NCBI RefSeq assembly: GCF_900188275.1
Contig: NZ_FZNY01000011.1
Coordinates: 1-64,000, forward strand
Length of the DNA: 64,000 nt
Source of the DNA: Dokdonia pacifica
GTDB taxonomy: Bacteria > Bacteroidota > Bacteroidia > Flavobacteriales > Flavobacteriaceae
Reading direction: 5' to 3'
Position numbers and translations under genes: made by a program
The notes under the pieces: generated by a model
What the model was told of the DNA's origin: nothing
Databases searched by the model: none
What the model saw: only the letters and a program-made list of their open reading frames with translations
Shown: piece after piece, positions 1 through 64,000 of the stretch
Layout of the letters: every line of letters begins with the position of its first letter
How positions within the stretch are numbered: the first letter of the stretch is position 1

Positions 1-32
1 TTCGCTCTACAATATCCCTCGCAAAGCGGGTG

Positions 33-61
33 CAAATGTACAACTATTATTTTATTCCAAA
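33..61 (-). promoter_or_regulatory. Leftward Bacteroidota-type promoter for a gene outside the window
   Basis: Read on the minus strand there is TTTG (58-61), a 17-base spacer and TACATTTG (33-40), which fits the TTTG / TAnnTTTG form of housekeeping promoters in this phylum. Transcription would run left, out of the window. The product is not visible. Confidence 0.5.
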
Positions 62-134
62 CAAACAAAAAATGAAAAAAATTTAATCTTTTTTTATCCG
101 AAAAAATAACTCCAAAATCAATCTAATGAACTAC

Positions 135-164
135 CCGTTTTCGCCGAAACGGACCGCAAAGATA
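135..164 (-). promoter_or_regulatory. Second leftward -7 element with a hairpin at the transcript start
   Basis: The minus strand carries TATCTTTG (157-164), immediately followed by a GC-rich stem-loop (CCGTTT at 135-140 pairing with AAACGG at 147-152). The layout resembles leaders of stable-RNA operons in Flavobacteria, but no RNA gene is inside the window, so this is inference. The rest of 1-306 is AT-rich and I see nothing else in it. Confidence 0.4.
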
Positions 165-306
165 ACACCTCTTTTCTAACTAAAAAGAAAAATCACAACC
201 TTTTTTAAAAAAAATTACAACCCACTGCAAAACAATACCATATAATGATAGAAAATAAACTATTAGTCATTACTTATTTAGATGATACTATCGCAACAAA
301 ATATCC

Positions 307-486
307 TTATTGTTCAATACTCTCTGCTTGAAATGATTGTAGCTCGCCTTCTTCAAAAGCAACTGAAACCTGAATGGGATTACAGCAGACTTCACAATCT
401 TCTACATAGGATGTATTAACAGAAGGATCTAGCAACATAGATATCTCTTCCCAACAGTGTGGACATTGAAAAAAATATTCATACAT
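307..486 (-). CDS. CPXCG-type cysteine-rich zinc-ribbon protein
   Basis: A 59-residue reading frame starts MYEYFFQCPHCWEEI and contains CPHC near the N-terminus and CEVCC at residues 31-35, two cysteine pairs spaced like a small zinc ribbon. This fits the 'CPXCG motif-containing cysteine-rich protein' family, whose role is unknown. It begins 34 bases after the stop of the efflux channel gene on the same strand and could be the last gene of that operon. The acidic C-terminal half is typical of the family. I rely on the cysteine pattern and length only. Confidence 0.75.
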   Translation of the reverse strand: MYEYFFQCPHCWEEISMLLDPSVNTSYVEDCEVCCNPIQVSVAFEEGELQSFQAESIEQ

Positions 487-520
487 AACTGTATTTTTAA
501 TTTACTACTATCTACCTATT

Positions 521-1891
521 TTAGAAAGCAACATTAAGAAGTTGTCCTGTAAGTTGCAAAAGTTGTAACTCAGCCAATTTTGCAGTGTATTTTGCAGCAT
601 TTTTTGTAACCTGCGCATTTAAAAGGTTTAATTGCGCTTGCCTAAATTCAACACTTGTAATCTGACCTAGTTTTAATCTTTCTTGAGAACGCTTAAAATT
701 ATCTTCATTGGTTTTTACATTTTGCGTTTGAAGATCATAAATAGTAAGTGCATTTTTATAATCTCCTTTTGCATTTGCGATATCACGTTGCACTTGCTGT
801 TGTAATTGCTCTTTTACCAATTCTTGGCTTTGCCTAAATATCTTTGCGTTTTTAAGCGCGACTATCGATCTACCACCATCAAAGATATTCCAACGTAAGC
901 TTGCCCCTGCAGCTAATGAATTAGAAGTAGATGTTGTACTAGGAAAAAAAGCAGATGCTGGATTGTTAGACTGATTCCAACCATAACTTCCTGTCAGACC
1001 TATTGTAGGTAAAAACAAAGCTCTGGCACTTTTAATTTGATAGTCACTGATAATGATATCTTGTTCAGACTGAAGCAAGGTTACATTATTTTGCATTGCT
1101 TGTTCTATATGACTATCTATAACTAACGCATTTACAAAAGAAACTGTAGTATCTGCAAGAAAGGTTTTTTCTAAATCTCTATTAAGCACTACGTTTAAAT
1201 CTCGCTGTGCATTTCTTAAACTTTGACGCGCATTTAATACATTGATACTATCTGTTGTGATATCTACTTTAGCATTCAATATCTGTAATTTATTTGCCTG
1301 CCCATAGTCAAATTGATATTGTGCTCTAACAGCCCTATCCTTACTTACCTGAAGCGCTCCTTCTAGAATAATTACATTTTCTTTCAATCTAGCGACTTCA
1401 TAATACACAGAAAACAGTTGCAACATTGTATTTTCTATCGTTTCCCTTGCTTGAAGTTGTGTTAGATTGTATTGCTCTTTAAGTTGTTTATAGTTGTAAT
1501 ACCGTCCTAACCCATCAAACAATGTATAATCAAGATTTATAGATGCATTATACCTTGTAGTCTCTGCTCCTTCTATTTCTATATCTGGTCTTGGATTTCC
1601 TTCTTGATCTGTTGCGCCTCCAAAATCTGTATTACTAGTTGTTCTATCAAAGTTTGCACCTGCATTTCCAGATATGGTAGGCAGATAATCTGCATTTAGA
1701 ATACTGGTATTGTTTTCTGAGATAGCCACTTGATTATTTGCTAGCTGAATGCCAAAGTTATTTTCAAGCATTAGAGATACTGCTTCTTCTTTAGGCAATA
1801 CTTCCGATAGGGTTTCTTGTGCGTACGCTTTCGCGAAAGCGAATACCACAATAACAAAAGTTATAACATACTGCTTAAGATTCATGTTCAT
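521..1891 (-). CDS. TolC-family outer membrane efflux channel
   Basis: This is the outer membrane channel of a tripartite efflux system. The protein (about 456 residues) has a signal peptide ending AYA just before QETL, then the two long helical repeats of the TolC family, with sequences such as YNASINLDYTLFDGLGR and LRWNIFDGG at matching places in each half. The longest frame begins with TTG at 1897; the ATGs at 1891 or 1885 are more likely starts. All of these lie inside the end of the pump gene, so the two genes overlap and are probably translationally coupled. Oddly, the signal peptide segment FAFAKAYA is encoded by a copy of the genome-wide palindrome (1826-1841), so a repeat supplies the end of the export signal. 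Confidence 0.92.
   Translation of the reverse strand: MNMNLKQYVITFVIVVFAFAKAYAQETLSEVLPKEEAVSLMLENNFGIQLANNQVAISENNTSILNADYLPTISGNAGANFDRTTSNTDFGGATDQEGNPRPDIEIEGAETTRYNASINLDYTLFDGLGRYYNYKQLKEQYNLTQLQARETIENTMLQLFSVYYEVARLKENVIILEGALQVSKDRAVRAQYQFDYGQANKLQILNAKVDITTDSINVLNARQSLRNAQRDLNVVLNRDLEKTFLADTTVSFVNALVIDSHIEQAMQNNVTLLQSEQDIIISDYQIKSARALFLPTIGLTGSYGWNQSNNPASAFFPSTTSTSNSLAAGASLRWNIFDGGRSIVALKNAKIFRQSQELVKEQLQQQVQRDIANAKGDYKNALTIYDLQTQNVKTNEDNFKRSQERLKLGQITSVEFRQAQLNLLNAQVTKNAAKYTAKLAELQLLQLTGQLLNVAF
1826..1841. repeat. Iterated palindrome CGCTTTCGCGAAAGCG, copy 1
   Basis: A perfect 16-base palindrome inside the tolC-like gene, read there as F-A-F-A-K-A at the end of the signal peptide. 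Confidence 0.95.
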
Positions 1892-4800
1892 GCTCAATTA
1901 TTGGTTCTGATTGCAACTCTTCATTGATCTCTAGTGATTCTTTTAATTCTTGATCTGAATACATATGGGATTCACTTTCTTTCTTTTCTTTAATAGCTCT
2001 TTCTACTTCTTCTTTAGTGACATCTCCTCCTATGTATATCCATTTTAAAGCGACTTTTATACTATTGCTAAAAGATAAAAATATAGGAAGAAGTATTAAT
2101 GTAAGAATCGTAGCAAAGCCAATACCATACGCAATAGATATTGCCATAGGAATTAAGAACTGCGCTTGTCTACTTTGCTCAAAAATTAATGGTGCTAGTC
2201 CAGCTATGGTTGTAATCGAGGTTAAGAATATTGCTCTAAAACGAGCTCGACCAGCTTCATAAATGGCATCATCAAAAGACATCCCTTCTTTCAGGTTTGT
2301 ATTGAATTTACCTATAAGCACCAAACCATCATTTACCATAATCCCAATAAGTGCTATAATTCCAAGCATAGACAGAATATTTACTGGAAAGTCGTGAACC
2401 CAATGTCCCCAGGCAACGGCAGGTAAGCTAAACGGCACCAACAATATTAATAATATAGGCTGACTATAACTACGGAATGTAAATGCTATGGTGATATAAA
2501 TAAGCAGCAATACAACAATACCTACGGGACCTAAAGAATCTGTAAGCTTATTAGCCTCTCTGTTTTGCCCTTCATAAGACGGAGTTACTGTTGGATATTT
2601 AGAGAGTATTTCTGGCATGATTTCGTTACGTATTTCTGCTACGATATCGGTTGCACTTGTATTTTTAGGATCCTTAAGATCGGCTGATATTTGGATTTCG
2701 CGTTGTCCTTCCAAGTGATTTACAGCCACATCACCTCTTTGTATGGTATAGGTTGCTATTTCTTGAAGTGGTACACGCTCGCCATTAGGTACCAAAATAC
2801 GCATGGCATCCAAATCTGCTATAGAAGAACGATCTTCTCTATCATAACGCACCCACACTCTTATTTCATCTTGCCCTCTTTGAAAACGCTGTGCTTGTGT
2901 TCCAAAAAACGCAGCTCTTACTTGCGCCATTACCGTACTAAGATTAAGCCCTAAAGCATAGGCTTGCTCTTTTAACTCCAATCTTATTTCTTTAATTCCA
3001 GCAGGATCATTATCGGTAACATCTTTAAGAAGTTGATTGGCTAGTAAAATATCTTTTAACTCTTTTTTTACCGCTTTTAGTTCTGTTATATTATTTCCTA
3101 AAAGAGAAACTGAAACTGGGCTTCCTCCAAAATTTCCTCCTCCTCCAAAAACAAGACTCTCTGCGCCAATCACCTCTCCTACTTTTTCGCGTAAGCGGTT
3201 TGTCACAAGAATAGATGTAATTTCATCTGGGCGTTCTTCTCCAGGCAAAAGATTCATCGTTAAGGTTGCAGCAGCACTACCTGGTCCTAAATTTTTAATA
3301 ATATTTTCAGTGAGTTCCTTATCTGTACCTGCAAAATACTCTTCTGTAAATTCCTTATTTACCTCTATTGCCTTTTCTTCTATGAAAGAAATAATACTAT
3401 CTGTTACTTTTTCATTCGTTCCATTAGGCATATTGAGCGTAATCTGAACACGATCACTTGCTATTTGAGGAAAAAATGCACCTCTTATAATTCCAGCCCC
3501 AAAGCTTCCAGCTGTCAATAGAATGACAAATATAAATAGAGAGACTGTTATTAATTTATATCGCAATGTTGTCTTAAGCAAAGGGCTATAAACATTATCC
3601 CTTAACCAAGACATGATATTATCTCCAAACGTATTGATATATCTTAATTTTGAAAATAACCTCCCTATTGTTGTTGTAGGTTTTTTACCGTCTTTACGTA
3701 ATGCTTTTGAATGAGCTAAATGCGCTGGAAGAATAATTAAAGCTTCTATTAATGAAACACCAAGCGTCAAGATAACTACTACTGATACTTCTCCAAAAAA
3801 ATCTCCAATTCTACCATCTAAAAACAGAAAGATTCCAAAAGCTAATAAGGTGGTTATAATTGCAGATACAATAGGAGGAATCACCTCCATTGTTCCATCT
3901 ATTGCCGCCTGAATAGGTTTTTTGCCTTTTTCATAATGTTGATATATATTTTCTGCAATCACAATACCATCATCCACCAGAATACCGATTACGATAATCA
4001 TCCCAAATAATGATAACACATTAATTGTCACATTAAAATAAGGGGCTAACATAAACATTCCCAAAAAGGCAATTGGCAGTCCAAATGCTACCCAAAAAGC
4101 TAATCGTGTATTTAGAAATAGACTTAAAAAGATAAGTACCAGAATCATTCCCACAATCGCATTTTCCGTAAGAAGTTCTGTACGTTGTACTAAGGTTGTA
4201 GATAAATCTGTAATTACATTTAACTCTACATTATTATACTTGACATTAAAATCTTCTATGTATTCTTTTACTTTTTCAGCACTAGAGATAAGGTCTTCAG
4301 AATTTGTACTGGTTACTACCACATTAAGTGCGGTTTCTCCATTATAGAAAGTAGCATTGGGATTTTCTGAAAAACGATCACGTACTATTGCCACATCTTT
4401 TAAGCGAACTGTTCGGCCGGTAGCATCTGCTCTTACAATAATATTTTCAAGTTCATTTCCGTAATAAGATCTATTATTTGCTCTTATCAAGTATTCTTCT
4501 GCATCTGCTTTTACAGTTCCTCCTGTAGTTAAGATATTTGTTCTTGAAACTGCTTGAGCAACTTCATCAAAAGAAATATTATAAGCAAGTAAGTTATTCT
4601 CATTTACTGCGATTTCAATTTCTTCATCTGGATATCCTGAGACATTAATTTGCGAGATTCCCTCTACGCCTCTTAAGTCATTTTCGACCTGACGTCCTAT
4701 CTGTTTTAGTGTAGCTAGCGGAATGTCTTTTCCGCTTACCGCGAAAGATATTGTTTGTCGTACTGCTTCTAGTTTTGACACTACAAGTGGTTCCATACCT

Positions 4801-5162
4801 GTAGGAAATGAAGGAACTCTATCTACCGCATTTTTTACTTCTAGAAGCATAAAGTCGATATCTTCTCCTTTTGCAATTTCTACATTAATGCTCCCACTAT
4901 TTTCTCTAGAGGTAGATGTTACCCTATCTACACCTGCTAATCCTTTGAGGTTATCTTCAATCTTTAAGACAATACCCTCTTCTACTTCTTGAGGAGAAGC
5001 TCCCGGATAGACAATTGTAATCAGTACATTTTTAGAATCTACTAGCGGAAAAAAGGAAGATCGCATCGATCTCGCTCCTAAAATACCTAAGATGGCAAAA
5101 GCTATCACAATTACATTTACAGCAACATGATATTTTATAAAGTAAGAGATTAGTTTTCTCAT
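1875..5162 (-). CDS. RND-family efflux pump (inner membrane transporter)
   Basis: At 1095 residues it has the standard length and architecture of an RND transporter: TM1 near residues 12-30, a large periplasmic loop, TM2-TM6 around 330-490, a second periplasmic loop and TM8-TM12 around 870-1030. The segment GILVDDGIVIAENIYQHYE in the middle of the first membrane block is the conserved proton-relay region of the family, and an analogous GIMVNDGLVLIGKF occurs in the second half. The C-terminal tail is long and charged. It sits 3 bases after the adaptor gene and overlaps the channel gene, so the three form one operon. The substrate cannot be read from the sequence; a multidrug type is more likely than a metal type because no metal-binding motif is seen. 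Confidence 0.93.
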   Translation of the reverse strand: MRKLISYFIKYHVAVNVIVIAFAILGILGARSMRSSFFPLVDSKNVLITIVYPGASPQEVEEGIVLKIEDNLKGLAGVDRVTSTSRENSGSINVEIAKGEDIDFMLLEVKNAVDRVPSFPTGMEPLVVSKLEAVRQTISFAVSGKDIPLATLKQIGRQVENDLRGVEGISQINVSGYPDEEIEIAVNENNLLAYNISFDEVAQAVSRTNILTTGGTVKADAEEYLIRANNRSYYGNELENIIVRADATGRTVRLKDVAIVRDRFSENPNATFYNGETALNVVVTSTNSEDLISSAEKVKEYIEDFNVKYNNVELNVITDLSTTLVQRTELLTENAIVGMILVLIFLSLFLNTRLAFWVAFGLPIAFLGMFMLAPYFNVTINVLSLFGMIIVIGILVDDGIVIAENIYQHYEKGKKPIQAAIDGTMEVIPPIVSAIITTLLAFGIFLFLDGRIGDFFGEVSVVVILTLGVSLIEALIILPAHLAHSKALRKDGKKPTTTIGRLFSKLRYINTFGDNIMSWLRDNVYSPLLKTTLRYKLITVSLFIFVILLTAGSFGAGIIRGAFFPQIASDRVQITLNMPNGTNEKVTDSIISFIEEKAIEVNKEFTEEYFAGTDKELTENIIKNLGPGSAAATLTMNLLPGEERPDEITSILVTNRLREKVGEVIGAESLVFGGGGNFGGSPVSVSLLGNNITELKAVKKELKDILLANQLLKDVTDNDPAGIKEIRLELKEQAYALGLNLSTVMAQVRAAFFGTQAQRFQRGQDEIRVWVRYDREDRSSIADLDAMRILVPNGERVPLQEIATYTIQRGDVAVNHLEGQREIQISADLKDPKNTSATDIVAEIRNEIMPEILSKYPTVTPSYEGQNREANKLTDSLGPVGIVVLLLIYITIAFTFRSYSQPILLILLVPFSLPAVAWGHWVHDFPVNILSMLGIIALIGIMVNDGLVLIGKFNTNLKEGMSFDDAIYEAGRARFRAIFLTSITTIAGLAPLIFEQSRQAQFLIPMAISIAYGIGFATILTLILLPIFLSFSNSIKVALKWIYIGGDVTKEEVERAIKEKKESESHMYSDQELKESLEINEELQSEPIIEHEHES

Positions 5163-5165
5163 GAC

Positions 5166-6296
5166 TTATTCGGTTTTTGCTGTCTTACCATCTTCATAGA
5201 CCTTTATTCTCATTCCTGCATATGCTCCAGGAACTGGTCTATCAACTAAGATAGTACCATCAGGCACTCCTTTTACAACTACTGTTTTTTCAGAAAAATA
5301 AACAGGCTTAACATCTATAATATCTAAAATGGTATCTCTTACAACAAATAGTTGCTTTTCAGATTGCAGTAGATCTCTATTAATGGTAATTGCATCTGTT
5401 TCTTGACGAGCACTTAACTCTGCCTCAAGATACATACCCTCTCTTAAGGATTCATTTTTAACTTCTATAAATGCAGTGATTGTTTGTGATGCTTGTTCTA
5501 TATTTCCATTAATACGTGTAACTACTCCTTTATACTCTTTTGAATCATCTAAATTCTTTAGAGTTACCTCTTTTCCTACCTTTAATAAATCTGCATAAAT
5601 TTTACTAATGGCGACTGGAAGTTCATACACACCTGTTTCTATAAACTCTCCTATTTTCTGACCACTACGCACTAGTGTTCCTTCTGTTACATTTGCTTCT
5701 GTCAAGATTCCAGAAAACGGAGCTGTTATACGATACTTATATAATCGCTGTTCTAAATTTTTTACATTGTAATAAGAAGTAAGAATATTGCGACCGGTTA
5801 TGAAGTAACGTTCCTTATCTGAAGTTATCTCTGGAAGTTCTGGCAATGATTTATTAACATCAAATGTATTGACATATCGCTCCCATTTTGCATACGCATC
5901 TGGATAATCTAACCTTAAATCTGGCAATAACGCTGTAATTTGATTGATCAAATTACTTTTTTGAGAGTTTACAGTTGCTCTAAACTCTGAAGCATTCAAT
6001 CTCAAAAGCGTTTCTCCTTTTCGAAACACTTGACCAGGCTTAAACAATTTATTACCGGCTATAAGAACTCCCTGAACCTCAGAATATAATTCAACTCTAC
6101 GTTTAGCCGTAAGATTTCCATTTGCTTCTATAACCAAAGGAACAGTTCCATTTTGAACTGTATCTACAAAAACCGTTTTAATAACGGGTTTTGGTTTTGG
6201 TCTTTCTTTTTTATCTAAGCCAAAAAGTTTAGTCATAAAAAAGATGCCTAAAACTAAAATGATTAGACTAACAACAATTTGCAAAACTGTTCTCAT
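5166..6296 (-). CDS. HlyD/AcrA-type periplasmic adaptor of the efflux pump
   Basis: First gene of the three-gene efflux operon; it would bridge the RND pump and the TolC channel. The 376-residue protein starts with a membrane anchor (about residues 5-23), followed by the lipoyl-like half motif VELYSEVQGVL near residue 70. Its partner half, YRITAPFSGILTEANVTEGTLV, lies near residues 190-210, with a short helical hairpin between. Beta-barrel and membrane-proximal domains follow. The hairpin is interrupted by a proline-rich stretch and is shorter than in AcrA. Confidence 0.9.
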   Translation of the reverse strand: MRTVLQIVVSLIILVLGIFFMTKLFGLDKKERPKPKPVIKTVFVDTVQNGTVPLVIEANGNLTAKRRVELYSEVQGVLIAGNKLFKPGQVFRKGETLLRLNASEFRATVNSQKSNLINQITALLPDLRLDYPDAYAKWERYVNTFDVNKSLPELPEITSDKERYFITGRNILTSYYNVKNLEQRLYKYRITAPFSGILTEANVTEGTLVRSGQKIGEFIETGVYELPVAISKIYADLLKVGKEVTLKNLDDSKEYKGVVTRINGNIEQASQTITAFIEVKNESLREGMYLEAELSARQETDAITINRDLLQSEKQLFVVRDTILDIIDVKPVYFSEKTVVVKGVPDGTILVDRPVPGAYAGMRIKVYEDGKTAKTE

Positions 6297-6497
6297 AGGT
6301 TATGGTTTGGTTCTGGTAAGTTGGTATAATTATCCAAAAAAATTATGATTCATCTATACCAGATGCAAAAGTATGCACCCACTAGGTATCATATCGTTAA
6401 AAAACTCATAATTTAAATGCTAGAATATAGCAGGGATTACTAACCATATAGCGACAAAGCAAATATCTACTGAGAAGTAAAAATGCAAGAAATATTA

Positions 6498-8411
6498 TTA
6501 TGCTATTGCATCTATTTGCTCTGATGTTTCTTCCCAATCTTCCATCAATTGGTCAAGTGCTTTCTTTTTATTTTGATAGTTATCAAAGAAATCTGGCTGT
6601 GCCACAGTTGCATCATAATTAATTTCCATTTCAACATCTATAGCTTTGATTTCCCGTTCAAGTTTGTTGATCTGAGATTCAATCTTACTTAATTTATTAT
6701 TCAGGCCTTTCAATTTTTTCTGATCCTCGTAAGATTGTTTATTATCTTTTTTAGTTTCTACCTTAACAGGTTGATCATCTCTTTTTTCAATTTCGCGTAA
6801 GCTTTCTACTTCACGAGCATCTAAATAATAGTCTATATCACCTAAATATTCTTTGATACGATAATCTTTAAATTCATACACCCTATCTGTAAGGCCTTGT
6901 AAAAAATCTCTATCGTGTGACACAACAATAAGCGTCCCATCAAAATTTCTCAAAGCATCCTTTAATACATTTTTAGATTTTATATCAAGGTGATTGGTTG
7001 GCTCATCCATTACGAGCACATTAAAGGGCTGCAACATCATTTTAGCAAGAGCCAATCGATTACGCTCTCCTCCAGAAAGTACTCGCACATATTTATCTAC
7101 CTCTTCTCCTCTAAAAAGAAAAGATCCTAAAATATCTCGTACTCGTGGTCTTGTTTTTTCATCGGCAGCATCTATCATCGTATCCTCTACTGTTTTGCTA
7201 CCATCTAAATATTCTGCTTGGTTTTGAGCAAAATATCCTATTTGCACATTATGACCTAATTTGAGATGTCCATTATGCTCTAGTTCACCTACAATAATTT
7301 TTGCCAATGTAGATTTCCCTTGACCGTTTTGCCCCACAAAAGCAGTTTTTGTATCCCGTTCTACAAGCAAATCTATATCTTGAAGCACTTTCTTATCTCC
7401 ATAATTTTTAGCAATGTTTTCTGCTTCAATTACTACTTTACCTGGTGTAACAGATACAGGAAACTTTAGTGTCATGACACTATTATCATCCTCATCTACT
7501 TCAATACGGTCTATCTTATCTAGTTTTTTAATAAGTGACTGTGCCATTGTAGCTTTAGAAGCTTTAGCTCTGAATTTTTCAATAAGCTTTTCCGTTTGCT
7601 CTATATGTTTTTGTTGGTTTTTTTGAGCTGCTAACTGCTGTTCTCTTAATTCTTTACGTAATACCAAGTATTTAGAATATGCTTTAGGGTAGTCATATAT
7701 TCTTCCTAAGGATATTTCTATAGTACGATTGGTTACATTATCTAAGAACATTTTATCATGAGATACAATTACAATAGCTCCGGTATAATTTTTCAAAAAC
7801 CCTTCTAACCAGATAATAGACTCTATATCTAAATGGTTTGTAGGCTCATCAAGCAATAAGATATCATTGCTTTGCAATAGCAGTTTTGCAAGTTCAATAC
7901 GCATACGCCAACCTCCAGAAAAGGTATCCGTAAGCTTATTAAAGTCTTCTCTTTTGAATCCTAATCCTTGCAAGATACGTTCTGTATCTCCTTGATAATT
8001 GTAACCTCCGTGTATTTCATATTGATGTTGTATCTCATTAAGATCTATCATCAATTGGTTATAACTATCACTTTCGTAATCTGTACGCTCAGAAAGTTGT
8101 GTATTTATTTCTTCAAGTTGCTTTTCCAGTTTTTTAATTTCAGAAAATGCCTCATAGGATTCTTCAAGTACTGTTCGTCCTTCTGTAAAATCAATATCCT
8201 GCTTTAAAAATCCAATTTGAATTTCTTTTTCAATAGCAATAGAACCTGTATCATATTCTTGCTCTCCAGATATAATTCGCAACATGGTAGATTTTCCTGC
8301 ACCGTTTTTTCCGACAAGCCCTACACGATCTCCTGCATTAAGTCTATATGTTATTTCCTCAAAAAGATATTCTCCTTGAAATGATACTGAAAGGTTATGG
8401 ATATTAAGCAT
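6498..8411 (-). CDS. ABC-F family ATPase (ribosome-associated type)
   Basis: A soluble protein of 637 residues with two ABC cassettes and no membrane segment, as in the ABC-F group that acts on ribosomes. Cassette 1 has the Walker A GLVGKNGAGKST near residue 33 and signature TFSGGWRMRIELAK; cassette 2 has FVGQNGQGKST near residue 356 and signature LSGGERNRLALAK. Each is followed by a DEPTNHLDI Walker B. A basic linker lies between the cassettes and a charged coiled coil covers about residues 540-637, as in Uup/YheS-like members. Which ABC-F subtype it is cannot be decided by eye. A 200-base gap separates it from the efflux operon, so it is a separate unit. Confidence 0.9.
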   Translation of the reverse strand: MLNIHNLSVSFQGEYLFEEITYRLNAGDRVGLVGKNGAGKSTMLRIISGEQEYDTGSIAIEKEIQIGFLKQDIDFTEGRTVLEESYEAFSEIKKLEKQLEEINTQLSERTDYESDSYNQLMIDLNEIQHQYEIHGGYNYQGDTERILQGLGFKREDFNKLTDTFSGGWRMRIELAKLLLQSNDILLLDEPTNHLDIESIIWLEGFLKNYTGAIVIVSHDKMFLDNVTNRTIEISLGRIYDYPKAYSKYLVLRKELREQQLAAQKNQQKHIEQTEKLIEKFRAKASKATMAQSLIKKLDKIDRIEVDEDDNSVMTLKFPVSVTPGKVVIEAENIAKNYGDKKVLQDIDLLVERDTKTAFVGQNGQGKSTLAKIIVGELEHNGHLKLGHNVQIGYFAQNQAEYLDGSKTVEDTMIDAADEKTRPRVRDILGSFLFRGEEVDKYVRVLSGGERNRLALAKMMLQPFNVLVMDEPTNHLDIKSKNVLKDALRNFDGTLIVVSHDRDFLQGLTDRVYEFKDYRIKEYLGDIDYYLDAREVESLREIEKRDDQPVKVETKKDNKQSYEDQKKLKGLNNKLSKIESQINKLEREIKAIDVEMEINYDATVAQPDFFDNYQNKKKALDQLMEDWEETSEQIDAIA

Positions 8412-8464
8412 CTCTAAATAGATAAAAATTATAGTCTTCTCTAAAAGAAGAATGCAAAGATGCT

Positions 8465-8472
8465 TAAATTTG
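8465..8472 (+). promoter_or_regulatory. -7 element of the DUF983 gene
   Basis: TAAATTTG fits TAnnTTTG and lies 20 bases before the ATG at 8493. No clear TTTG is seen upstream at the usual spacing. Confidence 0.45.
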
Positions 8473-8492
8473 CACTGTAAATCAACTTCATT

Positions 8493-8891
8493 ATGGCATT
8501 TTTAAAAGGAACAAAAATCAATAGTATTCTATTTGGCAAATGTCCAGTTTGCCAGAATGAATCTATGTACAAACAATCTAACCCTTACGTATTATCACAA
8601 ACACTAGAGATGCATGAACGATGCTCTCATTGTGACACTAAATACAAAATTGAGCCTTCCTTTTTTTATGGGGCAATGTATGTAAGTTATCCTGTCGGAA
8701 TTATTTTTGCAGCTATTGCGTTTGCGATTACTTATTTCTTTATTGGAGCTACGCTATTAAATACATTTTTTGCAATTGTAGGTACGATGATTTTGTTTTT
8801 ACCTATCATTATGAGGCTTTCGCGAAATATATGGATTAACTTTTTCATGAAATATGATAAAACAAAAGATAGACTAGTAGACGTCGTATAA
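8493..8891 (+). CDS. DUF983 family membrane protein
   Basis: 132 residues. The N-terminus carries two cysteine pairs, CPVC (about residue 18) and CSHC (about residue 44), likely a zinc site, followed by PSFFYGAMYVSYPVG, a hallmark of DUF983. Two membrane helices follow (about 68-87 and 90-107). The function of the family is unknown. The stop codon directly abuts the stop of the convergent oxidoreductase gene with no base between. A degenerate copy of the iterated palindrome (8816-8827) lies in the coding region and is read as R-L-S-R-N. Confidence 0.85.
   Translation: MAFLKGTKINSILFGKCPVCQNESMYKQSNPYVLSQTLEMHERCSHCDTKYKIEPSFFYGAMYVSYPVGIIFAAIAFAITYFFIGATLLNTFFAIVGTMILFLPIIMRLSRNIWINFFMKYDKTKDRLVDVV
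8816..8827. repeat. Degenerate copy of the iterated palindrome
   Basis: Only the 12-base core GCTTTCGCGAAA is kept; the outer arm on the right is lost. It lies within the DUF983 gene. Confidence 0.6.
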
Positions 8892-9944
8892 CTATTTGTT
8901 TTTATCAAACCGTTTTATATTTACTTCTTCTAGTAAATCTTCTCCATTTTCTAGATGTTCATAAAGATTTATTGCTAGCATCGCAGACATCATAATTCCA
9001 CGTGTTCCCAAACCATTAAAGACAACTAATTGAGGATATTCAGGGTGCACTCCCAGCAAAGCTCTTCGATCACTCACAGTAGGGCGAATTCCAACTTCCT
9101 GATCTATAATTTCATATTCACAAGAAACTAAGGAAGTAAATTTTTGAATAAGCTCTTCTCTAGCACTCTTGGTAGGGACAATATCTTTATTTTCCCAATT
9201 AAATGTAGCCCCTACTTTATACAAATCGTCTCCTAAAGGAACAATAAAAAACGATGTTTTTATAGCAGCTGTGAGTTTTAAATGTGTTGCTTTTACAATA
9301 ATATACTCTCCTTTATTTCCCACCAAAGGCAGCTGCTTGAAATAAGGATTATTCTTCATACCATATCCTTCGGCAAAAACAATACGTTTTGCTCGGATTC
9401 CTTTATACGCTATTCCGTGCTCGGTAAATTCAATTGCTGAGTAGTCAAAGTCCGCTTTCGCGAAAGCGTTTTTAGATTCAAGATAAGCTTGATACTTTTT
9501 TTGAAGTATTTTAATATCAATCCTTCCCGTTTCTAAAACTCTACCATATGCATAGGGTGCATTAATAAATGGGTTAGTATCCGAAATTAACTCAGTAGAA
9601 ACAAATCGCTCCAGTTCAGGTTTATCTGAAGCAGTAAACCAATTATTTTGATCTTCTATAGATGAAAATACTTTTTGAACTGGCAGTTCTTGAATACATT
9701 GAGTTTGAATTTTCCTTTCTATTCTTTTAAAATAAGGAATTGCAATATCTAATTGTTCTATTGCTTTCCAAGGGAGTGTGTATCGCTTTAAAATTACGGG
9801 GTTGTATAATCCAGCAGCCACACGACTAGCCCCACCTAATCCATTATCAAATACCAAAAAAGATTTTCCGGCATTCTCTAATTGTTCACAAAAAGCAATT
9901 CCTGCTAATCCCAAACCAACAATAATATAATCTACTTTTTGCAT
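8892..9944 (-). CDS. FAD-dependent oxidoreductase, DadA/glycine-oxidase-like
   Basis: The protein begins MQKVDYIIVGLGLAGIAFCEQL, a Rossmann dinucleotide-binding motif (GxGxAG) followed by FLVFD, the acidic end of strand 2. The C-terminal segment EVGIRPTVSDRRALLGVHP followed by FNGLGTRGIMMSA is characteristic of DAO-fold amine and amino acid oxidases. The substrate is unknown. The frame is open to a TTG at 9953, but that codon lies inside the promoter's -7 element, so the ATG at 9944 is chosen. Copy 2 of the iterated palindrome is in frame and encodes N-A-F-A-K-A-D near residue 160. Confidence 0.85.
   Translation of the reverse strand: MQKVDYIIVGLGLAGIAFCEQLENAGKSFLVFDNGLGGASRVAAGLYNPVILKRYTLPWKAIEQLDIAIPYFKRIERKIQTQCIQELPVQKVFSSIEDQNNWFTASDKPELERFVSTELISDTNPFINAPYAYGRVLETGRIDIKILQKKYQAYLESKNAFAKADFDYSAIEFTEHGIAYKGIRAKRIVFAEGYGMKNNPYFKQLPLVGNKGEYIIVKATHLKLTAAIKTSFFIVPLGDDLYKVGATFNWENKDIVPTKSAREELIQKFTSLVSCEYEIIDQEVGIRPTVSDRRALLGVHPEYPQLVVFNGLGTRGIMMSAMLAINLYEHLENGEDLLEEVNIKRFDKNK
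9453..9468. repeat. Iterated palindrome, copy 2
   Basis: A perfect 16-base copy within the oxidoreductase gene, read as A-F-A-K-A. Confidence 0.95.
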
Positions 9945-9950
9945 ACAAAA

Positions 9951-9958
9951 CAAAGATA
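9951..9958 (-). promoter_or_regulatory. -7 element almost touching the start codon of the oxidoreductase
   Basis: TATCTTTG on the minus strand ends only 6 bases before the ATG at 9944, so the transcript would be leaderless or nearly so. The -33 element is weak. Confidence 0.45.
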
Positions 9959-10012
9959 CTACCTATTGGATATATGAGACTACAGATAGTATTCTAAAAA
10001 TTTAGGCATAAA

Positions 10013-10047
10013 AAAAGGTCATTTAGAACGTATCTAAATGACCTTTT
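10013..10047 (-). terminator. Intrinsic terminator after gldN
   Basis: A perfect 15-base stem (10013-10027 with 10033-10047), a 5-base loop and A/T runs on both sides. It lies directly downstream of the gldN stop and is where the gld operon would end. Confidence 0.9.
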
Positions 10048-10066
10048 ATATTTTTATAGAATCACA

Positions 10067-10966
10067 TTAATAATTCCAAAGATCTTGTTCTAGATTTCGT
10101 ATTGATTCTTTAATACGAGTAGACTCTAATAATTGCATCATTGCATTGTTATTAATGTAGTCTTTCACTTGTCTATCTCCTTGTACATTATCTTCTTTAT
10201 AAACAATACCGTTAAAACGTCTACTGTTTAATAAGTGATCAAAAGAAATTGGCATAGAAGTATTCTTTCTATTAAAAGCTTTTGCTTTATGCAATATTTC
10301 TCTAGCACCTGGGAACCATACCCAAAATAACTCTAGATTTTCTTGACCAAACTCATCATCACTACCTATAAAGTTAACATCTGTAGAGACAGGAGCAATA
10401 CCTAATAAACGATACTTTAGCTCACCTTGACGCTTATCAACATACCAATACCCTCTTACATGGTAGGCATTGATATCTTGAGCAGTAATACGGATAGTTT
10501 CTCTGTTATAATCAGAAACTTCAAGTCCTTCATTCTGCTCTCTTATACCGTCATCACTAATTCTAGTAACTTCTAGTGCTGCTTGAATATCTTCTAATGT
10601 GATCTTATTTGTAAAATATGAATCGTCATAAATTGCATCTATCTTACCATTTTTGATGTTTTTCATTAAAACATCATATAATGAACGTCTATCAGATCCA
10701 ATGTTTACTGTATCAATAGGATAATACAATGGGAAATTTACACGTTCATCTAGGTCAACTACTTCCCATGTATTTTTAGACCAAAGAACATCTCTTTTTT
10801 CTACATACCCATAAGGAAGAGGCTCGTCATTGTCATTTGCAATTTGTCCTTCTGTGCTTTCAAACATTTCATCTGGTGTTTTTGCATTAAGGATATTTCC
10901 TTGTGCATACACAGATGTTGTCATCACAAAAACAAATGCTACTAGAATTAATTTCTTAAGATTCAT
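10067..10966 (-). CDS. gldN: GldN, type IX secretion/gliding motility protein
   Basis: A periplasmic component of the type IX secretion system, associated with GldK in the ring beneath the outer membrane. The 299-residue protein has a signal peptide ending SVYA before QGNILNA, and the family segments VLWSKNTWEVVDLDERVNFPLYYP, RGYWYVDKRQGELKYRLLGIAP and FWVWFPGAREIL. It is the last of four gld genes, 18 bases after gldM, and is followed by a strong terminator. Length and gene order match other Flavobacteria. Confidence 0.97.
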   Translation of the reverse strand: MNLKKLILVAFVFVMTTSVYAQGNILNAKTPDEMFESTEGQIANDNDEPLPYGYVEKRDVLWSKNTWEVVDLDERVNFPLYYPIDTVNIGSDRRSLYDVLMKNIKNGKIDAIYDDSYFTNKITLEDIQAALEVTRISDDGIREQNEGLEVSDYNRETIRITAQDINAYHVRGYWYVDKRQGELKYRLLGIAPVSTDVNFIGSDDEFGQENLELFWVWFPGAREILHKAKAFNRKNTSMPISFDHLLNSRRFNGIVYKEDNVQGDRQVKDYINNNAMMQLLESTRIKESIRNLEQDLWNY

Positions 10967-10984
10967 AATTAAATACTATTAGAT

Positions 10985-12547
10985 TTAGTTTGATAACTCA
11001 ATAATTACTGGAGAAATTCTACGTAATTTATACGTACTATTCCCTTGTATTTCAGCTTGAATTTCAAAGATTTGCACACTAGAACCTCTTTTTGCTTTTC
11101 TAAGTGCATTTTTAGCTTGTTGGTTTAGTTTATTACCTTGAACTAAAACTGTTGCTGAACCAGGAGCTTTGAATTTAAAACTCTTCACTCTTAAGTTCAA
11201 ATCAAAGTCAAAGTCAGGTAGTGTTGCTCCTACTGGCGCACCTCCCACAGCTTCTCTTGTCATTTTCATTGCTCCAGAATCGTCATTACGCATTGTTCCT
11301 ACTGGACGTGGAATATCCTTGATACGGAATGTTGCATTATCAGAAACAGTTCCTCCTCCATCAGGTAAGGTAGCAGAAACATTAATTGTCACTTCTTTTC
11401 CTTTACCAGGAGACATCGTATACTTAGATCCACCAGCTGGTGTTAATCCATTACCACTAGCTTTCACCTTGCTATCAGCAACTCCAGCGAAAGTAATAGT
11501 CATAGGATTTTGCACCCCACGGTATACTACATTCATTTTATCAGCTGCAATCGTAGCAGAGTTAGGCTTATTAATTGTAGTAAATTTTTGATCTACTTTT
11601 ACTTCAATTTCTTTACCATCCTGAGGGTAAAATAATGATCCTGTAATATTATGATCTCCTACTCCTCCAGTATTTACTCCTAAAACTAGTTTTCCTCCAT
11701 CATAACTTACTTTATCAGCAGATATAGGACGTCCATCTAATTTAAGATCAACACGAGAAGGTTTTGTAGAAGCATCTACACGACCTAAAGAAAGCACTCC
11801 ATCAAAAGTAGAACCTGTATAATACGCTCCTTTTGAAGTTGTCATTACTGTTTCATAATTATCAATAGAAGCTAATTCTTTAAGATTACCTGAAAGTAAC
11901 TTAGATAACAACTCATTTTCAACCACTTTAATATCATTCTGCATTTGAGTCATTTTAGTAATAGAAGATACCATAGGAAATCCAACAAAATGATAGCTAA
12001 TGTAATCTTGAGTTTTACCTTCACTATCAGTAATATCATCTGTAGCGAAATCGGCAGCAATTTGATCAGCCAAATCTTTATTACTATCACCTATAAGAGC
12101 AATCATACCATTACGATATGTATCCATTTGATCTAGTAATTGTTGTCCTTCTGGAGACACTTTTCCTCCTCTATGATATCTTTCATCTAAAAATGAAGTT
12201 TTATCCATAGACTCAAAATCTTCTCTATCCTTTACATTATTTCCGGTAAATATCATTTCTTTTTGAGCACCTAAGAAATCGTAAAGTGTTTTAGATAATT
12301 CTGAAGCGCTCTGTGCTGTAACAGCAGCAGCAGCGAACTCTTCATTTTCTCCTGCTTTTTTCTTTAAATCATTTAAAGCTAGATCATTTTTAGTATTGAA
12401 ACTATTATTAGCTCTATCTAATTTAGCATTTATCGATCCAAATGCCGATAATACTTCCTTGCCCATTTGGAGTGCTAGCATAGCTATAAACACCAAATAC
12501 ATCAAGTTAATCATTTTCTGCCTTGCAGATAATTTTCCTCCTGCCAT
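10985..12547 (-). CDS. gldM: GldM, type IX secretion motor shaft
   Basis: With GldL, GldM forms the proton-driven motor of type IX secretion. One membrane helix lies near the N-terminus (about residues 11-27, INLMYLVFIAMLALQMGKEVL region). It is followed by a large periplasmic part of beta domains, where glycine-rich segments such as YRGVQNPMTITFAGV mark the D2-D4 repeats. The length, 520 residues, is normal. It follows gldL by 47 bases and precedes gldN by 18. Confidence 0.97.
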   Translation of the reverse strand: MAGGKLSARQKMINLMYLVFIAMLALQMGKEVLSAFGSINAKLDRANNSFNTKNDLALNDLKKKAGENEEFAAAAVTAQSASELSKTLYDFLGAQKEMIFTGNNVKDREDFESMDKTSFLDERYHRGGKVSPEGQQLLDQMDTYRNGMIALIGDSNKDLADQIAADFATDDITDSEGKTQDYISYHFVGFPMVSSITKMTQMQNDIKVVENELLSKLLSGNLKELASIDNYETVMTTSKGAYYTGSTFDGVLSLGRVDASTKPSRVDLKLDGRPISADKVSYDGGKLVLGVNTGGVGDHNITGSLFYPQDGKEIEVKVDQKFTTINKPNSATIAADKMNVVYRGVQNPMTITFAGVADSKVKASGNGLTPAGGSKYTMSPGKGKEVTINVSATLPDGGGTVSDNATFRIKDIPRPVGTMRNDDSGAMKMTREAVGGAPVGATLPDFDFDLNLRVKSFKFKAPGSATVLVQGNKLNQQAKNALRKAKRGSSVQIFEIQAEIQGNSTYKLRRISPVIIELSN

Positions 12548-12594
12548 GTCTTTATATTTTAAAGATTAGTTATTAGTTGTATAACCAACTTAAA

Positions 12595-13221
12595 TTATTT
12601 AGACATTGCAGATAACATACCTCCATACACTCCATTAAGAGAAGAAAGGTTTGTTGCCAAACTTTCCATTTGTTCTTTAAGTTTTCCTGCATTAGCAGTT
12701 ACTTGCTCATTAATCTCAGCCTGACGACTAGAAGATTCAACTTGAACTTTATAAAGGCTATTTAATGATTCCATTTGAGCTGCAGCAAGTGCCATCTCTT
12801 CGCTATATTTCTTTGTAGAATTCATTGCTTCTACTGTAGGAGAAATTTCTTTAGCTGCTCCTTCAAAATTACGAATACTACTTCCTAAGCTTGCCATTAA
12901 CTCACCGTCAATTTTAGCTTCTTTAAGCATATTGTCTAATTTTTGAGAAAGAAGACCTTCAACATCTTTTGGTGCTTCTTTTTTACCTTTTGATTGACCT
13001 CCTGCTAATTCAGGATATACTAATGACCAATCTAAGTCTTCATCTACTGATTCAAAAGCTGAAACAACAAATACTCCCGCTTCAGTAACAAGCCCTATAA
13101 TAAGCATTAAGTCTCCATAAGGCCAGTGCATTATTTTAAAAAGTGCTCCAATAATTACTACTGCTGCTCCTAGTCCGTAGACCATATTCATTAATTTCTT
13201 ACCAGATTTTGATTTTGCCAT
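12595..13221 (-). CDS. gldL: GldL, type IX secretion motor stator
   Basis: The inner-membrane partner of GldM. It has two N-terminal helices, about residues 10-28 (MNMVYGLGAAVVIIGALFKIMHW) and 36-54. The second holds a membrane-embedded glutamate (LVTEAGVFVV), the residue thought to carry protons in this family. A cytoplasmic helical tail to residue 208 follows. Third position in the operon from its promoter end is occupied by gldM; gldK lies 66 bases upstream. Confidence 0.97.
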   Translation of the reverse strand: MAKSKSGKKLMNMVYGLGAAVVIIGALFKIMHWPYGDLMLIIGLVTEAGVFVVSAFESVDEDLDWSLVYPELAGGQSKGKKEAPKDVEGLLSQKLDNMLKEAKIDGELMASLGSSIRNFEGAAKEISPTVEAMNSTKKYSEEMALAAAQMESLNSLYKVQVESSSRQAEINEQVTANAGKLKEQMESLATNLSSLNGVYGGMLSAMSK

Positions 13222-13287
13222 GATAATTTAGTTTTTTTAGTTAAGGTTTAGATTTAGTTAAATATAATTTGGGGTAATTAATACAAT

Positions 13288-14661
13288 TTATTTAGGTGCC
13301 TTACGTAAGTTCACCTTTTCATCAAGTCCTAAGAAATCTTGCACTGTTCTGAATCCAATATAGCTACGAGCTGAATCTTGGTATTCATAATCACGAGAAC
13401 TTACTTGAAGAAAATAAGCTACATCTTTCCATGAACCACCTCGTATCACTTTTCTTTTATTAGAAATGTCATTCACATTAGGATTCATTGTAGACATATA
13501 TTCATATGAGTTAGGGTCGTAGGATGACGCTACCCATTCTGAAACGTTACCAGCCATGTTGTATAAGTTGTAATCATTAGGCTCGTATGCATCTGCCTCT
13601 ACAGTATACAATGCTTGATCTGCACCATAATCACCTCGTAAAGGTTTAAAGTTTGCTAAGAAACAACCTCTATCGTTTTTAGCATAAGGACCTCCCCAAG
13701 GGAAATCTCCTCCTTCTAATCCACCACGAGCAGCATATTCCCACTCAGCTTCTCCAGGAAGTCTAAAACGATTAACAAATTGTCTCTTCTTTGTTTTTTG
13801 ATATTCATTCTTGTGAAGTGTTCTCCACTCACAAAATGCTTTTGCTTGCATCCAATCTACACCTACTACAGGATAATCTCCATAAGCGTCATGCCAGAAG
13901 TAATCATTATGCATAGGCTCATTATAAGAATATGCAAAATCCTTAATCCATACAGTAGTATCTGGATATACTTTTACTCTTTCTGTTTTGATATAGTCTT
14001 TACGCTTACCATCTTTAACTCTAGCGGCAGCTTCTATATCTAAATAGGTATATCTGAATTCAAGTTTATCCACATCAATAGTACGCTGACCATTGTATGC
14101 TTCTTCTATTGGGATATACATAGTATCCATTACTTCAGAGTAATACTCATCAGGATACTCATTTGTATCCCATATGATATCTATGTCTTTATTAAGCTTA
14201 CGGCCTTCAAAGCCAGTTTCGCCTAATCCATAATAGTTATCATACATGTACTGCTGATATGGATTTAAGTTCTCTGTATCACCATCGGCAAATGCAAAGT
14301 CTCCAATACCTCCACTACCTGGAGTTTCTCCTAAGTCATCTGCCATAATAGCAAGCTTAGTACGTATTGTTGAGTCTCTAACCCAATGCACGAATTGTCT
14401 ATACTCTGAATTTGTGATTTCTGTTTCATCCATGTAGAATGAACGAACAGTCACTGTTTTTGTAGGGGCGTCTTCAACAGCAGCGATATCGTCGTCACTT
14501 TTTCCCATTATGAATGCTCCTCCAGATATAAGGGTCATTCCATAAGGTTTTTCTGGATGCCAGCTCTTGCCTTTAACACCGACAAGTTCTCCTCGATCGT
14601 TTCCTTTGCCACAACTGTATAACAAAGTCATTATCGCAATAAATGCAACACACTTTTTCAT
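13288..14661 (-). CDS. gldK: GldK, type IX secretion outer-membrane-associated lipoprotein
   Basis: The lipoprotein signal ends in LLYSC (Cys17), then a formylglycine-generating-enzyme-like (FGE-sulfatase) fold covers most of the 457 residues. Recognisable segments are MVLISGG-like GMTLISGGAFIMG, YPVVGVDWMQAKAFCEWR, FRLPGEAEWEYAARGG, NMAGNVSEWVASSYD and VIRGGSWKD. As in other GldK proteins the fold is structural rather than enzymatic. It is the first gene of gldKLMN; a 109-base gap separates it from the arginase-like gene upstream, leaving room for its own promoter. Confidence 0.97.
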   Translation of the reverse strand: MKKCVAFIAIMTLLYSCGKGNDRGELVGVKGKSWHPEKPYGMTLISGGAFIMGKSDDDIAAVEDAPTKTVTVRSFYMDETEITNSEYRQFVHWVRDSTIRTKLAIMADDLGETPGSGGIGDFAFADGDTENLNPYQQYMYDNYYGLGETGFEGRKLNKDIDIIWDTNEYPDEYYSEVMDTMYIPIEEAYNGQRTIDVDKLEFRYTYLDIEAAARVKDGKRKDYIKTERVKVYPDTTVWIKDFAYSYNEPMHNDYFWHDAYGDYPVVGVDWMQAKAFCEWRTLHKNEYQKTKKRQFVNRFRLPGEAEWEYAARGGLEGGDFPWGGPYAKNDRGCFLANFKPLRGDYGADQALYTVEADAYEPNDYNLYNMAGNVSEWVASSYDPNSYEYMSTMNPNVNDISNKRKVIRGGSWKDVAYFLQVSSRDYEYQDSARSYIGFRTVQDFLGLDEKVNLRKAPK

Positions 14662-14770
14662 AGGATATAGGTTAAGTATTCTAGATTTTAGGCCGTAAAC
14701 CTATTTATTTATTTTGAAATAAACAATTTATTTGCCTAAAACCTTTCATTCTATTTTTAGTTAGTACTGG

Positions 14771-15937
14771 TTATACCTCATTCTTTTTGCGCGCCTTAAA
14801 CCACCTTTCTGGGATATTCTGGTTACAGCCATCTAAATAGTCTTGATGCGTGCAAGGTAATAACGTATGCCTTTTCAATTTATTATTCAAACCAGAAATA
14901 AATGGTATTTCTATCCACCATCTTTCTGTTTTTTTACTCTTATAAAACGTAAGCACCTCATCATCAACAGGTACTTGATATGTAATAAAACTTCCTTTTT
15001 CTACATCTAAATCTTCATTTGTTCTATAATTCACCCCTTCTATAAAATACCACAACATTTGAGCAACCAGCATTGCTGCTGTTTCTTCATGCGCATCGTT
15101 TTTATATTCAAAGATTCCAAATGAGCTTACTTTGTCACTAATACCTGCATATCTACAGATAGCGCATATTTCTTTCCCTTCGAAACCATTAGGAATTTTA
15201 TTATGTCTATAACTTAGCTCACTACTTTTTATAGATCCCATATCTACAGCAACTATATCTGCATCCCTCATCACAGGCTCCACACTCTTAATATGCGCAG
15301 TAACGTTTCCTAAGCGATATGCATCAAAATACAATCGATCCATTAAATCAATTTCTTCTTGAGGATTAAAATACGTCTGATACCCTATATTACTATAATT
15401 AAATAAATTATAAGGCTTATCAACAATAATCCTACCTACATACGAATGATTTTCTAATGGCTTACTTGTATCTCCTAAATCAAAACGGCTATCTACATTT
15501 ACAAGATTTACCATTTGATCTAATTTATCATAAGATCTATATATGGGGTATACTAAATCTTGACTTCCTCCTAGAAATACAGGAATAATATTTTTTTTAA
15601 CTAGTGTTTCTGTAATATTTCGAATTGCAAAATAAGTATCTTCAATACTATCCCCTTTATCAATATCTCCAAGGTCTGCTATAAGCGTATGCCAATTACC
15701 AGGGAATAATTCATAAAAAGCCCTTCTTATCTCTGTAAATGACAGTTTTTCACCTAAATGATCTTGATCCCTTCTGTTTTCGCGTAAGCCAATCAAGGCT
15801 ATTTTAACACCATTTAAATCAGGAAACCCTTCACGGTCACTATGCACTCTAATTGTATTGCCTATACATTGATGGTGTAACAACTGAATATGCGCAATGG
15901 CAACATCTGTTACGGGCAATAAAAAATCAAATGTCAT
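14771..15937 (-). CDS. Arginase/formimidoylglutamase-fold protein with eroded metal sites
   Basis: 388 residues with the arginase-deacetylase fold (VKIALIGLRENRRDQ, FLGGSQDLVYPIYRSY, VNVDSRFDLGD, DIVAVDMGSIKSSELSY, and a late FGIFEYKNDAHEETAAMLVAQMLWYFIEG). In active ureohydrolases the manganese ligands come from GGDHS, DAHxD and DxDxxDP. Here these read GGSQD (123-127), VDSRFD (148-153) and DMGSIKSSE, so most ligands are missing. It starts 3 bases after topA and is probably co-transcribed with it, just upstream of gldK. Databases tend to label it formimidoylglutamase; I think it has another or no catalytic role. Confidence 0.75.
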   Translation of the reverse strand: MTFDFLLPVTDVAIAHIQLLHHQCIGNTIRVHSDREGFPDLNGVKIALIGLRENRRDQDHLGEKLSFTEIRRAFYELFPGNWHTLIADLGDIDKGDSIEDTYFAIRNITETLVKKNIIPVFLGGSQDLVYPIYRSYDKLDQMVNLVNVDSRFDLGDTSKPLENHSYVGRIIVDKPYNLFNYSNIGYQTYFNPQEEIDLMDRLYFDAYRLGNVTAHIKSVEPVMRDADIVAVDMGSIKSSELSYRHNKIPNGFEGKEICAICRYAGISDKVSSFGIFEYKNDAHEETAAMLVAQMLWYFIEGVNYRTNEDLDVEKGSFITYQVPVDDEVLTFYKSKKTERWWIEIPFISGLNNKLKRHTLLPCTHQDYLDGCNQNIPERWFKARKKNEV

Positions 15938-15940
15938 AGT

Positions 15941-18436
15941 TTACTTCTTTTTTGCAGTTGCTTTTTTACGGGTTGTTTTCTTTTTTGGTGCTTGCTTTTC
16001 TATAATGTCTTGCACCTCTTCTAACGTTAATTTTGAAGCATCTACTGTTTTAGGTAATTCAATTTTGATCTTACCTTTTATAATGTTAGATCTTCCCCAT
16101 CGTGCTTTTTCTACTCGTATACCTTCGGCTTCAAAATTATGAATAACCTTATCGATCTCTTTTTGCTTCTTATCTTCTATAAGTTGGATAATATCAGCAT
16201 CTGTAAGATTATCAAAGTCATATTTTTTATTGACATTGATAAACATACCATTCCATTTTATAAAAGGCCCAAAACGTCCTGTTCCTTTTTGAACTGGTAA
16301 ATTTTCATAGGTATATATAGGCGCATCTGCCGCTTGTTTTTCTTTGATATAGACAATAGCCTCATCAAGATCTACATCCATAGGATCTCTTCCTTTAGGG
16401 AGAGAGACAAACATTTTTCCAAAACGCACATAAGGCCCAAAACGACCATTATTAACTTGCACATCCTCTCCTTCATATACCCCAAGATCTTTTGGTAATT
16501 TAAAAAGATCCATTGCTTCTTCAAAAGTAATGCTGTTTAATTGTTGATCAGGGCCTAAACTAGCAAATTGTGGTTTTTCTTCATCTTCTACAGTTCCAAT
16601 TTGAACCATCGGACCAAACTTACCTAAACGCACACTTACTGGCTTCCCTGTCTTAGGATCAGTTCCTAGTATACGCTCCCCCACTTCTCTATCAGCATTT
16701 TTCTCAACATCTTTTACATGCGGGTGGAATTTCTGATAAAATTCTTTCATCATTGTAGTCCACTCTTGCTTTCCTTCTGCAATATCATCAAAATCCCGCT
16801 CGACTTTTGCTGTAAAGTTATAATCAAGAATATTTTCAAAATGATTTACTAAAAAGTCATTGACTACCATTCCAACATCAGTAGGGACTAGTTTTCCTTT
16901 ATCGGAACCTACAGTTTCTGTATGTTTCTTTGCTACGACTTCTCCTCTTGAAAGGGTAAGCACATCATAAGATCTTTCTTTGCCATCTACTGTTCCTTTT
17001 TCAACATACTTACGATTTTGAATCGTTGTAATAGTAGGTGCATATGTAGACGGTCTCCCAATACCAAGTTCTTCCAATTTCTTTACAAGTGAAGCTTCTG
17101 TGTATCTGTATGGAGGTCTTGTAAATCTTTCTGTAGCAGTAATTACAGTATTTGATAAAATTTCTCCTTCTTTAAGTGCTGGAAGTAATCCTGTTTCTTC
17201 TGCATCTGCATCTTCATCATCTTGACCTTCTAAATACACTTTTAAAAATCCTTCAAACTTCAATACCTCTCCATTTGCAGTAAAATTATCTGTACCTGCA
17301 GACGATGCTATTTGAACATTTGTACGTTCTAATTTTGCTTCACTCATTTGAGAAGCAATAGCGCGTTTCCATATAAGTTCATATAATCTAGCTTGATCTC
17401 TATCCATATTAACCGTATGGCGAGAAAAATCTGTAGGACGAATAGCCTCATGAGCTTCTTGAGCTCCTTTTGACTTTCCTTTATAGTTACGCTCTTTACT
17501 AAATGCTTCACCATATGCAGAAATAATTTCTGCTTTTGCAGCATTTTTAGCATCTACAGACAGGTTTACACTATCTGTACGCATATAGGTTATAAGTCCT
17601 GCTTCGTATAGACGCTGTGCTAATGTCATGGTCTTACTTACAGAAAAATATAGTTTACGACTCGCTTCCTGTTGTAAGGTAGAAGTTGTAAATGGAGGTG
17701 CCGGTGATTTTGACGCAGGTTTTGTAGTAAGTGATGCTACTTTAAATTGGGCTGTAGCATTTTTAGTAAGAAAATCTTCTGCAAGATTTCTACTTTTAAT
17801 ATTTTTCGGAAGTTTTCCTTTAAAGGATTTTCCATTTTCATTTACAAAGGTACCATCAACTCTATACGACGCTTCGGCTGAGAATTTCTGAATTTCTCTT
17901 TCCCTTTCTACGATAAGACGCACAGAAACCGACTGCACTCTTCCCGCAGATAAACCTCCTTTAACCTTACGCCATAACACTGGAGAAAGCTCATATCCAA
18001 CTAAGCGATCTAATACACGACGTGCTTGTTGTGCATTAACAAGATGGTAATCTATTTTTCGAGGATTCTCTATAGCGCGTTTAATGGCTGTTTTTGTAAT
18101 CTCATGAAAAACAATACGTTTCGTACGCTCTGGGATCAACCCTAATTCTTGCTCTAAGTGCCATGCGATAGCTTCTCCTTCACGATCCTCATCACTAGCT
18201 AACCAAACCATCTCTGCTTTCTTTGCAAGATCTTTTAGTTTTTTGACTACTTTCTTCTTATCGTCTGAGACAATATAATTTGCCTTAAAGTCACCTTCTA
18301 CATTTACACCTAATTCTTTAGATGGTAAATCTGCAATGTGACCAAAACTACTTTCTACTTTATAGTCTTCTCCTAAAAATTTTTCAATAGTTTTTGCCTT
18401 TGCGGGTGACTCTACAATGACGAGATTCTTTGCCAT
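15941..18436 (-). CDS. topA: DNA topoisomerase I (type IA)
   Basis: An 831-residue enzyme that relaxes negative supercoils. It opens with the Toprim domain (MAKNLVIVESPAKAKTIEKFLG; DEDREGEAIAWHL near residue 80). The active-site tyrosine lies in the segment GLITYMRTDSVNLS near residue 285. The core is followed by repeated C-terminal topoisomerase repeats of the RFGPFIKWNGMF / RFGPYVRFGKMF kind rather than four-cysteine fingers, and a lysine-rich tail. A TACTTTTG sequence at 18457-18464 (minus strand) could be its -7 element. Confidence 0.97.
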   Translation of the reverse strand: MAKNLVIVESPAKAKTIEKFLGEDYKVESSFGHIADLPSKELGVNVEGDFKANYIVSDDKKKVVKKLKDLAKKAEMVWLASDEDREGEAIAWHLEQELGLIPERTKRIVFHEITKTAIKRAIENPRKIDYHLVNAQQARRVLDRLVGYELSPVLWRKVKGGLSAGRVQSVSVRLIVEREREIQKFSAEASYRVDGTFVNENGKSFKGKLPKNIKSRNLAEDFLTKNATAQFKVASLTTKPASKSPAPPFTTSTLQQEASRKLYFSVSKTMTLAQRLYEAGLITYMRTDSVNLSVDAKNAAKAEIISAYGEAFSKERNYKGKSKGAQEAHEAIRPTDFSRHTVNMDRDQARLYELIWKRAIASQMSEAKLERTNVQIASSAGTDNFTANGEVLKFEGFLKVYLEGQDDEDADAEETGLLPALKEGEILSNTVITATERFTRPPYRYTEASLVKKLEELGIGRPSTYAPTITTIQNRKYVEKGTVDGKERSYDVLTLSRGEVVAKKHTETVGSDKGKLVPTDVGMVVNDFLVNHFENILDYNFTAKVERDFDDIAEGKQEWTTMMKEFYQKFHPHVKDVEKNADREVGERILGTDPKTGKPVSVRLGKFGPMVQIGTVEDEEKPQFASLGPDQQLNSITFEEAMDLFKLPKDLGVYEGEDVQVNNGRFGPYVRFGKMFVSLPKGRDPMDVDLDEAIVYIKEKQAADAPIYTYENLPVQKGTGRFGPFIKWNGMFINVNKKYDFDNLTDADIIQLIEDKKQKEIDKVIHNFEAEGIRVEKARWGRSNIIKGKIKIELPKTVDASKLTLEEVQDIIEKQAPKKKTTRKKATAKKK

Positions 18437-18557
18437 ATTTTCCTTTTTTGGGATTACAAAAGTAGATTAAATATTTAATTTAAAAATCCAACTCGTATAA
18501 TTCTCTGCAAAAAGGTTAAAAAAAACATCCTAAAACCAATTGATTTATAAATGTTTA

Positions 18558-18573
18558 CGCTTTCGCGAAAGCG
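18558..18573. repeat. Iterated palindrome, copy 3
   Basis: A perfect copy extended to TACGCTTTCGCGAAAGCGTA, in the gap between topA and the end of the next gene. Confidence 0.95.
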
Positions 18574-18589
18574 TATAAAAAAGAATTAC

Positions 18590-19360
18590 TTATGCTCCAA
18601 TTCGAGCAATTGTCTCGTCTTCTTCATAAAATCCAACGACTTCTTTGTAGATAAAATAAACAGGCAAGTGCACAAAAGATGCTGTAAATAAGATTCCAAT
18701 ACCACATAAAATAAGACCCGCCATTTGAGCTAATAAACTTGAAACAATAATCAACGCAAAAGCAATCCCCCATTTTTTTGTTCCTATATTAAAGGAGGCT
18801 GTTATTATTTCGTTTAAAGATAATTTAGGATTAAAGGCGAAAATAACTCCCACAAACTGCAATGGAATTGCTACATAAAAAGCGGGAAATACACATAATA
18901 ATAGTGCAACTAATGAAATTCCTGTAGTAGCCAATGAGATTAAAAAAAGTTTACCTGCATATCCCTTTTTAAAAAACATCCCCCAACTAACACTCCTATC
19001 TTGCTTCAATCCCTGATCTCTCAAACGCACTTGTCTATAAAAGGCTGCCTGCAATCCCGTTGTTAAAAATCCCATGAATGCGATAAGAAATACATAAACC
19101 AAGAACATTCCAATAAGTAATAATATAGACGCTTCTTCACTTGGTTCTATAGAACCTGTCCCATCAATAATAAATGCTCCTGCCACCAAGGGTATATATA
19201 GAATGAGCATCACTCCTATCATCGCTCCAAATGTGATAAGTAGCATAATAAGTCCTTCCGACCATACTTTCTGAAATAAAGTAAGAGCATCGCTAAATAC
19301 AGTTCCAAAATCTACAGGGGCATTTTTATGTATCCTTTTTTGTATCTCTAAAAATGTCAT
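18590..19360 (-). CDS. Multi-pass membrane protein of unknown function
   Basis: 256 residues from the chosen start MTFLEIQKRIHKNAPVDFGTVFSDALTLFQK. A soluble N-terminal stretch is followed by about five hydrophobic helices, including LIMLLITFGAMIGVMLILYIPLVAGAF and LFLISLATTGISLVALLLCVFPAF. I do not recognise a named family; the layout is like glycerophosphodiester-phosphodiesterase-associated or YciC-like membrane domains. The frame stays open to 19426, but that extension would run through the terminator at 19401-19433, so the start at 19360 is preferred. Confidence 0.75.
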   Translation of the reverse strand: MTFLEIQKRIHKNAPVDFGTVFSDALTLFQKVWSEGLIMLLITFGAMIGVMLILYIPLVAGAFIIDGTGSIEPSEEASILLLIGMFLVYVFLIAFMGFLTTGLQAAFYRQVRLRDQGLKQDRSVSWGMFFKKGYAGKLFLISLATTGISLVALLLCVFPAFYVAIPLQFVGVIFAFNPKLSLNEIITASFNIGTKKWGIAFALIIVSSLLAQMAGLILCGIGILFTASFVHLPVYFIYKEVVGFYEEDETIARIGA

Positions 19361-19400
19361 GTCATTTATTTTGAGTAAAATTAAAAGAATATACTTCATA

Positions 19401-19433
19401 AAAAAGAGTGTTATTTTACATAACACTCTTTTT
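19401..19433 (-). terminator. Intrinsic terminator after the LVIVD lipoprotein gene
   Basis: A 13-base perfect stem (19401-19413 with 19421-19433) with A and T runs at its ends, between the stop at 19461 and the next gene start. Confidence 0.85.
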
Positions 19434-19460
19434 CTATTTTATAATAATTTCTATTGCTTA

Positions 19461-20702
19461 CTAATTAATCACAAACTCACTAAGTAATGACAATCCATTT
19501 GCTTCATACGTATATTGATAAAGTGTATTTCCTGCAATAGCAAGTAATCGATTTTCAAGTGGTATCACATCAAATACATTAATATCTTCAATCACTTCAA
19601 TAAGCACTAAATCTTCAGGATTTGTTTTATCATAGATTTGAAATCCGTTTGGACCATCACTTACAAACAATAGGTTTTCTTTAGTCCCTAATCCATAAGG
19701 CTCTTGCATTGCATATTCTCGCACAGAATATGGATTACTCTTATCTTCAATATTAATTACTTCCAGAATACTTAAATCTTGACCACATAGATTCCCTCCT
19801 CTTAACGTTAAGTATGCATAATCTCCATCTACTACTACAGGATCACATCCTTCCCAATGACTAATCTCAGAAGTATATTGCGGTTGTGTTCTGTCTTCTA
19901 TATTATAGATCAACATTCCATTTTGACTTCCTATATAAAGGTATTCATCTCTATTAAAAATAGTTTCTATTCCCCATCCAATACCTTTTTGACCTACTTG
20001 ATTCGCAGTGCCAGGAGTGCTTATATCAAAAACATAGAGTTCTGAAAAATCTACCGCATACAGATACGTATCTACGATCTTAAATCTTGCAAAAGATCCA
20101 CCTTGTCCCGTTACATCTCCAGAAGCACCATCAGTAGTTTCTAGAGCAATTTCACCATCAGAGGTCTGAATCTCTACTTGAATTTCTGTAAAAGACCAAT
20201 CTACAATAAAGGATTCTGTAGGGTCATAATCTCCATAATCTATTTGATCAAATGATTGTTCAAAAGCGGGTTGTGAAAAACCAAGTCCGCTAAAAACATC
20301 TTCATACCTATCAATAAAAGTAATAGCATCTATATTAGATATATCAAACAACACTAAATCACCATAGCTATCTGCATATAGAACATCATTACGAACTTCA
20401 ATATCAAAATTACCTGGAATTTTCAGGAATGCTATTTTCTGTGGACTTTCTGGAATACGATTATCAATAACATGTACCCCTAAATTACGATCATTAACAA
20501 AGACATAATGTGTGTAGGTATATATTTTTCCTGATTCGTTAATAGGGCGCTCAGACTCAACTGCAATAGATGCTCTAACCACATCTTTACTTTCAAGCAC
20601 TGCATTTGCCACGATTCTAGTTTCAAATCTAGTATCATCATCATTACAAGAAAAAAACAAGGTAAAAACACTCAGGAATGATAAAAGGAATATCTTTTTC
20701 AT
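19461..20702 (-). CDS. LVIVD-repeat surface lipoprotein
   Basis: 413 residues starting with a lipoprotein signal (FFSC, Cys19). The body is a series of repeats of the kind HYVFVNDRNLGVHVIDNRIPESPQKIAFLKIPG, YLYAVDFSELYVFDISTPGTANQVGQ and LLFVSDGPNGFQIYDKTNPEDLVLI, the pattern of LVIVD repeats that build a beta-propeller. No catalytic motif is seen; a structural or binding role outside the cell or in the periplasm is likely. It is a single-gene unit with its own terminator. Confidence 0.85.
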   Translation of the reverse strand: MKKIFLLSFLSVFTLFFSCNDDDTRFETRIVANAVLESKDVVRASIAVESERPINESGKIYTYTHYVFVNDRNLGVHVIDNRIPESPQKIAFLKIPGNFDIEVRNDVLYADSYGDLVLFDISNIDAITFIDRYEDVFSGLGFSQPAFEQSFDQIDYGDYDPTESFIVDWSFTEIQVEIQTSDGEIALETTDGASGDVTGQGGSFARFKIVDTYLYAVDFSELYVFDISTPGTANQVGQKGIGWGIETIFNRDEYLYIGSQNGMLIYNIEDRTQPQYTSEISHWEGCDPVVVDGDYAYLTLRGGNLCGQDLSILEVINIEDKSNPYSVREYAMQEPYGLGTKENLLFVSDGPNGFQIYDKTNPEDLVLIEVIEDINVFDVIPLENRLLAIAGNTLYQYTYEANGLSLLSEFVIN

Positions 20703-20796
20703 AATAGTATCGTTATTAGATTAATTAGTATACTACTAAGATGTCGGAAAAGCATAATGGTTGCGTTCCTAAAATGATTGGTAACAATTACTTAAC

Positions 20797-21702
20797 TTAG
20801 AACAGTCTTGAAATCGTGATAGCCGCATATTGCAAACGGCCTTCTCTTGCCGTTTCTTTTGTATTGTAATGATATACCATACTGTATGTAGTTCGGCCTT
20901 CTCTATATATAATACCAGACTCAAACCTACCAATAGAAGCTATGGCATCTAAAGTAAATGGAGAATCATCTCCAAACGGATGCCCTTCTATAAGCGCATT
21001 ATTAACAACATATCTATAAGCCACACCTACATACCCATAAAACTCTTTCTCACTACCAATACGATTAAAGGCTGCACTCGTTGCTAAAGAAGATCTTTTC
21101 CCAATATATGCATTTACACCTTGCTCTAAATAAGTAAGACGCGTTCCTAAAGAAGCTGTAGACTGTAAGGATATACTTTTAAATAGATAAGGCTTATTTA
21201 AATCAATCGTTGAGATATACTTCCCTTGAAAGTTTACATGAACGCTATTAGCAATCTGACCTTCCCAAACAGGGACAAAAGTATTTATAAGCTTATGATA
21301 TGCCACTTGAACATCGCCTGCTAAAGATTGTGGCCCTGCTAAGCCAAACTCCCCTTGGAGCAGCCAAATGTTTGATTTTTTTACTTTAGATAATTGGGTA
21401 GATATAAATAAGTAGCCTGCATACGGTCTTTCTAATAGATCAAAATCTCTTTCAAACAACTCTCTAGGTGTATACGTCTCCTGTCCTAAACGTATATTTA
21501 ATTGTATAGGTGCATCTTTCTCTCTTTTAAATAAAAAATCACCCTCTAACAAACGACTATACCCTATAAAAGTTCCTGCAGAGTAATAACGATCTATTGC
21601 AAAAAGAAAATCATTATCATGTTGCAATGACACCTGTTGTTTATATGATTCTTGAGAAAAACTAACTATACTAAGAAGAAGAAAAGTGTATCGTAAAACC
21701 AT
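20797..21702 (-). CDS. LpxR-like (DUF2219) outer membrane lipid A deacylase family protein
   Basis: The mature protein opens YKQQVSLQHDNDFLFAIDRYYSAGTF, the N-terminal signature of the LpxR/DUF2219 beta-barrel family (an HDND-type motif near the start). It continues with alternating strands and the ending ITISRLF, typical of an outer-membrane barrel with terminal Phe. LpxR removes the 3'-linked acyl chains of lipid A; whether this distant member does so is not shown. The ATG at 21702 gives a clean signal peptide (MVLRYTFLLLSIVSFSQ); upstream Met codons are less likely. Confidence 0.8.
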   Translation of the reverse strand: MVLRYTFLLLSIVSFSQESYKQQVSLQHDNDFLFAIDRYYSAGTFIGYSRLLEGDFLFKREKDAPIQLNIRLGQETYTPRELFERDFDLLERPYAGYLFISTQLSKVKKSNIWLLQGEFGLAGPQSLAGDVQVAYHKLINTFVPVWEGQIANSVHVNFQGKYISTIDLNKPYLFKSISLQSTASLGTRLTYLEQGVNAYIGKRSSLATSAAFNRIGSEKEFYGYVGVAYRYVVNNALIEGHPFGDDSPFTLDAIASIGRFESGIIYREGRTTYSMVYHYNTKETAREGRLQYAAITISRLF

Positions 21703-21805
21703 ATTCCTTAGAACAGACCTATAGTTAAAAAATACATTCATACAACAAGAATTGTTTTTCATAGAATTATAAAATCAATAATTCGTTAGTCGAAAAAAAT
21801 AGAGA

Positions 21806-22666
21806 TTATTTAGATTGTGATGTTTTTAATACTTCTGACTGCTCCTGAAGAAGAGAATCTACATGAACAAATTTATATTCTAGCGCAGCATCTTTTGCTT
21901 TTGAAAACAACAAAACTTTATTCCAGTCTTTCTTAAACCAAAATCCATTTCCAAGAAATACAATACCTTGATCATCTATATATTCAAATTCTGAAGTCTT
22001 ATACCCAAGATCCCCACCTACCCACAACACCTGTATACCTCTGTTTTTAACTTCTAATAATTTAGGGTAAACAGTTGTATAAAAATTGTTGGCATTATGA
22101 CAATGAAAACAATCGCCTTTATTCGCATTACAGACCTTGCTAATTTTTTCATCCAATACCGGATGATCATTCATAAAAATCAATTTATGCGTCATTAATA
22201 ATACTGAACGAGTTTGTATAGTATCTAAAACCGAAAACAAAAACTCTTTTTGCTTTCCTACAATAGAGCTTAAACTATCTTGAGAATTTAATGTAATAAA
22301 GGTCACATCATCTTTTTGATATACATGATATTTATTTCTGAGTGTTGCCTCATAAAATCTTTTATCTGATACATTATCGTGATTTCCTATACTCCAAATT
22401 GTATTTGGGTTTTTAAAATCAAAAATACTATCCAAATGAGGAAGTATCACACGGCGTTTAGAAAACGAGCTCATCGCTAAGTCACCACCTAACAAAGTCA
22501 TATCATAGTTAGAAAAATCAATATCATATACTTTACTATATAAACTATCATTAGAATTGAGTCTTGTATGCGCTACATATATATATGAGCCAGGTGGATC
22601 TATAACAGACTCTTTACAAGAAAAAAATAGCAACACAAAAGCAATTAAGAAAAGCCCTTTATACAT
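21806..22666 (-). CDS. Metallophosphoesterase-family lipoprotein
   Basis: 286 residues with a lipoprotein signal (LLFFSC, Cys17). Calcineurin-like motifs appear in order: DMTLLGGDLAMSS (a GGDL variant of GDxxD/GD), TIWSIGNHDNVSD (GNHD), LLMTHKLIF and VLWVGGDLG near the end. It lacks the usual first DxH near the N-terminus, where VAHTRLNSND stands instead, so the metal site may be altered. Substrate unknown. It is upstream of, and perhaps transcribed with, the LpxR-like gene (about 100 bases between them). Confidence 0.75.
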   Translation of the reverse strand: MYKGLFLIAFVLLFFSCKESVIDPPGSYIYVAHTRLNSNDSLYSKVYDIDFSNYDMTLLGGDLAMSSFSKRRVILPHLDSIFDFKNPNTIWSIGNHDNVSDKRFYEATLRNKYHVYQKDDVTFITLNSQDSLSSIVGKQKEFLFSVLDTIQTRSVLLMTHKLIFMNDHPVLDEKISKVCNANKGDCFHCHNANNFYTTVYPKLLEVKNRGIQVLWVGGDLGYKTSEFEYIDDQGIVFLGNGFWFKKDWNKVLLFSKAKDAALEYKFVHVDSLLQEQSEVLKTSQSK

Positions 22667-22746
22667 AGCTGATTGTTATATTTAAAATAATAGTTCTCAA
22701 TAATTCCCTAATGTAGTAAAACTAGGTGCAAAAATAAAACTGACAC

Positions 22747-22778
22747 TTTGTCACAATGCGTTCTAAACTGTATCTTTG
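22747..22778 (+). promoter_or_regulatory. Promoter of miaB
   Basis: TTTG (22747-22750), a 20-base spacer and TATCTTTG (22771-22778) fit the Bacteroidota consensus. It places the transcript start downstream of the alternative start at 22748 and so supports the ATG at 22817. Confidence 0.75.
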
Positions 22779-22816
22779 CACGATCATTGACAATTAATAG
22801 TGAGTCAATCAATAGA

Positions 22817-24268
22817 ATGGAGAAAATAATAGACGAAAACAAACAAGGAGAAGCATTAGTTGTAGAAGGAAATGCAAGTAACAGCAAAAAACTTTTTATA
22901 GAAAGTTATGGCTGCCAAATGAACTTTTCCGACAGTGAAGTTGTAGCTTCTATACTTGCTAAAGAAGGATATAATACAACACAAGAACTCGAAGAAGCAG
23001 ATTTAGTTCTTGTAAACACCTGTTCTATACGCGAAAAAGCAGAAATCACTGTTCGTAAGCGTCTAGAAAAATACCAAGCAGTCAAGAGGAAGAAAAACTC
23101 AAAAATGAAAGTAGGTGTTTTAGGCTGTATGGCTGAACGTCTAAAAAGCAAGTTTTTAGAAGAAGAAAAAATTGTAGACCTTGTTGTAGGTCCTGATGCC
23201 TATAAAGATATTCCTAATCTTCTAAGTGAAGTAGAAGAAGGTCGAGATGCTATAAATGTCATTCTATCTAAAGAAGAGACCTATGGAGATATCTCTCCTG
23301 TGAGGCTACAAACCAATGGCGTAACTGCTTTTGTATCTATTACTAGAGGATGTGATAATATGTGTACGTTTTGTGTGGTTCCATTCACAAGAGGACGTGA
23401 GCGTAGTCGCGACCCACAATCCATTTTAGAAGAAGTACAAGATTTGGTTTCAAAAGGGTACAAGGAGGTGACACTATTAGGGCAAAATGTTGACTCCTAT
23501 TTATGGTATGGCGGAGGACTCAAAAAAGATTTTGAGAAAGCAAGTGAGATGGCAAAAGCTACTGCCGTAAATTTTGCACAACTTATGGATATGGTGGCAA
23601 CAGCACATCCAAAACTACGTATTCGTTTTTCTACTAGCAATCCTCAAGATATGACACTCGATGTTATAGAGGCAATGGCTAAACATAAAAACATCTGTAA
23701 TTACATACACTTACCCGTACAAAGTGGAAGCGATCGTATTCTTAAACTTATGAATCGTCAACACACGGCTGCTGAGTATAGAACACTTATAGATGATATC
23801 AAACGTATGATTCCAGATATAGGAATTAGTCAAGATATGATTACGGGATTCCCAACAGAGACCGAAGAAGATCATCAAGATACACTAGCGCTCATGAACT
23901 ATGTAAAGTATGATTATGGCTTTATGTTCTATTACTCAGAGCGTCCAGGCACATTAGCCGAGCGTAAGATGGAGGATGATATCCCATTAGAAGTAAAAAA
24001 ACGTCGCCTTCAAGAAGTTATTGATTTACAGAGAGACATGTCTCGTGATAATTTAAAGAAGTATTTACACCAAACCGTAGAAGTTCTTATTGAAAAACAA
24101 TCAAAAAAGAATGAAAACGAATGGAGCGGACGTAACGACCAAAACATCGTGGTAGTCTTTCCGAAAGAGAACTATAAAATAGGTGAATATGTAGATGTAA
24201 AGATTACAGAATGCACCACAGGAACACTTATAGGAGAGCCTGTAGGATATGCCGCATACTGGCAATAA
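22817..24268 (+). CDS. miaB: MiaB, tRNA-2-methylthio-N6-dimethylallyladenosine synthase
   Basis: A radical-SAM methylthiotransferase that modifies A37 of tRNAs reading UNN codons. About 483 residues: an N-terminal UPF0004 domain (FIESYGCQMNFSDSEVV and LVNTCSIREKAE, GVLGCMAERLK give its three cysteines), the radical-SAM cluster motif CDNMCTFC in SITRGCDNMCTFCVVPFTRGRERSR, and a C-terminal TRAM domain. The longest frame begins at 22748, but a promoter ends at 22778, so MEKIIDENKQ at 22817 is the start. Confidence 0.97.
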   Translation: MEKIIDENKQGEALVVEGNASNSKKLFIESYGCQMNFSDSEVVASILAKEGYNTTQELEEADLVLVNTCSIREKAEITVRKRLEKYQAVKRKKNSKMKVGVLGCMAERLKSKFLEEEKIVDLVVGPDAYKDIPNLLSEVEEGRDAINVILSKEETYGDISPVRLQTNGVTAFVSITRGCDNMCTFCVVPFTRGRERSRDPQSILEEVQDLVSKGYKEVTLLGQNVDSYLWYGGGLKKDFEKASEMAKATAVNFAQLMDMVATAHPKLRIRFSTSNPQDMTLDVIEAMAKHKNICNYIHLPVQSGSDRILKLMNRQHTAAEYRTLIDDIKRMIPDIGISQDMITGFPTETEEDHQDTLALMNYVKYDYGFMFYYSERPGTLAERKMEDDIPLEVKKRRLQEVIDLQRDMSRDNLKKYLHQTVEVLIEKQSKKNENEWSGRNDQNIVVVFPKENYKIGEYVDVKITECTTGTLIGEPVGYAAYWQ

Positions 24269-24284
24269 TAAATAATAATATGTA

Positions 24285-24299
24285 CGCTTTCGCGAAAGC
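24285..24299. repeat. Iterated palindrome, copy 4 (last base changed)
   Basis: CGCTTTCGCGAAAGC followed by A instead of G, just after the miaB stop codon. Confidence 0.85.
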
Positions 24300-24409
24300 A
24301 AAAAACGACAAGAAACAACCGATAAAGGTTTACTTAAAAACACGAACAAGTTTTCCTTTTCAATATTTAACCTTTAATAAATTAGATGATTAACTAAAAA
24401 CCATTCATT

Positions 24410-25315
24410 ATGAAACCTATATTTTACTTGTGTGCTTTTGCTTTATCATTTACTTTTTTTAGTTGTTCAACTGAAAATGACACAATACCCGAAAACGAAA
24501 TTCCTGAGGAAACTTTACCAGAAGAAAATGTCGTTCTTGTTATTAAACAGGTACAAAGGCAAATTATTGGAATAGATTGCCCCCCGAGAATTATAGATTT
24601 CAATACAGATGGACAAATAATGGAAATTAATTCCTGCGGAGAAACCTATAGAACATATATACGAAATTCTGAAAGTAACTTAATTGGATATACATCAACT
24701 GTAGGATCTGTAGGATTTGGATATGAAAACGATCTATGGATTTCGTTTGGCACAGCAAATGATACTGGGGGTAGTTTTACAACAATAAACTACAATGATA
24801 ATATCATGACCTTTCAATCATTACAAAATGATGGAGAACCATTTTCTACAAGAGGTGAGTTTGTTTTTGAGGATGAATCTTTTAAAAAGCCTCTATTATC
24901 TCGTGGCGTATCTAATGACACTGGAGAAATAATAGCTGTAAATGCCATATTTGGATATAATAATGATGATATGACTACAATTAGCAATTTTGGATATGAC
25001 CCAAATCTAGATGAAACATATCCTACTTTCGATTGGACGTTTGCCTATGATGACAAAACAAATCCTTTTCAGGCAGGCTTACCTTCTAATCCTATCTTTT
25101 CATTATATGCACCTTTTATAGACTTTAATGGTTACGATTCTTTCTTTTATCACTCAAAACATAATATAACGCAACAAATATTTACAAGTTATATTAACGA
25201 TTTTACTACGATCCACGATTATGAATATGAATATAACGAAGAAGGATACCCTGTTCTTATGAACGAATCAATAAATGGCGAACTCCGTTACATATACAAT
25301 TTTGAATATTATTAA
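24410..25315 (+). CDS. Lipoprotein of unknown function between miaB and the sigma-54 activator
   Basis: 301 residues with a clear lipoprotein signal (TFFSC, Cys19) followed by a Glu/Pro-rich linker (PENEIPEETLPEENV). The rest is predicted beta-rich with aromatic, YD-like segments near the end (YEYEYNEEGYPVLMNESINGELRYIYNFEYY), as seen in many Bacteroidota lipoproteins that start with 'I.....DG.I'. I know no function. It interrupts an otherwise conserved gene order and its stop is 3 bases before the next ATG, so it probably shares a transcript with the downstream genes. Confidence 0.8.
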   Translation: MKPIFYLCAFALSFTFFSCSTENDTIPENEIPEETLPEENVVLVIKQVQRQIIGIDCPPRIIDFNTDGQIMEINSCGETYRTYIRNSESNLIGYTSTVGSVGFGYENDLWISFGTANDTGGSFTTINYNDNIMTFQSLQNDGEPFSTRGEFVFEDESFKKPLLSRGVSNDTGEIIAVNAIFGYNNDDMTTISNFGYDPNLDETYPTFDWTFAYDDKTNPFQAGLPSNPIFSLYAPFIDFNGYDSFFYHSKHNITQQIFTSYINDFTTIHDYEYEYNEEGYPVLMNESINGELRYIYNFEYY

Positions 25316-25318
25316 TAG

Positions 25319-26593
25319 ATGGAAGGAATACAAACTACAAAACAACGATTTGGAATTATAGGAGATGATCCTAAATTAAATCGTGCTATAGAAAAAGCAA
25401 TTCAAGTAGCACCTACAGATATTTCAGTACTAGTTACAGGAGAGTCTGGTGTGGGAAAAGAAAGTATTCCTAAAATTATTCATTCATTATCTCATAGAAA
25501 ACATAATAAATATATTGCTGTAAACTGTGGAGCTATACCAGAAGGAACGATAGACAGTGAACTTTTTGGTCACGAAAAAGGGGCTTTTACAGGAGCCACT
25601 CAAACCAGAAGTGGATATTTTGAAGTAGCCGATGGTGGTACAATCTTCCTTGACGAAGTAGGCGAACTTCCATTACCCACGCAAGTACGTTTACTACGTG
25701 TTTTAGAAAATGGTGAATTCTTAAAAGTAGGATCGTCAAAAACACAAAAAACAGATGTGCGTATCGTTGCAGCTACTAATGTGCACATGTTTGAAGCGAT
25801 TAAAGAAGGAAAGTTTCGAGAAGATTTATATTACAGATTAAGTACCGTAGAAATAAACTTGCCTCCATTAAGAGAGCGCAAAAACGATATCCATTTATTG
25901 TTTAGAAAATTCGCATCAGATTTTGCAATGAAATATAAGATGCCTACCATTCGTCTTGATGAACAAGCTACGCAATTACTTATTCAATACAGATGGTCTG
26001 GAAACATCAGACAATTACGTAATGTGGCAGAACAAGTATCTGTATTAGAACAAAATCGTTCTATTACCGCAGACACCATACGCAATTATTTGCCAGATAC
26101 AGGAAGTAAACTTCCAGCCATCATAGAAAAGAAGGAGTCGTCAGACTTTTCTAATGAACGTGAGATTCTATACAAAGTATTATTTGATATGAAAGCAGAT
26201 CTTAATGATCTTAAAAAGCTAACATTAGAACTCATGAAGAATGGAAATACAGCAGATGTAAGAGAAGAAAATGAAACGCTTATTAATAAGATATATAATA
26301 AGGAAGATAGTTATGACACTGCCGAGGAAGTAATGGAAGTATTACACATTCCTGAGCAAACTACGCAAGTGACTCCTATTGCTACACCCACTCCTATTCA
26401 AGAATCAAAAGAAGACCCTTATCACTTTGCTGAAGAAATAGAAGAAGAAGAAACACTCTCTTTACACGATAAAGAATTAGAGCTTATCAAGAAATCATTA
26501 GAACGTCATAAAGGTAAACGAAAAGCTGCTGCAGACGAGTTAGGAATAAGCGAGCGTACATTATATAGAAAGATTAAGCAATTTGACTTATAA
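25319..26593 (+). CDS. Sigma-54-dependent transcriptional activator without receiver domain
   Basis: 424 residues. The AAA+ domain begins almost at the N-terminus: Walker A GESGVGKE near residue 43, GAFTGA loop (sigma-54 contact) near residue 88, Walker B TIFLDEVGEL, and the sensor segment LYYRLSTVEINLPPLRERK. A poorly conserved acidic linker follows (about 270-380), then a Fis-type helix-turn-helix (GKRKAAADELGISERTLYRKIKQFDL). No sensory domain precedes the ATPase, so control must come from elsewhere. The sigma-54-like promoter before groES nearby is a possible target (inference). Confidence 0.92.
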   Translation: MEGIQTTKQRFGIIGDDPKLNRAIEKAIQVAPTDISVLVTGESGVGKESIPKIIHSLSHRKHNKYIAVNCGAIPEGTIDSELFGHEKGAFTGATQTRSGYFEVADGGTIFLDEVGELPLPTQVRLLRVLENGEFLKVGSSKTQKTDVRIVAATNVHMFEAIKEGKFREDLYYRLSTVEINLPPLRERKNDIHLLFRKFASDFAMKYKMPTIRLDEQATQLLIQYRWSGNIRQLRNVAEQVSVLEQNRSITADTIRNYLPDTGSKLPAIIEKKESSDFSNEREILYKVLFDMKADLNDLKKLTLELMKNGNTADVREENETLINKIYNKEDSYDTAEEVMEVLHIPEQTTQVTPIATPTPIQESKEDPYHFAEEIEEEETLSLHDKELELIKKSLERHKGKRKAAADELGISERTLYRKIKQFDL

Positions 26594-26654
26594 TTTTATA
26601 AGATCATTGTATATTGCTTAAGGAATTTTAACAGACACTAGCCGTTATATCGGT

Positions 26655-27170
26655 ATGAAAAAAACAACTACTTTACTTTGTGCTATTTTATGCTTCCTAA
26701 CCTTTCAAGGATGTGGAATTTATTCATTTAATGGTATTTCTATTGATGAAAATATTAAGACTTTTCAGGTCAATTTTTTCCAAAACCAAGCACCTATTGT
26801 TGAACCTGGTATTGACCGTACATTCACTTTTGCATTACAAGATTTAATTCAGGATCAAACAAACTTAAGTTTAGTCTCTAGTAATGGAGAGCTTCTTTTT
26901 GAAGGTGAGATTGTAGAATATTACATTGCCCCACAAGCCTCTACATCAGAAAATACTGCTGCTCAAAATAGACTTACTATTACAGTAAATGTGCGTTATT
27001 ACAACAATACAAAAACAGATGGAGAAGATGATTTTGAAAGACGTTTTTCTTTCTTCTCTGATGTTTCTGCTACGACGCAGTTGATAGGTAGTGATCTTGA
27101 CACAGCATTAGAAGAAATTTTTGATCGTATTACGCAAGATATTGTTAATGAATCACTAGCTAAGTGGTAA
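26655..27170 (+). CDS. lptE: LptE-like LPS-assembly lipoprotein
   Basis: 171 residues. The lipoprotein signal ends FQGCGIYSFNG (Cys20), and the body (FQVNFFQNQAPIVEPGIDRTFTFALQDLIQDQTNL, then LLFEGEIVEYYIAP and LTITVNVRYYNN) has the pattern of Bacteroidota LptE, the plug partner of LptD at the outer membrane. Its stop overlaps the next ATG by one base (TAATG), which points to translational coupling. Confidence 0.85.
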   Translation: MKKTTTLLCAILCFLTFQGCGIYSFNGISIDENIKTFQVNFFQNQAPIVEPGIDRTFTFALQDLIQDQTNLSLVSSNGELLFEGEIVEYYIAPQASTSENTAAQNRLTITVNVRYYNNTKTDGEDDFERRFSFFSDVSATTQLIGSDLDTALEEIFDRITQDIVNESLAKW

Positions 27171-28045
27171 TGAACACACAAGCATTTACATATCTCTTAG
27201 AACACCCTGAAAATATTTCAAGTGTACATACAAGTGACATTAGAAGTTTAATTGATGACTTTCCATATTTTCAAAGTGCACATGCATTATATATTAAAGG
27301 CCTTAAAAACCAAGAAAGTTTCACTTACAATAAAGCACTTAAAGTAACTGCAGCGCATACTACAGATAGATCTGTTTTATTTGAATACATCACTTCTGAC
27401 GTATTTATTCAAAATGAAATAAGCACTCAAATAAAACAACAAGAAACACACCTTAGAGCATTACAGGTAGAAAACCTACAAGATGTCTCTTTACAAGTGC
27501 AAGAAGAAGAGCAAGAAAAAGCTTCAAAGATTCTAGACCCAAATTTATTTGTAGAAAAAAAAGATTCAGAAATCACAAAGCGTTCTCCCAAAGAAATACT
27601 CTCCGTTGGAAAACCTTTAGACTTTGACCAAAACGAAGTTCACTCTTTTCAAGAATGGTTACAGCTCTCTAGGTTTTCACCTATTAAAAGAGAAAAACCA
27701 TCAAGTGAAATCATCAAAAAGGACACCTTACCCAAACCTACAGAAACTCAAAACACAGATACCAATAGCAAGAAGCGCAAGCAAGATATTGTAGACTCTT
27801 TTATAGAATCTAATCCTAAAATTGAGTTTTCACCCACTACAGCTCCTCCTAAAAAAAACCTAGCCAAAGAATCTCTTATACCTTCTGAAGCCTTAATGAC
27901 AGAGACTTTAGCACGTGTTTACGTAGAGCAAAAAAACTTTAAAAAAGCAAAGCAAGCATATCGAATTTTAAGTTTGAAATATCCAGAAAAAAGTGGTTTC
28001 TTTGCAGACCAAATTCGGGCAGTAGAGCAATTAGAAGAAAAATAA
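27170..28045 (+). CDS. TPR-like protein of the lptE-secG operon, function unknown
   Basis: 291 residues from the ATG that overlaps the lptE stop; a GTG six bases upstream is also in frame. The N-terminus (MNTQAFTYLLEHPENISS...LIDDFPYFQSAHALYIKGLKNQ) and a C-terminal tetratricopeptide-like pair (TETLARVYVEQKNFKKAKQAYRILSLKYPEKSGFFADQI) flank a disordered, Lys/Glu/Ser-rich middle. No signal peptide is seen, so it is cytoplasmic. It is a conserved neighbour of secG in Flavobacteria, but no function is known to me. Confidence 0.85.
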   Translation: MNTQAFTYLLEHPENISSVHTSDIRSLIDDFPYFQSAHALYIKGLKNQESFTYNKALKVTAAHTTDRSVLFEYITSDVFIQNEISTQIKQQETHLRALQVENLQDVSLQVQEEEQEKASKILDPNLFVEKKDSEITKRSPKEILSVGKPLDFDQNEVHSFQEWLQLSRFSPIKREKPSSEIIKKDTLPKPTETQNTDTNSKKRKQDIVDSFIESNPKIEFSPTTAPPKKNLAKESLIPSEALMTETLARVYVEQKNFKKAKQAYRILSLKYPEKSGFFADQIRAVEQLEEK

Positions 28046-28051
28046 AGAATC

Positions 28052-28402
28052 ATGAATACAACATTTTATATATTTTTAGTATTAATCGTTATCGTAGCTT
28101 TTTTACTTGTAGTAGTAATTATGGTACAAAATCCTAAAGGTGGAGGATTATCTTCTTCTTTTGGAGGAGGAGGAACACAGCAATTAGGCGGTGTTCAGAA
28201 AACAACAGATTTCCTTGACAAAGCAACTTGGGGATTAGCGACATTATTATTAGTACTTATCTTGTTAAGTAATATTTCTATTTTTGGAGCAGAAGCAAGC
28301 GAGTCTCAAGTATATGACGAAAATGCTACAGAAACAACAGCTCCAGTTACTGTACCAACAACAGACGGTAACACAACAACAGACGACACACCAGAAGAAT
28401 AA
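28052..28402 (+). CDS. secG: SecG, preprotein translocase subunit
   Basis: 116 residues. Two membrane helices (about 4-22 and 57-77) flank the conserved cytoplasmic loop MVQNPKGGGLSSSFGGGG, the SecG hallmark. A Thr/Glu-rich tail follows, as in other Bacteroidota. It starts 6 bases after the preceding gene and is followed by a terminator. Confidence 0.95.
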   Translation: MNTTFYIFLVLIVIVAFLLVVVIMVQNPKGGGLSSSFGGGGTQQLGGVQKTTDFLDKATWGLATLLLVLILLSNISIFGAEASESQVYDENATETTAPVTVPTTDGNTTTDDTPEE

Positions 28403-28422
28403 TATATAGCATCATAAATGCT

Positions 28423-28459
28423 CAGAAATGCCAGCTTTTTAAGTTGGCATTTCTGTTTT
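28423..28459 (+). terminator. Intrinsic terminator after secG
   Basis: A 15-base stem with one G-T pair (28423-28437 with 28441-28455), a 3-base loop and TTTT. It separates the lptE-secG transcript from groES. Confidence 0.85.
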
Positions 28460-28505
28460 ATACTGTTATGTCATCTGCGCTGTAAATTTGTCAGCATGTT
28501 ATGAC

Positions 28506-28521
28506 TGGCATAATTTCTGAC
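28506..28521 (+). promoter_or_regulatory. Sigma-54-like promoter of groES-groEL
   Basis: TGGCATAATTTCTGAC resembles the -24/-12 elements TGGCA-N-TTGC with the correct 10-base distance, though the -12 reads TGA instead of TGC. Upstream are TGTCA/ATGAC repeats. No TAnnTTTG element is seen in the gap. The ATG is at 28577. Confidence 0.4.
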
Positions 28522-28576
28522 TAATAAACAACTATAAAATTTAACTTATTTAACCTTAATAAATACGAATCAAAAA

Positions 28577-28852
28577 ATGGCTTTAAACATTAAACCACTT
28601 GCTGATCGTGTAGTGATAGAACCACTACCAGCAGAAACGCAAACCGCATCTGGACTTTACATTCCTGATTCGGCACAAGAAAAACAACAAAAAGGAAAAG
28701 TTGTTGCTGTAGGCTCTGGTAAGAAAGACTATGATATGACTGTAAAAACAGGAGACACTGTTATTTATGGAAAATATGCAGGTACCGAGCTTAAATTAGA
28801 CGGTAAAGATTATATGATTATGAAAGAAGAAGACATTCTTGCCATCGTATAA
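28577..28852 (+). CDS. groES: GroES co-chaperonin
   Basis: 91 residues, the usual length for Bacteroidota. [42 protein letters not shown] contains the mobile loop that binds GroEL, and [26 protein letters not shown] is the conserved C-terminus. It is the first gene of groES-groEL. Confidence 0.98.
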
Positions 28853-28897
28853 TGTAACAACATCCAATCTTTAAAGGTATATACTTTTAAAGATATA

Positions 28898-28912
28898 CGC
28901 TTTCGCGAAAGC
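28898..28912. repeat. Iterated palindrome, copy 5 (last base changed)
   Basis: CGCTTTCGCGAAAGC followed by A, flanked by ATATA on both sides, in the gap between groES and groEL. Confidence 0.85.
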
Positions 28913-28980
28913 ATATAAATCGCAACTCAAACAAAATTATAATATAACAGATCTCCGTTTATACGGAGATGACAATCTAA

Positions 28981-30624
<1,644 letters not shown>

Positions 30625-30698
30625 TCACAGCGTGGCAGGCAATTATTTAGCTATTCCTGAATAGACAACTAATTGCTTTCAGTTATATATAGAATATA

Positions 30699-30730
30699 AA
30701 AAGGTCTTTGTTTCACGACAAAGACCTTTT
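30699..30730 (+). terminator. Intrinsic terminator after groEL
   Basis: A perfect 13-base stem (30699-30711 with 30718-30730), a 6-base loop and a T-rich tail. Confidence 0.9.
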
Positions 30731-30777
30731 CTTTTTATATCATAATAATTAATAGCACCGCGTGATTAGCTATTATA

Positions 30778-30793
30778 CGCTTTCGCGAAAGCG
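30778..30793. repeat. Iterated palindrome, copy 6
   Basis: A perfect copy flanked by TATA and TATA, between groEL and the symporter gene. Confidence 0.95.
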
Positions 30794-30853
30794 TATACAA
30801 CCCCTTCATTTTACTTATTCAAAAATCCGTACATTACATACAAAACAAATAAT

Positions 30854-32350
30854 ATGCTCCCTGAAGGTCTGCTTACCAAATTCATTGTACTTGGATTATA
30901 TTTTGCCATTCTCGTTATTATAGGTGTTGTAGCTTCTAAAAGAGTAAAAGGAGTTAGTGATTTTTATGTTGGCGGTAAAAAACTAGGCTATTGGGCAGTA
31001 GCGTTTTCCGCAAGAGCCACAGGAGAGTCTGGATGGCTTCTTTTAGGGCTCACAGGAATGGGAGCCATTGCAGGATTTTCTGCCTATTGGGTGGTTTTAG
31101 GAGAAGTATTAGGAGTAGGTATCTCATGGTTTTTTATGGCCAAACGTTTTAAAAGAGCTACAGACAAATATGACTCTATAACAGTACCAGATTATTTAGA
31201 GAGTCATTTTAATACCGGAAGAAAAACCATACGTAAGGTAGCAGCAACAGCGCTCTCTTTATTTGTAGTTATCTATGTGAGTTCGCAAATAGATGCCACT
31301 GGAAAAGCCTTTGAATCCCTATTAGGAATTAACTATTTCACTGGCGCTATTGTTGGGTTTATTATTGTAATGGCATATGTGTATATAGGAGGTTTCTTAG
31401 CAGCTGTTTGGTCTGATTTTTTCCAAGGTATATTAATGTTTTTTGGTCTTGTATGCCTTCCTTTTATAGCATGGCTATCTATTGATGATGGCGGGAGTAT
31501 TGTAAATGGCCTTACACAAATTGATCCTAATCTCACAAGTATTTGGGGAGATACTTCATCACCACTACTTACTGTATTTACTATTTTAGGTTTTGCTATG
31601 ATCGGGCTTGGATTTTTAGGCTCTCCTCAGATTTATGTTCGATTTATGTCTGTAAAAAATGAAGCCGAAATAGACAAAGGGAAATGGGTTGCTATTTTAT
31701 TTACATTACTTACTGATTTTGCTGCAGTTACCATTGGTTTATTAGGACGTTATTTATTTACTTCTGTTGGGCAAGATCCAGAAGCAGTTTTAGGCACCGC
31801 TGGTGAAGGCGTGCTCATCGTTATGATAGAAAATATATTCCCTATTGTTATTGTTGCTATCTATATAGCTATTGTACTATCTGCAATTATGTCTACCATA
31901 GACTCTCTAATTGTTGTTGCTTCTAGTGCGTTATCTAGAGACTTTTATCAGAAAATTATAAACCCCGAAGTAGAACAAAAAAAACTTACTAGAATTTCTA
32001 GGTTAATTACACTAGCGCTTGCTGTTGTAGCTTTAATTATTGCTTTATCAGTCGCCATATTATCACCAGATAGAACCATTTTCTGGTTTGTAATTTTTGG
32101 GTGGTCAGGTATTGCCGCTACTTTTTGCCCCGTTATTATCTTATCACTATTCTGGAAGCCTTACTCAGAGAAAGGAGCTCTTGCATCTATGATTACAGGG
32201 TTTTTATGTGTCCCAATATTTAAATTTATAGTGCAATCTATAGACGGAGTAGGTATCTATTTTGAAAAATTAGATGTGTTAGCACCTTCGTTTCTACTAT
32301 CCATAATTGCTGGTATCATTTTCACAAAATTATACCCTAAGACTAGTTAG
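30854..32350 (+). CDS. Sodium:solute symporter (SSS family, PutP-like)
   Basis: 498 residues with about 13 membrane helices. The segment DFYVGGKKLGYWAVAFSARATGESGWLLLGLTG in the second helix region matches the sodium-binding start of proline/sodium symporters (PutP), and SAIMSTIDSLIVVASSALSRDFY is the conserved SSS motif near helix 8. Proline is the likeliest substrate, but other amino acids or solutes are possible. It stands alone between the groEL terminator and the next lipoprotein gene. Confidence 0.88.
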   Translation: MLPEGLLTKFIVLGLYFAILVIIGVVASKRVKGVSDFYVGGKKLGYWAVAFSARATGESGWLLLGLTGMGAIAGFSAYWVVLGEVLGVGISWFFMAKRFKRATDKYDSITVPDYLESHFNTGRKTIRKVAATALSLFVVIYVSSQIDATGKAFESLLGINYFTGAIVGFIIVMAYVYIGGFLAAVWSDFFQGILMFFGLVCLPFIAWLSIDDGGSIVNGLTQIDPNLTSIWGDTSSPLLTVFTILGFAMIGLGFLGSPQIYVRFMSVKNEAEIDKGKWVAILFTLLTDFAAVTIGLLGRYLFTSVGQDPEAVLGTAGEGVLIVMIENIFPIVIVAIYIAIVLSAIMSTIDSLIVVASSALSRDFYQKIINPEVEQKKLTRISRLITLALAVVALIIALSVAILSPDRTIFWFVIFGWSGIAATFCPVIILSLFWKPYSEKGALASMITGFLCVPIFKFIVQSIDGVGIYFEKLDVLAPSFLLSIIAGIIFTKLYPKTS

Positions 32351-32410
32351 TTTTATAACACTCATTTTAACAGAGATAATCATTTCTATTTATTTATTTT
32401 TGCTATCTAA

Positions 32411-34156
32411 ATGAAAAAGATATTTACATACCTATTCTTATGCGCATTATGCATTATTTCTTGTAAAAAAGAAATACCTGTAGCAATTCCTGATGCTAGA
32501 ATAAATGATTATGCTCTTTACGACGCCTCTGGCAACTTTCATAGATTATCTACGTATAATGACAGTAAAGCTATTGTGCTTTTTGTTCAAGGAAATGGGT
32601 GCCCCATCGTGCGAAATGCCTTATCCGATTTTCATGAAATTGTAGACGATTATCAATCGGAAGGCTTTACATTTTTCATGATCAATAGCAATATGCAGGA
32701 TACAAGAGGTACGATTGCTAAAGAAAGTACTGATTTTAAATTTGAAGTTCCTGTTCTTAGTGATGATGTACAACTTGTTGCAGACGCCTTAGATATTACC
32801 ATCACTGCTGAAGCTATTATCCTGGACCCAACATCTAGAGAAGTTATATATAGAGGTCCTTTAAATAATAGGTTAGATTATGAAACTCAAAAATCAAAAC
32901 CTACAGAAACGTATTTGAGAGATGCGCTAGATGCTATAATCGCTAACCAAACACCTCTTAATAAACAAGAGATGACCAGAGGTTGTCGAGTAACAAGACA
33001 ACATACATTAGAAAAAGACACACTTACATTTACAAAAGACATTGCTCCTATTTTAACCAATCATTGTGTACGCTGTCATATAGATGGAGGAGTTGCTCCA
33101 TGGTCTATGACTGATTATGACAAAATAGTAGGTTGGTCTGCAATGATAGAGCAGGTAATGCTAAGCAAACGTATGCCTCCATGGAAAGCAGATCCAGTTA
33201 TTGGTTCTTTCAGTAATACATTTGAGCTTGCAGAGAAAGATAGAAGAAAACTAGTCCGATGGATAAAAGATGGGATGACCTATGGAGATGGAGATGATCC
33301 ATTAAAATCACTAACTCCTAAAGAGGCCCTAATTCCAGAAACAACGCTTGTACCTGATACAACTATTGTACTCAAAAAAGAGATCATTCCAGCTACGGGT
33401 ATTATAGATTATCGCCATCAGAGAATTAAATTAAACCTTCCAGAAGGCAAATGGCTTGCTGGCGTTACGATTGTACCTGGAAATCCTAAAGTAGTACATC
33501 ACTCTACATTAGCTAGTTCATCAAAACCACAATTGGTCGTTGATCGCCCAGAAAGACAATGGATTGACAATCTTATTGCTGTTGTTGCTAGTGGAACTTC
33601 AAAGTCTACCATCTTCCCAAATGAATCTGGAATTTATATTGATAAGGATATCGAATTAATATTACAAACTCATTATACAACAACGGGGAAACAGGAAGAG
33701 GATATCTCTAAAATTCATCTGTATTTTCATGATGAAAAACCTGAAAAACAATACTATTCATTAGGTGTCTTTTCTGACGATTTTAAAATCGAGCCTTATG
33801 AAAAAAATACGCCTGCAATAGCTCAAGATAAAATAACTGAAGATGTATATGTTCATAGTATTTTCCCACATATGCATTTTCGCGGTAAGCAAATGAAAAT
33901 TACTGCCAAAAAACCAAATGGTGAAATTATAGATTTAATTTCTGTTCCTGATTTTGATTTCAACTGGCAACTTGTATACAATTATACTGAGCCCATTTTA
34001 TTACCTAAAGGAACTGTCATTACAGCCAAAGGTGTTTTTAATAATTCTTTTCAAAACCCTTTAAACCCTGATCCTTCTAAAGAAGTGGTTTTTGGATATC
34101 AAAGCAGTGATGAAATGTTTATGGGACTTGTGAATTATACAATCGCAGAAGAATAA
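32411..34156 (+). CDS. Lipoprotein fusing redoxin, cytochrome c and copper-monooxygenase-like domains
   Basis: 581 residues. The lipoprotein signal ends IISC (Cys18). Residues about 25-180 form a redoxin-like domain with a single Cys64 in GNGCPIVRNALSDF. A c-type heme motif CVRCH follows at 219-223 in a short domain ending RMPPWKADP. The C-terminal half has copper-site-like segments VVHHSTL, LILQTHYTTTGK and SIFPHMHFRGKQM, as in type II ascorbate-dependent monooxygenases (PHM/DBH fold). It would act outside the inner membrane. Substrate unknown. A terminator follows at 34180-34210. Confidence 0.8.
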   Translation: MKKIFTYLFLCALCIISCKKEIPVAIPDARINDYALYDASGNFHRLSTYNDSKAIVLFVQGNGCPIVRNALSDFHEIVDDYQSEGFTFFMINSNMQDTRGTIAKESTDFKFEVPVLSDDVQLVADALDITITAEAIILDPTSREVIYRGPLNNRLDYETQKSKPTETYLRDALDAIIANQTPLNKQEMTRGCRVTRQHTLEKDTLTFTKDIAPILTNHCVRCHIDGGVAPWSMTDYDKIVGWSAMIEQVMLSKRMPPWKADPVIGSFSNTFELAEKDRRKLVRWIKDGMTYGDGDDPLKSLTPKEALIPETTLVPDTTIVLKKEIIPATGIIDYRHQRIKLNLPEGKWLAGVTIVPGNPKVVHHSTLASSSKPQLVVDRPERQWIDNLIAVVASGTSKSTIFPNESGIYIDKDIELILQTHYTTTGKQEEDISKIHLYFHDEKPEKQYYSLGVFSDDFKIEPYEKNTPAIAQDKITEDVYVHSIFPHMHFRGKQMKITAKKPNGEIIDLISVPDFDFNWQLVYNYTEPILLPKGTVITAKGVFNNSFQNPLNPDPSKEVVFGYQSSDEMFMGLVNYTIAEE

Positions 34157-34179
34157 ATAATATTTCTTTAGCGTATAAA

Positions 34180-34218
34180 TAGTGTAAGTATTTTAAAAAC
34201 ACTTGCACTAATTCTTTT
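34180..34218 (+). terminator. Probable terminator after the redoxin/monooxygenase gene
   Basis: A 10-base stem with one G-T pair (34180-34189 with 34201-34210), followed by ATTCTTTT. Confidence 0.55.
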
Positions 34219-34240
34219 AACTCTAGCGAAATACTATATT

Positions 34241-35386
34241 ATGAAGTTGCAACATTACCTTATACTATTCAGTTTTTTACTTCTCTTAAACTCTTGTCAT
34301 GTAGGTAGGTTTTTCTATTGGAATTTTGCAGACACCGGTGATTTAGAAAAGTTTGAAAGTGTTCCTATTCAAAAAGGAGAAACTCCTTTTTTATTTAAAG
34401 AAATACAAGACACTCAAAACTTTACAACTCCAGAAATAAATGATTTTGAAAACGTTCTTGAAAAAAGTGGCACTACTGCTTTCTTAGTTATTAAAGATGA
34501 TCAAATTTTATATGAAAAATACTTTGATGAGTATACTAAAGCCACAGACCACCCATCATTTTCTGTATCAAAATCATTTGTCTCTGCTTTGATTGGTATT
34601 GCTATTCAAGAAGGACATATCACCTCACTAGAGGATCCTATTAGAAAATACCTTCCTGAACTTGATCATTCTTTTGACCCCGTTACTTTAGCCGATGTCA
34701 TTAATATGCAATCAGGAATTAAATTTAGTGAAGGGTATTTCAATCCATTTGGGGAAGTTGCAAAATTCTATTATGGAACTAACTTAAAAAAATATGTCAA
34801 TAAGCTGAAAGTAAACGAAACGCCAGGAGTGCGTTGGAAGTATAAAAGTGGAAACACACAACTATTGAGTCTTGCGCTAGAAAGTGCTACCCAGAGGCCG
34901 CTACATGAATATTTTCAAGAAAAAATATGGCAACCATTAGGCATGGAATATGATGCATCATGGAGTATTGATAGCAAAAAGCATCAAACAACCAAAGCTT
35001 TTTGTTGCCTAAACGCAAGAACTAGAGATTATGCAAAATTCGCAAGATTATATCTTAAAGAAGGAAACTGGAATGGAGCACAAATTATTCCAAAAGATTG
35101 GGTAGAAAAAACAACTTCATTTACAGACAAAAGGAGTAATTACAGATATTCACATCACTGGTGGCGAAATATCACAAAAGAAGATTACAAAAAGTCTACA
35201 GAGGATACTACAAAATTACAACTTGAAGAAGCAAAAGCACCCTATGTAGATTATCAGGCTAGAGGGATTTTAGGGCAATTTATGTACATCAACCCCGAAA
35301 AAGAGATTGTCATTATACGCTTGGGAGATAAATTTGGAAGTGTAAATTGGGCAACACTATTTAGAGAAATTGCTACGCTCAATTAG
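34241..35386 (+). CDS. Serine hydrolase, beta-lactamase/class C fold lipoprotein
   Basis: 381 residues with a lipoprotein signal (LLLNSC, Cys19). The catalytic SxxK is SVSK at residues 108-111 (HPSFSVSKSFVSALIG); the second motif is YKSGN in WKYKSGNTQLLSLALE, and a late HHWW/GILGQFMY segment stands where the KTG-like strand is expected. Such proteins include esterases and peptidases as well as penicillin-binding enzymes, and the substrate cannot be told. Its last bases overlap the convergent small membrane protein gene by 8 bases. Confidence 0.85.
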   Translation: MKLQHYLILFSFLLLLNSCHVGRFFYWNFADTGDLEKFESVPIQKGETPFLFKEIQDTQNFTTPEINDFENVLEKSGTTAFLVIKDDQILYEKYFDEYTKATDHPSFSVSKSFVSALIGIAIQEGHITSLEDPIRKYLPELDHSFDPVTLADVINMQSGIKFSEGYFNPFGEVAKFYYGTNLKKYVNKLKVNETPGVRWKYKSGNTQLLSLALESATQRPLHEYFQEKIWQPLGMEYDASWSIDSKKHQTTKAFCCLNARTRDYAKFARLYLKEGNWNGAQIIPKDWVEKTTSFTDKRSNYRYSHHWWRNITKEDYKKSTEDTTKLQLEEAKAPYVDYQARGILGQFMYINPEKEIVIIRLGDKFGSVNWATLFREIATLN

Positions 35387-35606
35387 ATGTAGTATTCTTT
35401 TTCCATTGACGAACAGAAGCCACAATCAGTACTAATAGTATAGGTAGACTCACAAATAAATCTTTACGCGTTTGTAAGCTATTTTGCAGATCATGCTCAC
35501 TCAAATACAACTGAATATTACGTTCCCAAATAAGAAAAAGTACAATAAAAGCGATGGTAACTATTTGGAGTGTACTTAATTTTCTTTTTTTCATAACCTT
35601 AAACAA
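35379..35606 (-). CDS. Small membrane protein of unknown function
   Basis: 75 residues (or 71 from the second Met at 35594). Two hydrophobic helices, IVTIAFIVLFLIW and LPILLVLIVASV, are separated by a polar loop with a Glu-rich turn, and the ends are basic. No family recognised. Confidence 0.6.
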   Translation of the reverse strand: MFKVMKKRKLSTLQIVTIAFIVLFLIWERNIQLYLSEHDLQNSLQTRKDLFVSLPILLVLIVASVRQWKKNTTSN

Positions 35607-35650
35607 AAAAGCAAAGAGCTAGTGGATGCTTACCCCTTATTCAAAAAATA

Positions 35651-36205
35651 TTATTTAATTTCTTCTTCTACGACACCACATTTAAGCATTTGATCTCCAA
35701 AATACGGATTGCGAACCTCATTAGAGTTTGACAACCAATAAGCCCCTTTACCATTAAAAGCCATAGGACAATATTGTTTATAAATAGCCCCAGATGTTAT
35801 TTTCTCTTTTGCTATTTGAATTTCCATAGCCTTAGAAACTTTTTCAAAAATAGCACGTCTTTCTTTTACAGTAGTAGCTTCTGTAAATGGAATTGTTGCT
35901 GTATGTATGGCTGTATAGGCCTCATTTCCTTTTAAAAGCATAAAAAAGGCACGTGTGGTAGTTGCACTAGCCTCTTTATCTGTATTTACCAGAGATGCTT
36001 TTACATCTAAGTATGCATTATAAATCTTTGTAAACTTTTCGTTTTCAAAAGTAACATCCACTTTAGTACTTGTTTCATTTAAATCACTAGTGACAGGAAC
36101 TGCTTGAGAAGAAACTTCTTGAGAAGGAGCTGTTTTCACTTCTGGATCATTGTTTTTACAAGAAAAAAGAGTGATCATTGCGAGTAGATATATGTACTTT
36201 TTCAT
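35651..36205 (-). CDS. DUF3347-type lipoprotein
   Basis: 184 residues with a lipoprotein signal (ITLFSC, Cys16). The C-terminal part FTKIYNAYLDVKASLVN, then QYCPMAFNGKGAYWLSNSNEVRNPYFGDQMLKCG, matches DUF3347, a domain found in periplasmic proteins next to copper efflux systems, with Cys and Met residues that could bind copper (CPMAF; GDQMLKCG). No copper pump lies nearby here. Cells would need it in the periplasm; role is inferred from family only. Confidence 0.8.
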   Translation of the reverse strand: MKKYIYLLAMITLFSCKNNDPEVKTAPSQEVSSQAVPVTSDLNETSTKVDVTFENEKFTKIYNAYLDVKASLVNTDKEASATTTRAFFMLLKGNEAYTAIHTATIPFTEATTVKERRAIFEKVSKAMEIQIAKEKITSGAIYKQYCPMAFNGKGAYWLSNSNEVRNPYFGDQMLKCGVVEEEIK

Positions 36206-36239
36206 ATCGGTATAATTTACCTACAAAGATACGATGGGA

Positions 36240-36674
36240 TTAAGAATTATTTACTTTCCTATAGTAATAAAATGCAGGTAATAACATAAACAGTAGTATA
36301 GGTTGTATTAAAAATCTTCGTACATAAAAAATGGGTAAGTATTCACCAAGCCCTTGTGTTTTTAGTAATATGCTAAATATAACTATCAACACTACAAAGA
36401 CAACTCCATAAAAAAGAGAGGCAAATTTGATAATCCCTCTTTCTCTAAAAGCGACCCATAATATCACAAGTGATAAAAACATATTTAAAGCATATCTCAA
36501 AAAGATGTGAAAAAACAAACGCCATGACTCCATATCTGGTAAAGTCATTTTCTGATAATTACTCTTAAAAAATGGAATCAAGGGGTCATAGAAGAGTTCG
36601 CTTTCGCGAAAGCGTATAAAAGCAAATCCGACGAGACATAAAAAAACAACTAGTACACGTATAGCAATTTTCAT
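36240..36674 (-). CDS. Exosortase F system-associated membrane protein
   Basis: 144 residues with about four membrane helices. It overlaps the xrtF stop by 4 bases, the usual arrangement for the XrtF partner. The sequence (RESELFYDPLIPFFKSNYQKMTLPDMESWRLFFHIFLRYALNMFLS) is a recognisable family motif. Its role in protein sorting is unknown. The iterated palindrome lies in the coding region and is read as R-F-R-E-S near the N-terminus. Confidence 0.85.
   Translation of the reverse strand: MKIAIRVLVVFLCLVGFAFIRFRESELFYDPLIPFFKSNYQKMTLPDMESWRLFFHIFLRYALNMFLSLVILWVAFRERGIIKFASLFYGVVFVVLIVIFSILLKTQGLGEYLPIFYVRRFLIQPILLFMLLPAFYYYRKVNNS
36599..36614. repeat. Iterated palindrome, copy 7
   Basis: A perfect copy inside the exosortase F partner gene, read as R-F-R-E-S. 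Confidence 0.95.
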
Positions 36675-37246
36675 GATTTAGGTTGTTTTTTATACGATCG
36701 AATCCACCCTAACCATAATAAAAATACAGTCCCGTATATGACTGCTGGAAAAATAGTCCCGTGAAGTAATTCTGTATATTCTGGGTATTCATATATCCCG
36801 ACTGTTAGCAATGCAATACGCGTAACATTCATAGCGTAAATAAGCGCAATCCCTCCAAGAATAAATAACAACGTGCGTTTCCAACCATCAAAAAAAGCAA
36901 GCATAAACGAGGTAAAAAGAAGCATCACACTTACTGCATTACAGCCCTCTATGACACGCGCTAGAACTTTATTATTAATAGTAAGATTCATAGCAGGTTC
37001 TACCTTACTAGGAACAACTTTCATGTCATATCCCAATGAATTTATGATTGATTCACTTTGCTTTGCTACAGTATGCGTAATAATGTCTGGATAATATATC
37101 TTACTTGCTCCATAAGTAAGGTATAAATTATAAAGTAGCACAAGTACAAAATAACTTCCTATAAACGTAAGGATAAAACGAAGTACCGACTTATATTTGA
37201 TAATTAATTTGAACAAGTTATTGAGATTTATCTCCCAAAAATACAT
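36671..37246 (-). CDS. xrtF: Exosortase XrtF
   Basis: 191 residues with about five membrane helices. The family triad is visible: Cys in VIEGCNAVSVMLLF, Arg in NVTRIALLTVGIYEYPEY and His in LLHGTIFPAVIYG. Exosortases cut and attach C-terminally tagged exported proteins; XrtF is the Flavobacteria type. No target protein with a matching tail is evident in this window. The start at 37246 is only 5 bases from the divergent GAF gene; a shorter form starting at LFKLIIKYK is possible. Confidence 0.88.
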   Translation of the reverse strand: MYFWEINLNNLFKLIIKYKSVLRFILTFIGSYFVLVLLYNLYLTYGASKIYYPDIITHTVAKQSESIINSLGYDMKVVPSKVEPAMNLTINNKVLARVIEGCNAVSVMLLFTSFMLAFFDGWKRTLLFILGGIALIYAMNVTRIALLTVGIYEYPEYTELLHGTIFPAVIYGTVFLLWLGWIRSYKKQPKS

Positions 37247-37251
37247 TAAAA

Positions 37252-37707
37252 ATGGCTTTTGAAGATTTAAAAAAAGAAGTTAGTGCTATTGTAGCAAAAA
37301 CAACATTATCCACAAAAGATAGGCTTACTGAAATATGTGAAGCATTAAGAACGACAATCCCTTACTATGATTGGGTAGGGTTTTACTTTGCAAATCATGA
37401 CACACAAACCTTACATCTAGAAACTTATGTAGGTGCACCTACAGATCATACAGTAATTCCTTTTGGGAAAGGAATCTGTGGCCAAGTAGCAGTTTCTAAT
37501 GAAAATTTTGTGGTTCCTGATGTATCTGCTCAAGATAATTACATTGCCTGCAGTATTACTGTAAAAAGTGAGATCGTAGTACCACTTTTTAAAAATGGCA
37601 AAAATATTGGGCAAATAGATATTGACTCTAATACACCAGATGCTTTTACTGAAGAAGACGAACGCTTTTTAGAGTGGGTAAATGAACAAGTAGTTACCAT
37701 TTTATAA
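37252..37707 (+). CDS. GAF-domain protein related to free methionine-(R)-sulfoxide reductase
   Basis: 151 residues, a single GAF domain: LRTTIPYYDWVGFYF, then FGKGICGQVAVSNENFVVPDVSAQDNYIACSITVKSEIVVPLFKNG and IGQIDIDSNTPDAFTEEDERFLEWV. This is the fRMsr signature. Two of the expected cysteines (Cys76 and Cys100) are present, but the third, usually about ten residues before Cys76, is Asp/His. It may still reduce free Met-R-SO with a two-cysteine mechanism or do something else. It is divergent from xrtF by 5 bases. Confidence 0.8.
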   Translation: MAFEDLKKEVSAIVAKTTLSTKDRLTEICEALRTTIPYYDWVGFYFANHDTQTLHLETYVGAPTDHTVIPFGKGICGQVAVSNENFVVPDVSAQDNYIACSITVKSEIVVPLFKNGKNIGQIDIDSNTPDAFTEEDERFLEWVNEQVVTIL

Positions 37708-37720
37708 TTGGCAATTATCT

Positions 37721-37768
37721 AAACTAAAAGACCCCAAAATGTTAGAACATTTTGGGGTCTTTTAGTTT
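37721..37768. terminator. Bidirectional terminator between convergent genes
   Basis: A perfect 21-base stem (37721-37741 with 37748-37768) with a 6-base loop and T runs on both strands, serving the GAF gene and the convergent permease gene. Confidence 0.92.
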
Positions 37769-37779
37769 TTTATAATTAA

Positions 37780-39039
37780 TTACATTCCTGTACGTATCGC
37801 TTCTACAGGATCTAATCGCGAAGCACCTATCGCAGGAATAATACCTGCCAATATTCCAATAAAGAAGGTTACTGATAACCCTAAAAATATATTGAATGGA
37901 GAAAGTACAAACTTAAAGTCTCCTGTGATTCCTGATGCATTTAGCCCAAGTGAAATAGACCATACTAGGAACATTCCTATAATTCCTCCAAAAATAGAAA
38001 GCACTATAGATTCGAATAAAAATTGAAATAATATAAATCGGCGTTTAGCTCCTAATGCTTTTTGAATTCCGATAAGGTTGGTACGTTCTTTCACACTTAC
38101 AAACATGATATTGGCAATTCCAAAACCACCAACTAAGAGTGCAAAACCACCAATTCCCCATCCTATGAGTTTTAAAGCACCAATGATTCCATCTATAAAA
38201 TCAGTAAGTCCTTTGAATTGATTTGCAAAAAAGTTACTTACTTCACTTGTTTTGATTCCTCTTTTTAAACGTAATTTCTGATCTAATGTAGCCAGAAACT
38301 CTTCATTATCTACGTCTGGTTCAGGAAGTACAATCACTTGAGGAAATGTAGATCTATTATTATCTCCATAAATCTTTCTAGTTAAATTAACAGGAAGAAC
38401 TACGGCTTCATCTTTAGAGTCACCTAATGCATTTCCTTCTTTTTTAAGTACTCCAATAACCGTAAGCTTACGACTAAATATTTTTATTTTCTTTCCTATA
38501 GCATTTCCATCTTCTCCAAAGAGTTGATTCTTAATCTCATCTCCAATAACAATTACATTAGAACCACTAATAGATTCTGCCTCATTAAAAAATCGACCTT
38601 CTTGAAATTGCAAGGATTCTATATCATAATACTCATGCGTTGTAGCGCCTACCTGAACTCTCTCTAGCGTTTCATCTTCATATTTTATAGTCTGCGACGG
38701 TACATTAAGCACATATGAGATTGCTTTTGCGCCTGGCAAAGTACGCTTAAGATGTTGATACTCTTCATAGGTAACTAATGGAAATTGCTCTCTTTTCCAA
38801 CGAGGAACATCTGTAGGACCAAAAGATACATGGCATAGTATAATCGTACTTTGATCTAGAGATGAAAGACTATCCTTAATCTGTCTTTCTAAAGAATCTA
38901 CAGCGGCAAGTACGCCAATAATTGAGAAAATACCGACAGTTACTCCCATAAGTGAAAGAAATGTTCGGAGCTTATTATTACGTAATGCATTTACTGCAAA
39001 ACGAAAGCTTTCTTTAAGTACACGTAAGTAAATAAACAT
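37780..39039 (-). CDS. MacB/FtsX-type ABC transporter permease
   Basis: 419 residues: N-terminal helix in NALRNNKLRTFLSLMGVTVGIFSIIGVLAA, a MacB-like periplasmic core domain (about 50-260) and three C-terminal helices (GGFALLVGGFGIANIMFVSVKERTNLIGIQKALGAKRRFILFQFLFESIVLS, then VLSPFNIFLGLSVTFFIGILAGIIPAIGASRLDPVEAIR). The ATPase partner is not adjacent. Exporters of lipoproteins, macrolides or peptides use such permeases; the substrate is unknown. Confidence 0.88.
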   Translation of the reverse strand: MFIYLRVLKESFRFAVNALRNNKLRTFLSLMGVTVGIFSIIGVLAAVDSLERQIKDSLSSLDQSTIILCHVSFGPTDVPRWKREQFPLVTYEEYQHLKRTLPGAKAISYVLNVPSQTIKYEDETLERVQVGATTHEYYDIESLQFQEGRFFNEAESISGSNVIVIGDEIKNQLFGEDGNAIGKKIKIFSRKLTVIGVLKKEGNALGDSKDEAVVLPVNLTRKIYGDNNRSTFPQVIVLPEPDVDNEEFLATLDQKLRLKRGIKTSEVSNFFANQFKGLTDFIDGIIGALKLIGWGIGGFALLVGGFGIANIMFVSVKERTNLIGIQKALGAKRRFILFQFLFESIVLSIFGGIIGMFLVWSISLGLNASGITGDFKFVLSPFNIFLGLSVTFFIGILAGIIPAIGASRLDPVEAIRTGM

Positions 39040-39122
39040 CGATATATTTTGGAAAATTTAAAGATAAGACGTCTTTCTTTAAAATATGTTACAAAAGTGC
39101 CAAATTTATATAACCAAACTCC

Positions 39123-39152
39123 TTTGTATAAACTGTTAAATCGCTATTTTTG
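39123..39152 (+). promoter_or_regulatory. Promoter of purH
   Basis: TTTG (39123-39126), an 18-base spacer and TATTTTTG (39145-39152), 32 bases before the ATG. Confidence 0.75.
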
Positions 39153-39184
39153 CCACTTATCCAAAATCACATAAAATTTCTATA

Positions 39185-40717
39185 ATGAGCGATGTTAAAA
39201 AAGCAAGTTCCGCTTTAGTTTCTGTTTTTAGTAAAGATGGTCTTGCACCCCTAGTTCAAAAGCTTCATGACTTAGGAGTTACGCTTTATTCTACAGGCGG
39301 AACCCAAAAATTCATCAACGATCTTGGAATCCCTGTGGTACCTGTTGAAGATATAACATCATACCCGTCAATTTTAGGTGGGCGTGTAAAGACATTACAT
39401 CCAAAAGTATTTGGAGGTATTCTTAACAGACAGGATCATGAAGGTGATGTTGCTGAAATGAAGGAATATGAAATTCCTCAATTAGATATTGTGATTGTAG
39501 ATTTATACCCATTTGAAAAAACGGTTGCCTCTGGGGCATCTGAGCAAGATATTATTGAAAAAATTGATATTGGAGGTATCTCTCTAATTCGTGCTGCAGC
39601 AAAAAACTTTAAAGATACACTCTGTGTCTCTTCTGTAGATGATTATGCAGAGGTATTACAAATGATTACTGATGGCGAAGGAACAACAACTTTAGCAGAT
39701 CGCAAGCGTTTTGCGGCTAAGTCTTTTGGCGTATCTTCTCATTATGACACTGCTATCTTTAATTATTTTAATGCAGATCATGAAATTCCTGCTTTAAAAG
39801 TAAGCGAACATAAAGGGCAAGTACTTCGTTACGGAGAAAATCCTCACCAACGTGGATTCTTCTTTGGTGATTTTGATGCCATGTTTGATAAACTACACGG
39901 AAAAGCACTTTCTTATAATAATTTATTAGATGTAGATGCTGCTGTAAATCTAATGAATGAATTTACTGGAGAAGCACCAACATTTGCCATCCTAAAACAT
40001 AACAATGCTTGTGGCTTTGCACAACGTGACACTATGCATACGGCATATGTAGATGCACTAGCAGGTGATCCTACAAGTGCTTTTGGAGGAGTTCTTATTG
40101 CAAATAATACTATTGACAAAGCAACCGCAGAAGAAATACACAAACTGTTTTGCGAAGTAGTCATTGCGCCTTCTTTTGATGATGATGCTCTTGAAATTTT
40201 AAAAGGAAAGAAAAATAGAATCATCCTCATTCAAAAAGAAGTAACACTTCCAGAAACAATGGTACGTACCTGTCTTAACGGAACACTGGTTCAAGATAGA
40301 GATGGTCAAACAGATACTGAAGAAAATTTAACACAAGCAACACATACTAAACCTACAGATAGTGAGTTAGAAGATTTATTGTTTGCTTCAAAAATATGTA
40401 AACACACCAAGTCAAATACTATTGTTCTTTGTAAAAACAAACAACTTTGCGCAAGTGGTACTGGTCAAACATCAAGAGTAGATGCTTTACGTCAAGCTAT
40501 TGAAAAAGCAACTTCCTTTAATTTTGATTTAAAAGGAGCGGTAATGGCAAGTGATGCATTCTTTCCATTTCCAGACTGTGTAGAAATTGCTGACAAGGCT
40601 GGAATCACTTCGGTTATTCAACCAGGAGGTTCTATAAAAGACCAACTTACGATAGATTATTGCAACGATCATAATATATCTATGGTGATGACAGGAATAC
40701 GTCATTTTAAACATTAA
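39185..40717 (+). CDS. purH: PurH, bifunctional AICAR transformylase/IMP cyclohydrolase
   Basis: 510 residues that carry out the last two steps of IMP synthesis. The N-terminal MGS-like domain (about 1-190: ALVSVFSKDGLAPLVQKLHDLGVTLYSTGGT, SYPSILGGRVKTLHPKVFGGIL) is the cyclohydrolase. The C-terminal part holds LRYGENPHQRGFF, KHNNACGFA and the ending SDAFFPFPDCVEIADKAGITSVIQPGGS of the transformylase. Confidence 0.97.
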   Translation: MSDVKKASSALVSVFSKDGLAPLVQKLHDLGVTLYSTGGTQKFINDLGIPVVPVEDITSYPSILGGRVKTLHPKVFGGILNRQDHEGDVAEMKEYEIPQLDIVIVDLYPFEKTVASGASEQDIIEKIDIGGISLIRAAAKNFKDTLCVSSVDDYAEVLQMITDGEGTTTLADRKRFAAKSFGVSSHYDTAIFNYFNADHEIPALKVSEHKGQVLRYGENPHQRGFFFGDFDAMFDKLHGKALSYNNLLDVDAAVNLMNEFTGEAPTFAILKHNNACGFAQRDTMHTAYVDALAGDPTSAFGGVLIANNTIDKATAEEIHKLFCEVVIAPSFDDDALEILKGKKNRIILIQKEVTLPETMVRTCLNGTLVQDRDGQTDTEENLTQATHTKPTDSELEDLLFASKICKHTKSNTIVLCKNKQLCASGTGQTSRVDALRQAIEKATSFNFDLKGAVMASDAFFPFPDCVEIADKAGITSVIQPGGSIKDQLTIDYCNDHNISMVMTGIRHFKH

Positions 40718-40734
40718 TTGTTTAGGATATTATA

Positions 40735-40750
40735 CGCTTTCGCGAAAGCG
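40735..40750. repeat. Iterated palindrome, copy 8
   Basis: A perfect copy with ATTATA before and TAAAAAAA after it, just downstream of purH and upstream of mreB. Its A-rich flank could help it act as a transcription stop. Confidence 0.95.
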
Positions 40751-40826
40751 TAAAAAAACACAATATTATTTGTACATTTAGAGAATACGACAAACCGATT
40801 TAAAATTTAATACCCTATCTCGCCCT

Positions 40827-41855
40827 ATGGGATTTTTTGATTTCCTGACTGAAGACATTGCCATTGACCTTGGTACTGCAAATACACTGATTATTCACAA
40901 TGATAAAGTTGTGGTGGATAGCCCTTCTATTGTTGCCCGTGATCGTACTACAAAAAAGATTATTGCTGTAGGAAAAGAAGCGGCACAAATGCAAGGAAAA
41001 ACCCACGAAAACATCAAAACAATTAGACCTCTTAAGGATGGTGTAATTGCAGATTTTGATGCTAGTGAGCAGATGATCAGCATGTTTATTAAAGAAATCC
41101 CTGCATTAAAGAAAAAATTATTTCCGCCAGCTTTACGTATGGTTATCTGTATTCCTTCTGGAATTACAGAAGTAGAGATGCGAGCTGTAAAGGAAAGTGC
41201 AGAGCGTGTAAATGGAAAAGAAGTACATCTGATCCATGAGCCTATGGCTGCGGCTATTGGTATTGGGGTAGATATCATGCAACCTAAAGGAAACATGATT
41301 GTAGATATAGGAGGTGGTACTACTGAAATTGCAGTAATTGCCTTAGGAGGAATTGTATGTGATAAATCGGTTAAAATTGCAGGAGATGTATTTACAAATG
41401 ATATTATCTACTACATGCGCACACAACATAACTTGTATGTTGGGGAGCGTAGTGCTGAAAAAATCAAAATACAAATAGGAGCTGCCACAGAAGATCTTGA
41501 AGTTCCGCCAGACGAAATGAGTGTTCAAGGACGTGATTTATTAACTGGTAAGCCAAAACAGGTACAGATCTCTTTTAGAGAAATTGCAAAAGCACTTGAT
41601 AAATCTATTCTTCGTATTGAAGATGCTGTCATGGAGACCTTATCACAAACACCACCAGAACTCGCTGCCGATATTTACAATACAGGAATTTATCTAGCAG
41701 GAGGAGGTTCTATGCTTAGAGGATTAGATAAACGTCTTTCTCAAAAAACAGATCTTCCAGTATACATTGCAGAAGACCCTTTAAGAGCCGTTGTAAGAGG
41801 AACTGGGATTTGTCTTAAAAACATTGCAAAATACAAAAGCGTACTCATCAAATAA
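40827..41855 (+). CDS. mreB: MreB, rod-shape actin homologue
   Basis: 342 residues, the cytoskeletal ATPase that directs side-wall growth. The actin-fold motifs are clear: phosphate 1 DIAIDLGTANTLI, phosphate 2 NMIVDIGGGTTEIAVIALGGIV and the adenosine segment NTGIYLAGGGSMLRGLDK. First gene of mreB-mreC-mreD-mrdA-rodA. Confidence 0.98.
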   Translation: MGFFDFLTEDIAIDLGTANTLIIHNDKVVVDSPSIVARDRTTKKIIAVGKEAAQMQGKTHENIKTIRPLKDGVIADFDASEQMISMFIKEIPALKKKLFPPALRMVICIPSGITEVEMRAVKESAERVNGKEVHLIHEPMAAAIGIGVDIMQPKGNMIVDIGGGTTEIAVIALGGIVCDKSVKIAGDVFTNDIIYYMRTQHNLYVGERSAEKIKIQIGAATEDLEVPPDEMSVQGRDLLTGKPKQVQISFREIAKALDKSILRIEDAVMETLSQTPPELAADIYNTGIYLAGGGSMLRGLDKRLSQKTDLPVYIAEDPLRAVVRGTGICLKNIAKYKSVLIK

Positions 41856-41869
41856 CCCGTCGTTGACCC

Positions 41870-42703
41870 ATGCAGCAGATTATCAATTTTTTGATTAGGA
41901 ATAAAAACTTCCTACTGTTTGCTTTTTTATTTTTTATCTCTCTTGTATTTACAATTCAGTCACATTCTTATCATAAAAGTAAGTTTGTCAATTCAGCAAA
42001 TTTTCTTTCAGGAGGAGTCTACGAATCATTAAGTAATATGCAAGATTATTTTAATCTTAAGACGTACAATCAGCAATTACTAGAAGAAAATGCACGCTTA
42101 CGCGAAAACGAATCCAAATTGTACTCAATCACAAATTCATCTGATTCGCTATCTATTTATAATACAACAGAAAGTCAGTTTAAGTATATTCCAGCTAGAG
42201 TTTTAGAAAATCCGTACTCAAAAACTGATAATATTATTACGCTAAAAGCTGGAAAAAGGGATAGCATTTTTCCTGAAATGGGAGTGATTACCAGCCAAGG
42301 AATTGTTGGTTTTATTGAAAAGACATCTACAAAATATAGTACCGTCCTATCCATATTAAACACCAATTTTAAGACTAGTGCAAAATTACGCGCTTCAGAT
42401 CATTATGGTACTTTGGAGTGGAATGGTCAAGACCCTAATATCATGACTGTAATTGATATGCAGGAACAAGCCCATGTAAAGATTGGAGATACTATAGAAA
42501 CCAGTGGGCAATCTGCTATTTTTCCTAAAGGAATTCCTATTGGTACTATTGAGAATTTTGAGTTAGATAATAGTAAAAACTTCTATACCCTATCTGTACG
42601 TTTATTTAATGACATGACCAATCTAGGTCATGTATACATCATTAAAAATATAGATAAAGAAGAAATAAGAACACTAGAAGAAAATAACACTAATGAAGAA
42701 TAG
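41870..42703 (+). CDS. mreC: MreC, rod-shape scaffold
   Basis: 277 residues: a cytoplasmic start, one membrane helix (about 14-30), a coiled coil (about 58-85, YNQQLLEENARLRENESKL) and the two periplasmic beta domains with LKAGKRDSIFPEMGVITSQGIVGFI. Fourteen bases separate it from mreB and it overlaps mreD by 11. Confidence 0.96.
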   Translation: MQQIINFLIRNKNFLLFAFLFFISLVFTIQSHSYHKSKFVNSANFLSGGVYESLSNMQDYFNLKTYNQQLLEENARLRENESKLYSITNSSDSLSIYNTTESQFKYIPARVLENPYSKTDNIITLKAGKRDSIFPEMGVITSQGIVGFIEKTSTKYSTVLSILNTNFKTSAKLRASDHYGTLEWNGQDPNIMTVIDMQEQAHVKIGDTIETSGQSAIFPKGIPIGTIENFELDNSKNFYTLSVRLFNDMTNLGHVYIIKNIDKEEIRTLEENNTNEE

Positions 42704-43199
42704 TGTCCTTATAAATAGTGTTCGTTTTTTAAGCTTGGTATTAGCACAAGTATTGATATTTAATAATATTGATTTTATGGGATATATCAACCCATATCCT
42801 TATATGTTATTTATTTTGGTATTCCCCTTTAATGCTAATCGCTCATTATATTTAATTCTAGCATTTTTAACAGGACTTACTATTGATATGTTTGGTAATA
42901 GTGGTGGCATTCATGCTGCAGCTTGCTTAGTCGTTGCATATTTTAGACCTATTGCTTTACGCTTAACTTTTGGTGTTAGTTATGAATACAATGCCATTAA
43001 ACTTCCCAACGTCTCTTTTTATGAACGTTTAGTATATATTTCGAGTCTTGTTTTTGTTCATCATCTTGTACTATTTTCTTTGGAAGTTTTTAACATCTCT
43101 AATATAATTTACATCCTTAAAAAAACGTTGTTTACAGGTATATTCACCAGTATATTATGTCTGATGTTTAATATTCTTTTTAGCAGTCGTCGAGAATGA
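42693..43199 (+). CDS. mreD: MreD, rod-shape membrane protein
   Basis: 168 residues with about five membrane helices. YINPYPYMLFILVFPFNANRSLYLILAFLTGLTIDMFGNSGGIHAAACLV is the characteristic region of Bacteroidota MreD. It overlaps mreC by 11 bases and mrdA by 4 (ATGA). Confidence 0.93.
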   Translation: MKNSVLINSVRFLSLVLAQVLIFNNIDFMGYINPYPYMLFILVFPFNANRSLYLILAFLTGLTIDMFGNSGGIHAAACLVVAYFRPIALRLTFGVSYEYNAIKLPNVSFYERLVYISSLVFVHHLVLFSLEVFNISNIIYILKKTLFTGIFTSILCLMFNILFSSRRE

Positions 43200-45118
43200 G
43201 AAAATTATTACTTCTTTTTATTGTACTTAGCACCGGCCTATTATTTATGGGAAGGCTTTTCTATTTACAGATATACGATACTTCTGCAGTTATAAAATCA
43301 GAAAACAATGCTATAAAAGTAGAATATGATTATCCACAACGAGGGCATATCTATGATCGCAACAACAAATTATTAGTTTCTAACCAGCCTTCCTATGATC
43401 TTATGGCAATACCTAAGGACATAAAACCTTTTGACACATTAGGATTATGTAAATTGTTAGGTATTGAAAAAGAAAAATTACTTAAAGAATTAAATAGAGC
43501 ACAAAGAAGAGCCTCTTGGTTACCTTCTGTTATTGTTCCTACTATGTCTACAGAAGACTATGCCTATTTAGGAGAACAAATGCATAAATATGAAGGTTTT
43601 TATATTCAAAAACGCTCGCTTCGAGATTACCAAATAGATTTTGGCGCTAATTTTTTAGGATATATTCAAGAAGTAAACCAAAGTATGATCAAAAAGGATC
43701 CTTATTATAAATCTGGGGATTTGATAGGTCGACAAGGAGTTGAGCAACAATATGAACAAGTTTTACGTGGTGTCAAAGGCGTAAAAAGATTTCAAAAAGA
43801 TCGTTTTAATAGAATAATCGCTCCGTATAAAGCCGGAAAGCTAGACACATTACCTGTTCCTGGACGCAACATACAATTAACTATAGATGCAGAGCTCCAA
43901 AAATATGGAGAAGAGCTTATGGTAAATAAACGAGGGGGTATTGTTGCACTAGAACCTGCTACAGGAGAAATTCTTGCTCTAGTTGCAGCGCCCAATTATG
44001 ATCCTGCACTACTCGTTGGAAGAGAACGTTCAAAAAACTATACGCAATTAGATGCAGACACCATCACTAAACCATTATTTGATCGTGTTCTTAGTGGAGA
44101 ATATGCTCCTGGTTCACCATTTAAAGCATTAACTTCTCTTATTGCCTTGCAAGAAGGTGTAATTTCTACAGAAAATAAAGTGTATTGTAATGGAGGCTAT
44201 CGTTATGGAGGAAAAAAACCGTTAGGTTGTCACCATCATAAAAGTCCGGTACAGCTTGTAAGTGGTATTGCCTATTCTTGTAATAGTTATTTTGCTACAG
44301 CATACCGCAATACCATAGATAAATATAGTACGCCTCAAGAAGGAATTGAAAAATGGCGAGCGCACTTAGCAAGTTTTGGTCTTGGTAATTTTATGGGCTA
44401 TGACCTACCTTCTGGGAGAAGAGGCTTAATTCCTAGTGCAAGTCGTTATAATAAAACATATAACTATCCTACATACCGCTGGGGAACTACAGCTACAATA
44501 TCTAACGCTATAGGTCAAGGAGAAGTTCTGATGACACCTATGCAAATGGTAAATTTTACAGCTGCAATAGCAAATAGAGGCTGGTTTTACAAACCACATA
44601 TTATTAAGAATATAAAAGGAGTAGACACTATTCCCTCTATATACACTGAAAAACAATTTACTACAATTGACCCGCAACATTTTGAACCTGTCATAGAAGG
44701 GCTTAATAACGTCTATAATTATAGTGGAGGAACAGCAAATTTTCTTAAAGTCCCGGGTATTGAAATATGTGGAAAAACAGGTACCGCAGAAAATAAAATG
44801 AAAATTGGCGGAAAAACGGTACAATTAACAGATCACTCTGTTTTTGTTGCTTTTGCCCCCAAAGACAATCCTAAAATTGCCATCGCTGTATTTGTAGAAA
44901 ATGGTTATTGGGGTGCTCGTTTTGGAGGTCGTATCGCTTCTGTTATGATCGAAAAATATATCAAAGGCGAAGTCACTCGTAAAGATTTAGAAAACTGGGT
45001 ACTTACACATAGTCTTGAAGAAGAATATGCAAAGCCTTTACTTGGAAGACCTTTTCCAATAAATGATGGAAAGAAAATAAGTGCTAAATTCTTGGCAGAA
45101 GAAAATCAGGAATTATGA
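43196..45118 (+). CDS. mrdA: Penicillin-binding protein 2 (elongasome transpeptidase)
   Basis: 640 residues. One N-terminal helix is followed by a PBP dimerisation domain starting RGHIYDRNNKLLVSNQPSYDLMAIP and the transpeptidase domain with SPFK (catalytic Ser in GEYAPGSPFKALTSL), SCNSY (SxN) and KTGTAEN. It cross-links peptidoglycan in cell elongation with RodA, whose gene follows with a 4-base overlap. Confidence 0.97.
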   Translation: MRKLLLLFIVLSTGLLFMGRLFYLQIYDTSAVIKSENNAIKVEYDYPQRGHIYDRNNKLLVSNQPSYDLMAIPKDIKPFDTLGLCKLLGIEKEKLLKELNRAQRRASWLPSVIVPTMSTEDYAYLGEQMHKYEGFYIQKRSLRDYQIDFGANFLGYIQEVNQSMIKKDPYYKSGDLIGRQGVEQQYEQVLRGVKGVKRFQKDRFNRIIAPYKAGKLDTLPVPGRNIQLTIDAELQKYGEELMVNKRGGIVALEPATGEILALVAAPNYDPALLVGRERSKNYTQLDADTITKPLFDRVLSGEYAPGSPFKALTSLIALQEGVISTENKVYCNGGYRYGGKKPLGCHHHKSPVQLVSGIAYSCNSYFATAYRNTIDKYSTPQEGIEKWRAHLASFGLGNFMGYDLPSGRRGLIPSASRYNKTYNYPTYRWGTTATISNAIGQGEVLMTPMQMVNFTAAIANRGWFYKPHIIKNIKGVDTIPSIYTEKQFTTIDPQHFEPVIEGLNNVYNYSGGTANFLKVPGIEICGKTGTAENKMKIGGKTVQLTDHSVFVAFAPKDNPKIAIAVFVENGYWGARFGGRIASVMIEKYIKGEVTRKDLENWVLTHSLEEEYAKPLLGRPFPINDGKKISAKFLAEENQEL

Positions 45119-46374
45119 GTGCCGGATCACGTAGTATAGGAAGTTTTGATTGGGCGCTTATTTTAATATATATAGCGCTTATTAGTATTGGGTGGTTAAG
45201 CATATACTCTGCATCTTTCAATCCTGAAGTTGAAAATTTCTTTAGCTTAGAGAATCTTCACTTTAAACAATTAATCTGGATTGGTCTAGGTATCCTCATT
45301 ATTGTATTCATCTTATTTTTAGATAGTAAGTTTTTTGAACGGTTTTCAAGTTTAATTTATGTAGTTGCTATCATTTCTCTTATCCTTTTATTTCCTTTAG
45401 GAAAGAATATAAACGGCGCTACGAGTTGGTTTGCTTTTGGATCTTTCACCTTACAACCCAGTGAATTTGCAAAAGTAGCCACTGCATTAGCACTCGCAAA
45501 ATATCTTAGTGACATCCAAACTAATATAAAAACAATTCGTGATCAATTACGGGCATTCTTAATTATTGTAATTCCAGCTCTTATTATTATACCACAACCT
45601 GATCCTGGTAGCGCTTTAGTATATGCTGCTTTTTTCTTTCCATTGTACAGAGAGGGTATTGCAGCAGTATATCTTATTCTTGGTGCCTCTGCAGTGGTTC
45701 TATTTGTTCTTACACTTTTATTTGGACCTATATATATTGCCTTAGGTGTTGCCGTAATTGCGATATTATTTTTTCTAAAAAACAGAAAAAAACGCCCTTC
45801 CAAATCCTTGTATTTAGGAATTATTCTTGCATGTACATTATTTTCCTTTTCCGTGAATTACATCTTCGAAAATGTATTTCAACAGCGTCACAGGGATCGT
45901 TTTAATATTGTTTTGGGGATAGAAGCAGACACACAAAGCATAGGTTACAACACACGTCAAAGTGAGATTGCAATTGGTAATGGCGGGTGGACTGGACAAG
46001 GTTTTTTACAGGGAACCCAAACTACTGGAAAATTTGTTCCTGCGCAGGACACCGATTATATCTTTAGTGCGGTTGGCGAAGAATGGGGTTTCATGGGAAG
46101 TGCATTAGTGATCATTCTTTTTGTACTTCTGATTCTAAGGATCATACAGCTTTCAGAAAAGCAAAAAAATGAGTTTAGCCGTATTTATGGTTACAGTGTC
46201 GCAGGAATTATATTTATACATTTTGCTGTAAATGTCGGGATGGTTACCGGCTTGTTACCTACCATAGGAATTCCACTTCCTTTTTTCAGTTATGGAGGCT
46301 CTGGCTTTTGGGGATTCACTATTTTACTATTTATCTTTATTAAACTGGATGGTAATCGAGTGAATGAATGGTGA
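45115..46374 (+). CDS. rodA: RodA, SEDS peptidoglycan glycosyltransferase
   Basis: 419 residues with about ten membrane helices and the SEDS motifs FGSFTLQPSEFAKVATALALAKYL, QPDPGSALVYAAFFFPLYREG and, near the end, GLLPTIGIPLPFFSYGGSGFWG. It polymerises glycan strands with PBP2. Last gene of the operon. The end of its coding sequence is part of unit 1 of the tandem repeat at 46332-46900. Confidence 0.96.
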   Translation: MSAGSRSIGSFDWALILIYIALISIGWLSIYSASFNPEVENFFSLENLHFKQLIWIGLGILIIVFILFLDSKFFERFSSLIYVVAIISLILLFPLGKNINGATSWFAFGSFTLQPSEFAKVATALALAKYLSDIQTNIKTIRDQLRAFLIIVIPALIIIPQPDPGSALVYAAFFFPLYREGIAAVYLILGASAVVLFVLTLLFGPIYIALGVAVIAILFFLKNRKKRPSKSLYLGIILACTLFSFSVNYIFENVFQQRHRDRFNIVLGIEADTQSIGYNTRQSEIAIGNGGWTGQGFLQGTQTTGKFVPAQDTDYIFSAVGEEWGFMGSALVIILFVLLILRIIQLSEKQKNEFSRIYGYSVAGIIFIHFAVNVGMVTGLLPTIGIPLPFFSYGGSGFWGFTILLFIFIKLDGNRVNEW

Positions 46375-46490
46375 CTTCGATACAATGTTGCGCCTCTCAA
46401 AACGCTGCATTTTCAATGATCAAAATCACTCAGTCGCCTTTATAAGAATATAGATTCATTATTCCTAACTTTTTTAAAATCGGGGTGGTT

Positions 46491-46534
46491 GTTCTATATA
46501 ATTTGTAGTTTTTTCAATACAAATTATATAGAAC
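46491..46534 (+). terminator. Long hairpin in repeat unit 1, possible rodA terminator
   Basis: A perfect 17-base stem (GTTCTATATAATTTGTA at 46491-46507 with its complement at 46518-46534) and a 10-base T-rich loop. The stem lacks a T run after it, so intrinsic termination is unproven. Confidence 0.6.
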
Positions 46535-46719
46535 TTTCCGTGCAAAATATCTATTACTATATCTTCACTAAAACTGGATGGTAATCGAGTGAATGAATGG
46601 TGATTTCAATACGATGTTGCGCCTCTCAAAAACGCTGCATTTTCAATGATCAAAATCACTCAGTCGCCTTTATAAGAATATAGATTCATTATTCCTAACT
46701 TTTTAAAATTGGGGTGGTT

Positions 46720-46763
46720 GTTCTATATAATTTGTAGCTTTTTCAACACAAATTATATAGAAC
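46720..46763 (+). repeat. Same hairpin in repeat unit 2
   Basis: The stem is 16 bases here because the innermost pair is lost (46720-46736 with 46747-46763). Confidence 0.8.
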
Positions 46764-46991
46764 TTTCCGTGCAAACACCTATTACTATATCTTCACTAAA
46801 ACTGGATGGTAATCGAGTGAATGAATGGTGATTTCAATACGATGTTGTGCCTCTCAAAAACGCTGCATTTTCAATGCTCAAAATCACTCAATCATCTTTA
46901 GAAGAAAATAGATCGCTTTGCACTCAGAGCATAAAACATAGGTCCATCACCTCTAAATTCTTTAAAAAAAACAAGTTACCCAAAAACTATT

Positions 46992-48410
46992 CTAGTTAAA
47001 TCCAATTCCAATTCCTCCTCCTCCACTTCCGCAAACTCCGAAAAAGTAATCTTTAACAAATAATCCAGAACATGTTTCACCCGTACAGGTGTCGAGTCCA
47101 TTAACTGTTGCAGTAATCTTTTTTATTTTATTACTACAGGATACAGGTATCGTCGCTTGTAAGTTTCCTTCAGAATTTATTGTTGGGAAATAAAAAAGTG
47201 AACTCTGATCTTCATATTCTACTAAAAACCTGCTTGATGTAATATTGGTTTGAGCACTTTTAACAATAGGAGCTATAAAGGTTAAACTATTGCTTCCTGA
47301 AAAATTTAAATAGCCTACATCAGTAATAGTAACAGCACACTTGGGGTCAATAGAAAATATACTTTCACAATTATTTCCTGATACTCCGCTTGCCTTTATC
47401 AATCCTCCTGCAAAACAATGATCTAATGATACTATGACACTAGAACTATTCCCACCACTTTGTATAGTCATATTACCAGATACAACTTCCCAGTTAGCAT
47501 TTGAAGGGAAATTATTTAAATAGTATGTCAACCTCACGGTATTTAACTGTAAGTTATCTATACGATTACCTATTTCACAAGTAGATTCTTCTTCAACTGC
47601 TTCACCAAAAGAAGCGACCAATTCAGCATTTCCATTAATCACACAAGCATTATTTGCATTATTTTCATTACCTGTAGGTATTCCTTCGTACGCTACTTCT
47701 GGATTTGAAAAATATAGTATCCTATTTGCAGGAGTATTAGTAGTATGCATTATTGTTTGCCTCAATAGTCCTTGTGGTGTTGTAAAAGCACGTGCTCTTG
47801 CTTTATCTACCCCAGTAGTATTATTACCTGCTTGATGATCTGCCCCTAATAAATGGCCTACTTCATGCACAAAAGTTCCATCGGATACATGTTTGATATT
47901 TACAACAGCGTAAGCACTATCTATATCAGGTCCAACTGCTGCAGCAGCCCCTCTAGCGCCACTAGTGTACGCTCCATTATTCATCACATTTGCGGGGTTG
48001 CCATCTGTTAAAGCCACCACGATATCTGCCTTATAGAACTCTCTTAGAGATCTCGCATTGTTGATTAATTCTTTAGCATCTAAACCTGCACTTTCATGAT
48101 AATCCCAAGAAATTATTGGAGGATTTTGCCCAATAATATTTTTTAAACGAACATTTAGTTCACTATTATCTGCTGCTATATTCCATTCATTAAAACCTCT
48201 TGTAATTTCATTTGAAATAGAAATACCATCAATTGGATTTTGAGATAATCGTTGCGAGACAACTATTAACACATCTATTTCTGTTTCTGGTATTATGAGA
48301 ATGGAAGATGCTTCATCAATGTTGTTTAATGGTTCTAATTCTTGCTCGTCAATTTGACATGCTACAATAAAAATGGATACAATTAGGGTGTAAAAAAGTG
48401 ATTTTTTCAT
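46992..48410 (-). CDS. Secreted zinc metalloprotease (reprolysin-like) lipoprotein
   Basis: 472 residues. The lipoprotein signal ends IFIVAC (Cys18). Residues about 45-230 form a metzincin domain: zinc motif HEVGHLLGADH at 182-192 in GTFVHEVGHLLGADHQAG, and a Met-turn candidate TIMHT about 30 residues later. The remainder is two Ig-like or beta domains with several cysteines, ending CGSGGGGIGIGFN, a glycine-rich tail. It is an extracytoplasmic endopeptidase of the M12/M43-like type. It stands between the rodA repeats and a decayed copy of them. Confidence 0.85.
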   Translation of the reverse strand: MKKSLFYTLIVSIFIVACQIDEQELEPLNNIDEASSILIIPETEIDVLIVVSQRLSQNPIDGISISNEITRGFNEWNIAADNSELNVRLKNIIGQNPPIISWDYHESAGLDAKELINNARSLREFYKADIVVALTDGNPANVMNNGAYTSGARGAAAAVGPDIDSAYAVVNIKHVSDGTFVHEVGHLLGADHQAGNNTTGVDKARARAFTTPQGLLRQTIMHTTNTPANRILYFSNPEVAYEGIPTGNENNANNACVINGNAELVASFGEAVEEESTCEIGNRIDNLQLNTVRLTYYLNNFPSNANWEVVSGNMTIQSGGNSSSVIVSLDHCFAGGLIKASGVSGNNCESIFSIDPKCAVTITDVGYLNFSGSNSLTFIAPIVKSAQTNITSSRFLVEYEDQSSLFYFPTINSEGNLQATIPVSCSNKIKKITATVNGLDTCTGETCSGLFVKDYFFGVCGSGGGGIGIGFN

Positions 48411-48460
48411 GGCGATTTTTTTAATCGCAATATAAATAATTATAATACAGACACTTACCT

Positions 48461-48493
48461 AATCAATAAAAAATAATTATTTTTTTATTGATT
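48461..48493. terminator. AT-only hairpin upstream of the metalloprotease gene
   Basis: A perfect 13-base stem (48461-48473 with 48481-48493) with T and A runs, in a gap of 245 bases. It could end transcription of the nuclease gene upstream on the minus strand. Confidence 0.45.
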
Positions 48494-48560
48494 AAATTAA
48501 CTTGTAATAATGTGAATGAAAATTAGTAAAAGAATCTAGCTTATTACATGATAAGACATA

Positions 48561-48615
48561 GAATTATCATTCCTAATTCTTTTTAAATCGAAGTGGTTGT
48601 TCTGTATCATTTGTA
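48561..48615 (+). repeat. Diverged fragment of the rodA-end repeat
   Basis: The stretch reading TCCTAATTCTTTTTAAATCG and then GTGGTTGTTCTGTATCATTT follows the repeat unit at about 46452-46507 with scattered changes. It lies on the other side of the metalloprotease gene, in the same orientation. Confidence 0.6.
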
Positions 48616-48627
48616 TGAACCATTATA

Positions 48628-48643
48628 CGCTTTCGCGAAAGCG
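48628..48643. repeat. Iterated palindrome, copy 9
   Basis: A perfect copy flanked by TATA on the left and TATA on the right, just after the endonuclease stop codon. Confidence 0.95.
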
Positions 48644-48655
48644 TATACAGCAACA

Positions 48656-49465
48656 TTACCTAAAGCTCCACTGTTTGTAATCTGAAGAAGTTTCTAGTTT
48701 TTGTTCTATGGCATCATCTAATTTTGGGAAGAAATCAATTCCTGTGAGTTGTTCTATTTCATCTACAGAAGTCACAAAATCATATAAAGGGGCATCAGAT
48801 TGCTTATGGTCCATCAAAAAAGCAATCATACGTGTATTACCACCGGAACGATCGTATATAATTTTGAAAAAAGAGGAAGGCACGGTTACTTTTTCTGTAC
48901 CTATAGAGGTACTCTTATCTTTTAAAACACCTCCCGTTACGACAAAAACACCATCATATTTTTTGGCCCAATACCTAACTTTTTGTTCCAATCGATTCCA
49001 AACGCCTGCATTAAAATCATGGCGTTGTGGGGTGATATTGCTAGTAAAAAAGGTTTCATCATATGCTTCTTTACTAAACTCACGATCGCCAGCTGGGCAT
49101 AAATGACCTCGGTCATAGCCTGAATTTTTATAGTTACGCCAGTGTGCAGATTGTGTTTTTACAGCAGGATCTATTTCAAAATAAGGACGTTTAAAATCAC
49201 TATTGACTACCTGAGATTTCTTAAGCTCATACCCTACCCATTCTGCTTGCTCATGAGGTTCGCTATAACTTAATGAATAGTAATTATGATGAATGACTTG
49301 CCCCGTTGTAGAAGTAGGCAAAAAATAAGTATTCGTAGCTTCTTTTTCTTGTGCTCCAGCTTCTATAATAGGCGCATCTAATTTTTGGTTGGCATATTTT
49401 TCAAAAGCCAAATAGGCTAACATAAATAGAACAACAAGAAGCGGATAGGTGTATTTTCGTTTCAT
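48656..49465 (-). CDS. DNA/RNA non-specific endonuclease
   Basis: 269 residues. An N-terminal hydrophobic segment (about 7-22) anchors or exports it. The nuclease domain has the DRGH motif at 118-121 (GYDRGHLCPAGDREF) and NITPQRHDFNAGVWNRLEQKVR, which supplies the magnesium-binding Asn, as in Serratia-type nucleases. It would degrade nucleic acids outside the cytoplasm. Confidence 0.92.
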   Translation of the reverse strand: MKRKYTYPLLVVLFMLAYLAFEKYANQKLDAPIIEAGAQEKEATNTYFLPTSTTGQVIHHNYYSLSYSEPHEQAEWVGYELKKSQVVNSDFKRPYFEIDPAVKTQSAHWRNYKNSGYDRGHLCPAGDREFSKEAYDETFFTSNITPQRHDFNAGVWNRLEQKVRYWAKKYDGVFVVTGGVLKDKSTSIGTEKVTVPSSFFKIIYDRSGGNTRMIAFLMDHKQSDAPLYDFVTSVDEIEQLTGIDFFPKLDDAIEQKLETSSDYKQWSFR

Positions 49466-49495
49466 TAGCGCAAATATCGTTTACACGATAAAGAA

Positions 49496-50296
49496 TCACA
49501 ATTTATCAAGAAGTTCTTTTGCTTCGGTATACTTATAATTTGATGGATTCTCTAAAAGAGTTGTTAGTATTTCTTTGGCTCTAGTAGATTCATTAAACTT
49601 TATATAGGTTAATGCTTTATACCATAATGCACGAGAATTATCGAGGCTTTGTGATGTTTCTAAAAGGTCAAACTGTGCGATTGCTTCTTCAAGGTTTCCT
49701 TTTTCAGCATGAATCAATCCTGTATATATATATACTAACGGATCTATTTCTTTACTTACGGATAGGTATTCCTTAAAGTCTGACAAAGATGTATCTAGGT
49801 CATTATTCTTAAAAGCAAGACTTGCTTTTGATAGTAGTGATGTCTCATCTGATCTACTTGTAAATGATGGCAATTCTGAAGACTGGTAATAATCGGTATA
49901 TAAATCGGTGTTAGAATTTCCAGTAAATAAAAGTCCAAATACTAAAATTACTGCAGCTGCTATAGATAAGATATAATAGAGCGGTCGTGTTTTAGATGTA
50001 GGCGCCTCTTCTTGCGAAGTCGCCTTATAGGCTTCCTTTACTTTTAAAAGTTTCTTTTTGAGCGCTTTCCCTTCTTCACTTTCTATATAGGTGTCTATTT
50101 CTTTTTTATAAGCTGTATTATAGTTTGTATCCTCAAATTCGGTTTCTGTGAGATGATGGTTTATAGATGTGTATAAGGCCACTTCTTCTTTTAAGTCTGG
50201 CTGTGTTGCCATTTCCGACTCAAATTGCTGTGCATCTTCCGCAGACATATTGCCGCTTATATATGCTTCTATTCTTTTGTATACGTGTTCTTCCAT
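49496..50296 (-). CDS. Membrane anti-sigma-like protein with periplasmic TPRs (module 1)
   Basis: 266 residues. The N-terminal part (about 1-100) is soluble, and MEEHVYKRIEAYISGNMSAEDAQQFESEM resembles anti-sigma domains (a cytoplasmic helix-rich region opening with a short 'xxYLxGxLsxeE' pattern). A single membrane helix follows (about 107-126), then a periplasmic part with TPR-like repeats (KASLAFKNNDLDTSLSDFKEYL, GLIHAEKGNLEEAIAQFDLL, ALWYKALTYIKFNESTRAKEILTTLL). It overlaps the sigma factor stop by one base (TAATG). A paralogue lies at 57139. An anti-sigma role is inferred from neighbours and topology. Confidence 0.8.
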   Translation of the reverse strand: MEEHVYKRIEAYISGNMSAEDAQQFESEMATQPDLKEEVALYTSINHHLTETEFEDTNYNTAYKKEIDTYIESEEGKALKKKLLKVKEAYKATSQEEAPTSKTRPLYYILSIAAAVILVFGLLFTGNSNTDLYTDYYQSSELPSFTSRSDETSLLSKASLAFKNNDLDTSLSDFKEYLSVSKEIDPLVYIYTGLIHAEKGNLEEAIAQFDLLETSQSLDNSRALWYKALTYIKFNESTRAKEILTTLLENPSNYKYTEAKELLDKL

Positions 50297-50862
50297 TACG
50301 ATTTGAGTTTTGCGTAGTTACCATCTTTCTTAATCAAATCTGCCAAGCGCTTTTTACATTTAAAAATACGCTGAAAGGCTACATTTTCAGAAGCGTATTG
50401 GAACTTCTTTACAATGCGATCATAAGGCACTTTTTTGAAGTAGTCTTTTAATAACTCCTTACAATTAGGAGATAATTGCTGTAGTTTCTCTTCAAAAAGA
50501 TCCCAACGTTCTTGTGCAATAATAGCTTCACTATGATTACTTTCTTCACTCTTAAGTGCAATAACCTCTTCATTTCTTACCCATCTTTTTTTAGAATTTA
50601 ATTCTTTACGCCATATATTTTTACAAACGGTAAATAAATAGGCTTCAAAAGACGACTTAATTTCTATATCACTCACTTTCAAACGAATACTTAATTGATA
50701 GAGTGCATTTTGAAAAACCTCTTCTGCATCTTGTTGCCCTCCTTCATTTTTTAACACAAAATGCCTTACTTTTGGAAACATAGATGTATAGATTGCTTTA
50801 ATGATTTTTTCATCACCAGTTCGCAATCCTTCTAAATAATTTATACCATTTTTTGTGACCAT
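50296..50862 (-). CDS. ECF RNA polymerase sigma factor (module 1)
   Basis: 188 residues with sigma-2 (EEVFQNALYQLSIRLK... SFEAYLFTVCKNIWRKELNSKKRW) and sigma-4 (LQQLSPNCKELLKDYFKKVPYDRIVKKFQYASENVAFQRIFKCKKRL) regions and no long linker, as in ECF group factors. It is divergent from the lipoprotein gene at 50950. The promoter-like motif at 50886-50911 suggests it drives that gene. Paralogous to the factor at 57936. Confidence 0.9.
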   Translation of the reverse strand: MVTKNGINYLEGLRTGDEKIIKAIYTSMFPKVRHFVLKNEGGQQDAEEVFQNALYQLSIRLKVSDIEIKSSFEAYLFTVCKNIWRKELNSKKRWVRNEEVIALKSEESNHSEAIIAQERWDLFEEKLQQLSPNCKELLKDYFKKVPYDRIVKKFQYASENVAFQRIFKCKKRLADLIKKDGNYAKLKS

Positions 50863-50885
50863 AAATTAAAAAAGGAGGTTTAGGG

Positions 50886-50911
50886 GGGTAAGATTATAGT
50901 TCTTTTGGAAC
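50886..50911 (+). promoter_or_regulatory. GGGTAA...GGAAC motif, module 1 lipoprotein
   Basis: GGGTAAG and, 15 bases after the GGGTAA, GGAAC. It is 38 bases before the ATG of the lipoprotein. Part of a five-copy set; see also 56331, 58545, 59077 and 62395. Confidence 0.65.
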
Positions 50912-50949
50912 ATAAGGGCAAAATAACATATAAATCTTAAAATTTAATT

Positions 50950-51330
50950 ATGAAAACAACATTTTTAGCTTTACTCACCTTTATTCTCCTTGTAGGATGC
51001 ACTACAGAAGAAACAAATGAAATTGTAGAAACTAGTAATGCTATCATTAAAGAAGATAGTAATACAAGAGAAGAAGGAAACCCATACGCTAATCAATTTG
51101 AATGTTTTGATGTGTTTTTCGACCCTGAAATTCATGACCCATTATCTATTCAGTTAATTCGAGATGGGTATTTTGCCGATGGATATTATTGGTTTGCAGC
51201 ACCTACACAACCTGACGGATATCCTTATCATCAAGTATGGTGTCGTTATTTAGGACATCCTGGAGGTCAAAATGGAGAAGATGATCCACCAACTGGAGTA
51301 ACTATTGTTCCTAAAGGAGGAAGAGGATAA
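50950..51330 (+). CDS. Small lipoprotein of CHAT module 1
   Basis: 126 residues with a lipoprotein signal (LLVGC, Cys17). The rest is short, acidic, with several aromatic residues and cysteines (FECFDVFF, HQVWCRYLG) and a glycine/proline-rich end. I recognise no family. The order of the elements (V-x-F-DPE... IRDGYF ... VWC) faintly recalls the two lipoproteins of module 2. It is followed after 20 bases by the CHAT gene. Confidence 0.7.
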   Translation: MKTTFLALLTFILLVGCTTEETNEIVETSNAIIKEDSNTREEGNPYANQFECFDVFFDPEIHDPLSIQLIRDGYFADGYYWFAAPTQPDGYPYHQVWCRYLGHPGGQNGEDDPPTGVTIVPKGGRG

Positions 51331-51336
51331 TCTTTT

Positions 51337-51354
51337 ATGAAAATCACTATATGA
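51337..51354 (+). other. Mini-frame overlapping the CHAT start
   Basis: ATG-AAA-ATC-ACT-ATA-TGA, a five-codon frame whose stop overlaps the CHAT ATG as ATGA. It could couple translation of the CHAT protein to upstream initiation; it may be chance. Confidence 0.3.
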
Positions 51355-54149
51355 TTTTCCCTATAAACTCACATAAAAAAAACCACCTAGGTTATTTTAA
51401 AATAGTAATCTGGGTGGTTTTTCTTTTTAATATATCAATAACAGCTCAAGAGAGTAATAACATCACTTCAATTCTAAATTCTTCAAGTGATAGTAAACAA
51501 AAAGAGCTACAATTGATATCTCTTTTTAATACTCTCGAAAAAAACAATACTGATTCTCTCTATACCTACTACCAAAAAGCCGCACATTGGTTTTCTATTA
51601 AAAATGATATACAAAATGCTATCATATATGAGCAAAAAGCCTTCAATAATATTAGTTCTTCCAAAGAAACAGATTCTTTAATTGCTCAAAAAAGCGTTTA
51701 TACATTAGGTAATTATTACCGTAGTAACTACCAATTCAAAAAAGCTATTGAAAGCTATCATAAAAGCATTAATTTTCATAAAAGCACTCCACAAGCAGAC
51801 AAAGCATACCTCGGAATAGCATATACATATTATAGAGCTAAAGACTTTTATAAATCTGATCTTTATTATAAAACACTTATAGAAAGATTGGAAAGTAAAT
51901 CTCCATCTCCCTTCTTAGCAGATGTATATTGTAGAGCTGCAATCAATTTAATACAGACAAACACAGATGAAGGTCTAGAAAGAGGGATTACTTATGCAAA
52001 AAAAGCTGATGAGATCTCTAAACTAGTAGAAACACCTAAAACCATACAATATCGCATTAAGTATCGCTTAGGTTATCTCTACAATACGTATAAGACATTA
52101 AATATTAATCTTTCAGAAACGTATTATAAAGAAGCTTTACAAATAGCTATTGATCTTAACGATTCTTCCAAAATTAGGAAGACATATCTTGATCTTGGAA
52201 ATTTACACCAGACAACAAATCTTAATACAGCACTCGCATATGATCAAATAGCATTAAAAATAACTCCTAAAAAAGATTCTTTAACGCGTCATAAAATAAC
52301 TAGTAACATAGGGTTTGCTAACAGTTATTTTGGAAAATATCCCGAAGGTCTCACATATGCATTTGATGCATTACACATACTTACTCTAAAAGATTTTAAA
52401 AATCACACAGATGATTACCAAAAAATATTCCTAGCATCTCCCTACAAACAAAATATCTTAACACAACTTTCCATTCTTGCACAAACCTATTTACGCTATT
52501 ACGAAGAAACAAAAGACCCTGTATTACTAGAAAAATGCATTGCTTATTTTACGATGGGAGATCAACTTATCGACCTTTTAAAAGTAGATAGTAGCGAATT
52601 TACCTCTCGTTTGTTTTGGAGAAATGTAAGTACTAGCATCTATGGAAAAGCCATTAGAGCATGTTATCTACATCAAGATTTAGAAAAAGCACATTACTTC
52701 ATAGAAAAGAATAAAGCATTACTCTTAATGGAAGATCTAGCTAGTCAAGCGTATAAACGGTCTTTGACTATTTCGCCTGAAATTATAGCGCAAGAAGAAG
52801 TTTTACAACGAGAAATTCTAGAACAAGAAAAGCTTCTTAAAACACAAGCACAAACTTCAGGCACAAATCAAGGAAGTAACCTTTATGGAGTATTAGTAGA
52901 GAAGAAAAGAGCCCTAGAACAATTACGAGAAAATATGCTCCCTGAAAAACAACTCTCATTTGAGCCCTCTATTATAGCATTATCTGAGCTTCAAAAATCA
53001 CTTAAGCCTGATGAAGTAATAGTCAATTATCATCTCTCAAATGACGATGGATATGGAATTTATTCCAATAATAACAAAGGCTATATTAGTATCTCTACGA
53101 GCCAAAAAAATAAATTTTTTGAAATAGAAAACACCAATGCATTGCAGACAGATATCCAATTAGCATTAACATTTTTAAAGCGCCCTTTTAAAACACAAGA
53201 AGATATAACCCGCTATACACAACTTTCTAATTCTATTTACAAAAAACTCTTCCCAACAGAAGAAGTAAGAAGTCAAATCAAAAATAAAAAACTAATTATT
53301 TCTCCAGATAGCTATCTCTCATTTTTACCCTTTGAAGCGCTTTCTACATCTGCCGACAAAACCTCATATCTCATTCAGAATACAGAAATACGTTATGTAT
53401 ACTCTAATTCATTTATTAGAAATATTCACAGAGAAGTCACTCCACAAAAACATACGTATTTAGGTATTGCCCCTGTACAATTTCAAGATACACAGCTTAC
53501 CTCATTAGATTATAGTTTACAGGAAATTAATAGTATAGATGCGTATTATCCTGGAGATAAATTATTGCAAGAAAAAGGAACTAAACAAGCTTTTCTGGAT
53601 GCTTTAAACCAACATACCATTATTCATCTAGCCACACATGCTGATATTTCGGATACAACGTCTCCTTGGATTGCTTTTCAAGATGAAAAAATAACTCTTG
53701 AAGAATTATATCTTACAGAAAACAATGCGGCTCTTGTATTTTTAAGTGGTTGTAATACGACATTGGGAGATCACAAAGCGGGGGAAGGTGTGATGAGTCT
53801 TGCCAGAGGTTTCTTTTATTCTGGAGCACAAAGTGTGATTTCTACTTTATGGAGTATTGATGACAAATCTACCGCCTATATTACAGATCAGTTTTATAAG
53901 AATTTAAATAACGGCCTAACAACTTCAGAGGCATTACATCATTCAAAAAAATCATATTTACAACAACACTCAGGGTCTGAGACATCTCCATATTATTGGG
54001 CATCTCCCATACTTTTGGGGAAAGACAATACATTACTTATTGAAAACACTACCCTGGACTACTGGATTCTTATTAGTTGTAGTCTCCTCGTAATGGGGGT
54101 TATTTTCATTTATACGCTTTCGCGAAAGCGTATATCTTCAAAAAAATAG
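51351..54149 (+). CDS. Exported TPR-CHAT caspase-like protein (module 1)
   Basis: 932 residues. A signal segment near residues 14-32 ends SITAQ, then about ten TPR repeats (roughly 70-450), a coiled-coil stretch (EVLQREILEQEKLLKTQ near 490) and a CHAT protease domain (about 620-890). The catalytic pair is His763 in IHLATHAD and Cys801 in VFLSGCNTT, followed by GEGVMSLARGFFYSGAQSVISTLW, the CHAT hallmark. A membrane helix near the end (904-922) with a basic tail would anchor the enzyme from the periplasmic side. CHAT proteins are cysteine proteases used in regulated cleavage and cell-death systems; the target here is unknown. A terminator-like hairpin lies in the signal-peptide codons. The last codons contain a copy of the palindrome. 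Confidence 0.9.
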   Translation: MIFPINSHKKNHLGYFKIVIWVVFLFNISITAQESNNITSILNSSSDSKQKELQLISLFNTLEKNNTDSLYTYYQKAAHWFSIKNDIQNAIIYEQKAFNNISSSKETDSLIAQKSVYTLGNYYRSNYQFKKAIESYHKSINFHKSTPQADKAYLGIAYTYYRAKDFYKSDLYYKTLIERLESKSPSPFLADVYCRAAINLIQTNTDEGLERGITYAKKADEISKLVETPKTIQYRIKYRLGYLYNTYKTLNINLSETYYKEALQIAIDLNDSSKIRKTYLDLGNLHQTTNLNTALAYDQIALKITPKKDSLTRHKITSNIGFANSYFGKYPEGLTYAFDALHILTLKDFKNHTDDYQKIFLASPYKQNILTQLSILAQTYLRYYEETKDPVLLEKCIAYFTMGDQLIDLLKVDSSEFTSRLFWRNVSTSIYGKAIRACYLHQDLEKAHYFIEKNKALLLMEDLASQAYKRSLTISPEIIAQEEVLQREILEQEKLLKTQAQTSGTNQGSNLYGVLVEKKRALEQLRENMLPEKQLSFEPSIIALSELQKSLKPDEVIVNYHLSNDDGYGIYSNNNKGYISISTSQKNKFFEIENTNALQTDIQLALTFLKRPFKTQEDITRYTQLSNSIYKKLFPTEEVRSQIKNKKLIISPDSYLSFLPFEALSTSADKTSYLIQNTEIRYVYSNSFIRNIHREVTPQKHTYLGIAPVQFQDTQLTSLDYSLQEINSIDAYYPGDKLLQEKGTKQAFLDALNQHTIIHLATHADISDTTSPWIAFQDEKITLEELYLTENNAALVFLSGCNTTLGDHKAGEGVMSLARGFFYSGAQSVISTLWSIDDKSTAYITDQFYKNLNNGLTTSEALHHSKKSYLQQHSGSETSPYYWASPILLGKDNTLLIENTTLDYWILISCSLLVMGVIFIYTLSRKRISSKK
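51375..51425 (+). promoter_or_regulatory. Terminator-like hairpin inside the start of the CHAT gene (attenuator candidate)
   Basis: An A-run and AACCACCTAGGTTA (51381-51394) pair with TAATCTGGGTGGTT (51406-51419), followed by a run of T and CTTTTT. It has two or three G-T pairs. It has the form of an intrinsic terminator but lies within coding sequence for the signal peptide, so it could reduce CHAT expression relative to the lipoprotein. Confidence 0.5.
54115..54130. repeat. Iterated palindrome, copy 10
   Basis: A perfect copy in the last codons of the first CHAT gene, read as T-L-S-R-K-R. Confidence 0.95.
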
Positions 54150-54168
54150 CCATTAATTGGCAATCAAT

Positions 54169-54202
54169 CTTCCGAATTAGTAAAACTTCCGAATTAGTAA
54201 AA
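54169..54202 (+). repeat. Two tandem 17-base units
   Basis: CTTCCGAATTAGTAAAA occurs twice in direct succession after the CHAT gene. The remainder of 54150-54340 shows nothing else I can name. Confidence 0.8.
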
Positions 54203-54348
54203 GCGTAAAATTAGGGCCACCCATGAGAAGTAACCCTAAAGTTTACATATAAATCTCATTAATTTATGATGATAATTAACAAGCTCTTTTACTGACTCGG
54301 TATATAAGGCAGTGTTTTATTTATTAGGAAATAGAAAAGAAAGAGAAC

Positions 54349-54376
54349 CTCTATATAGAAGCTCTCTTTTTCTGAA
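54349..54376 (-). terminator. Terminator of the first GG-leader peptide gene
   Basis: An imperfect stem (AGAGAACCTC with GAAGCTCTCT) with runs of T on the minus strand, 10 bases after the stop codon. Confidence 0.6.
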
Positions 54377-54384
54377 GTAATATC

Positions 54385-54600
54385 TTATTTAAAATCGTAG
54401 TTACACTTGAAACAGTTAGGATTATCATAATCCTGAGTACAATATCCTAATGTTCCGCATTCTCCTTCGCACAACACAAGAGATGCGTAATGATTTGGTC
54501 CACAACCACCACCTACAGTGATCATTCCTCCATTAATTTCTTTTTGCTCTTTTTTATTTAATGATTGAGCTCCGTTTAGATTTAAAATGTTTTTTAACAT
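54385..54600 (-). CDS. Double-glycine leader, cysteine-rich peptide A
   Basis: 71 residues. The leader MLKNILNLNGAQSLNKKEQKEINGG ends in a GG cleavage site and is followed by a core rich in Gly and with six cysteines (GGGCGPNHY ... VLCEGECGTLGYCTQ ... NCFKC). It fits bacteriocin- or pheromone-like precursors cut by C39 peptidases. The frame extends upstream to 54636 but the leader homology with peptide B fixes the start at 54600. It lies downstream of the VKOR fusion gene on the same strand. The core is not similar to peptide B except for cysteine content. Confidence 0.85.
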   Translation of the reverse strand: MLKNILNLNGAQSLNKKEQKEINGGMITVGGGCGPNHYASLVLCEGECGTLGYCTQDYDNPNCFKCNYDFK

Positions 54601-54680
54601 AATTGTAAAATTTATAATTAATTTTACTGCGAACATTTTGAGACACTCACAGTTTGTGTCTGTCCTTGCAAGAATGTTTT
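54601..54680 (-). promoter_or_regulatory. Conserved 80-base region upstream of peptide A
   Basis: About 73 of 80 bases match the region before peptide B (56725-56804). It contains an inverted repeat, AGACAC and GTGTCT around a 9-base loop, and its outer end overlaps the stop codon of the VKOR gene. Confidence 0.7.
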
Positions 54681-56301
54681 AGAGCCTGGTAACCACTGGG
54701 CTCTTTTTATTTTTATTAGAATTCATTTGATGTTTTATTTCTATAGGGGCGTTTTCTTTTAACGTCTCAACAAATAGAAACAGATCTTCATATGTATAAT
54801 ATTTATTAGGGAATTTTTGATTCCCTATAAGTGTTTCTGGGGTATATCGAATATCATTTTGATGTGCTACATCACGATGCATTTCAAGTATACGGTCATC
54901 CATTAAAAGCATTGAGTTTGGTATTCCATATTTTTCTATCCAACGATCCACATCTCTGTGCGCAAACCAATCTTTTAAAGCACTAAAAGCATCTGAAACA
55001 CTTTTGTGGTATAGTTCTAAAACTCGTTTTGCAATTTGAGTAGATGGGTTTTCTAAATCTTTTGAAGTATTGAATATGAATTGTATTCCTACGTCTGTTG
55101 GGAATTGCATTAATAATCTATCATACAATTCAAATGCAGCAACACAGTATCCACATAGAGGGTTGGTATATGCAGTTATTTGTATAGGGGCATCTCTGTT
55201 TCCAAAATATACTTGAGCTTCTTGAGGTAAATGCTTTAAATTTTCAATACTATCTTGCTGGAGTGCGTTTAGAAAAAATGCATCGTTCCTTTTAAAAGAA
55301 AGGTATTCTTTCTTTGTTTTAAGTAATTCTTTATTCTTTTGCAATAATGGTTTGCTATAGAACCATAAGAGAGTGAGTGTCATACTTACAACAAGGCCTT
55401 TTATGACATATAGCAAAGAAAAATCCCAATTTGAAAACGCAATGAAAAGCGTCACGAATTGGGATATTAAAACTACAGATATTAACAAACATAAACCGCA
55501 CCATTGCTTAAGTTGTATTCCCTGAAGATATAAAGAGTATGCAACTACAAACAATGACCCTATGGCTATTGTAAATAGCGTACTTGTATGAACCCCAACT
55601 AAGGTTATTACAAAAAATAAACTTGTAAAATAGAGTAATGAAGCATCGCCTAAACCAACGTTTTTACTAATTCTTCCTTCTTTTGAGGTAATTACTGCTG
55701 AACAGCTATCTACTTTTAACGATACTATCGCACATACTTTTGATGTAACAGTATCTTTTACACCAGTACTTTCTTTATATATCAGATAACTTACAACACT
55801 ACCTATTACGGTTAGAAATGTATATACTGCATGCGATATTGATGTTGTAAATAGTAGCGCCATCACTATAATAGATAGCAGTATACTCGTAGTTATAATG
55901 GTTTTAAAACTTGATTGTCTTGTTATAAAAGAACCTTTTTTTTCTTCTTGTTCTATCGCTATGATTGTACCTGTCCATTGAGAAGAGAATTTCTCTATAG
56001 ATCGTATCTTCTTTTTATTTTGTAGTGTCCTGACACGTATTCCTTTTTGAAGTTGTGTTACTAAAACAAGTTCTGTGTTTTTTCCTGTTTCAATAAGTGC
56101 TAAAAACAATTTTGGAAGTTGTTGCAATGCATCTTTAGGGACATTGGCTGCTATATTTTCGATTCCAAAATAATCTAACGTGTCAGTAATCGCATTTATA
56201 CTTGGGTAATCTGCATGAGAAAGCAATTGAAGATGAATATCTTCCTTAGCAAGCGAAGTAATTTTTGATTGTACTAAAAAGCGAAAAACTAACTCGTCCA
56301 T
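54679..56301 (-). CDS. C39-like / VKOR / thioredoxin fusion membrane protein
   Basis: 540 residues. Residues 1-120 look like a C39 peptidase fold without the catalytic Cys (SHADYPSINAITDTLDYFGIE). The middle is a VKOR domain of about five helices with Cys190 and Cys200 and the active WCGLC (267-271). The C-terminal part is a thioredoxin-like domain with CGYC at 383-386 and DVGIQFIFNTSKD/ RYTPETLIGNQKFP around it. VKOR-thioredoxin fusions introduce disulfide bonds in exported proteins; the gene lies between two cysteine-rich GG peptides, the likely substrates (inference). No peptide exporter is in the window. Its promoter region carries the GGGTAA...GAAC motif. Confidence 0.88.
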   Translation of the reverse strand: MDELVFRFLVQSKITSLAKEDIHLQLLSHADYPSINAITDTLDYFGIENIAANVPKDALQQLPKLFLALIETGKNTELVLVTQLQKGIRVRTLQNKKKIRSIEKFSSQWTGTIIAIEQEEKKGSFITRQSSFKTIITTSILLSIIVMALLFTTSISHAVYTFLTVIGSVVSYLIYKESTGVKDTVTSKVCAIVSLKVDSCSAVITSKEGRISKNVGLGDASLLYFTSLFFVITLVGVHTSTLFTIAIGSLFVVAYSLYLQGIQLKQWCGLCLLISVVLISQFVTLFIAFSNWDFSLLYVIKGLVVSMTLTLLWFYSKPLLQKNKELLKTKKEYLSFKRNDAFFLNALQQDSIENLKHLPQEAQVYFGNRDAPIQITAYTNPLCGYCVAAFELYDRLLMQFPTDVGIQFIFNTSKDLENPSTQIAKRVLELYHKSVSDAFSALKDWFAHRDVDRWIEKYGIPNSMLLMDDRILEMHRDVAHQNDIRYTPETLIGNQKFPNKYYTYEDLFLFVETLKENAPIEIKHQMNSNKNKKSPVVTRL

Positions 56302-56330
56302 ACGTTGATGTTTTTGATAAACACCTATAT

Positions 56331-56356
56331 GTTCTGAACAACAAAAAATCTTACCC
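56331..56356 (-). promoter_or_regulatory. GGGTAA...AGAAC motif, VKOR fusion gene
   Basis: On the minus strand GGGTAAG and then, with the same 15-base spacing as in module 1, AGAAC. It is 29 bases before the ATG. Confidence 0.65.
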
Positions 56357-56386
56357 TAAAAATTAAAAAAAATATTTTCCTTCTAA

Positions 56387-56438
56387 AAAAAACAGCAGCT
56401 TAAAGACTATAAAAGTTACTTTTAAGCTGCTGTTTTTT
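56387..56438 (-). terminator. Terminator after peptide B
   Basis: An 18-base stem (56387-56404 with 56421-56438) and T runs on both strands. A second hairpin (56446-56456 with 56480-56490) precedes it right after the stop codon. Confidence 0.85.
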
Positions 56439-56496
56439 TAAGTATAGAAAGTCGTAATTTATATAGTATTTATAAAAACTACGACTTTCTTTTTTA

Positions 56497-56724
56497 TTAT
56501 AGGATAAGATATCCGCCATTACCATTACACATACCATCATTCGTATTTGGACAATCACAGTGTATATCACAACGATGTCCTGATGGAGCAGAACCACATA
56601 CCGTAGGACAATAGTTAGTACTTGCACAACCTCCTATTGTTGGACGCATTCCTCCATTTACAACTTTCTGATCATTTTTGCTCAATTTTTGAGCCCCGTT
56701 TAGATTTAAAATGTTTTTTAACAT
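56497..56724 (-). CDS. Double-glycine leader, cysteine-rich peptide B
   Basis: 75 residues: leader MLKNILNLNGAQKLSKNDQKVVNGG, GG site, then a core with seven cysteines (GGCASTNYCPTVCGSAPS, RCDIHCDCPN, GMCNGNGG). The leader starts the same as peptide A and has the same length; the cores share only the early GGxCG/GGC. The start at 56724 is fixed by this homology; the open frame upstream is the non-coding conserved region. It has its own terminators and the conserved region upstream, so it is an independent transcript. Confidence 0.85.
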   Translation of the reverse strand: MLKNILNLNGAQKLSKNDQKVVNGGMRPTIGGCASTNYCPTVCGSAPSGHRCDIHCDCPNTNDGMCNGNGGYLIL

Positions 56725-56804
56725 AATCGTAAAATTTATAATTAATCTTACTATGAACTTTTTGAGACACTCACAGTTTGTGTCTATCCTTGCAAGAATA
56801 TTTT
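56725..56804 (-). promoter_or_regulatory. Conserved 80-base region upstream of peptide B
   Basis: Homologous to 54601-54680 with the same AGACAC...GTGTCT inverted repeat. Farther upstream (56808-56827) is a hairpin with a T run on the plus strand, of the same layout as one near 54681. From 56830 to 57138 there is a small 7-base hairpin (56936-56955) and nothing else I can name. Confidence 0.7.
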
Positions 56805-57138
56805 GAAAACTCAATCGGCATTGAGTTCTTTTATTTTTAAAAAAGTTTTGGCTTCCTATTAAAATATATACGTATACAAATAGTATTTCGACTTTTGATA
56901 TCACTATCTATTTTTAGAAACAAACAATCTTTATAGGTATTGGGTTTTCAATACCATAAATTTCTATCAAATTATAGTTGCTTATCTCCTGGATTTGATT
57001 CTAAAAAGGGTTAAAATATGATGGTAAAACAGATGCAATATTTTATTAGAAAGGTAAGAAAAAAATACGTAACCAAACACAAACCCCTAAAAATCAATTA
57101 ATTTAATAATTCATAGAGGAAGTTAATTACCAAAAGGA

Positions 57139-57939
57139 TTACAGTTTCTCTAAAAGTTCTTTTGCTTCGGTATACTTATAATTAGAAGAGGATGTGCTAA
57201 TTTCTTGAAGTATTGTTTTTGCTTTTTCAGGATCATCCATTTTCAAGTATAATAAAGCCTTATACCATGCCCCCATAGGCGCATCCATCAGGTCTGTATT
57301 GCTAAGTTGGTCAAAGGTAGTATGTGCTTTTTGGAATTGATTTAATTCCATTTCTGAAATTCCTTTGTATAACAGTATACTCGCTTTGTTTTTTGTAGTA
57401 GTCTCAATTTTAGCATCAAGAATAGTGAGAGCTTCCTGATACTTCCCTTCTTCAAAATAGCGTTCGGCATTTATGAGTAATGTATCTTCTTTTACGCCAC
57501 GAGTGACTAATGATGGAATATCGGAAGTATCATAATAATCTACATATAGTTCTTGAACATTTTGAGGTCCAGACATTAAAACCCCTATCGAAATAATAAT
57601 AGCTATCAAAGCAGCACTTGCATAAAACAACCATACCCTCGTGCTTTTTGAATTCTTCTTTTGATAAGTACGATTTACATTTTTAAGTGTTTCTTTGAGT
57701 TGTAGTGTTTCTTTATCTCTATACAGCGCTTCATATTCTTGAATTCTTTTTTCAGCTACATTTTCTGCAGAACTCCAATTATTTTCTGGTAATGCATCAA
57801 AGAGTTGTTTTTGAATGAGTACGCTTTCGCGAAAGCGTATATCTTCAGACATTCGTTTTTCAAAAGATGCTTCTTCTGTCTTGGATAAATGACCCAATAG
57901 ATAGTCTTCTATGTATGTATTTTCTTCTTCTGGATTCAT
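57139..57939 (-). CDS. Membrane anti-sigma-like protein with periplasmic TPRs (module 2)
   Basis: 266 residues, the same length and plan as the protein at 49496. The cytoplasmic start is MNPEEENTYIEDYLLGHLSKTEEASFEKRM, one membrane helix lies near 105-125 (VWLFYASAALIAIIISIGVLM), and TPR repeats follow, ending with the near-identical TSSSNYKYTEAKELLEKL. It overlaps the sigma factor stop by 4 bases (ATGA). A palindrome copy lies in the cytoplasmic part and is read as R-F-R-E-S. Confidence 0.8.
   Translation of the reverse strand: MNPEEENTYIEDYLLGHLSKTEEASFEKRMSEDIRFRESVLIQKQLFDALPENNWSSAENVAEKRIQEYEALYRDKETLQLKETLKNVNRTYQKKNSKSTRVWLFYASAALIAIIISIGVLMSGPQNVQELYVDYYDTSDIPSLVTRGVKEDTLLINAERYFEEGKYQEALTILDAKIETTTKNKASILLYKGISEMELNQFQKAHTTFDQLSNTDLMDAPMGAWYKALLYLKMDDPEKAKTILQEISTSSSNYKYTEAKELLEKL
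57822..57837. repeat. Iterated palindrome, copy 11
   Basis: A perfect copy inside the module 2 anti-sigma-like gene, read as R-F-R-E-S. Confidence 0.95.
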
Positions 57940-58499
57940 AATTCTTTAAGGGAATTATAACGGTGATCGCTAGTAATGGCTTGTGTTAACTTTGTTTTGC
58001 ATTTAAACACTCGTTGTCTTGCAACAGTTTCTGAGCTATAGCCCATTACCTTAACGATACGTTCATAGGAAACCTTTCCAAAAAACAGTTTGAGTATTTT
58101 TTTACAATTTTCTGATATAGCTTCTAGTTTTTCTGTAAACAATTCCCAGCGTTCTTGCTCAAAAGTAGCTAGTGCCATATCACGTTCTTCATGATGGAGT
58201 TCCAAAATGGCATCATCTGTTACCCTAATTTTATTTTTATTTAATTCTCTACGCCATAAATTTTTACAAGCTGTAAATACATATGCCTCAAAACTACTCT
58301 TAATTTGAAAAGGTTCTCTACGATAACGCACTGCTATTTGAAGCAATGCTTTTTGAAAAATATCTTCTGCATCTACTTGTTGACCTTTATTTTGTATCAC
58401 AAACTTCTGTACTTTAGGTAAGATTTTTGAATACATAACGCTTATTACTTTAGCGTCATTTTCAAGTAAAGCATTGAGGGCCTCTGTATTATCGAGCAT
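57936..58499 (-). CDS. ECF RNA polymerase sigma factor (module 2)
   Basis: 187 residues. Region 2 reads DIFQKALLQIAVRYR ... SFEAYVFTACKNLWRRELNK and region 4 EAISENCKKILKLFFGKVSYERIVKVMGYSSETVARQRVFKCKTKL, both close to the module 1 factor. It is divergent from the lipoprotein at 58613, with a GGGTAA motif between them. Confidence 0.9.
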   Translation of the reverse strand: MLDNTEALNALLENDAKVISVMYSKILPKVQKFVIQNKGQQVDAEDIFQKALLQIAVRYRREPFQIKSSFEAYVFTACKNLWRRELNKNKIRVTDDAILELHHEERDMALATFEQERWELFTEKLEAISENCKKILKLFFGKVSYERIVKVMGYSSETVARQRVFKCKTKLTQAITSDHRYNSLKEL

Positions 58500-58544
58500 T
58501 CGTTAGAAATGATTAGGTAAACAAAAATAAACTTTTATATTTAT

Positions 58545-58571
58545 GGGTAACAAATAATAGAATTATGTAAC
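58545..58571 (+). promoter_or_regulatory. GGGTAA...GTAAC motif, first module 2 lipoprotein
   Basis: GGGTAAC, 16 bases, GTAAC, 41 bases before the ATG. Confidence 0.65.
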
Positions 58572-58612
58572 AAGATGGTACTATTAATTATTAACCCTAA
58601 ACTTTATTTTTT

Positions 58613-59059
58613 ATGAAAAATAGTATTTTAAAATTCGCTTTACTATTATTTGCTTTTATTTTAACAATTGGTTGTAGTTCTGAAAGAGATGACACTTTAG
58701 AACAAGAACTAATCACCGCAAACACATTTGGCATTCAACCCTTACAATGTGCAAACCCTGATTTAGATACAGAAGGATATACTGTGGCTACAGTTTTTGT
58801 AGAATTTGAACCTGGATTATCTAGGGCTGAAAAACAGGCTATACGCGCACCTTATTGTGGGGACATCATTTCTATAGAGCCTTGTACTGGGCGAAATCTA
58901 GGTGAAATCTGGACGATGAGAGGCCCATGTTACACTAGTGGCCCCTTACCTATAAACTGTCAGCCTGGTGTTGTCCCTCCAGTAGATCCAGACTTAAGAC
59001 AAGCTGTAATCGCTAGTGAATGTCAACCTCCAAATGTTGATTTGATTCTACCTGATTAA
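58613..59059 (+). CDS. Small cysteine-containing lipoprotein, module 2, first copy
   Basis: 148 residues with a lipoprotein signal (LTIGC, Cys21). The central stretch VFVEFEPGLSRAEKQAIRAPYCG and EIWTMRG recur in the next gene, so the two are tandem duplicates. The stretch is reminiscent of small inhibitor-like prodomains of subtilisins (beta strand, 'PG', then a helix starting SxAExxAIR), but this is only a resemblance. Four or more cysteines could form disulfides. Confidence 0.75.
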   Translation: MKNSILKFALLLFAFILTIGCSSERDDTLEQELITANTFGIQPLQCANPDLDTEGYTVATVFVEFEPGLSRAEKQAIRAPYCGDIISIEPCTGRNLGEIWTMRGPCYTSGPLPINCQPGVVPPVDPDLRQAVIASECQPPNVDLILPD

Positions 59060-59076
59060 TAAATTTTTCAATTCCT

Positions 59077-59103
59077 GGGTAACAAATAATAGGATTATGG
59101 AAC
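59077..59103 (+). promoter_or_regulatory. GGGTAA...GGAAC motif, second module 2 lipoprotein
   Basis: GGGTAAC, 16 bases, GGAAC, 35 bases before the ATG at 59139. The flanks resemble those at 58545, so the promoter was duplicated with the gene. Confidence 0.65.
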
Positions 59104-59138
59104 TATACCCTATAACAATAATCCTAAACTTTATTTTT

Positions 59139-59567
59139 ATGAAAAAAAGTATTTTAAAACTTACATGTCTACTATCAGCTTTTATTTTAATAATTGGTTG
59201 TAGTACCGATTCTACAGAGAATTCTATAGAACAAGAATTCACTACTGCAAAACAATTTGGTGTTCAACCTAATCATAATACGCCATGTATTGATAACAAT
59301 CTAGATACAGATGGATATTGTGTAGGATATATTTCTGTAGAGTATGAACCTGGATTATCAAAACCAGAAAAACATGCTATACGTGCTCCTTATTGTGGTA
59401 TCATGATTGCTATAGAGACCTGTGAGTCTAATCCAAATATTGAAGTGTGGACAATCAGAGGAAATCCCGGGTGTGCTAAAGAACCTGTTTTATTACCCCC
59501 AACAGATCCTGACTTAAGACAGTCATATACACATTCGGCTTATCATTTTAGAGCTTGTGAATTTTAA
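59139..59567 (+). CDS. Small cysteine-containing lipoprotein, module 2, second copy
   Basis: 142 residues with a lipoprotein signal (LIIGC, Cys21) and the duplicated core YISVEYEPGLSKPEKHAIRAPYCG followed by EVWTIRG. A frame start at 59097 lies inside the promoter motif, so the ATG at 59139 is used. It differs from the first copy mainly in the N-terminal linker and tail. Confidence 0.75.
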   Translation: MKKSILKLTCLLSAFILIIGCSTDSTENSIEQEFTTAKQFGVQPNHNTPCIDNNLDTDGYCVGYISVEYEPGLSKPEKHAIRAPYCGIMIAIETCESNPNIEVWTIRGNPGCAKEPVLLPPTDPDLRQSYTHSAYHFRACEF

Positions 59568-59674
59568 TAAAATCAGTCAAGCTCTTAATTCTAATAATTA
59601 AAAATCCCTACATTTATCTGCAATAGATATTATATAACATTCTTTGAGTAATTCTTAAAATTCAAAAATAAAGA

Positions 59675-62407
59675 TTGAAATTATTACAGATTATATGTGT
59701 TTGGCTTTGTGTATTGTTTTATATAAACAATGCGCAAAGCCAAAATTATTTTGAAAACTACAACAAGCTATATACTGATCAAGGGTATACTTTCAAAACA
59801 AAAGTAGATAGTTTACTGACACTATGTGAGTCTTCAAAAAACTTTGAAGACTATAGTAATATTGCTTCCCACTTTTCTAGTAAAATCTACAAATCCCATC
59901 TCGAAGAAGCTATCAAATATGGAGAACTAGCATTAGAGAAATATCCAGCTTCAAAAGTCAAAGATTCTATCTACGCTACGTTTCGTTTTCGATTAGGTTT
60001 TTTCTATAGTGTAACTAAAGAGTATGAAAAGAGTAATAAACTCTATCTTGATATTATTGAAGCAGGAATTGACCAAGCTAGGATAGCCCAGTCGTATTCT
60101 CGATTAGGTCTTTATTATAATGTGATAGGTGATTATTACAAAGCCGAAGATTATTTTAAAAAGGGTATTTCTATTTTAGAGGAACGACAAGATTATTCAA
60201 AACTAATTAACAATTACAATAATCTTTATTTAGTATATTCCAATCAAGGTTCTAAAGCGAGGCTAAAAAGCAAACAGATATTAGATCGTATGCTTGCACT
60301 TGAATCAGATGGTTTTATCACCATAAAACCATCTAGAAAATCTGATATATACACAAGGTATGCAGATTATTATACTCGAACAGAAACGCTTGATTTTGAA
60401 AAAGCTAGAGACTATCATTTTAAGAACCTAGCACTACTTAAAAGAGCACATATTCTTGATAAAAAATGCACCATATATGCTAACTTATCTGATCTTTATA
60501 ATATCGCAAAAAAAGATAGTGTGTATTACTACATCCAAAAAACACTAAAAAGCTGTCCTGAAAATGCTGCAATATCAAATCATCATCTAAGTCAGTACTA
60601 TAGATATAGAACAGATCTTGACAATGCCCTAACAGCCATACAAGCGTCTCTTACCATAAGTACAGGTATAAAAAATACTAAGACAACGATGCTCTCGGGT
60701 ACTGCATTAGAGCAAACAAAAAACAAAAACTATGTATTTACTGCTTTTGTAGAAAAAGCATATGTACTAGAGCAACTTTATCAAGTACATAAAGACACAG
60801 ACTATCTATCACTCGCGCTAGAAAACATATTAATGGCAGATACCTTAATTGATCATATCCTAGAAGAGAGTAGTGATGAAAGATCTCAATTACATTGGAG
60901 AGACAAAGGTTCTTCCTTATACACACAAGGTGTTGGAATATGTAAACTACTTAATCAACTAGACACTGCTTTTTATTTTATTGAAAAAAACAAAGCCCTT
61001 ATTCTCACTTCTGGAATCACCACAAAAGTCAAAAACAAGCAGCTCCCTGATGCTATCCAAAAACGAGAAAGAGACTTAAAAAAAGAGATCTTACATTTAG
61101 AAACGACCATTACTCAAACAGAAAATATAACACTCCAAAAAGAAAAACAAGAAACCCTCTTTAACCTTAAAATAGCATACCAAGACTTAACCGATTCTAT
61201 TGACACAAACTTTCCTTGGTATTCAAAAAGCACATTAAAAGATCACCTTACAACAATTAATGAAGTAAAGTCAAATCTAAATGATCATAATGCTATTATC
61301 TCATATATATGGGGAATAAATCAAGAAGATCAGAAAGAATCTGTGTATGGAATGTATATAGATGCTACCCTTACGGATATTTTTGAAGTCAAAACTGTAG
61401 ATGCACTTAAAAAACACATATCCCAATACAGAACTTCTATATCAAAACCGTTTCAAACCACCAATGATCAGAAAAATTATCAAGCTTCTGCGCAAGCATT
61501 ATTTAATAATTTAATCCCTTCCAAAACGATAAAAGAAGCTATTCAAAACAAAGAACTACTTATCATTCCTGATGGAGAATTACAATACGTTCCTTTTGAA
61601 TCACTCTTGGTTTCTAATGATCCAACTGACTATTTTATTAAATCAAATCAAATAAACTATTCGTATTCGGTGTCATTTTCAAAAAGCAATGAGGCTATTC
61701 AAAGAACAAATACTAATGAATTTACGGGCTTTGCTCCTATTACTTTTTCTTATGATAATTTACCTGCATTAACAAAGAGTAATATCGAGATAAGTGCTAT
61801 AAAAAGTAGAATAGATGGAATCACATTTATTGAAAAAGATGCGACAAAAGAAAACTTTCTTACGAGATCAAATACAAGCAAAATAATTCATTTAGCCACA
61901 CATGCAGATGCCTCTTCAAATCCTTGGATTGCATTTAGTGATACAAAATTACAAGCCCATGAATTATACTCTTATCAAAATAATGCAGAGTTGGTTGTAC
62001 TTAGCGCCTGTAATACAAGTGTAGGTGATATATTTTCTGGAGAGGGTGTCATGAGTTTAGCAAGAGGTTTTTTCTATGCTGGCGCAAATACTGTAGTATC
62101 TAGTTTATGGGAAACTAATGATAAGATGACTGCAGAAATTATGGATTCATTTTATTCATATATAAAAGAAGGAGCTTCTAAATCTGATGCATTACATCTA
62201 GCAAAGCTTGATTATATAAATACAAGTGATCTTTCAAAACAATCACCCTATTATTGGGCTCCATGTATTCTTATAGGTGAGGCAGATGCTACACTTTATT
62301 CTTCAAGCCCCATAAGCAATTACATACTTATTTTAATAGGTATCATGCTCATCATCTTTATTTTATACATAAAAAGAAAAAAAATATTTTTCTTGGGTAA
62401 CAAATAA
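59675..62407 (+). CDS. Exported TPR-CHAT caspase-like protein (module 2)
   Basis: 910 residues from a TTG start (MKLLQIICVWLCVLFYINNAQSQ is a proper signal peptide and no ATG is in frame near it). TPR repeats fill roughly 60-440, a coiled coil follows near 470-510, and the CHAT domain ends the protein. The catalytic residues are His743 (IHLATHAD) and Cys779 (LSACNTS), with GEGVMSLARGFFYAG after it. A membrane helix lies at about 881-899 with a lysine-rich tail. The distance from Cys to the end is the same as in module 1. The gene carries the fourth GGGTAA motif at its 3' end. Confidence 0.9.
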   Translation: MKLLQIICVWLCVLFYINNAQSQNYFENYNKLYTDQGYTFKTKVDSLLTLCESSKNFEDYSNIASHFSSKIYKSHLEEAIKYGELALEKYPASKVKDSIYATFRFRLGFFYSVTKEYEKSNKLYLDIIEAGIDQARIAQSYSRLGLYYNVIGDYYKAEDYFKKGISILEERQDYSKLINNYNNLYLVYSNQGSKARLKSKQILDRMLALESDGFITIKPSRKSDIYTRYADYYTRTETLDFEKARDYHFKNLALLKRAHILDKKCTIYANLSDLYNIAKKDSVYYYIQKTLKSCPENAAISNHHLSQYYRYRTDLDNALTAIQASLTISTGIKNTKTTMLSGTALEQTKNKNYVFTAFVEKAYVLEQLYQVHKDTDYLSLALENILMADTLIDHILEESSDERSQLHWRDKGSSLYTQGVGICKLLNQLDTAFYFIEKNKALILTSGITTKVKNKQLPDAIQKRERDLKKEILHLETTITQTENITLQKEKQETLFNLKIAYQDLTDSIDTNFPWYSKSTLKDHLTTINEVKSNLNDHNAIISYIWGINQEDQKESVYGMYIDATLTDIFEVKTVDALKKHISQYRTSISKPFQTTNDQKNYQASAQALFNNLIPSKTIKEAIQNKELLIIPDGELQYVPFESLLVSNDPTDYFIKSNQINYSYSVSFSKSNEAIQRTNTNEFTGFAPITFSYDNLPALTKSNIEISAIKSRIDGITFIEKDATKENFLTRSNTSKIIHLATHADASSNPWIAFSDTKLQAHELYSYQNNAELVVLSACNTSVGDIFSGEGVMSLARGFFYAGANTVVSSLWETNDKMTAEIMDSFYSYIKEGASKSDALHLAKLDYINTSDLSKQSPYYWAPCILIGEADATLYSSSPISNYILILIGIMLIIFILYIKRKKIFFLGNK

Positions 62408-62421
62408 CAAACTTCAGGAAC
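62395..62421 (+). promoter_or_regulatory. GGGTAA...GGAAC motif at the end of the second CHAT gene
   Basis: GGGTAAC, 16 bases, GGAAC, spanning the stop codon. The nearest downstream frame begins at 62450; AAGGAG at 62426-62431 would be a ribosome site. Confidence 0.55.
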
Positions 62422-62449
62422 AACAAGGAGAAACACATAAAGAATCTTC

Positions 62450-62866
62450 TTGTACTACCCTATTACATATCGATTACAATCAATATCTAACATCAATGAG
62501 TTTGCCATTGACAAGGATATTCTTGTGTTTCAAAAAAAACAATATCCATTGTATTTAGACATCCTTCCTATTGTAAATATTCTTGTTTACAAATTAAATA
62601 AAAGTGGGTCTAATTTGAGAGCAGGTCTATTTGCAAGTTTAGGGTTTACGCTTATAGGCCTGATCTACAAGATATCATTAATACAATGTATCGTATGGCA
62701 TAATACCAAAGTAATTATCAATACTTCAATTGCATGTATTTCACGTAATGCTTTGCTTTCTGAGTACGCTTTCGCGAAAGCGTACCAAGCCACCAATTCT
62801 TCTTATAAAAAGAACAGATTCATTCATACATCAATAAACAAACAATCAAAAATTTCAATACTATGA
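62450..62866 (+). CDS. Uncertain frame, possible membrane protein, downstream of the motif
   Basis: An open frame of 138 residues with a TTG start. It has one strong hydrophobic stretch (LRAGLFASLGFTLIGLIYKISLIQCIVW) and its stop overlaps the next ATG by 4 bases (CTATGA). The frame contains a copy of the palindrome in the reading E-Y-A-F-A-K-A-Y. The sequence matches no family I know, the start is unusual and codon use is poor, so it may be non-coding or a remnant. If it is not a gene, 62408-62862 is a gene-free stretch. Confidence 0.35.
   Translation: MYYPITYRLQSISNINEFAIDKDILVFQKKQYPLYLDILPIVNILVYKLNKSGSNLRAGLFASLGFTLIGLIYKISLIQCIVWHNTKVIINTSIACISRNALLSEYAFAKAYQATNSSYKKNRFIHTSINKQSKISIL
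62767..62782. repeat. Iterated palindrome, copy 12
   Basis: A perfect copy extended to TACGCTTTCGCGAAAGCGTA, just before the last gene of the window. Confidence 0.95.
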
Positions 62867-64000
62867 ATAAAATAATACTATTTATTCTATGCGTTTTTAG
62901 CATATCTACACAAGCAACATCTCGTAATACGCTTAGCTCCTCTTTTACAGGGATTGTAGCAGATTTACGTTACATGGATGTATCGGTAACCCCCGGTTCA
63001 AATCAAATAAATGCTACAAATGGGCACTTATTTACAGCTGCAGATATTGGAAAATTAATAGCTATTAAAAAAGGACATCATAATCCTAGTACGACTGCCG
63101 AGATTCCTTTTACAACTCCTGGACGTATTGTCACAGTAACCGCTCAAATAATAAGTGTATCTACAGATGGAACATCTGCAAGTATTAATGGTATTGCTCC
63201 TAATCAAGACATAGATACAAGAGCATATGTATACACTAATAATTATGATGCATTACAAACCCTTATAACAAATGGCGGAGACATCACACTGAATCAAAAC
63301 GGAATTATAGGAGTAAATCCTTTTTATCACGATGACTACACAGAGGTGACCAATAAGGGCTTACTATTTCCAGATAATCAGTCTGTAACTATCAGAAACA
63401 CAAACAATGCACGTATTAAACTATGCTCTGAGACGATAGACTGGGAGTATACATTTGCCCTATTTGCGAGTCAAGTAAGCAATCATGATATAAAAGTAGA
63501 GGTCTCTTGTATTCCACCAGATGAAGCGACAACGCGATGGGGAGGACAATGTTCATTTTTTACAACAACCTTACTCTCAGGAAATGGCGCTGGAAACTCC
63601 GTACGAACTATTGAGTTAAAAAACACAACACCTTTAGCTGGGGATATCGATACAGGTACAGATCCTTTCTGGAATTTTTATTTTAACGGATTGCTTGGTG
63701 GTATTGAAGGCACTTCTAATTACCAAGAAATCTTTATTCTTAATGACGATCCAAATGCAGAGATTAGAACTAAAAATGGAGGTATTTATCAATTTGGAGG
63801 AGGCTCTCAAATTACGATCACAAATCTTAAAGTAAACTATAGTGGACATTATGTAGGTGAAAATGGAAGAAGTTTTACTTCTGAAAGTATCTATACTGAA
63901 GCTGATGGAGGACGCTGGCAGTTTGACAACTTTAAAATTGAAGCTGGGGTTCTAAAACCTAATCATCCTAGTACAGATTTTTCTTGGTACGATTATGTAG
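62863..64000 (+). CDS. Exported protein, probable beta-helix type (incomplete at the window edge)
   Basis: An open frame from the ATG at 62863 to the edge of the window (at least 379 residues, no stop). It opens with a signal peptide (MNKIILFILCVFSISTQA), then a region with NYDALQTLITNGGDITLNQNGII, the form of the N-terminal turn of parallel beta-helix proteins such as pectate lyases and phage tail-spike-like proteins. Strand-and-turn repeats with Asn, Thr and Gly follow. The C-terminal part is outside the window, so its class is uncertain. Confidence 0.7.
   Translation, partial: MNKIILFILCVFSISTQATSRNTLSSSFTGIVADLRYMDVSVTPGSNQINATNGHLFTAADIGKLIAIKKGHHNPSTTAEIPFTTPGRIVTVTAQIISVSTDGTSASINGIAPNQDIDTRAYVYTNNYDALQTLITNGGDITLNQNGIIGVNPFYHDDYTEVTNKGLLFPDNQSVTIRNTNNARIKLCSETIDWEYTFALFASQVSNHDIKVEVSCIPPDEATTRWGGQCSFFTTTLLSGNGAGNSVRTIELKNTTPLAGDIDTGTDPFWNFYFNGLLGGIEGTSNYQEIFILNDDPNAEIRTKNGGIYQFGGGSQITITNLKVNYSGHYVGENGRSFTSESIYTEADGGRWQFDNFKIEAGVLKPNHPSTDFSWYDYV

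Follow-up and report, generated by a model that had tools for sequence, protein, structure and literature searches.

Among the closest known systems is Craspase, which consists of Cas7-11, the TPR-CHAT protein Csx29, Csx30 and CASP-sigma (PMC10028731). Craspase and the locus described here both link a TPR-CHAT protease to an ECF sigma factor with its inhibitor, and in both the locus itself contains repeated copies of the sigma's motif. However, Csx29 works under RNA guidance as part of a CRISPR effector complex, whereas the CHAT protein here has an N-terminal hydrophobic signal and a C-terminal transmembrane (TM) helix, its module encodes a putative antisigma of the TM-TPR kind, and cleavage is hypothetical. 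No CRISPR-related match was observed among the four proteins searched with PADLOC, including CHAT1 and CHAT2, or among the ten module proteins scanned with Pfam.

Three other systems also share elements with the locus. In the RseA/DegS/sigma-E system of E. coli, an ECF sigma is held by a TM antisigma, from which a periplasmic protease could release it (PMC10028731); here, in contrast, the protease is a caspase-like CHAT protein, a predicted promoter lies inside the sigma gene, and a housekeeping promoter apparently drives sigma-2. The SM6 promoters of Flavobacterium psychrophilum, a member of the same family, are also of the ECF type and were mapped by 5'-end sequencing, but their -10 region contains a CGT box, and the genes they serve include type IX secretion components; the main text of that paper contains no word beginning with CHAT or GTAAC (PMC9723704). 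The sigV promoter of Caulobacter lies within the coding sequence of cabp, the preceding gene, beside an ECF sigma gene (PMC13171946). That promoter drives the sigma gene from its neighbour, whereas here the sigma gene carries what appears to be its own target promoter, directed toward the antisigma gene.

In the window, the whole 64,000-nt stretch of DNA analysed, we consider the recurrent motif to be most probably a promoter that two paralogous ECF sigma factors recognise. Each would belong to a module in which antisigma and sigma genes diverge from lipoprotein and CHAT genes, the internal copies would form a shut-off loop through the antisigma, and the regulon would serve envelope physiology.

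Genes of the two modules

The genes of the region are as follows.

49496..50296, minus: module-1 antisigma-like protein with an N-terminal domain, a TPR region and one strongly hydrophobic stretch that starts at residue 106
50296..50862, minus: sigma-1, ECF sigma factor (Pfam PF04542; TIGR02937 over cut-off, residues 22-174)
50950..51330, plus: lipoprotein 1, of the family of 2a and 2b (profile match, E 2.8e-8, three-sequence search)
51351..54149, plus: CHAT1 (N-terminal hydrophobic signal, TPRs, CHAT, C-terminal TM with basic tail; PF12770, E 5e-51)
54385..54600, minus: GG-leader Cys-rich peptide 1 (71 aa, 6 Cys)
54679..56301, minus: VKOR-thioredoxin fusion with CGLC and CGYC motifs (PF07884, PF13462)
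56497..56724, minus: GG-leader Cys-rich peptide 2 (75 aa, 7 Cys)
57139..57939, minus: module-2 antisigma-like protein (one hydrophobic stretch, TPR region)
57936..58499, minus: sigma-2, ECF sigma factor (Pfam and NCBIfam matches)
58613..59059, plus: lipoprotein 2a (alignment)
59139..59567, plus: lipoprotein 2b (alignment, 51% identity to 2a)
59675..62407, plus: CHAT2 (TPR-CHAT, C-terminal TM; PF12770, E 2e-51)
62450..62866, plus: VKOR fusion gene remnant (tblastn matches given below)

ECF (group IV) sigma factors consist of the sigma2 and sigma4 regions and lack regions 3 and 1. Sigma-1 and sigma-2 fit this group in length (187-188 aa) and in their PF04542 and TIGR02937 matches (residues 22-174), while Pfam gave no region 4. 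The module-1 antisigma-like protein scored 27 bits with the NCBIfam antisigma profile NF052375, below the cut-off of 100, and showed weak TPR matches and a hydropathy of 2.53. The VKOR remnant matches the second VKOR of locus L028 (64% over 25 aa, E 1.6e-6) and, further 5', the VKOR N-terminus of locus L046 (29% over 41 aa, E 0.003), on the same strand and in the same order (tblastn, this stretch alone).

Copies of the motif in the window

The motif copies and the associated promoter are listed below.

50556..50582, minus: motif inside sigma-1 (GGGTAAGAAA...GCAC), weak second half, at the same codon position as in other sigma genes
50886..50911, plus: predicted sigma-1-type promoter, GGGTAAGATT-N12-GAAC, upstream of lipoprotein 1 and CHAT1 (exact match)
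56331..56356, minus: predicted sigma-1-type promoter, GGGTAAGATT-N12-GAAC, upstream of VKOR (counterparts in relatives)
58199..58225, minus: motif inside the sigma-2 coding sequence (GGGTAACAGATGATGCCATTTTGGAAC), on the same strand as sigma-2 (exact match, synonymous constraint, resampling)
58522..58553, minus: predicted housekeeping-type promoter of sigma-2, TTG-N21-TATTTTTG (such a promoter in 26 of 80 related loci)
58545..58571, plus: predicted sigma-2-type promoter upstream of lipoprotein 2a (exact match, comparison with relatives)
59077..59103, plus: predicted sigma-2-type promoter upstream of lipoprotein 2b and CHAT2 (exact match, comparison)
62395..62421, plus: predicted sigma-2-type promoter overlapping the CHAT2 stop codon (exact match, related loci)

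GGGTAA-N15/16-GNAAC has five exact matches in the window (50886+, 58199-, 58545+, 59077+ and 62395+) against 0.11 expected, the largest number in 100 shuffles being 3. The copy at 56331 is GGGTAA-N16-GAAC, the form in which N is optional. All five copies named in the initial annotation (50886, 56331, 58545, 59077 and 62395) are thus present, as are gaps between motif end and ATG within the 29-41 bases it gave (38, 29, 41 and 35 bases for the first four) and its division into 26-base copies sharing GGGTAAGATT and 27-base copies sharing GGGTAACAAATAA. It had overlooked another exact match, at 58199-58225 on the minus strand within the sigma-2 gene, and the copy at 62395, which it placed after the second CHAT gene, also precedes the decayed second VKOR gene. 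The window holds two parallel predicted promoter types told apart at base 7, namely GGGTAAGA(A/T)(A/T) with sigma-1 (50886 and 56331) and GGGTAACAAA with sigma-2 (58545, 59077 and 62395).

Scans of whole genomes

The pattern of the initial annotation gave 16 matches genome-wide against 27 for the reversed pattern and is thus not enriched; neither is GGTAACAWW-N13/14-AAC (14 against 11 in the control) nor, over nine genomes, GGGTAABAWW-N13/14-AAC (75 against 85). Since they were not enriched, these loose patterns were dropped as a genome-wide matrix in favour of refined boxes. GGGTAAGATT with GNAAC matched the 50886 copy only (control, 1). Outside the window there are 11 exact matches; ten fall within called reading frames, and the remaining one, 74 bases before a GG-leader peptide gene, is outside them. 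The spacing of the boxes carries signal: among the 62 distinct GGGTAA(C/G)A(A/T)(A/T) boxes listed in this genome, a list that omits boxes with C at both end positions, 9 have AAC at +13/+14, where 1.5 would be expected (P 3e-5), and 5 of these 9 pairs fall in the window. Five extra intergenic sites are seen in this genome: three stand ahead of, respectively, a GG peptide gene, a lipoprotein gene and an apparent signal-sequence gene, while the other two have no gene of these three kinds downstream. The outcome of the genome scan suggested by the initial annotation is thus mixed.

Recurrence in related loci

The arrangement of antisigma and sigma genes diverging from lipoprotein and CHAT genes recurs over 80 related loci, with an antisigma-like protein (AS1/AS2-like) in all 80, CHAT in 79 and the lipoprotein family in 73 by family profile, the lipobox pattern being too strict (29/80). 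These loci are related, so this count and those that follow are not independent. GGTAACA is found within 170 bp upstream of the sigma gene and directed away from it in 70 of the 80 loci (base shuffles, 0.5), and is missing from this interval in 10. A further copy lies near the CHAT stop codon in 30 of 75 loci (shuffles, 0.0), at -5 to +12 in 23 of them, and is absent in 45. VKOR directly follows CHAT in 13 of the 75 loci, 11 of which have the motif. The boxes of ECF target promoters are typically about 15-17 bases apart, and a two-box arrangement of this type stands upstream of the sigma's own module genes in the related loci. In the 80 loci, stricter two-box matches outside recognised genes occupy 122 places on the output strand and 8 on the other; those within genes fall in sigma in sense (61) or antisense (4), CHAT (3) and VKOR (1).

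Individual relatives preserve the module-1 copies. The 50886 promoter has GGTAAGATT as its counterpart in genomes G010, G015, G117 and G316, and the 56331 promoter has counterparts ahead of the inter-module VKOR in G014 (locus L028) and ahead of a broken VKOR start in G015; the G form also precedes VKOR in G117 and G316. G117, from another genus, has a whole sigma-1 module with both promoters of the G form and VKOR next to it, and two G316 contigs, which end inside sigma, show the same G-form arrangement from sigma to VKOR. In G014, the module-1 promoter has decayed, yet five other sigma-1-type sites are kept. VKOR as a general target of the motif was rejected, since only 3 of 30 VKOR loci (of 56 matches) have it and the other 27 lack it within 160 bp upstream.

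Lipoproteins 2a and 2b share 51% identity and have similar leaders, and the loose patterns are unenriched, as would be expected if their two copies arose by tandem duplication and the others by coincidence. The chance of this explanation is negligible, as the motif's presence at the same places in dozens of other species already contradicts it. An operator for a DNA-binding regulator is also very unlikely, even though two half sites with near-fixed spacing would suit a dimer: the motif points mostly in one orientation, out of the module, stands at a promoter's distance from the next ATG in those cases in which one follows and has no evident symmetry; Pfam revealed no other regulator among the ten module proteins scanned; and one motif base tracks the clade and recognition helix of the adjacent sigma.

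Base 7 and the sigma clades

Base 7 of the divergent intergenic copy equals base 7 of the copy inside the sigma gene in all 82 genes read for both. Three forms (C, G and T) are seen, and the two types of the window follow two sigma clades; base 7 changed perhaps twice, in a G clade and a T clade. The recognition helix has F in 5/5 readable G-type sigmas and R in 70/70 readable C-type sigmas, a difference that rests on one clade. The clade-1 sigma of G007 sits on a long branch (0.92), lacks F in the helix and is preceded by GGGTGAGATT in place of GGGTAAGATT. Given the long branches and midpoint rooting of the sigma tree, only its starred clade of seven and the T clade were used.

Across 59 genomes, the strict sigma-1 form occurs in five, at 16 sites (reversed control, 0 in those five), one of which lies inside a reading frame (G010:C59:4346). 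Four of the five genomes have a close sigma-1 (62-100% identity), and the sigma of the fifth, G007, is assigned to the sigma-1 clade by the tree. The sigma-2 form has 17 sites in the five genomes with a module-2-like sigma against 8 in the other 54.

The initial annotation placed CHAT proteases and disulfide formation in one regulon under an ECF-type promoter. The comparison (70/80, 30/75 and 11/13 loci) supports ECF-type promoters joining the CHAT modules and the VKOR fusion, but the two base-7 types following two clades argue against a single regulon. It is rather improbable that either sigma reads both forms, although the two boxes show few differences and the sigmas share about 50% identity. 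G010, whose only sigma match is sigma-1-like, has three strict sigma-1 sites and zero GGGTAACAAA-N13/14-AAC sites; G013, which carries a module-2-like sigma only, has two of the latter and no strict sigma-1 site; and four sigma-1 loci from other genera have the G type in both promoters.

With separate readers, sigma-1 would recognise GGGTAAG-A(A/T)(A/T)-N12-GAAC and transcribe lipoprotein 1 and CHAT1 as well as VKOR from 56331. Sigma-2 would recognise GGGTAACAAA-N13/14-AAC and transcribe lipoproteins 2a and 2b, CHAT2 and the VKOR after CHAT2, its own copy, which has decayed; it probably also reads the GG-peptide gene elsewhere in the genome. These pairings and the corresponding transcription starts are predicted from the comparisons above. 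The three base-7 forms would constitute a promoter code for a CHAT-protease ECF family across marine Flavobacteriaceae and Roseivirga, of which no earlier description was found in open PMC text, and the two modules would offer a clean case for the insulation of paralogous sigma circuits.

A motif copy inside the sigma genes

Among 99 related sigma genes, the strongest synonymous constraint falls on four of 187 codon columns, those that spell the two boxes of the motif. The internal box is present in 86 of the 99 genes, against 12.6 (maximum 22) by synonymous resampling, and box plus GAAC in 71, against 3.7 (maximum 11). In the first motif codon, the residue varies (Arg, Lys, Trp, Glu, Met and others) while the third base is G in 92%; GTA is used in 93/99 genes and ACA in 84/99. 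The internal sigma-1 copy has GCAC, not GAAC. Codon variation, synonymous constraint and resampling rule out the 58199 copy as a chance match. Val-Thr and Glu-Leu are conserved residues, which could suggest that protein sequence alone preserves the site. This is extremely unlikely, as codon ends and choices are kept though the first residue varies, these columns are the most constrained, resampling yields 3.7 genes against 71, and residue 94 follows the promoter base (T, R and M for C, G and T).

We propose that 58199-58225 is an internal promoter toward the antisigma gene. Since the internal copy lies on the coding strand of the sigma gene, active sigma would transcribe the downstream antisigma gene from it without making more sigma, which would close a shut-off loop. 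The same sequence evidence suits a stop or pause site, where bound sigma-holoenzyme would block RNA polymerase crossing its own gene, also as negative feedback; PMC10771440 mentions sigma-dependent pausing at intragenic sequences that resemble promoters. Such a site is unlikely, though it deserves some weight: the coding strand preserves both halves at a fixed spacing, the antisigma gene follows directly, and pausing would not clearly require a full promoter. A shortened sigma has no conserved internal start codon among the 99 genes (Met at column 108 in 31).

On balance, we favour the internal-promoter explanation in its fuller form, in which sigma genes carry their own target promoter in the coding sequence, the recognised base (C/G/T) sets residue 94 (Thr/Arg/Met), and sigma drives the antisigma from within. 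Specificity, helix, outgoing promoter and embedded promoter would then switch together as new paralogous circuits arise. Such a link between promoter base and residue, if true, lends itself directly to a test by synonymous mutation.

Sigma-2 itself is apparently made from the housekeeping-type promoter, whose TTG box overlaps the CAA of the divergent GGGTAACAAA. Of the 26 related loci with such a promoter upstream of sigma (base shuffles, 1.3), 21 share this overlap.

Possible envelope functions

Physiology is the least certain step of the proposal. CHAT1 has the His and Cys motifs HLATHA (from 757) and LSGC (from 798); among related proteins, pattern matching found the His motif in 76/78 and the Cys motif in 70/78. 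With CHAT1, the PADLOC search for defence systems returned a weak TPR match only, and a solved-structure search a designed TPR only. The CHAT protease may be a membrane-anchored periplasmic protein that either releases sigma through a hypothetical cut in the TM antisigma or is itself an output. Lipoprotein 2a has a mean pLDDT of 83.9 in its predicted structure and no significant PDB match; an inhibitor-like fold is unsupported, with a best Foldseek E of 0.038 and none below 0.001.

The regulon may equip the envelope with lipoproteins and with a VKOR-thioredoxin enzyme that forms disulfides both in exported proteins rich in Cys and in GG peptides, which would tie disulfide formation and these peptides to the CHAT-protease ECF system. 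The VKOR-thioredoxin fusion has all expected cysteines (loop C190 and C200, CGLC at 268 and thioredoxin CGYC at 383). An H-type pseudoknot was found in the leaders of the GG-peptide genes.

Gene order and motif copies of the two modules

The window lies on contig C9 of the 5.5 Mb genome G000 and contains two adjoining paralogous modules. On the minus strand each module encodes an antisigma-like TM-TPR protein and an ECF sigma factor; its plus strand carries the genes for one or more lipoproteins and a TPR-CHAT protein. The space between modules 1 and 2 is occupied by a VKOR-thioredoxin fusion (hereafter VKOR) and two Cys-rich peptides with GG leaders (GG1 and GG2). The five copies of GGGTAA-N15/16-G(N)AAC listed in the initial annotation are all present, but the list was incomplete, as a further exact match had been overlooked; shuffled sequences give an expectation of 0.11 matches for the window.

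50886: motif copy before lipoprotein 1 and CHAT1
56331: motif copy before VKOR
58545 and 59077: motif copies before lipoproteins 2a and 2b, then CHAT2
62395: motif copy at the post-CHAT position, then a remnant VKOR frame (62450-62866)
58199-58225, minus strand: the further exact match, inside the sigma-2 gene

The stretch 62450-62866 holds remnants of a VKOR fusion in the same strand and order (tblastn E 1.6e-6 and 0.003, searched against that stretch alone). At the post-CHAT position, a long VKOR frame is still there in genome G014 (locus L028), and a shortened one is found in G015. The motif at the equivalent of 56331 also precedes VKOR in G014; in G015 just the start of VKOR, as a frame of 38 residues, comes after it. 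Two strong hairpins between the VKOR promoter and GG2 (56371-56490) are probably terminators; the only models to match them were miRNA ones, weak and implausible.

In the genome-wide scan proposed as a check in the initial annotation, loose patterns were not enriched. They gave 16 matches in the whole genome versus 27 for the reversed pattern, 14 versus 11 for a second pattern and its control, and 75 versus 85 over nine genomes. Outside the window there are 11 exact matches, of which ten fall within called reading frames and the remaining one (C17:58782) is located 74 bases upstream of a GG-leader peptide gene. For a broader pattern, the sites of the forward form were divided by a simple greedy gene call into 40 intergenic and 26 coding (66 sites, with two further sites outside this set).

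Conservation of the motif across related loci

A scan of 84,980 genomes yielded 117 sigma-2 relatives, and the best 80 of the 117 were used as loci; these are related, so the counts are not independent. GGTAACA pointing away from sigma was observed within 170 bp in 70 of the 80 loci (0.5 in base shuffles), and the original pattern with optional N within 900 bp in 42. CHAT is present in 79 loci, the antisigma-like protein in all 80, and the 80 members of the lipoprotein family are spread over 73. Two loci (L064 and L087) belong to Roseivirga, outside Flavobacteriaceae. Seven loci carry a second lipoprotein copy, and the GGTAAC box precedes it in five, the two without it being L044 and L075.

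The available sequence covers the CHAT stop and its flank in 75 loci; of these, 30 have a further motif copy at -60 to +250 of the stop (0.0 in shuffles), 23 of them at -5 to +12. VKOR directly follows CHAT in 13 of the 75, with the motif in 11; in others, GG peptides, lipoproteins or secreted proteins come next. Over the 80 loci, two-box matches outside recognised genes number 122 on the output strand versus 8 on the opposite strand; within genes, sigma holds 61 matches in sense and 4 in antisense orientation, CHAT holds 3 and VKOR 1. The analysis shows the sequences, their conservation, codon constraint and covariation; that the motif copies act as promoters is our inference from these.

The sigma-2 gene itself has a predicted housekeeping-type promoter (TTG-N21-TATTTTTG, 58522-58553); its TTG shares bases with the CAA of the divergent GGGTAACAAA. 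Promoters of this kind are found in 26 of the 80 loci, with the overlap in 21 (1.3 in shuffles); sigma-1 has none by the TTG-N21-TATTTTTG pattern. Since the two promoters overlap, the basal supply of sigma may be in competition with output transcription.

A motif copy embedded in the sigma genes

GGTAAC-N17-21-AAC is located within the sigma gene, at about codon 92, in 70 of 111 genes. When codon choice was compared with background in 99 of the 111 (12 short, distant or unmatched genes were left out), the four most synonymously constrained of 187 columns were 92 (xGG), 101 (CTN), 93 (GTA) and 94 (ACA), with G/n of 2.19, 1.70, 1.60 and 1.43 (mean 0.35, sd 0.30), and these columns coincide with the two boxes of the motif. 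The embedded box occurs in 86 genes versus 12.6 by synonymous-codon resampling (maximum 22, 500 runs), and the box with GAAC in 71 versus 3.7 (maximum 11).

Base 7, immediately after GGGTAA, is identical in the embedded and divergent copies of all 82 readable genes (73 C, 5 G, 4 T), and residue 94 varies with it: Thr for C, Arg for G and Met for T. Of 17 genes lacking a divergent box, 14 have C as the embedded base, 2 (both clade-1) have G and 1 has another base. The antisigma gene is next on the strand, about 260 bases beyond the embedded copy (start at 57939 in module 2), and the embedded copy would thus provide feedback via the antisigma.

Two predicted promoter types that track sigma clades

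The divergent promoter of sigma-1 relatives is GGTAAGA(T/A)T in G000, G010, G015, G117, G316 (twice) and G327. In G117 the sigma-1 module is complete; one G-form site precedes its lipoprotein, and another lies between CHAT and VKOR. Both G316 contigs show the same arrangement from sigma to VKOR, each ending inside sigma with the antisigma beyond the contig edge; the VKOR frame is broken in one. In G327, a second G-form site lies about 340 bases past CHAT, with no VKOR there. Both promoters thus carry G in four sigma-1 loci (G117, G316 twice, G327), whereas all 30 post-CHAT copies in sigma-2 loci have C. Module 1 of G014:C10 (L111) has a decayed divergent promoter (GGGATACGATT...GAAA) followed by a short reading frame, and retains the sigma-1 gene.

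The strict sigma-1 form, GGGTAAGA(A/T)(A/T)-N12-GAAC, was located at 16 sites, one of which falls within a reading frame; the sites come from 5 of the 59 genomes, and the reversed control gave 0 in those five. A close sigma-1 is present in four of these genomes, and the sigma of the fifth (G007) is placed in the sigma-1 clade by the tree, on a long branch. Among 18 same-genus genomes, the strict form occurs in 5/5 with and 0/13 without a sigma of the sigma-1 clade (a counting probability of 1 in 8,568, which takes no account of relatedness), or in 4/4 and 1/14 when the clade assignment of G007 is set aside. The sigma-2 form, GGGTAACAAA-N13/14-AAC, was located at 17 sites in the five genomes that carry a module-2-like sigma, compared with 8 sites across the remaining 54 genomes. 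The recognition-helix residue before QR is Phe in 5/5 readable G-type sigmas (3 unreadable) and Arg in 70/70 readable C-type sigmas (5 unreadable), a contrast in which the G-type sigmas form one clade and base 7 changed few times among the loci. Of the single regulon suggested for the CHAT modules and VKOR, the likeness of the VKOR and CHAT promoters stands, but the promoters fall into two sigma-matched base-7 types.

Further sigma paralogues were found at G000:C12:44100-44725 and in G007, G014, G015 and G316 (L119-L121, L271); one has GGGTAACAAA with an apparently different second box (GCTCTT), and one clade has GGGTAAT, with T as base 7.

Proposed roles of CHAT and VKOR

Of 78 CHAT proteins, 75 carry a C-terminal TM helix and 62 are hydrophobic at the N-terminus, features suggestive of a periplasmic protease. 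Csx29 is described as cutting Csx30, which inhibits an ECF sigma (PMC10028731), and from this likeness we propose that CHAT might cleave the TM antisigma and free sigma, a guess by analogy that is more probably wrong than right. Judging from domains and cysteines, the Cys-rich GG peptides and the lipoproteins would be substrates for oxidation by VKOR.

A predicted pseudoknot in GG-peptide gene leaders

A predicted H-type pseudoknot with the pattern AGACAY-AAA-CUGUGA-RUGUCU-n8-UCACAG occurs in leaders of GG-leader peptide genes and was located by sequence pattern at two sites in the window.

54627-54661, minus strand: predicted H-type pseudoknot before GG1
56751-56785, minus strand: predicted H-type pseudoknot before GG2

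An Rfam search of positions 54000-57000, with E values as high as 1 allowed, gave no fitting match. The pattern recurs in L036, L077, L091, L106, L182 and other loci, and a GG-leader peptide gene is next in 61 of 78 distinct non-overlapping matches in the sequence analysed. In 57 of these 61, at least 5 of 6 pairs of the second stem can form, versus a mean of 33.6 (maximum 41, 200 rounds) with 3' tails swapped. Downstream of module 2 and beyond the window, L108 (G000:C9:70095-75900) contains a further lipoprotein gene and at least five additional genes for GG-leader peptides.
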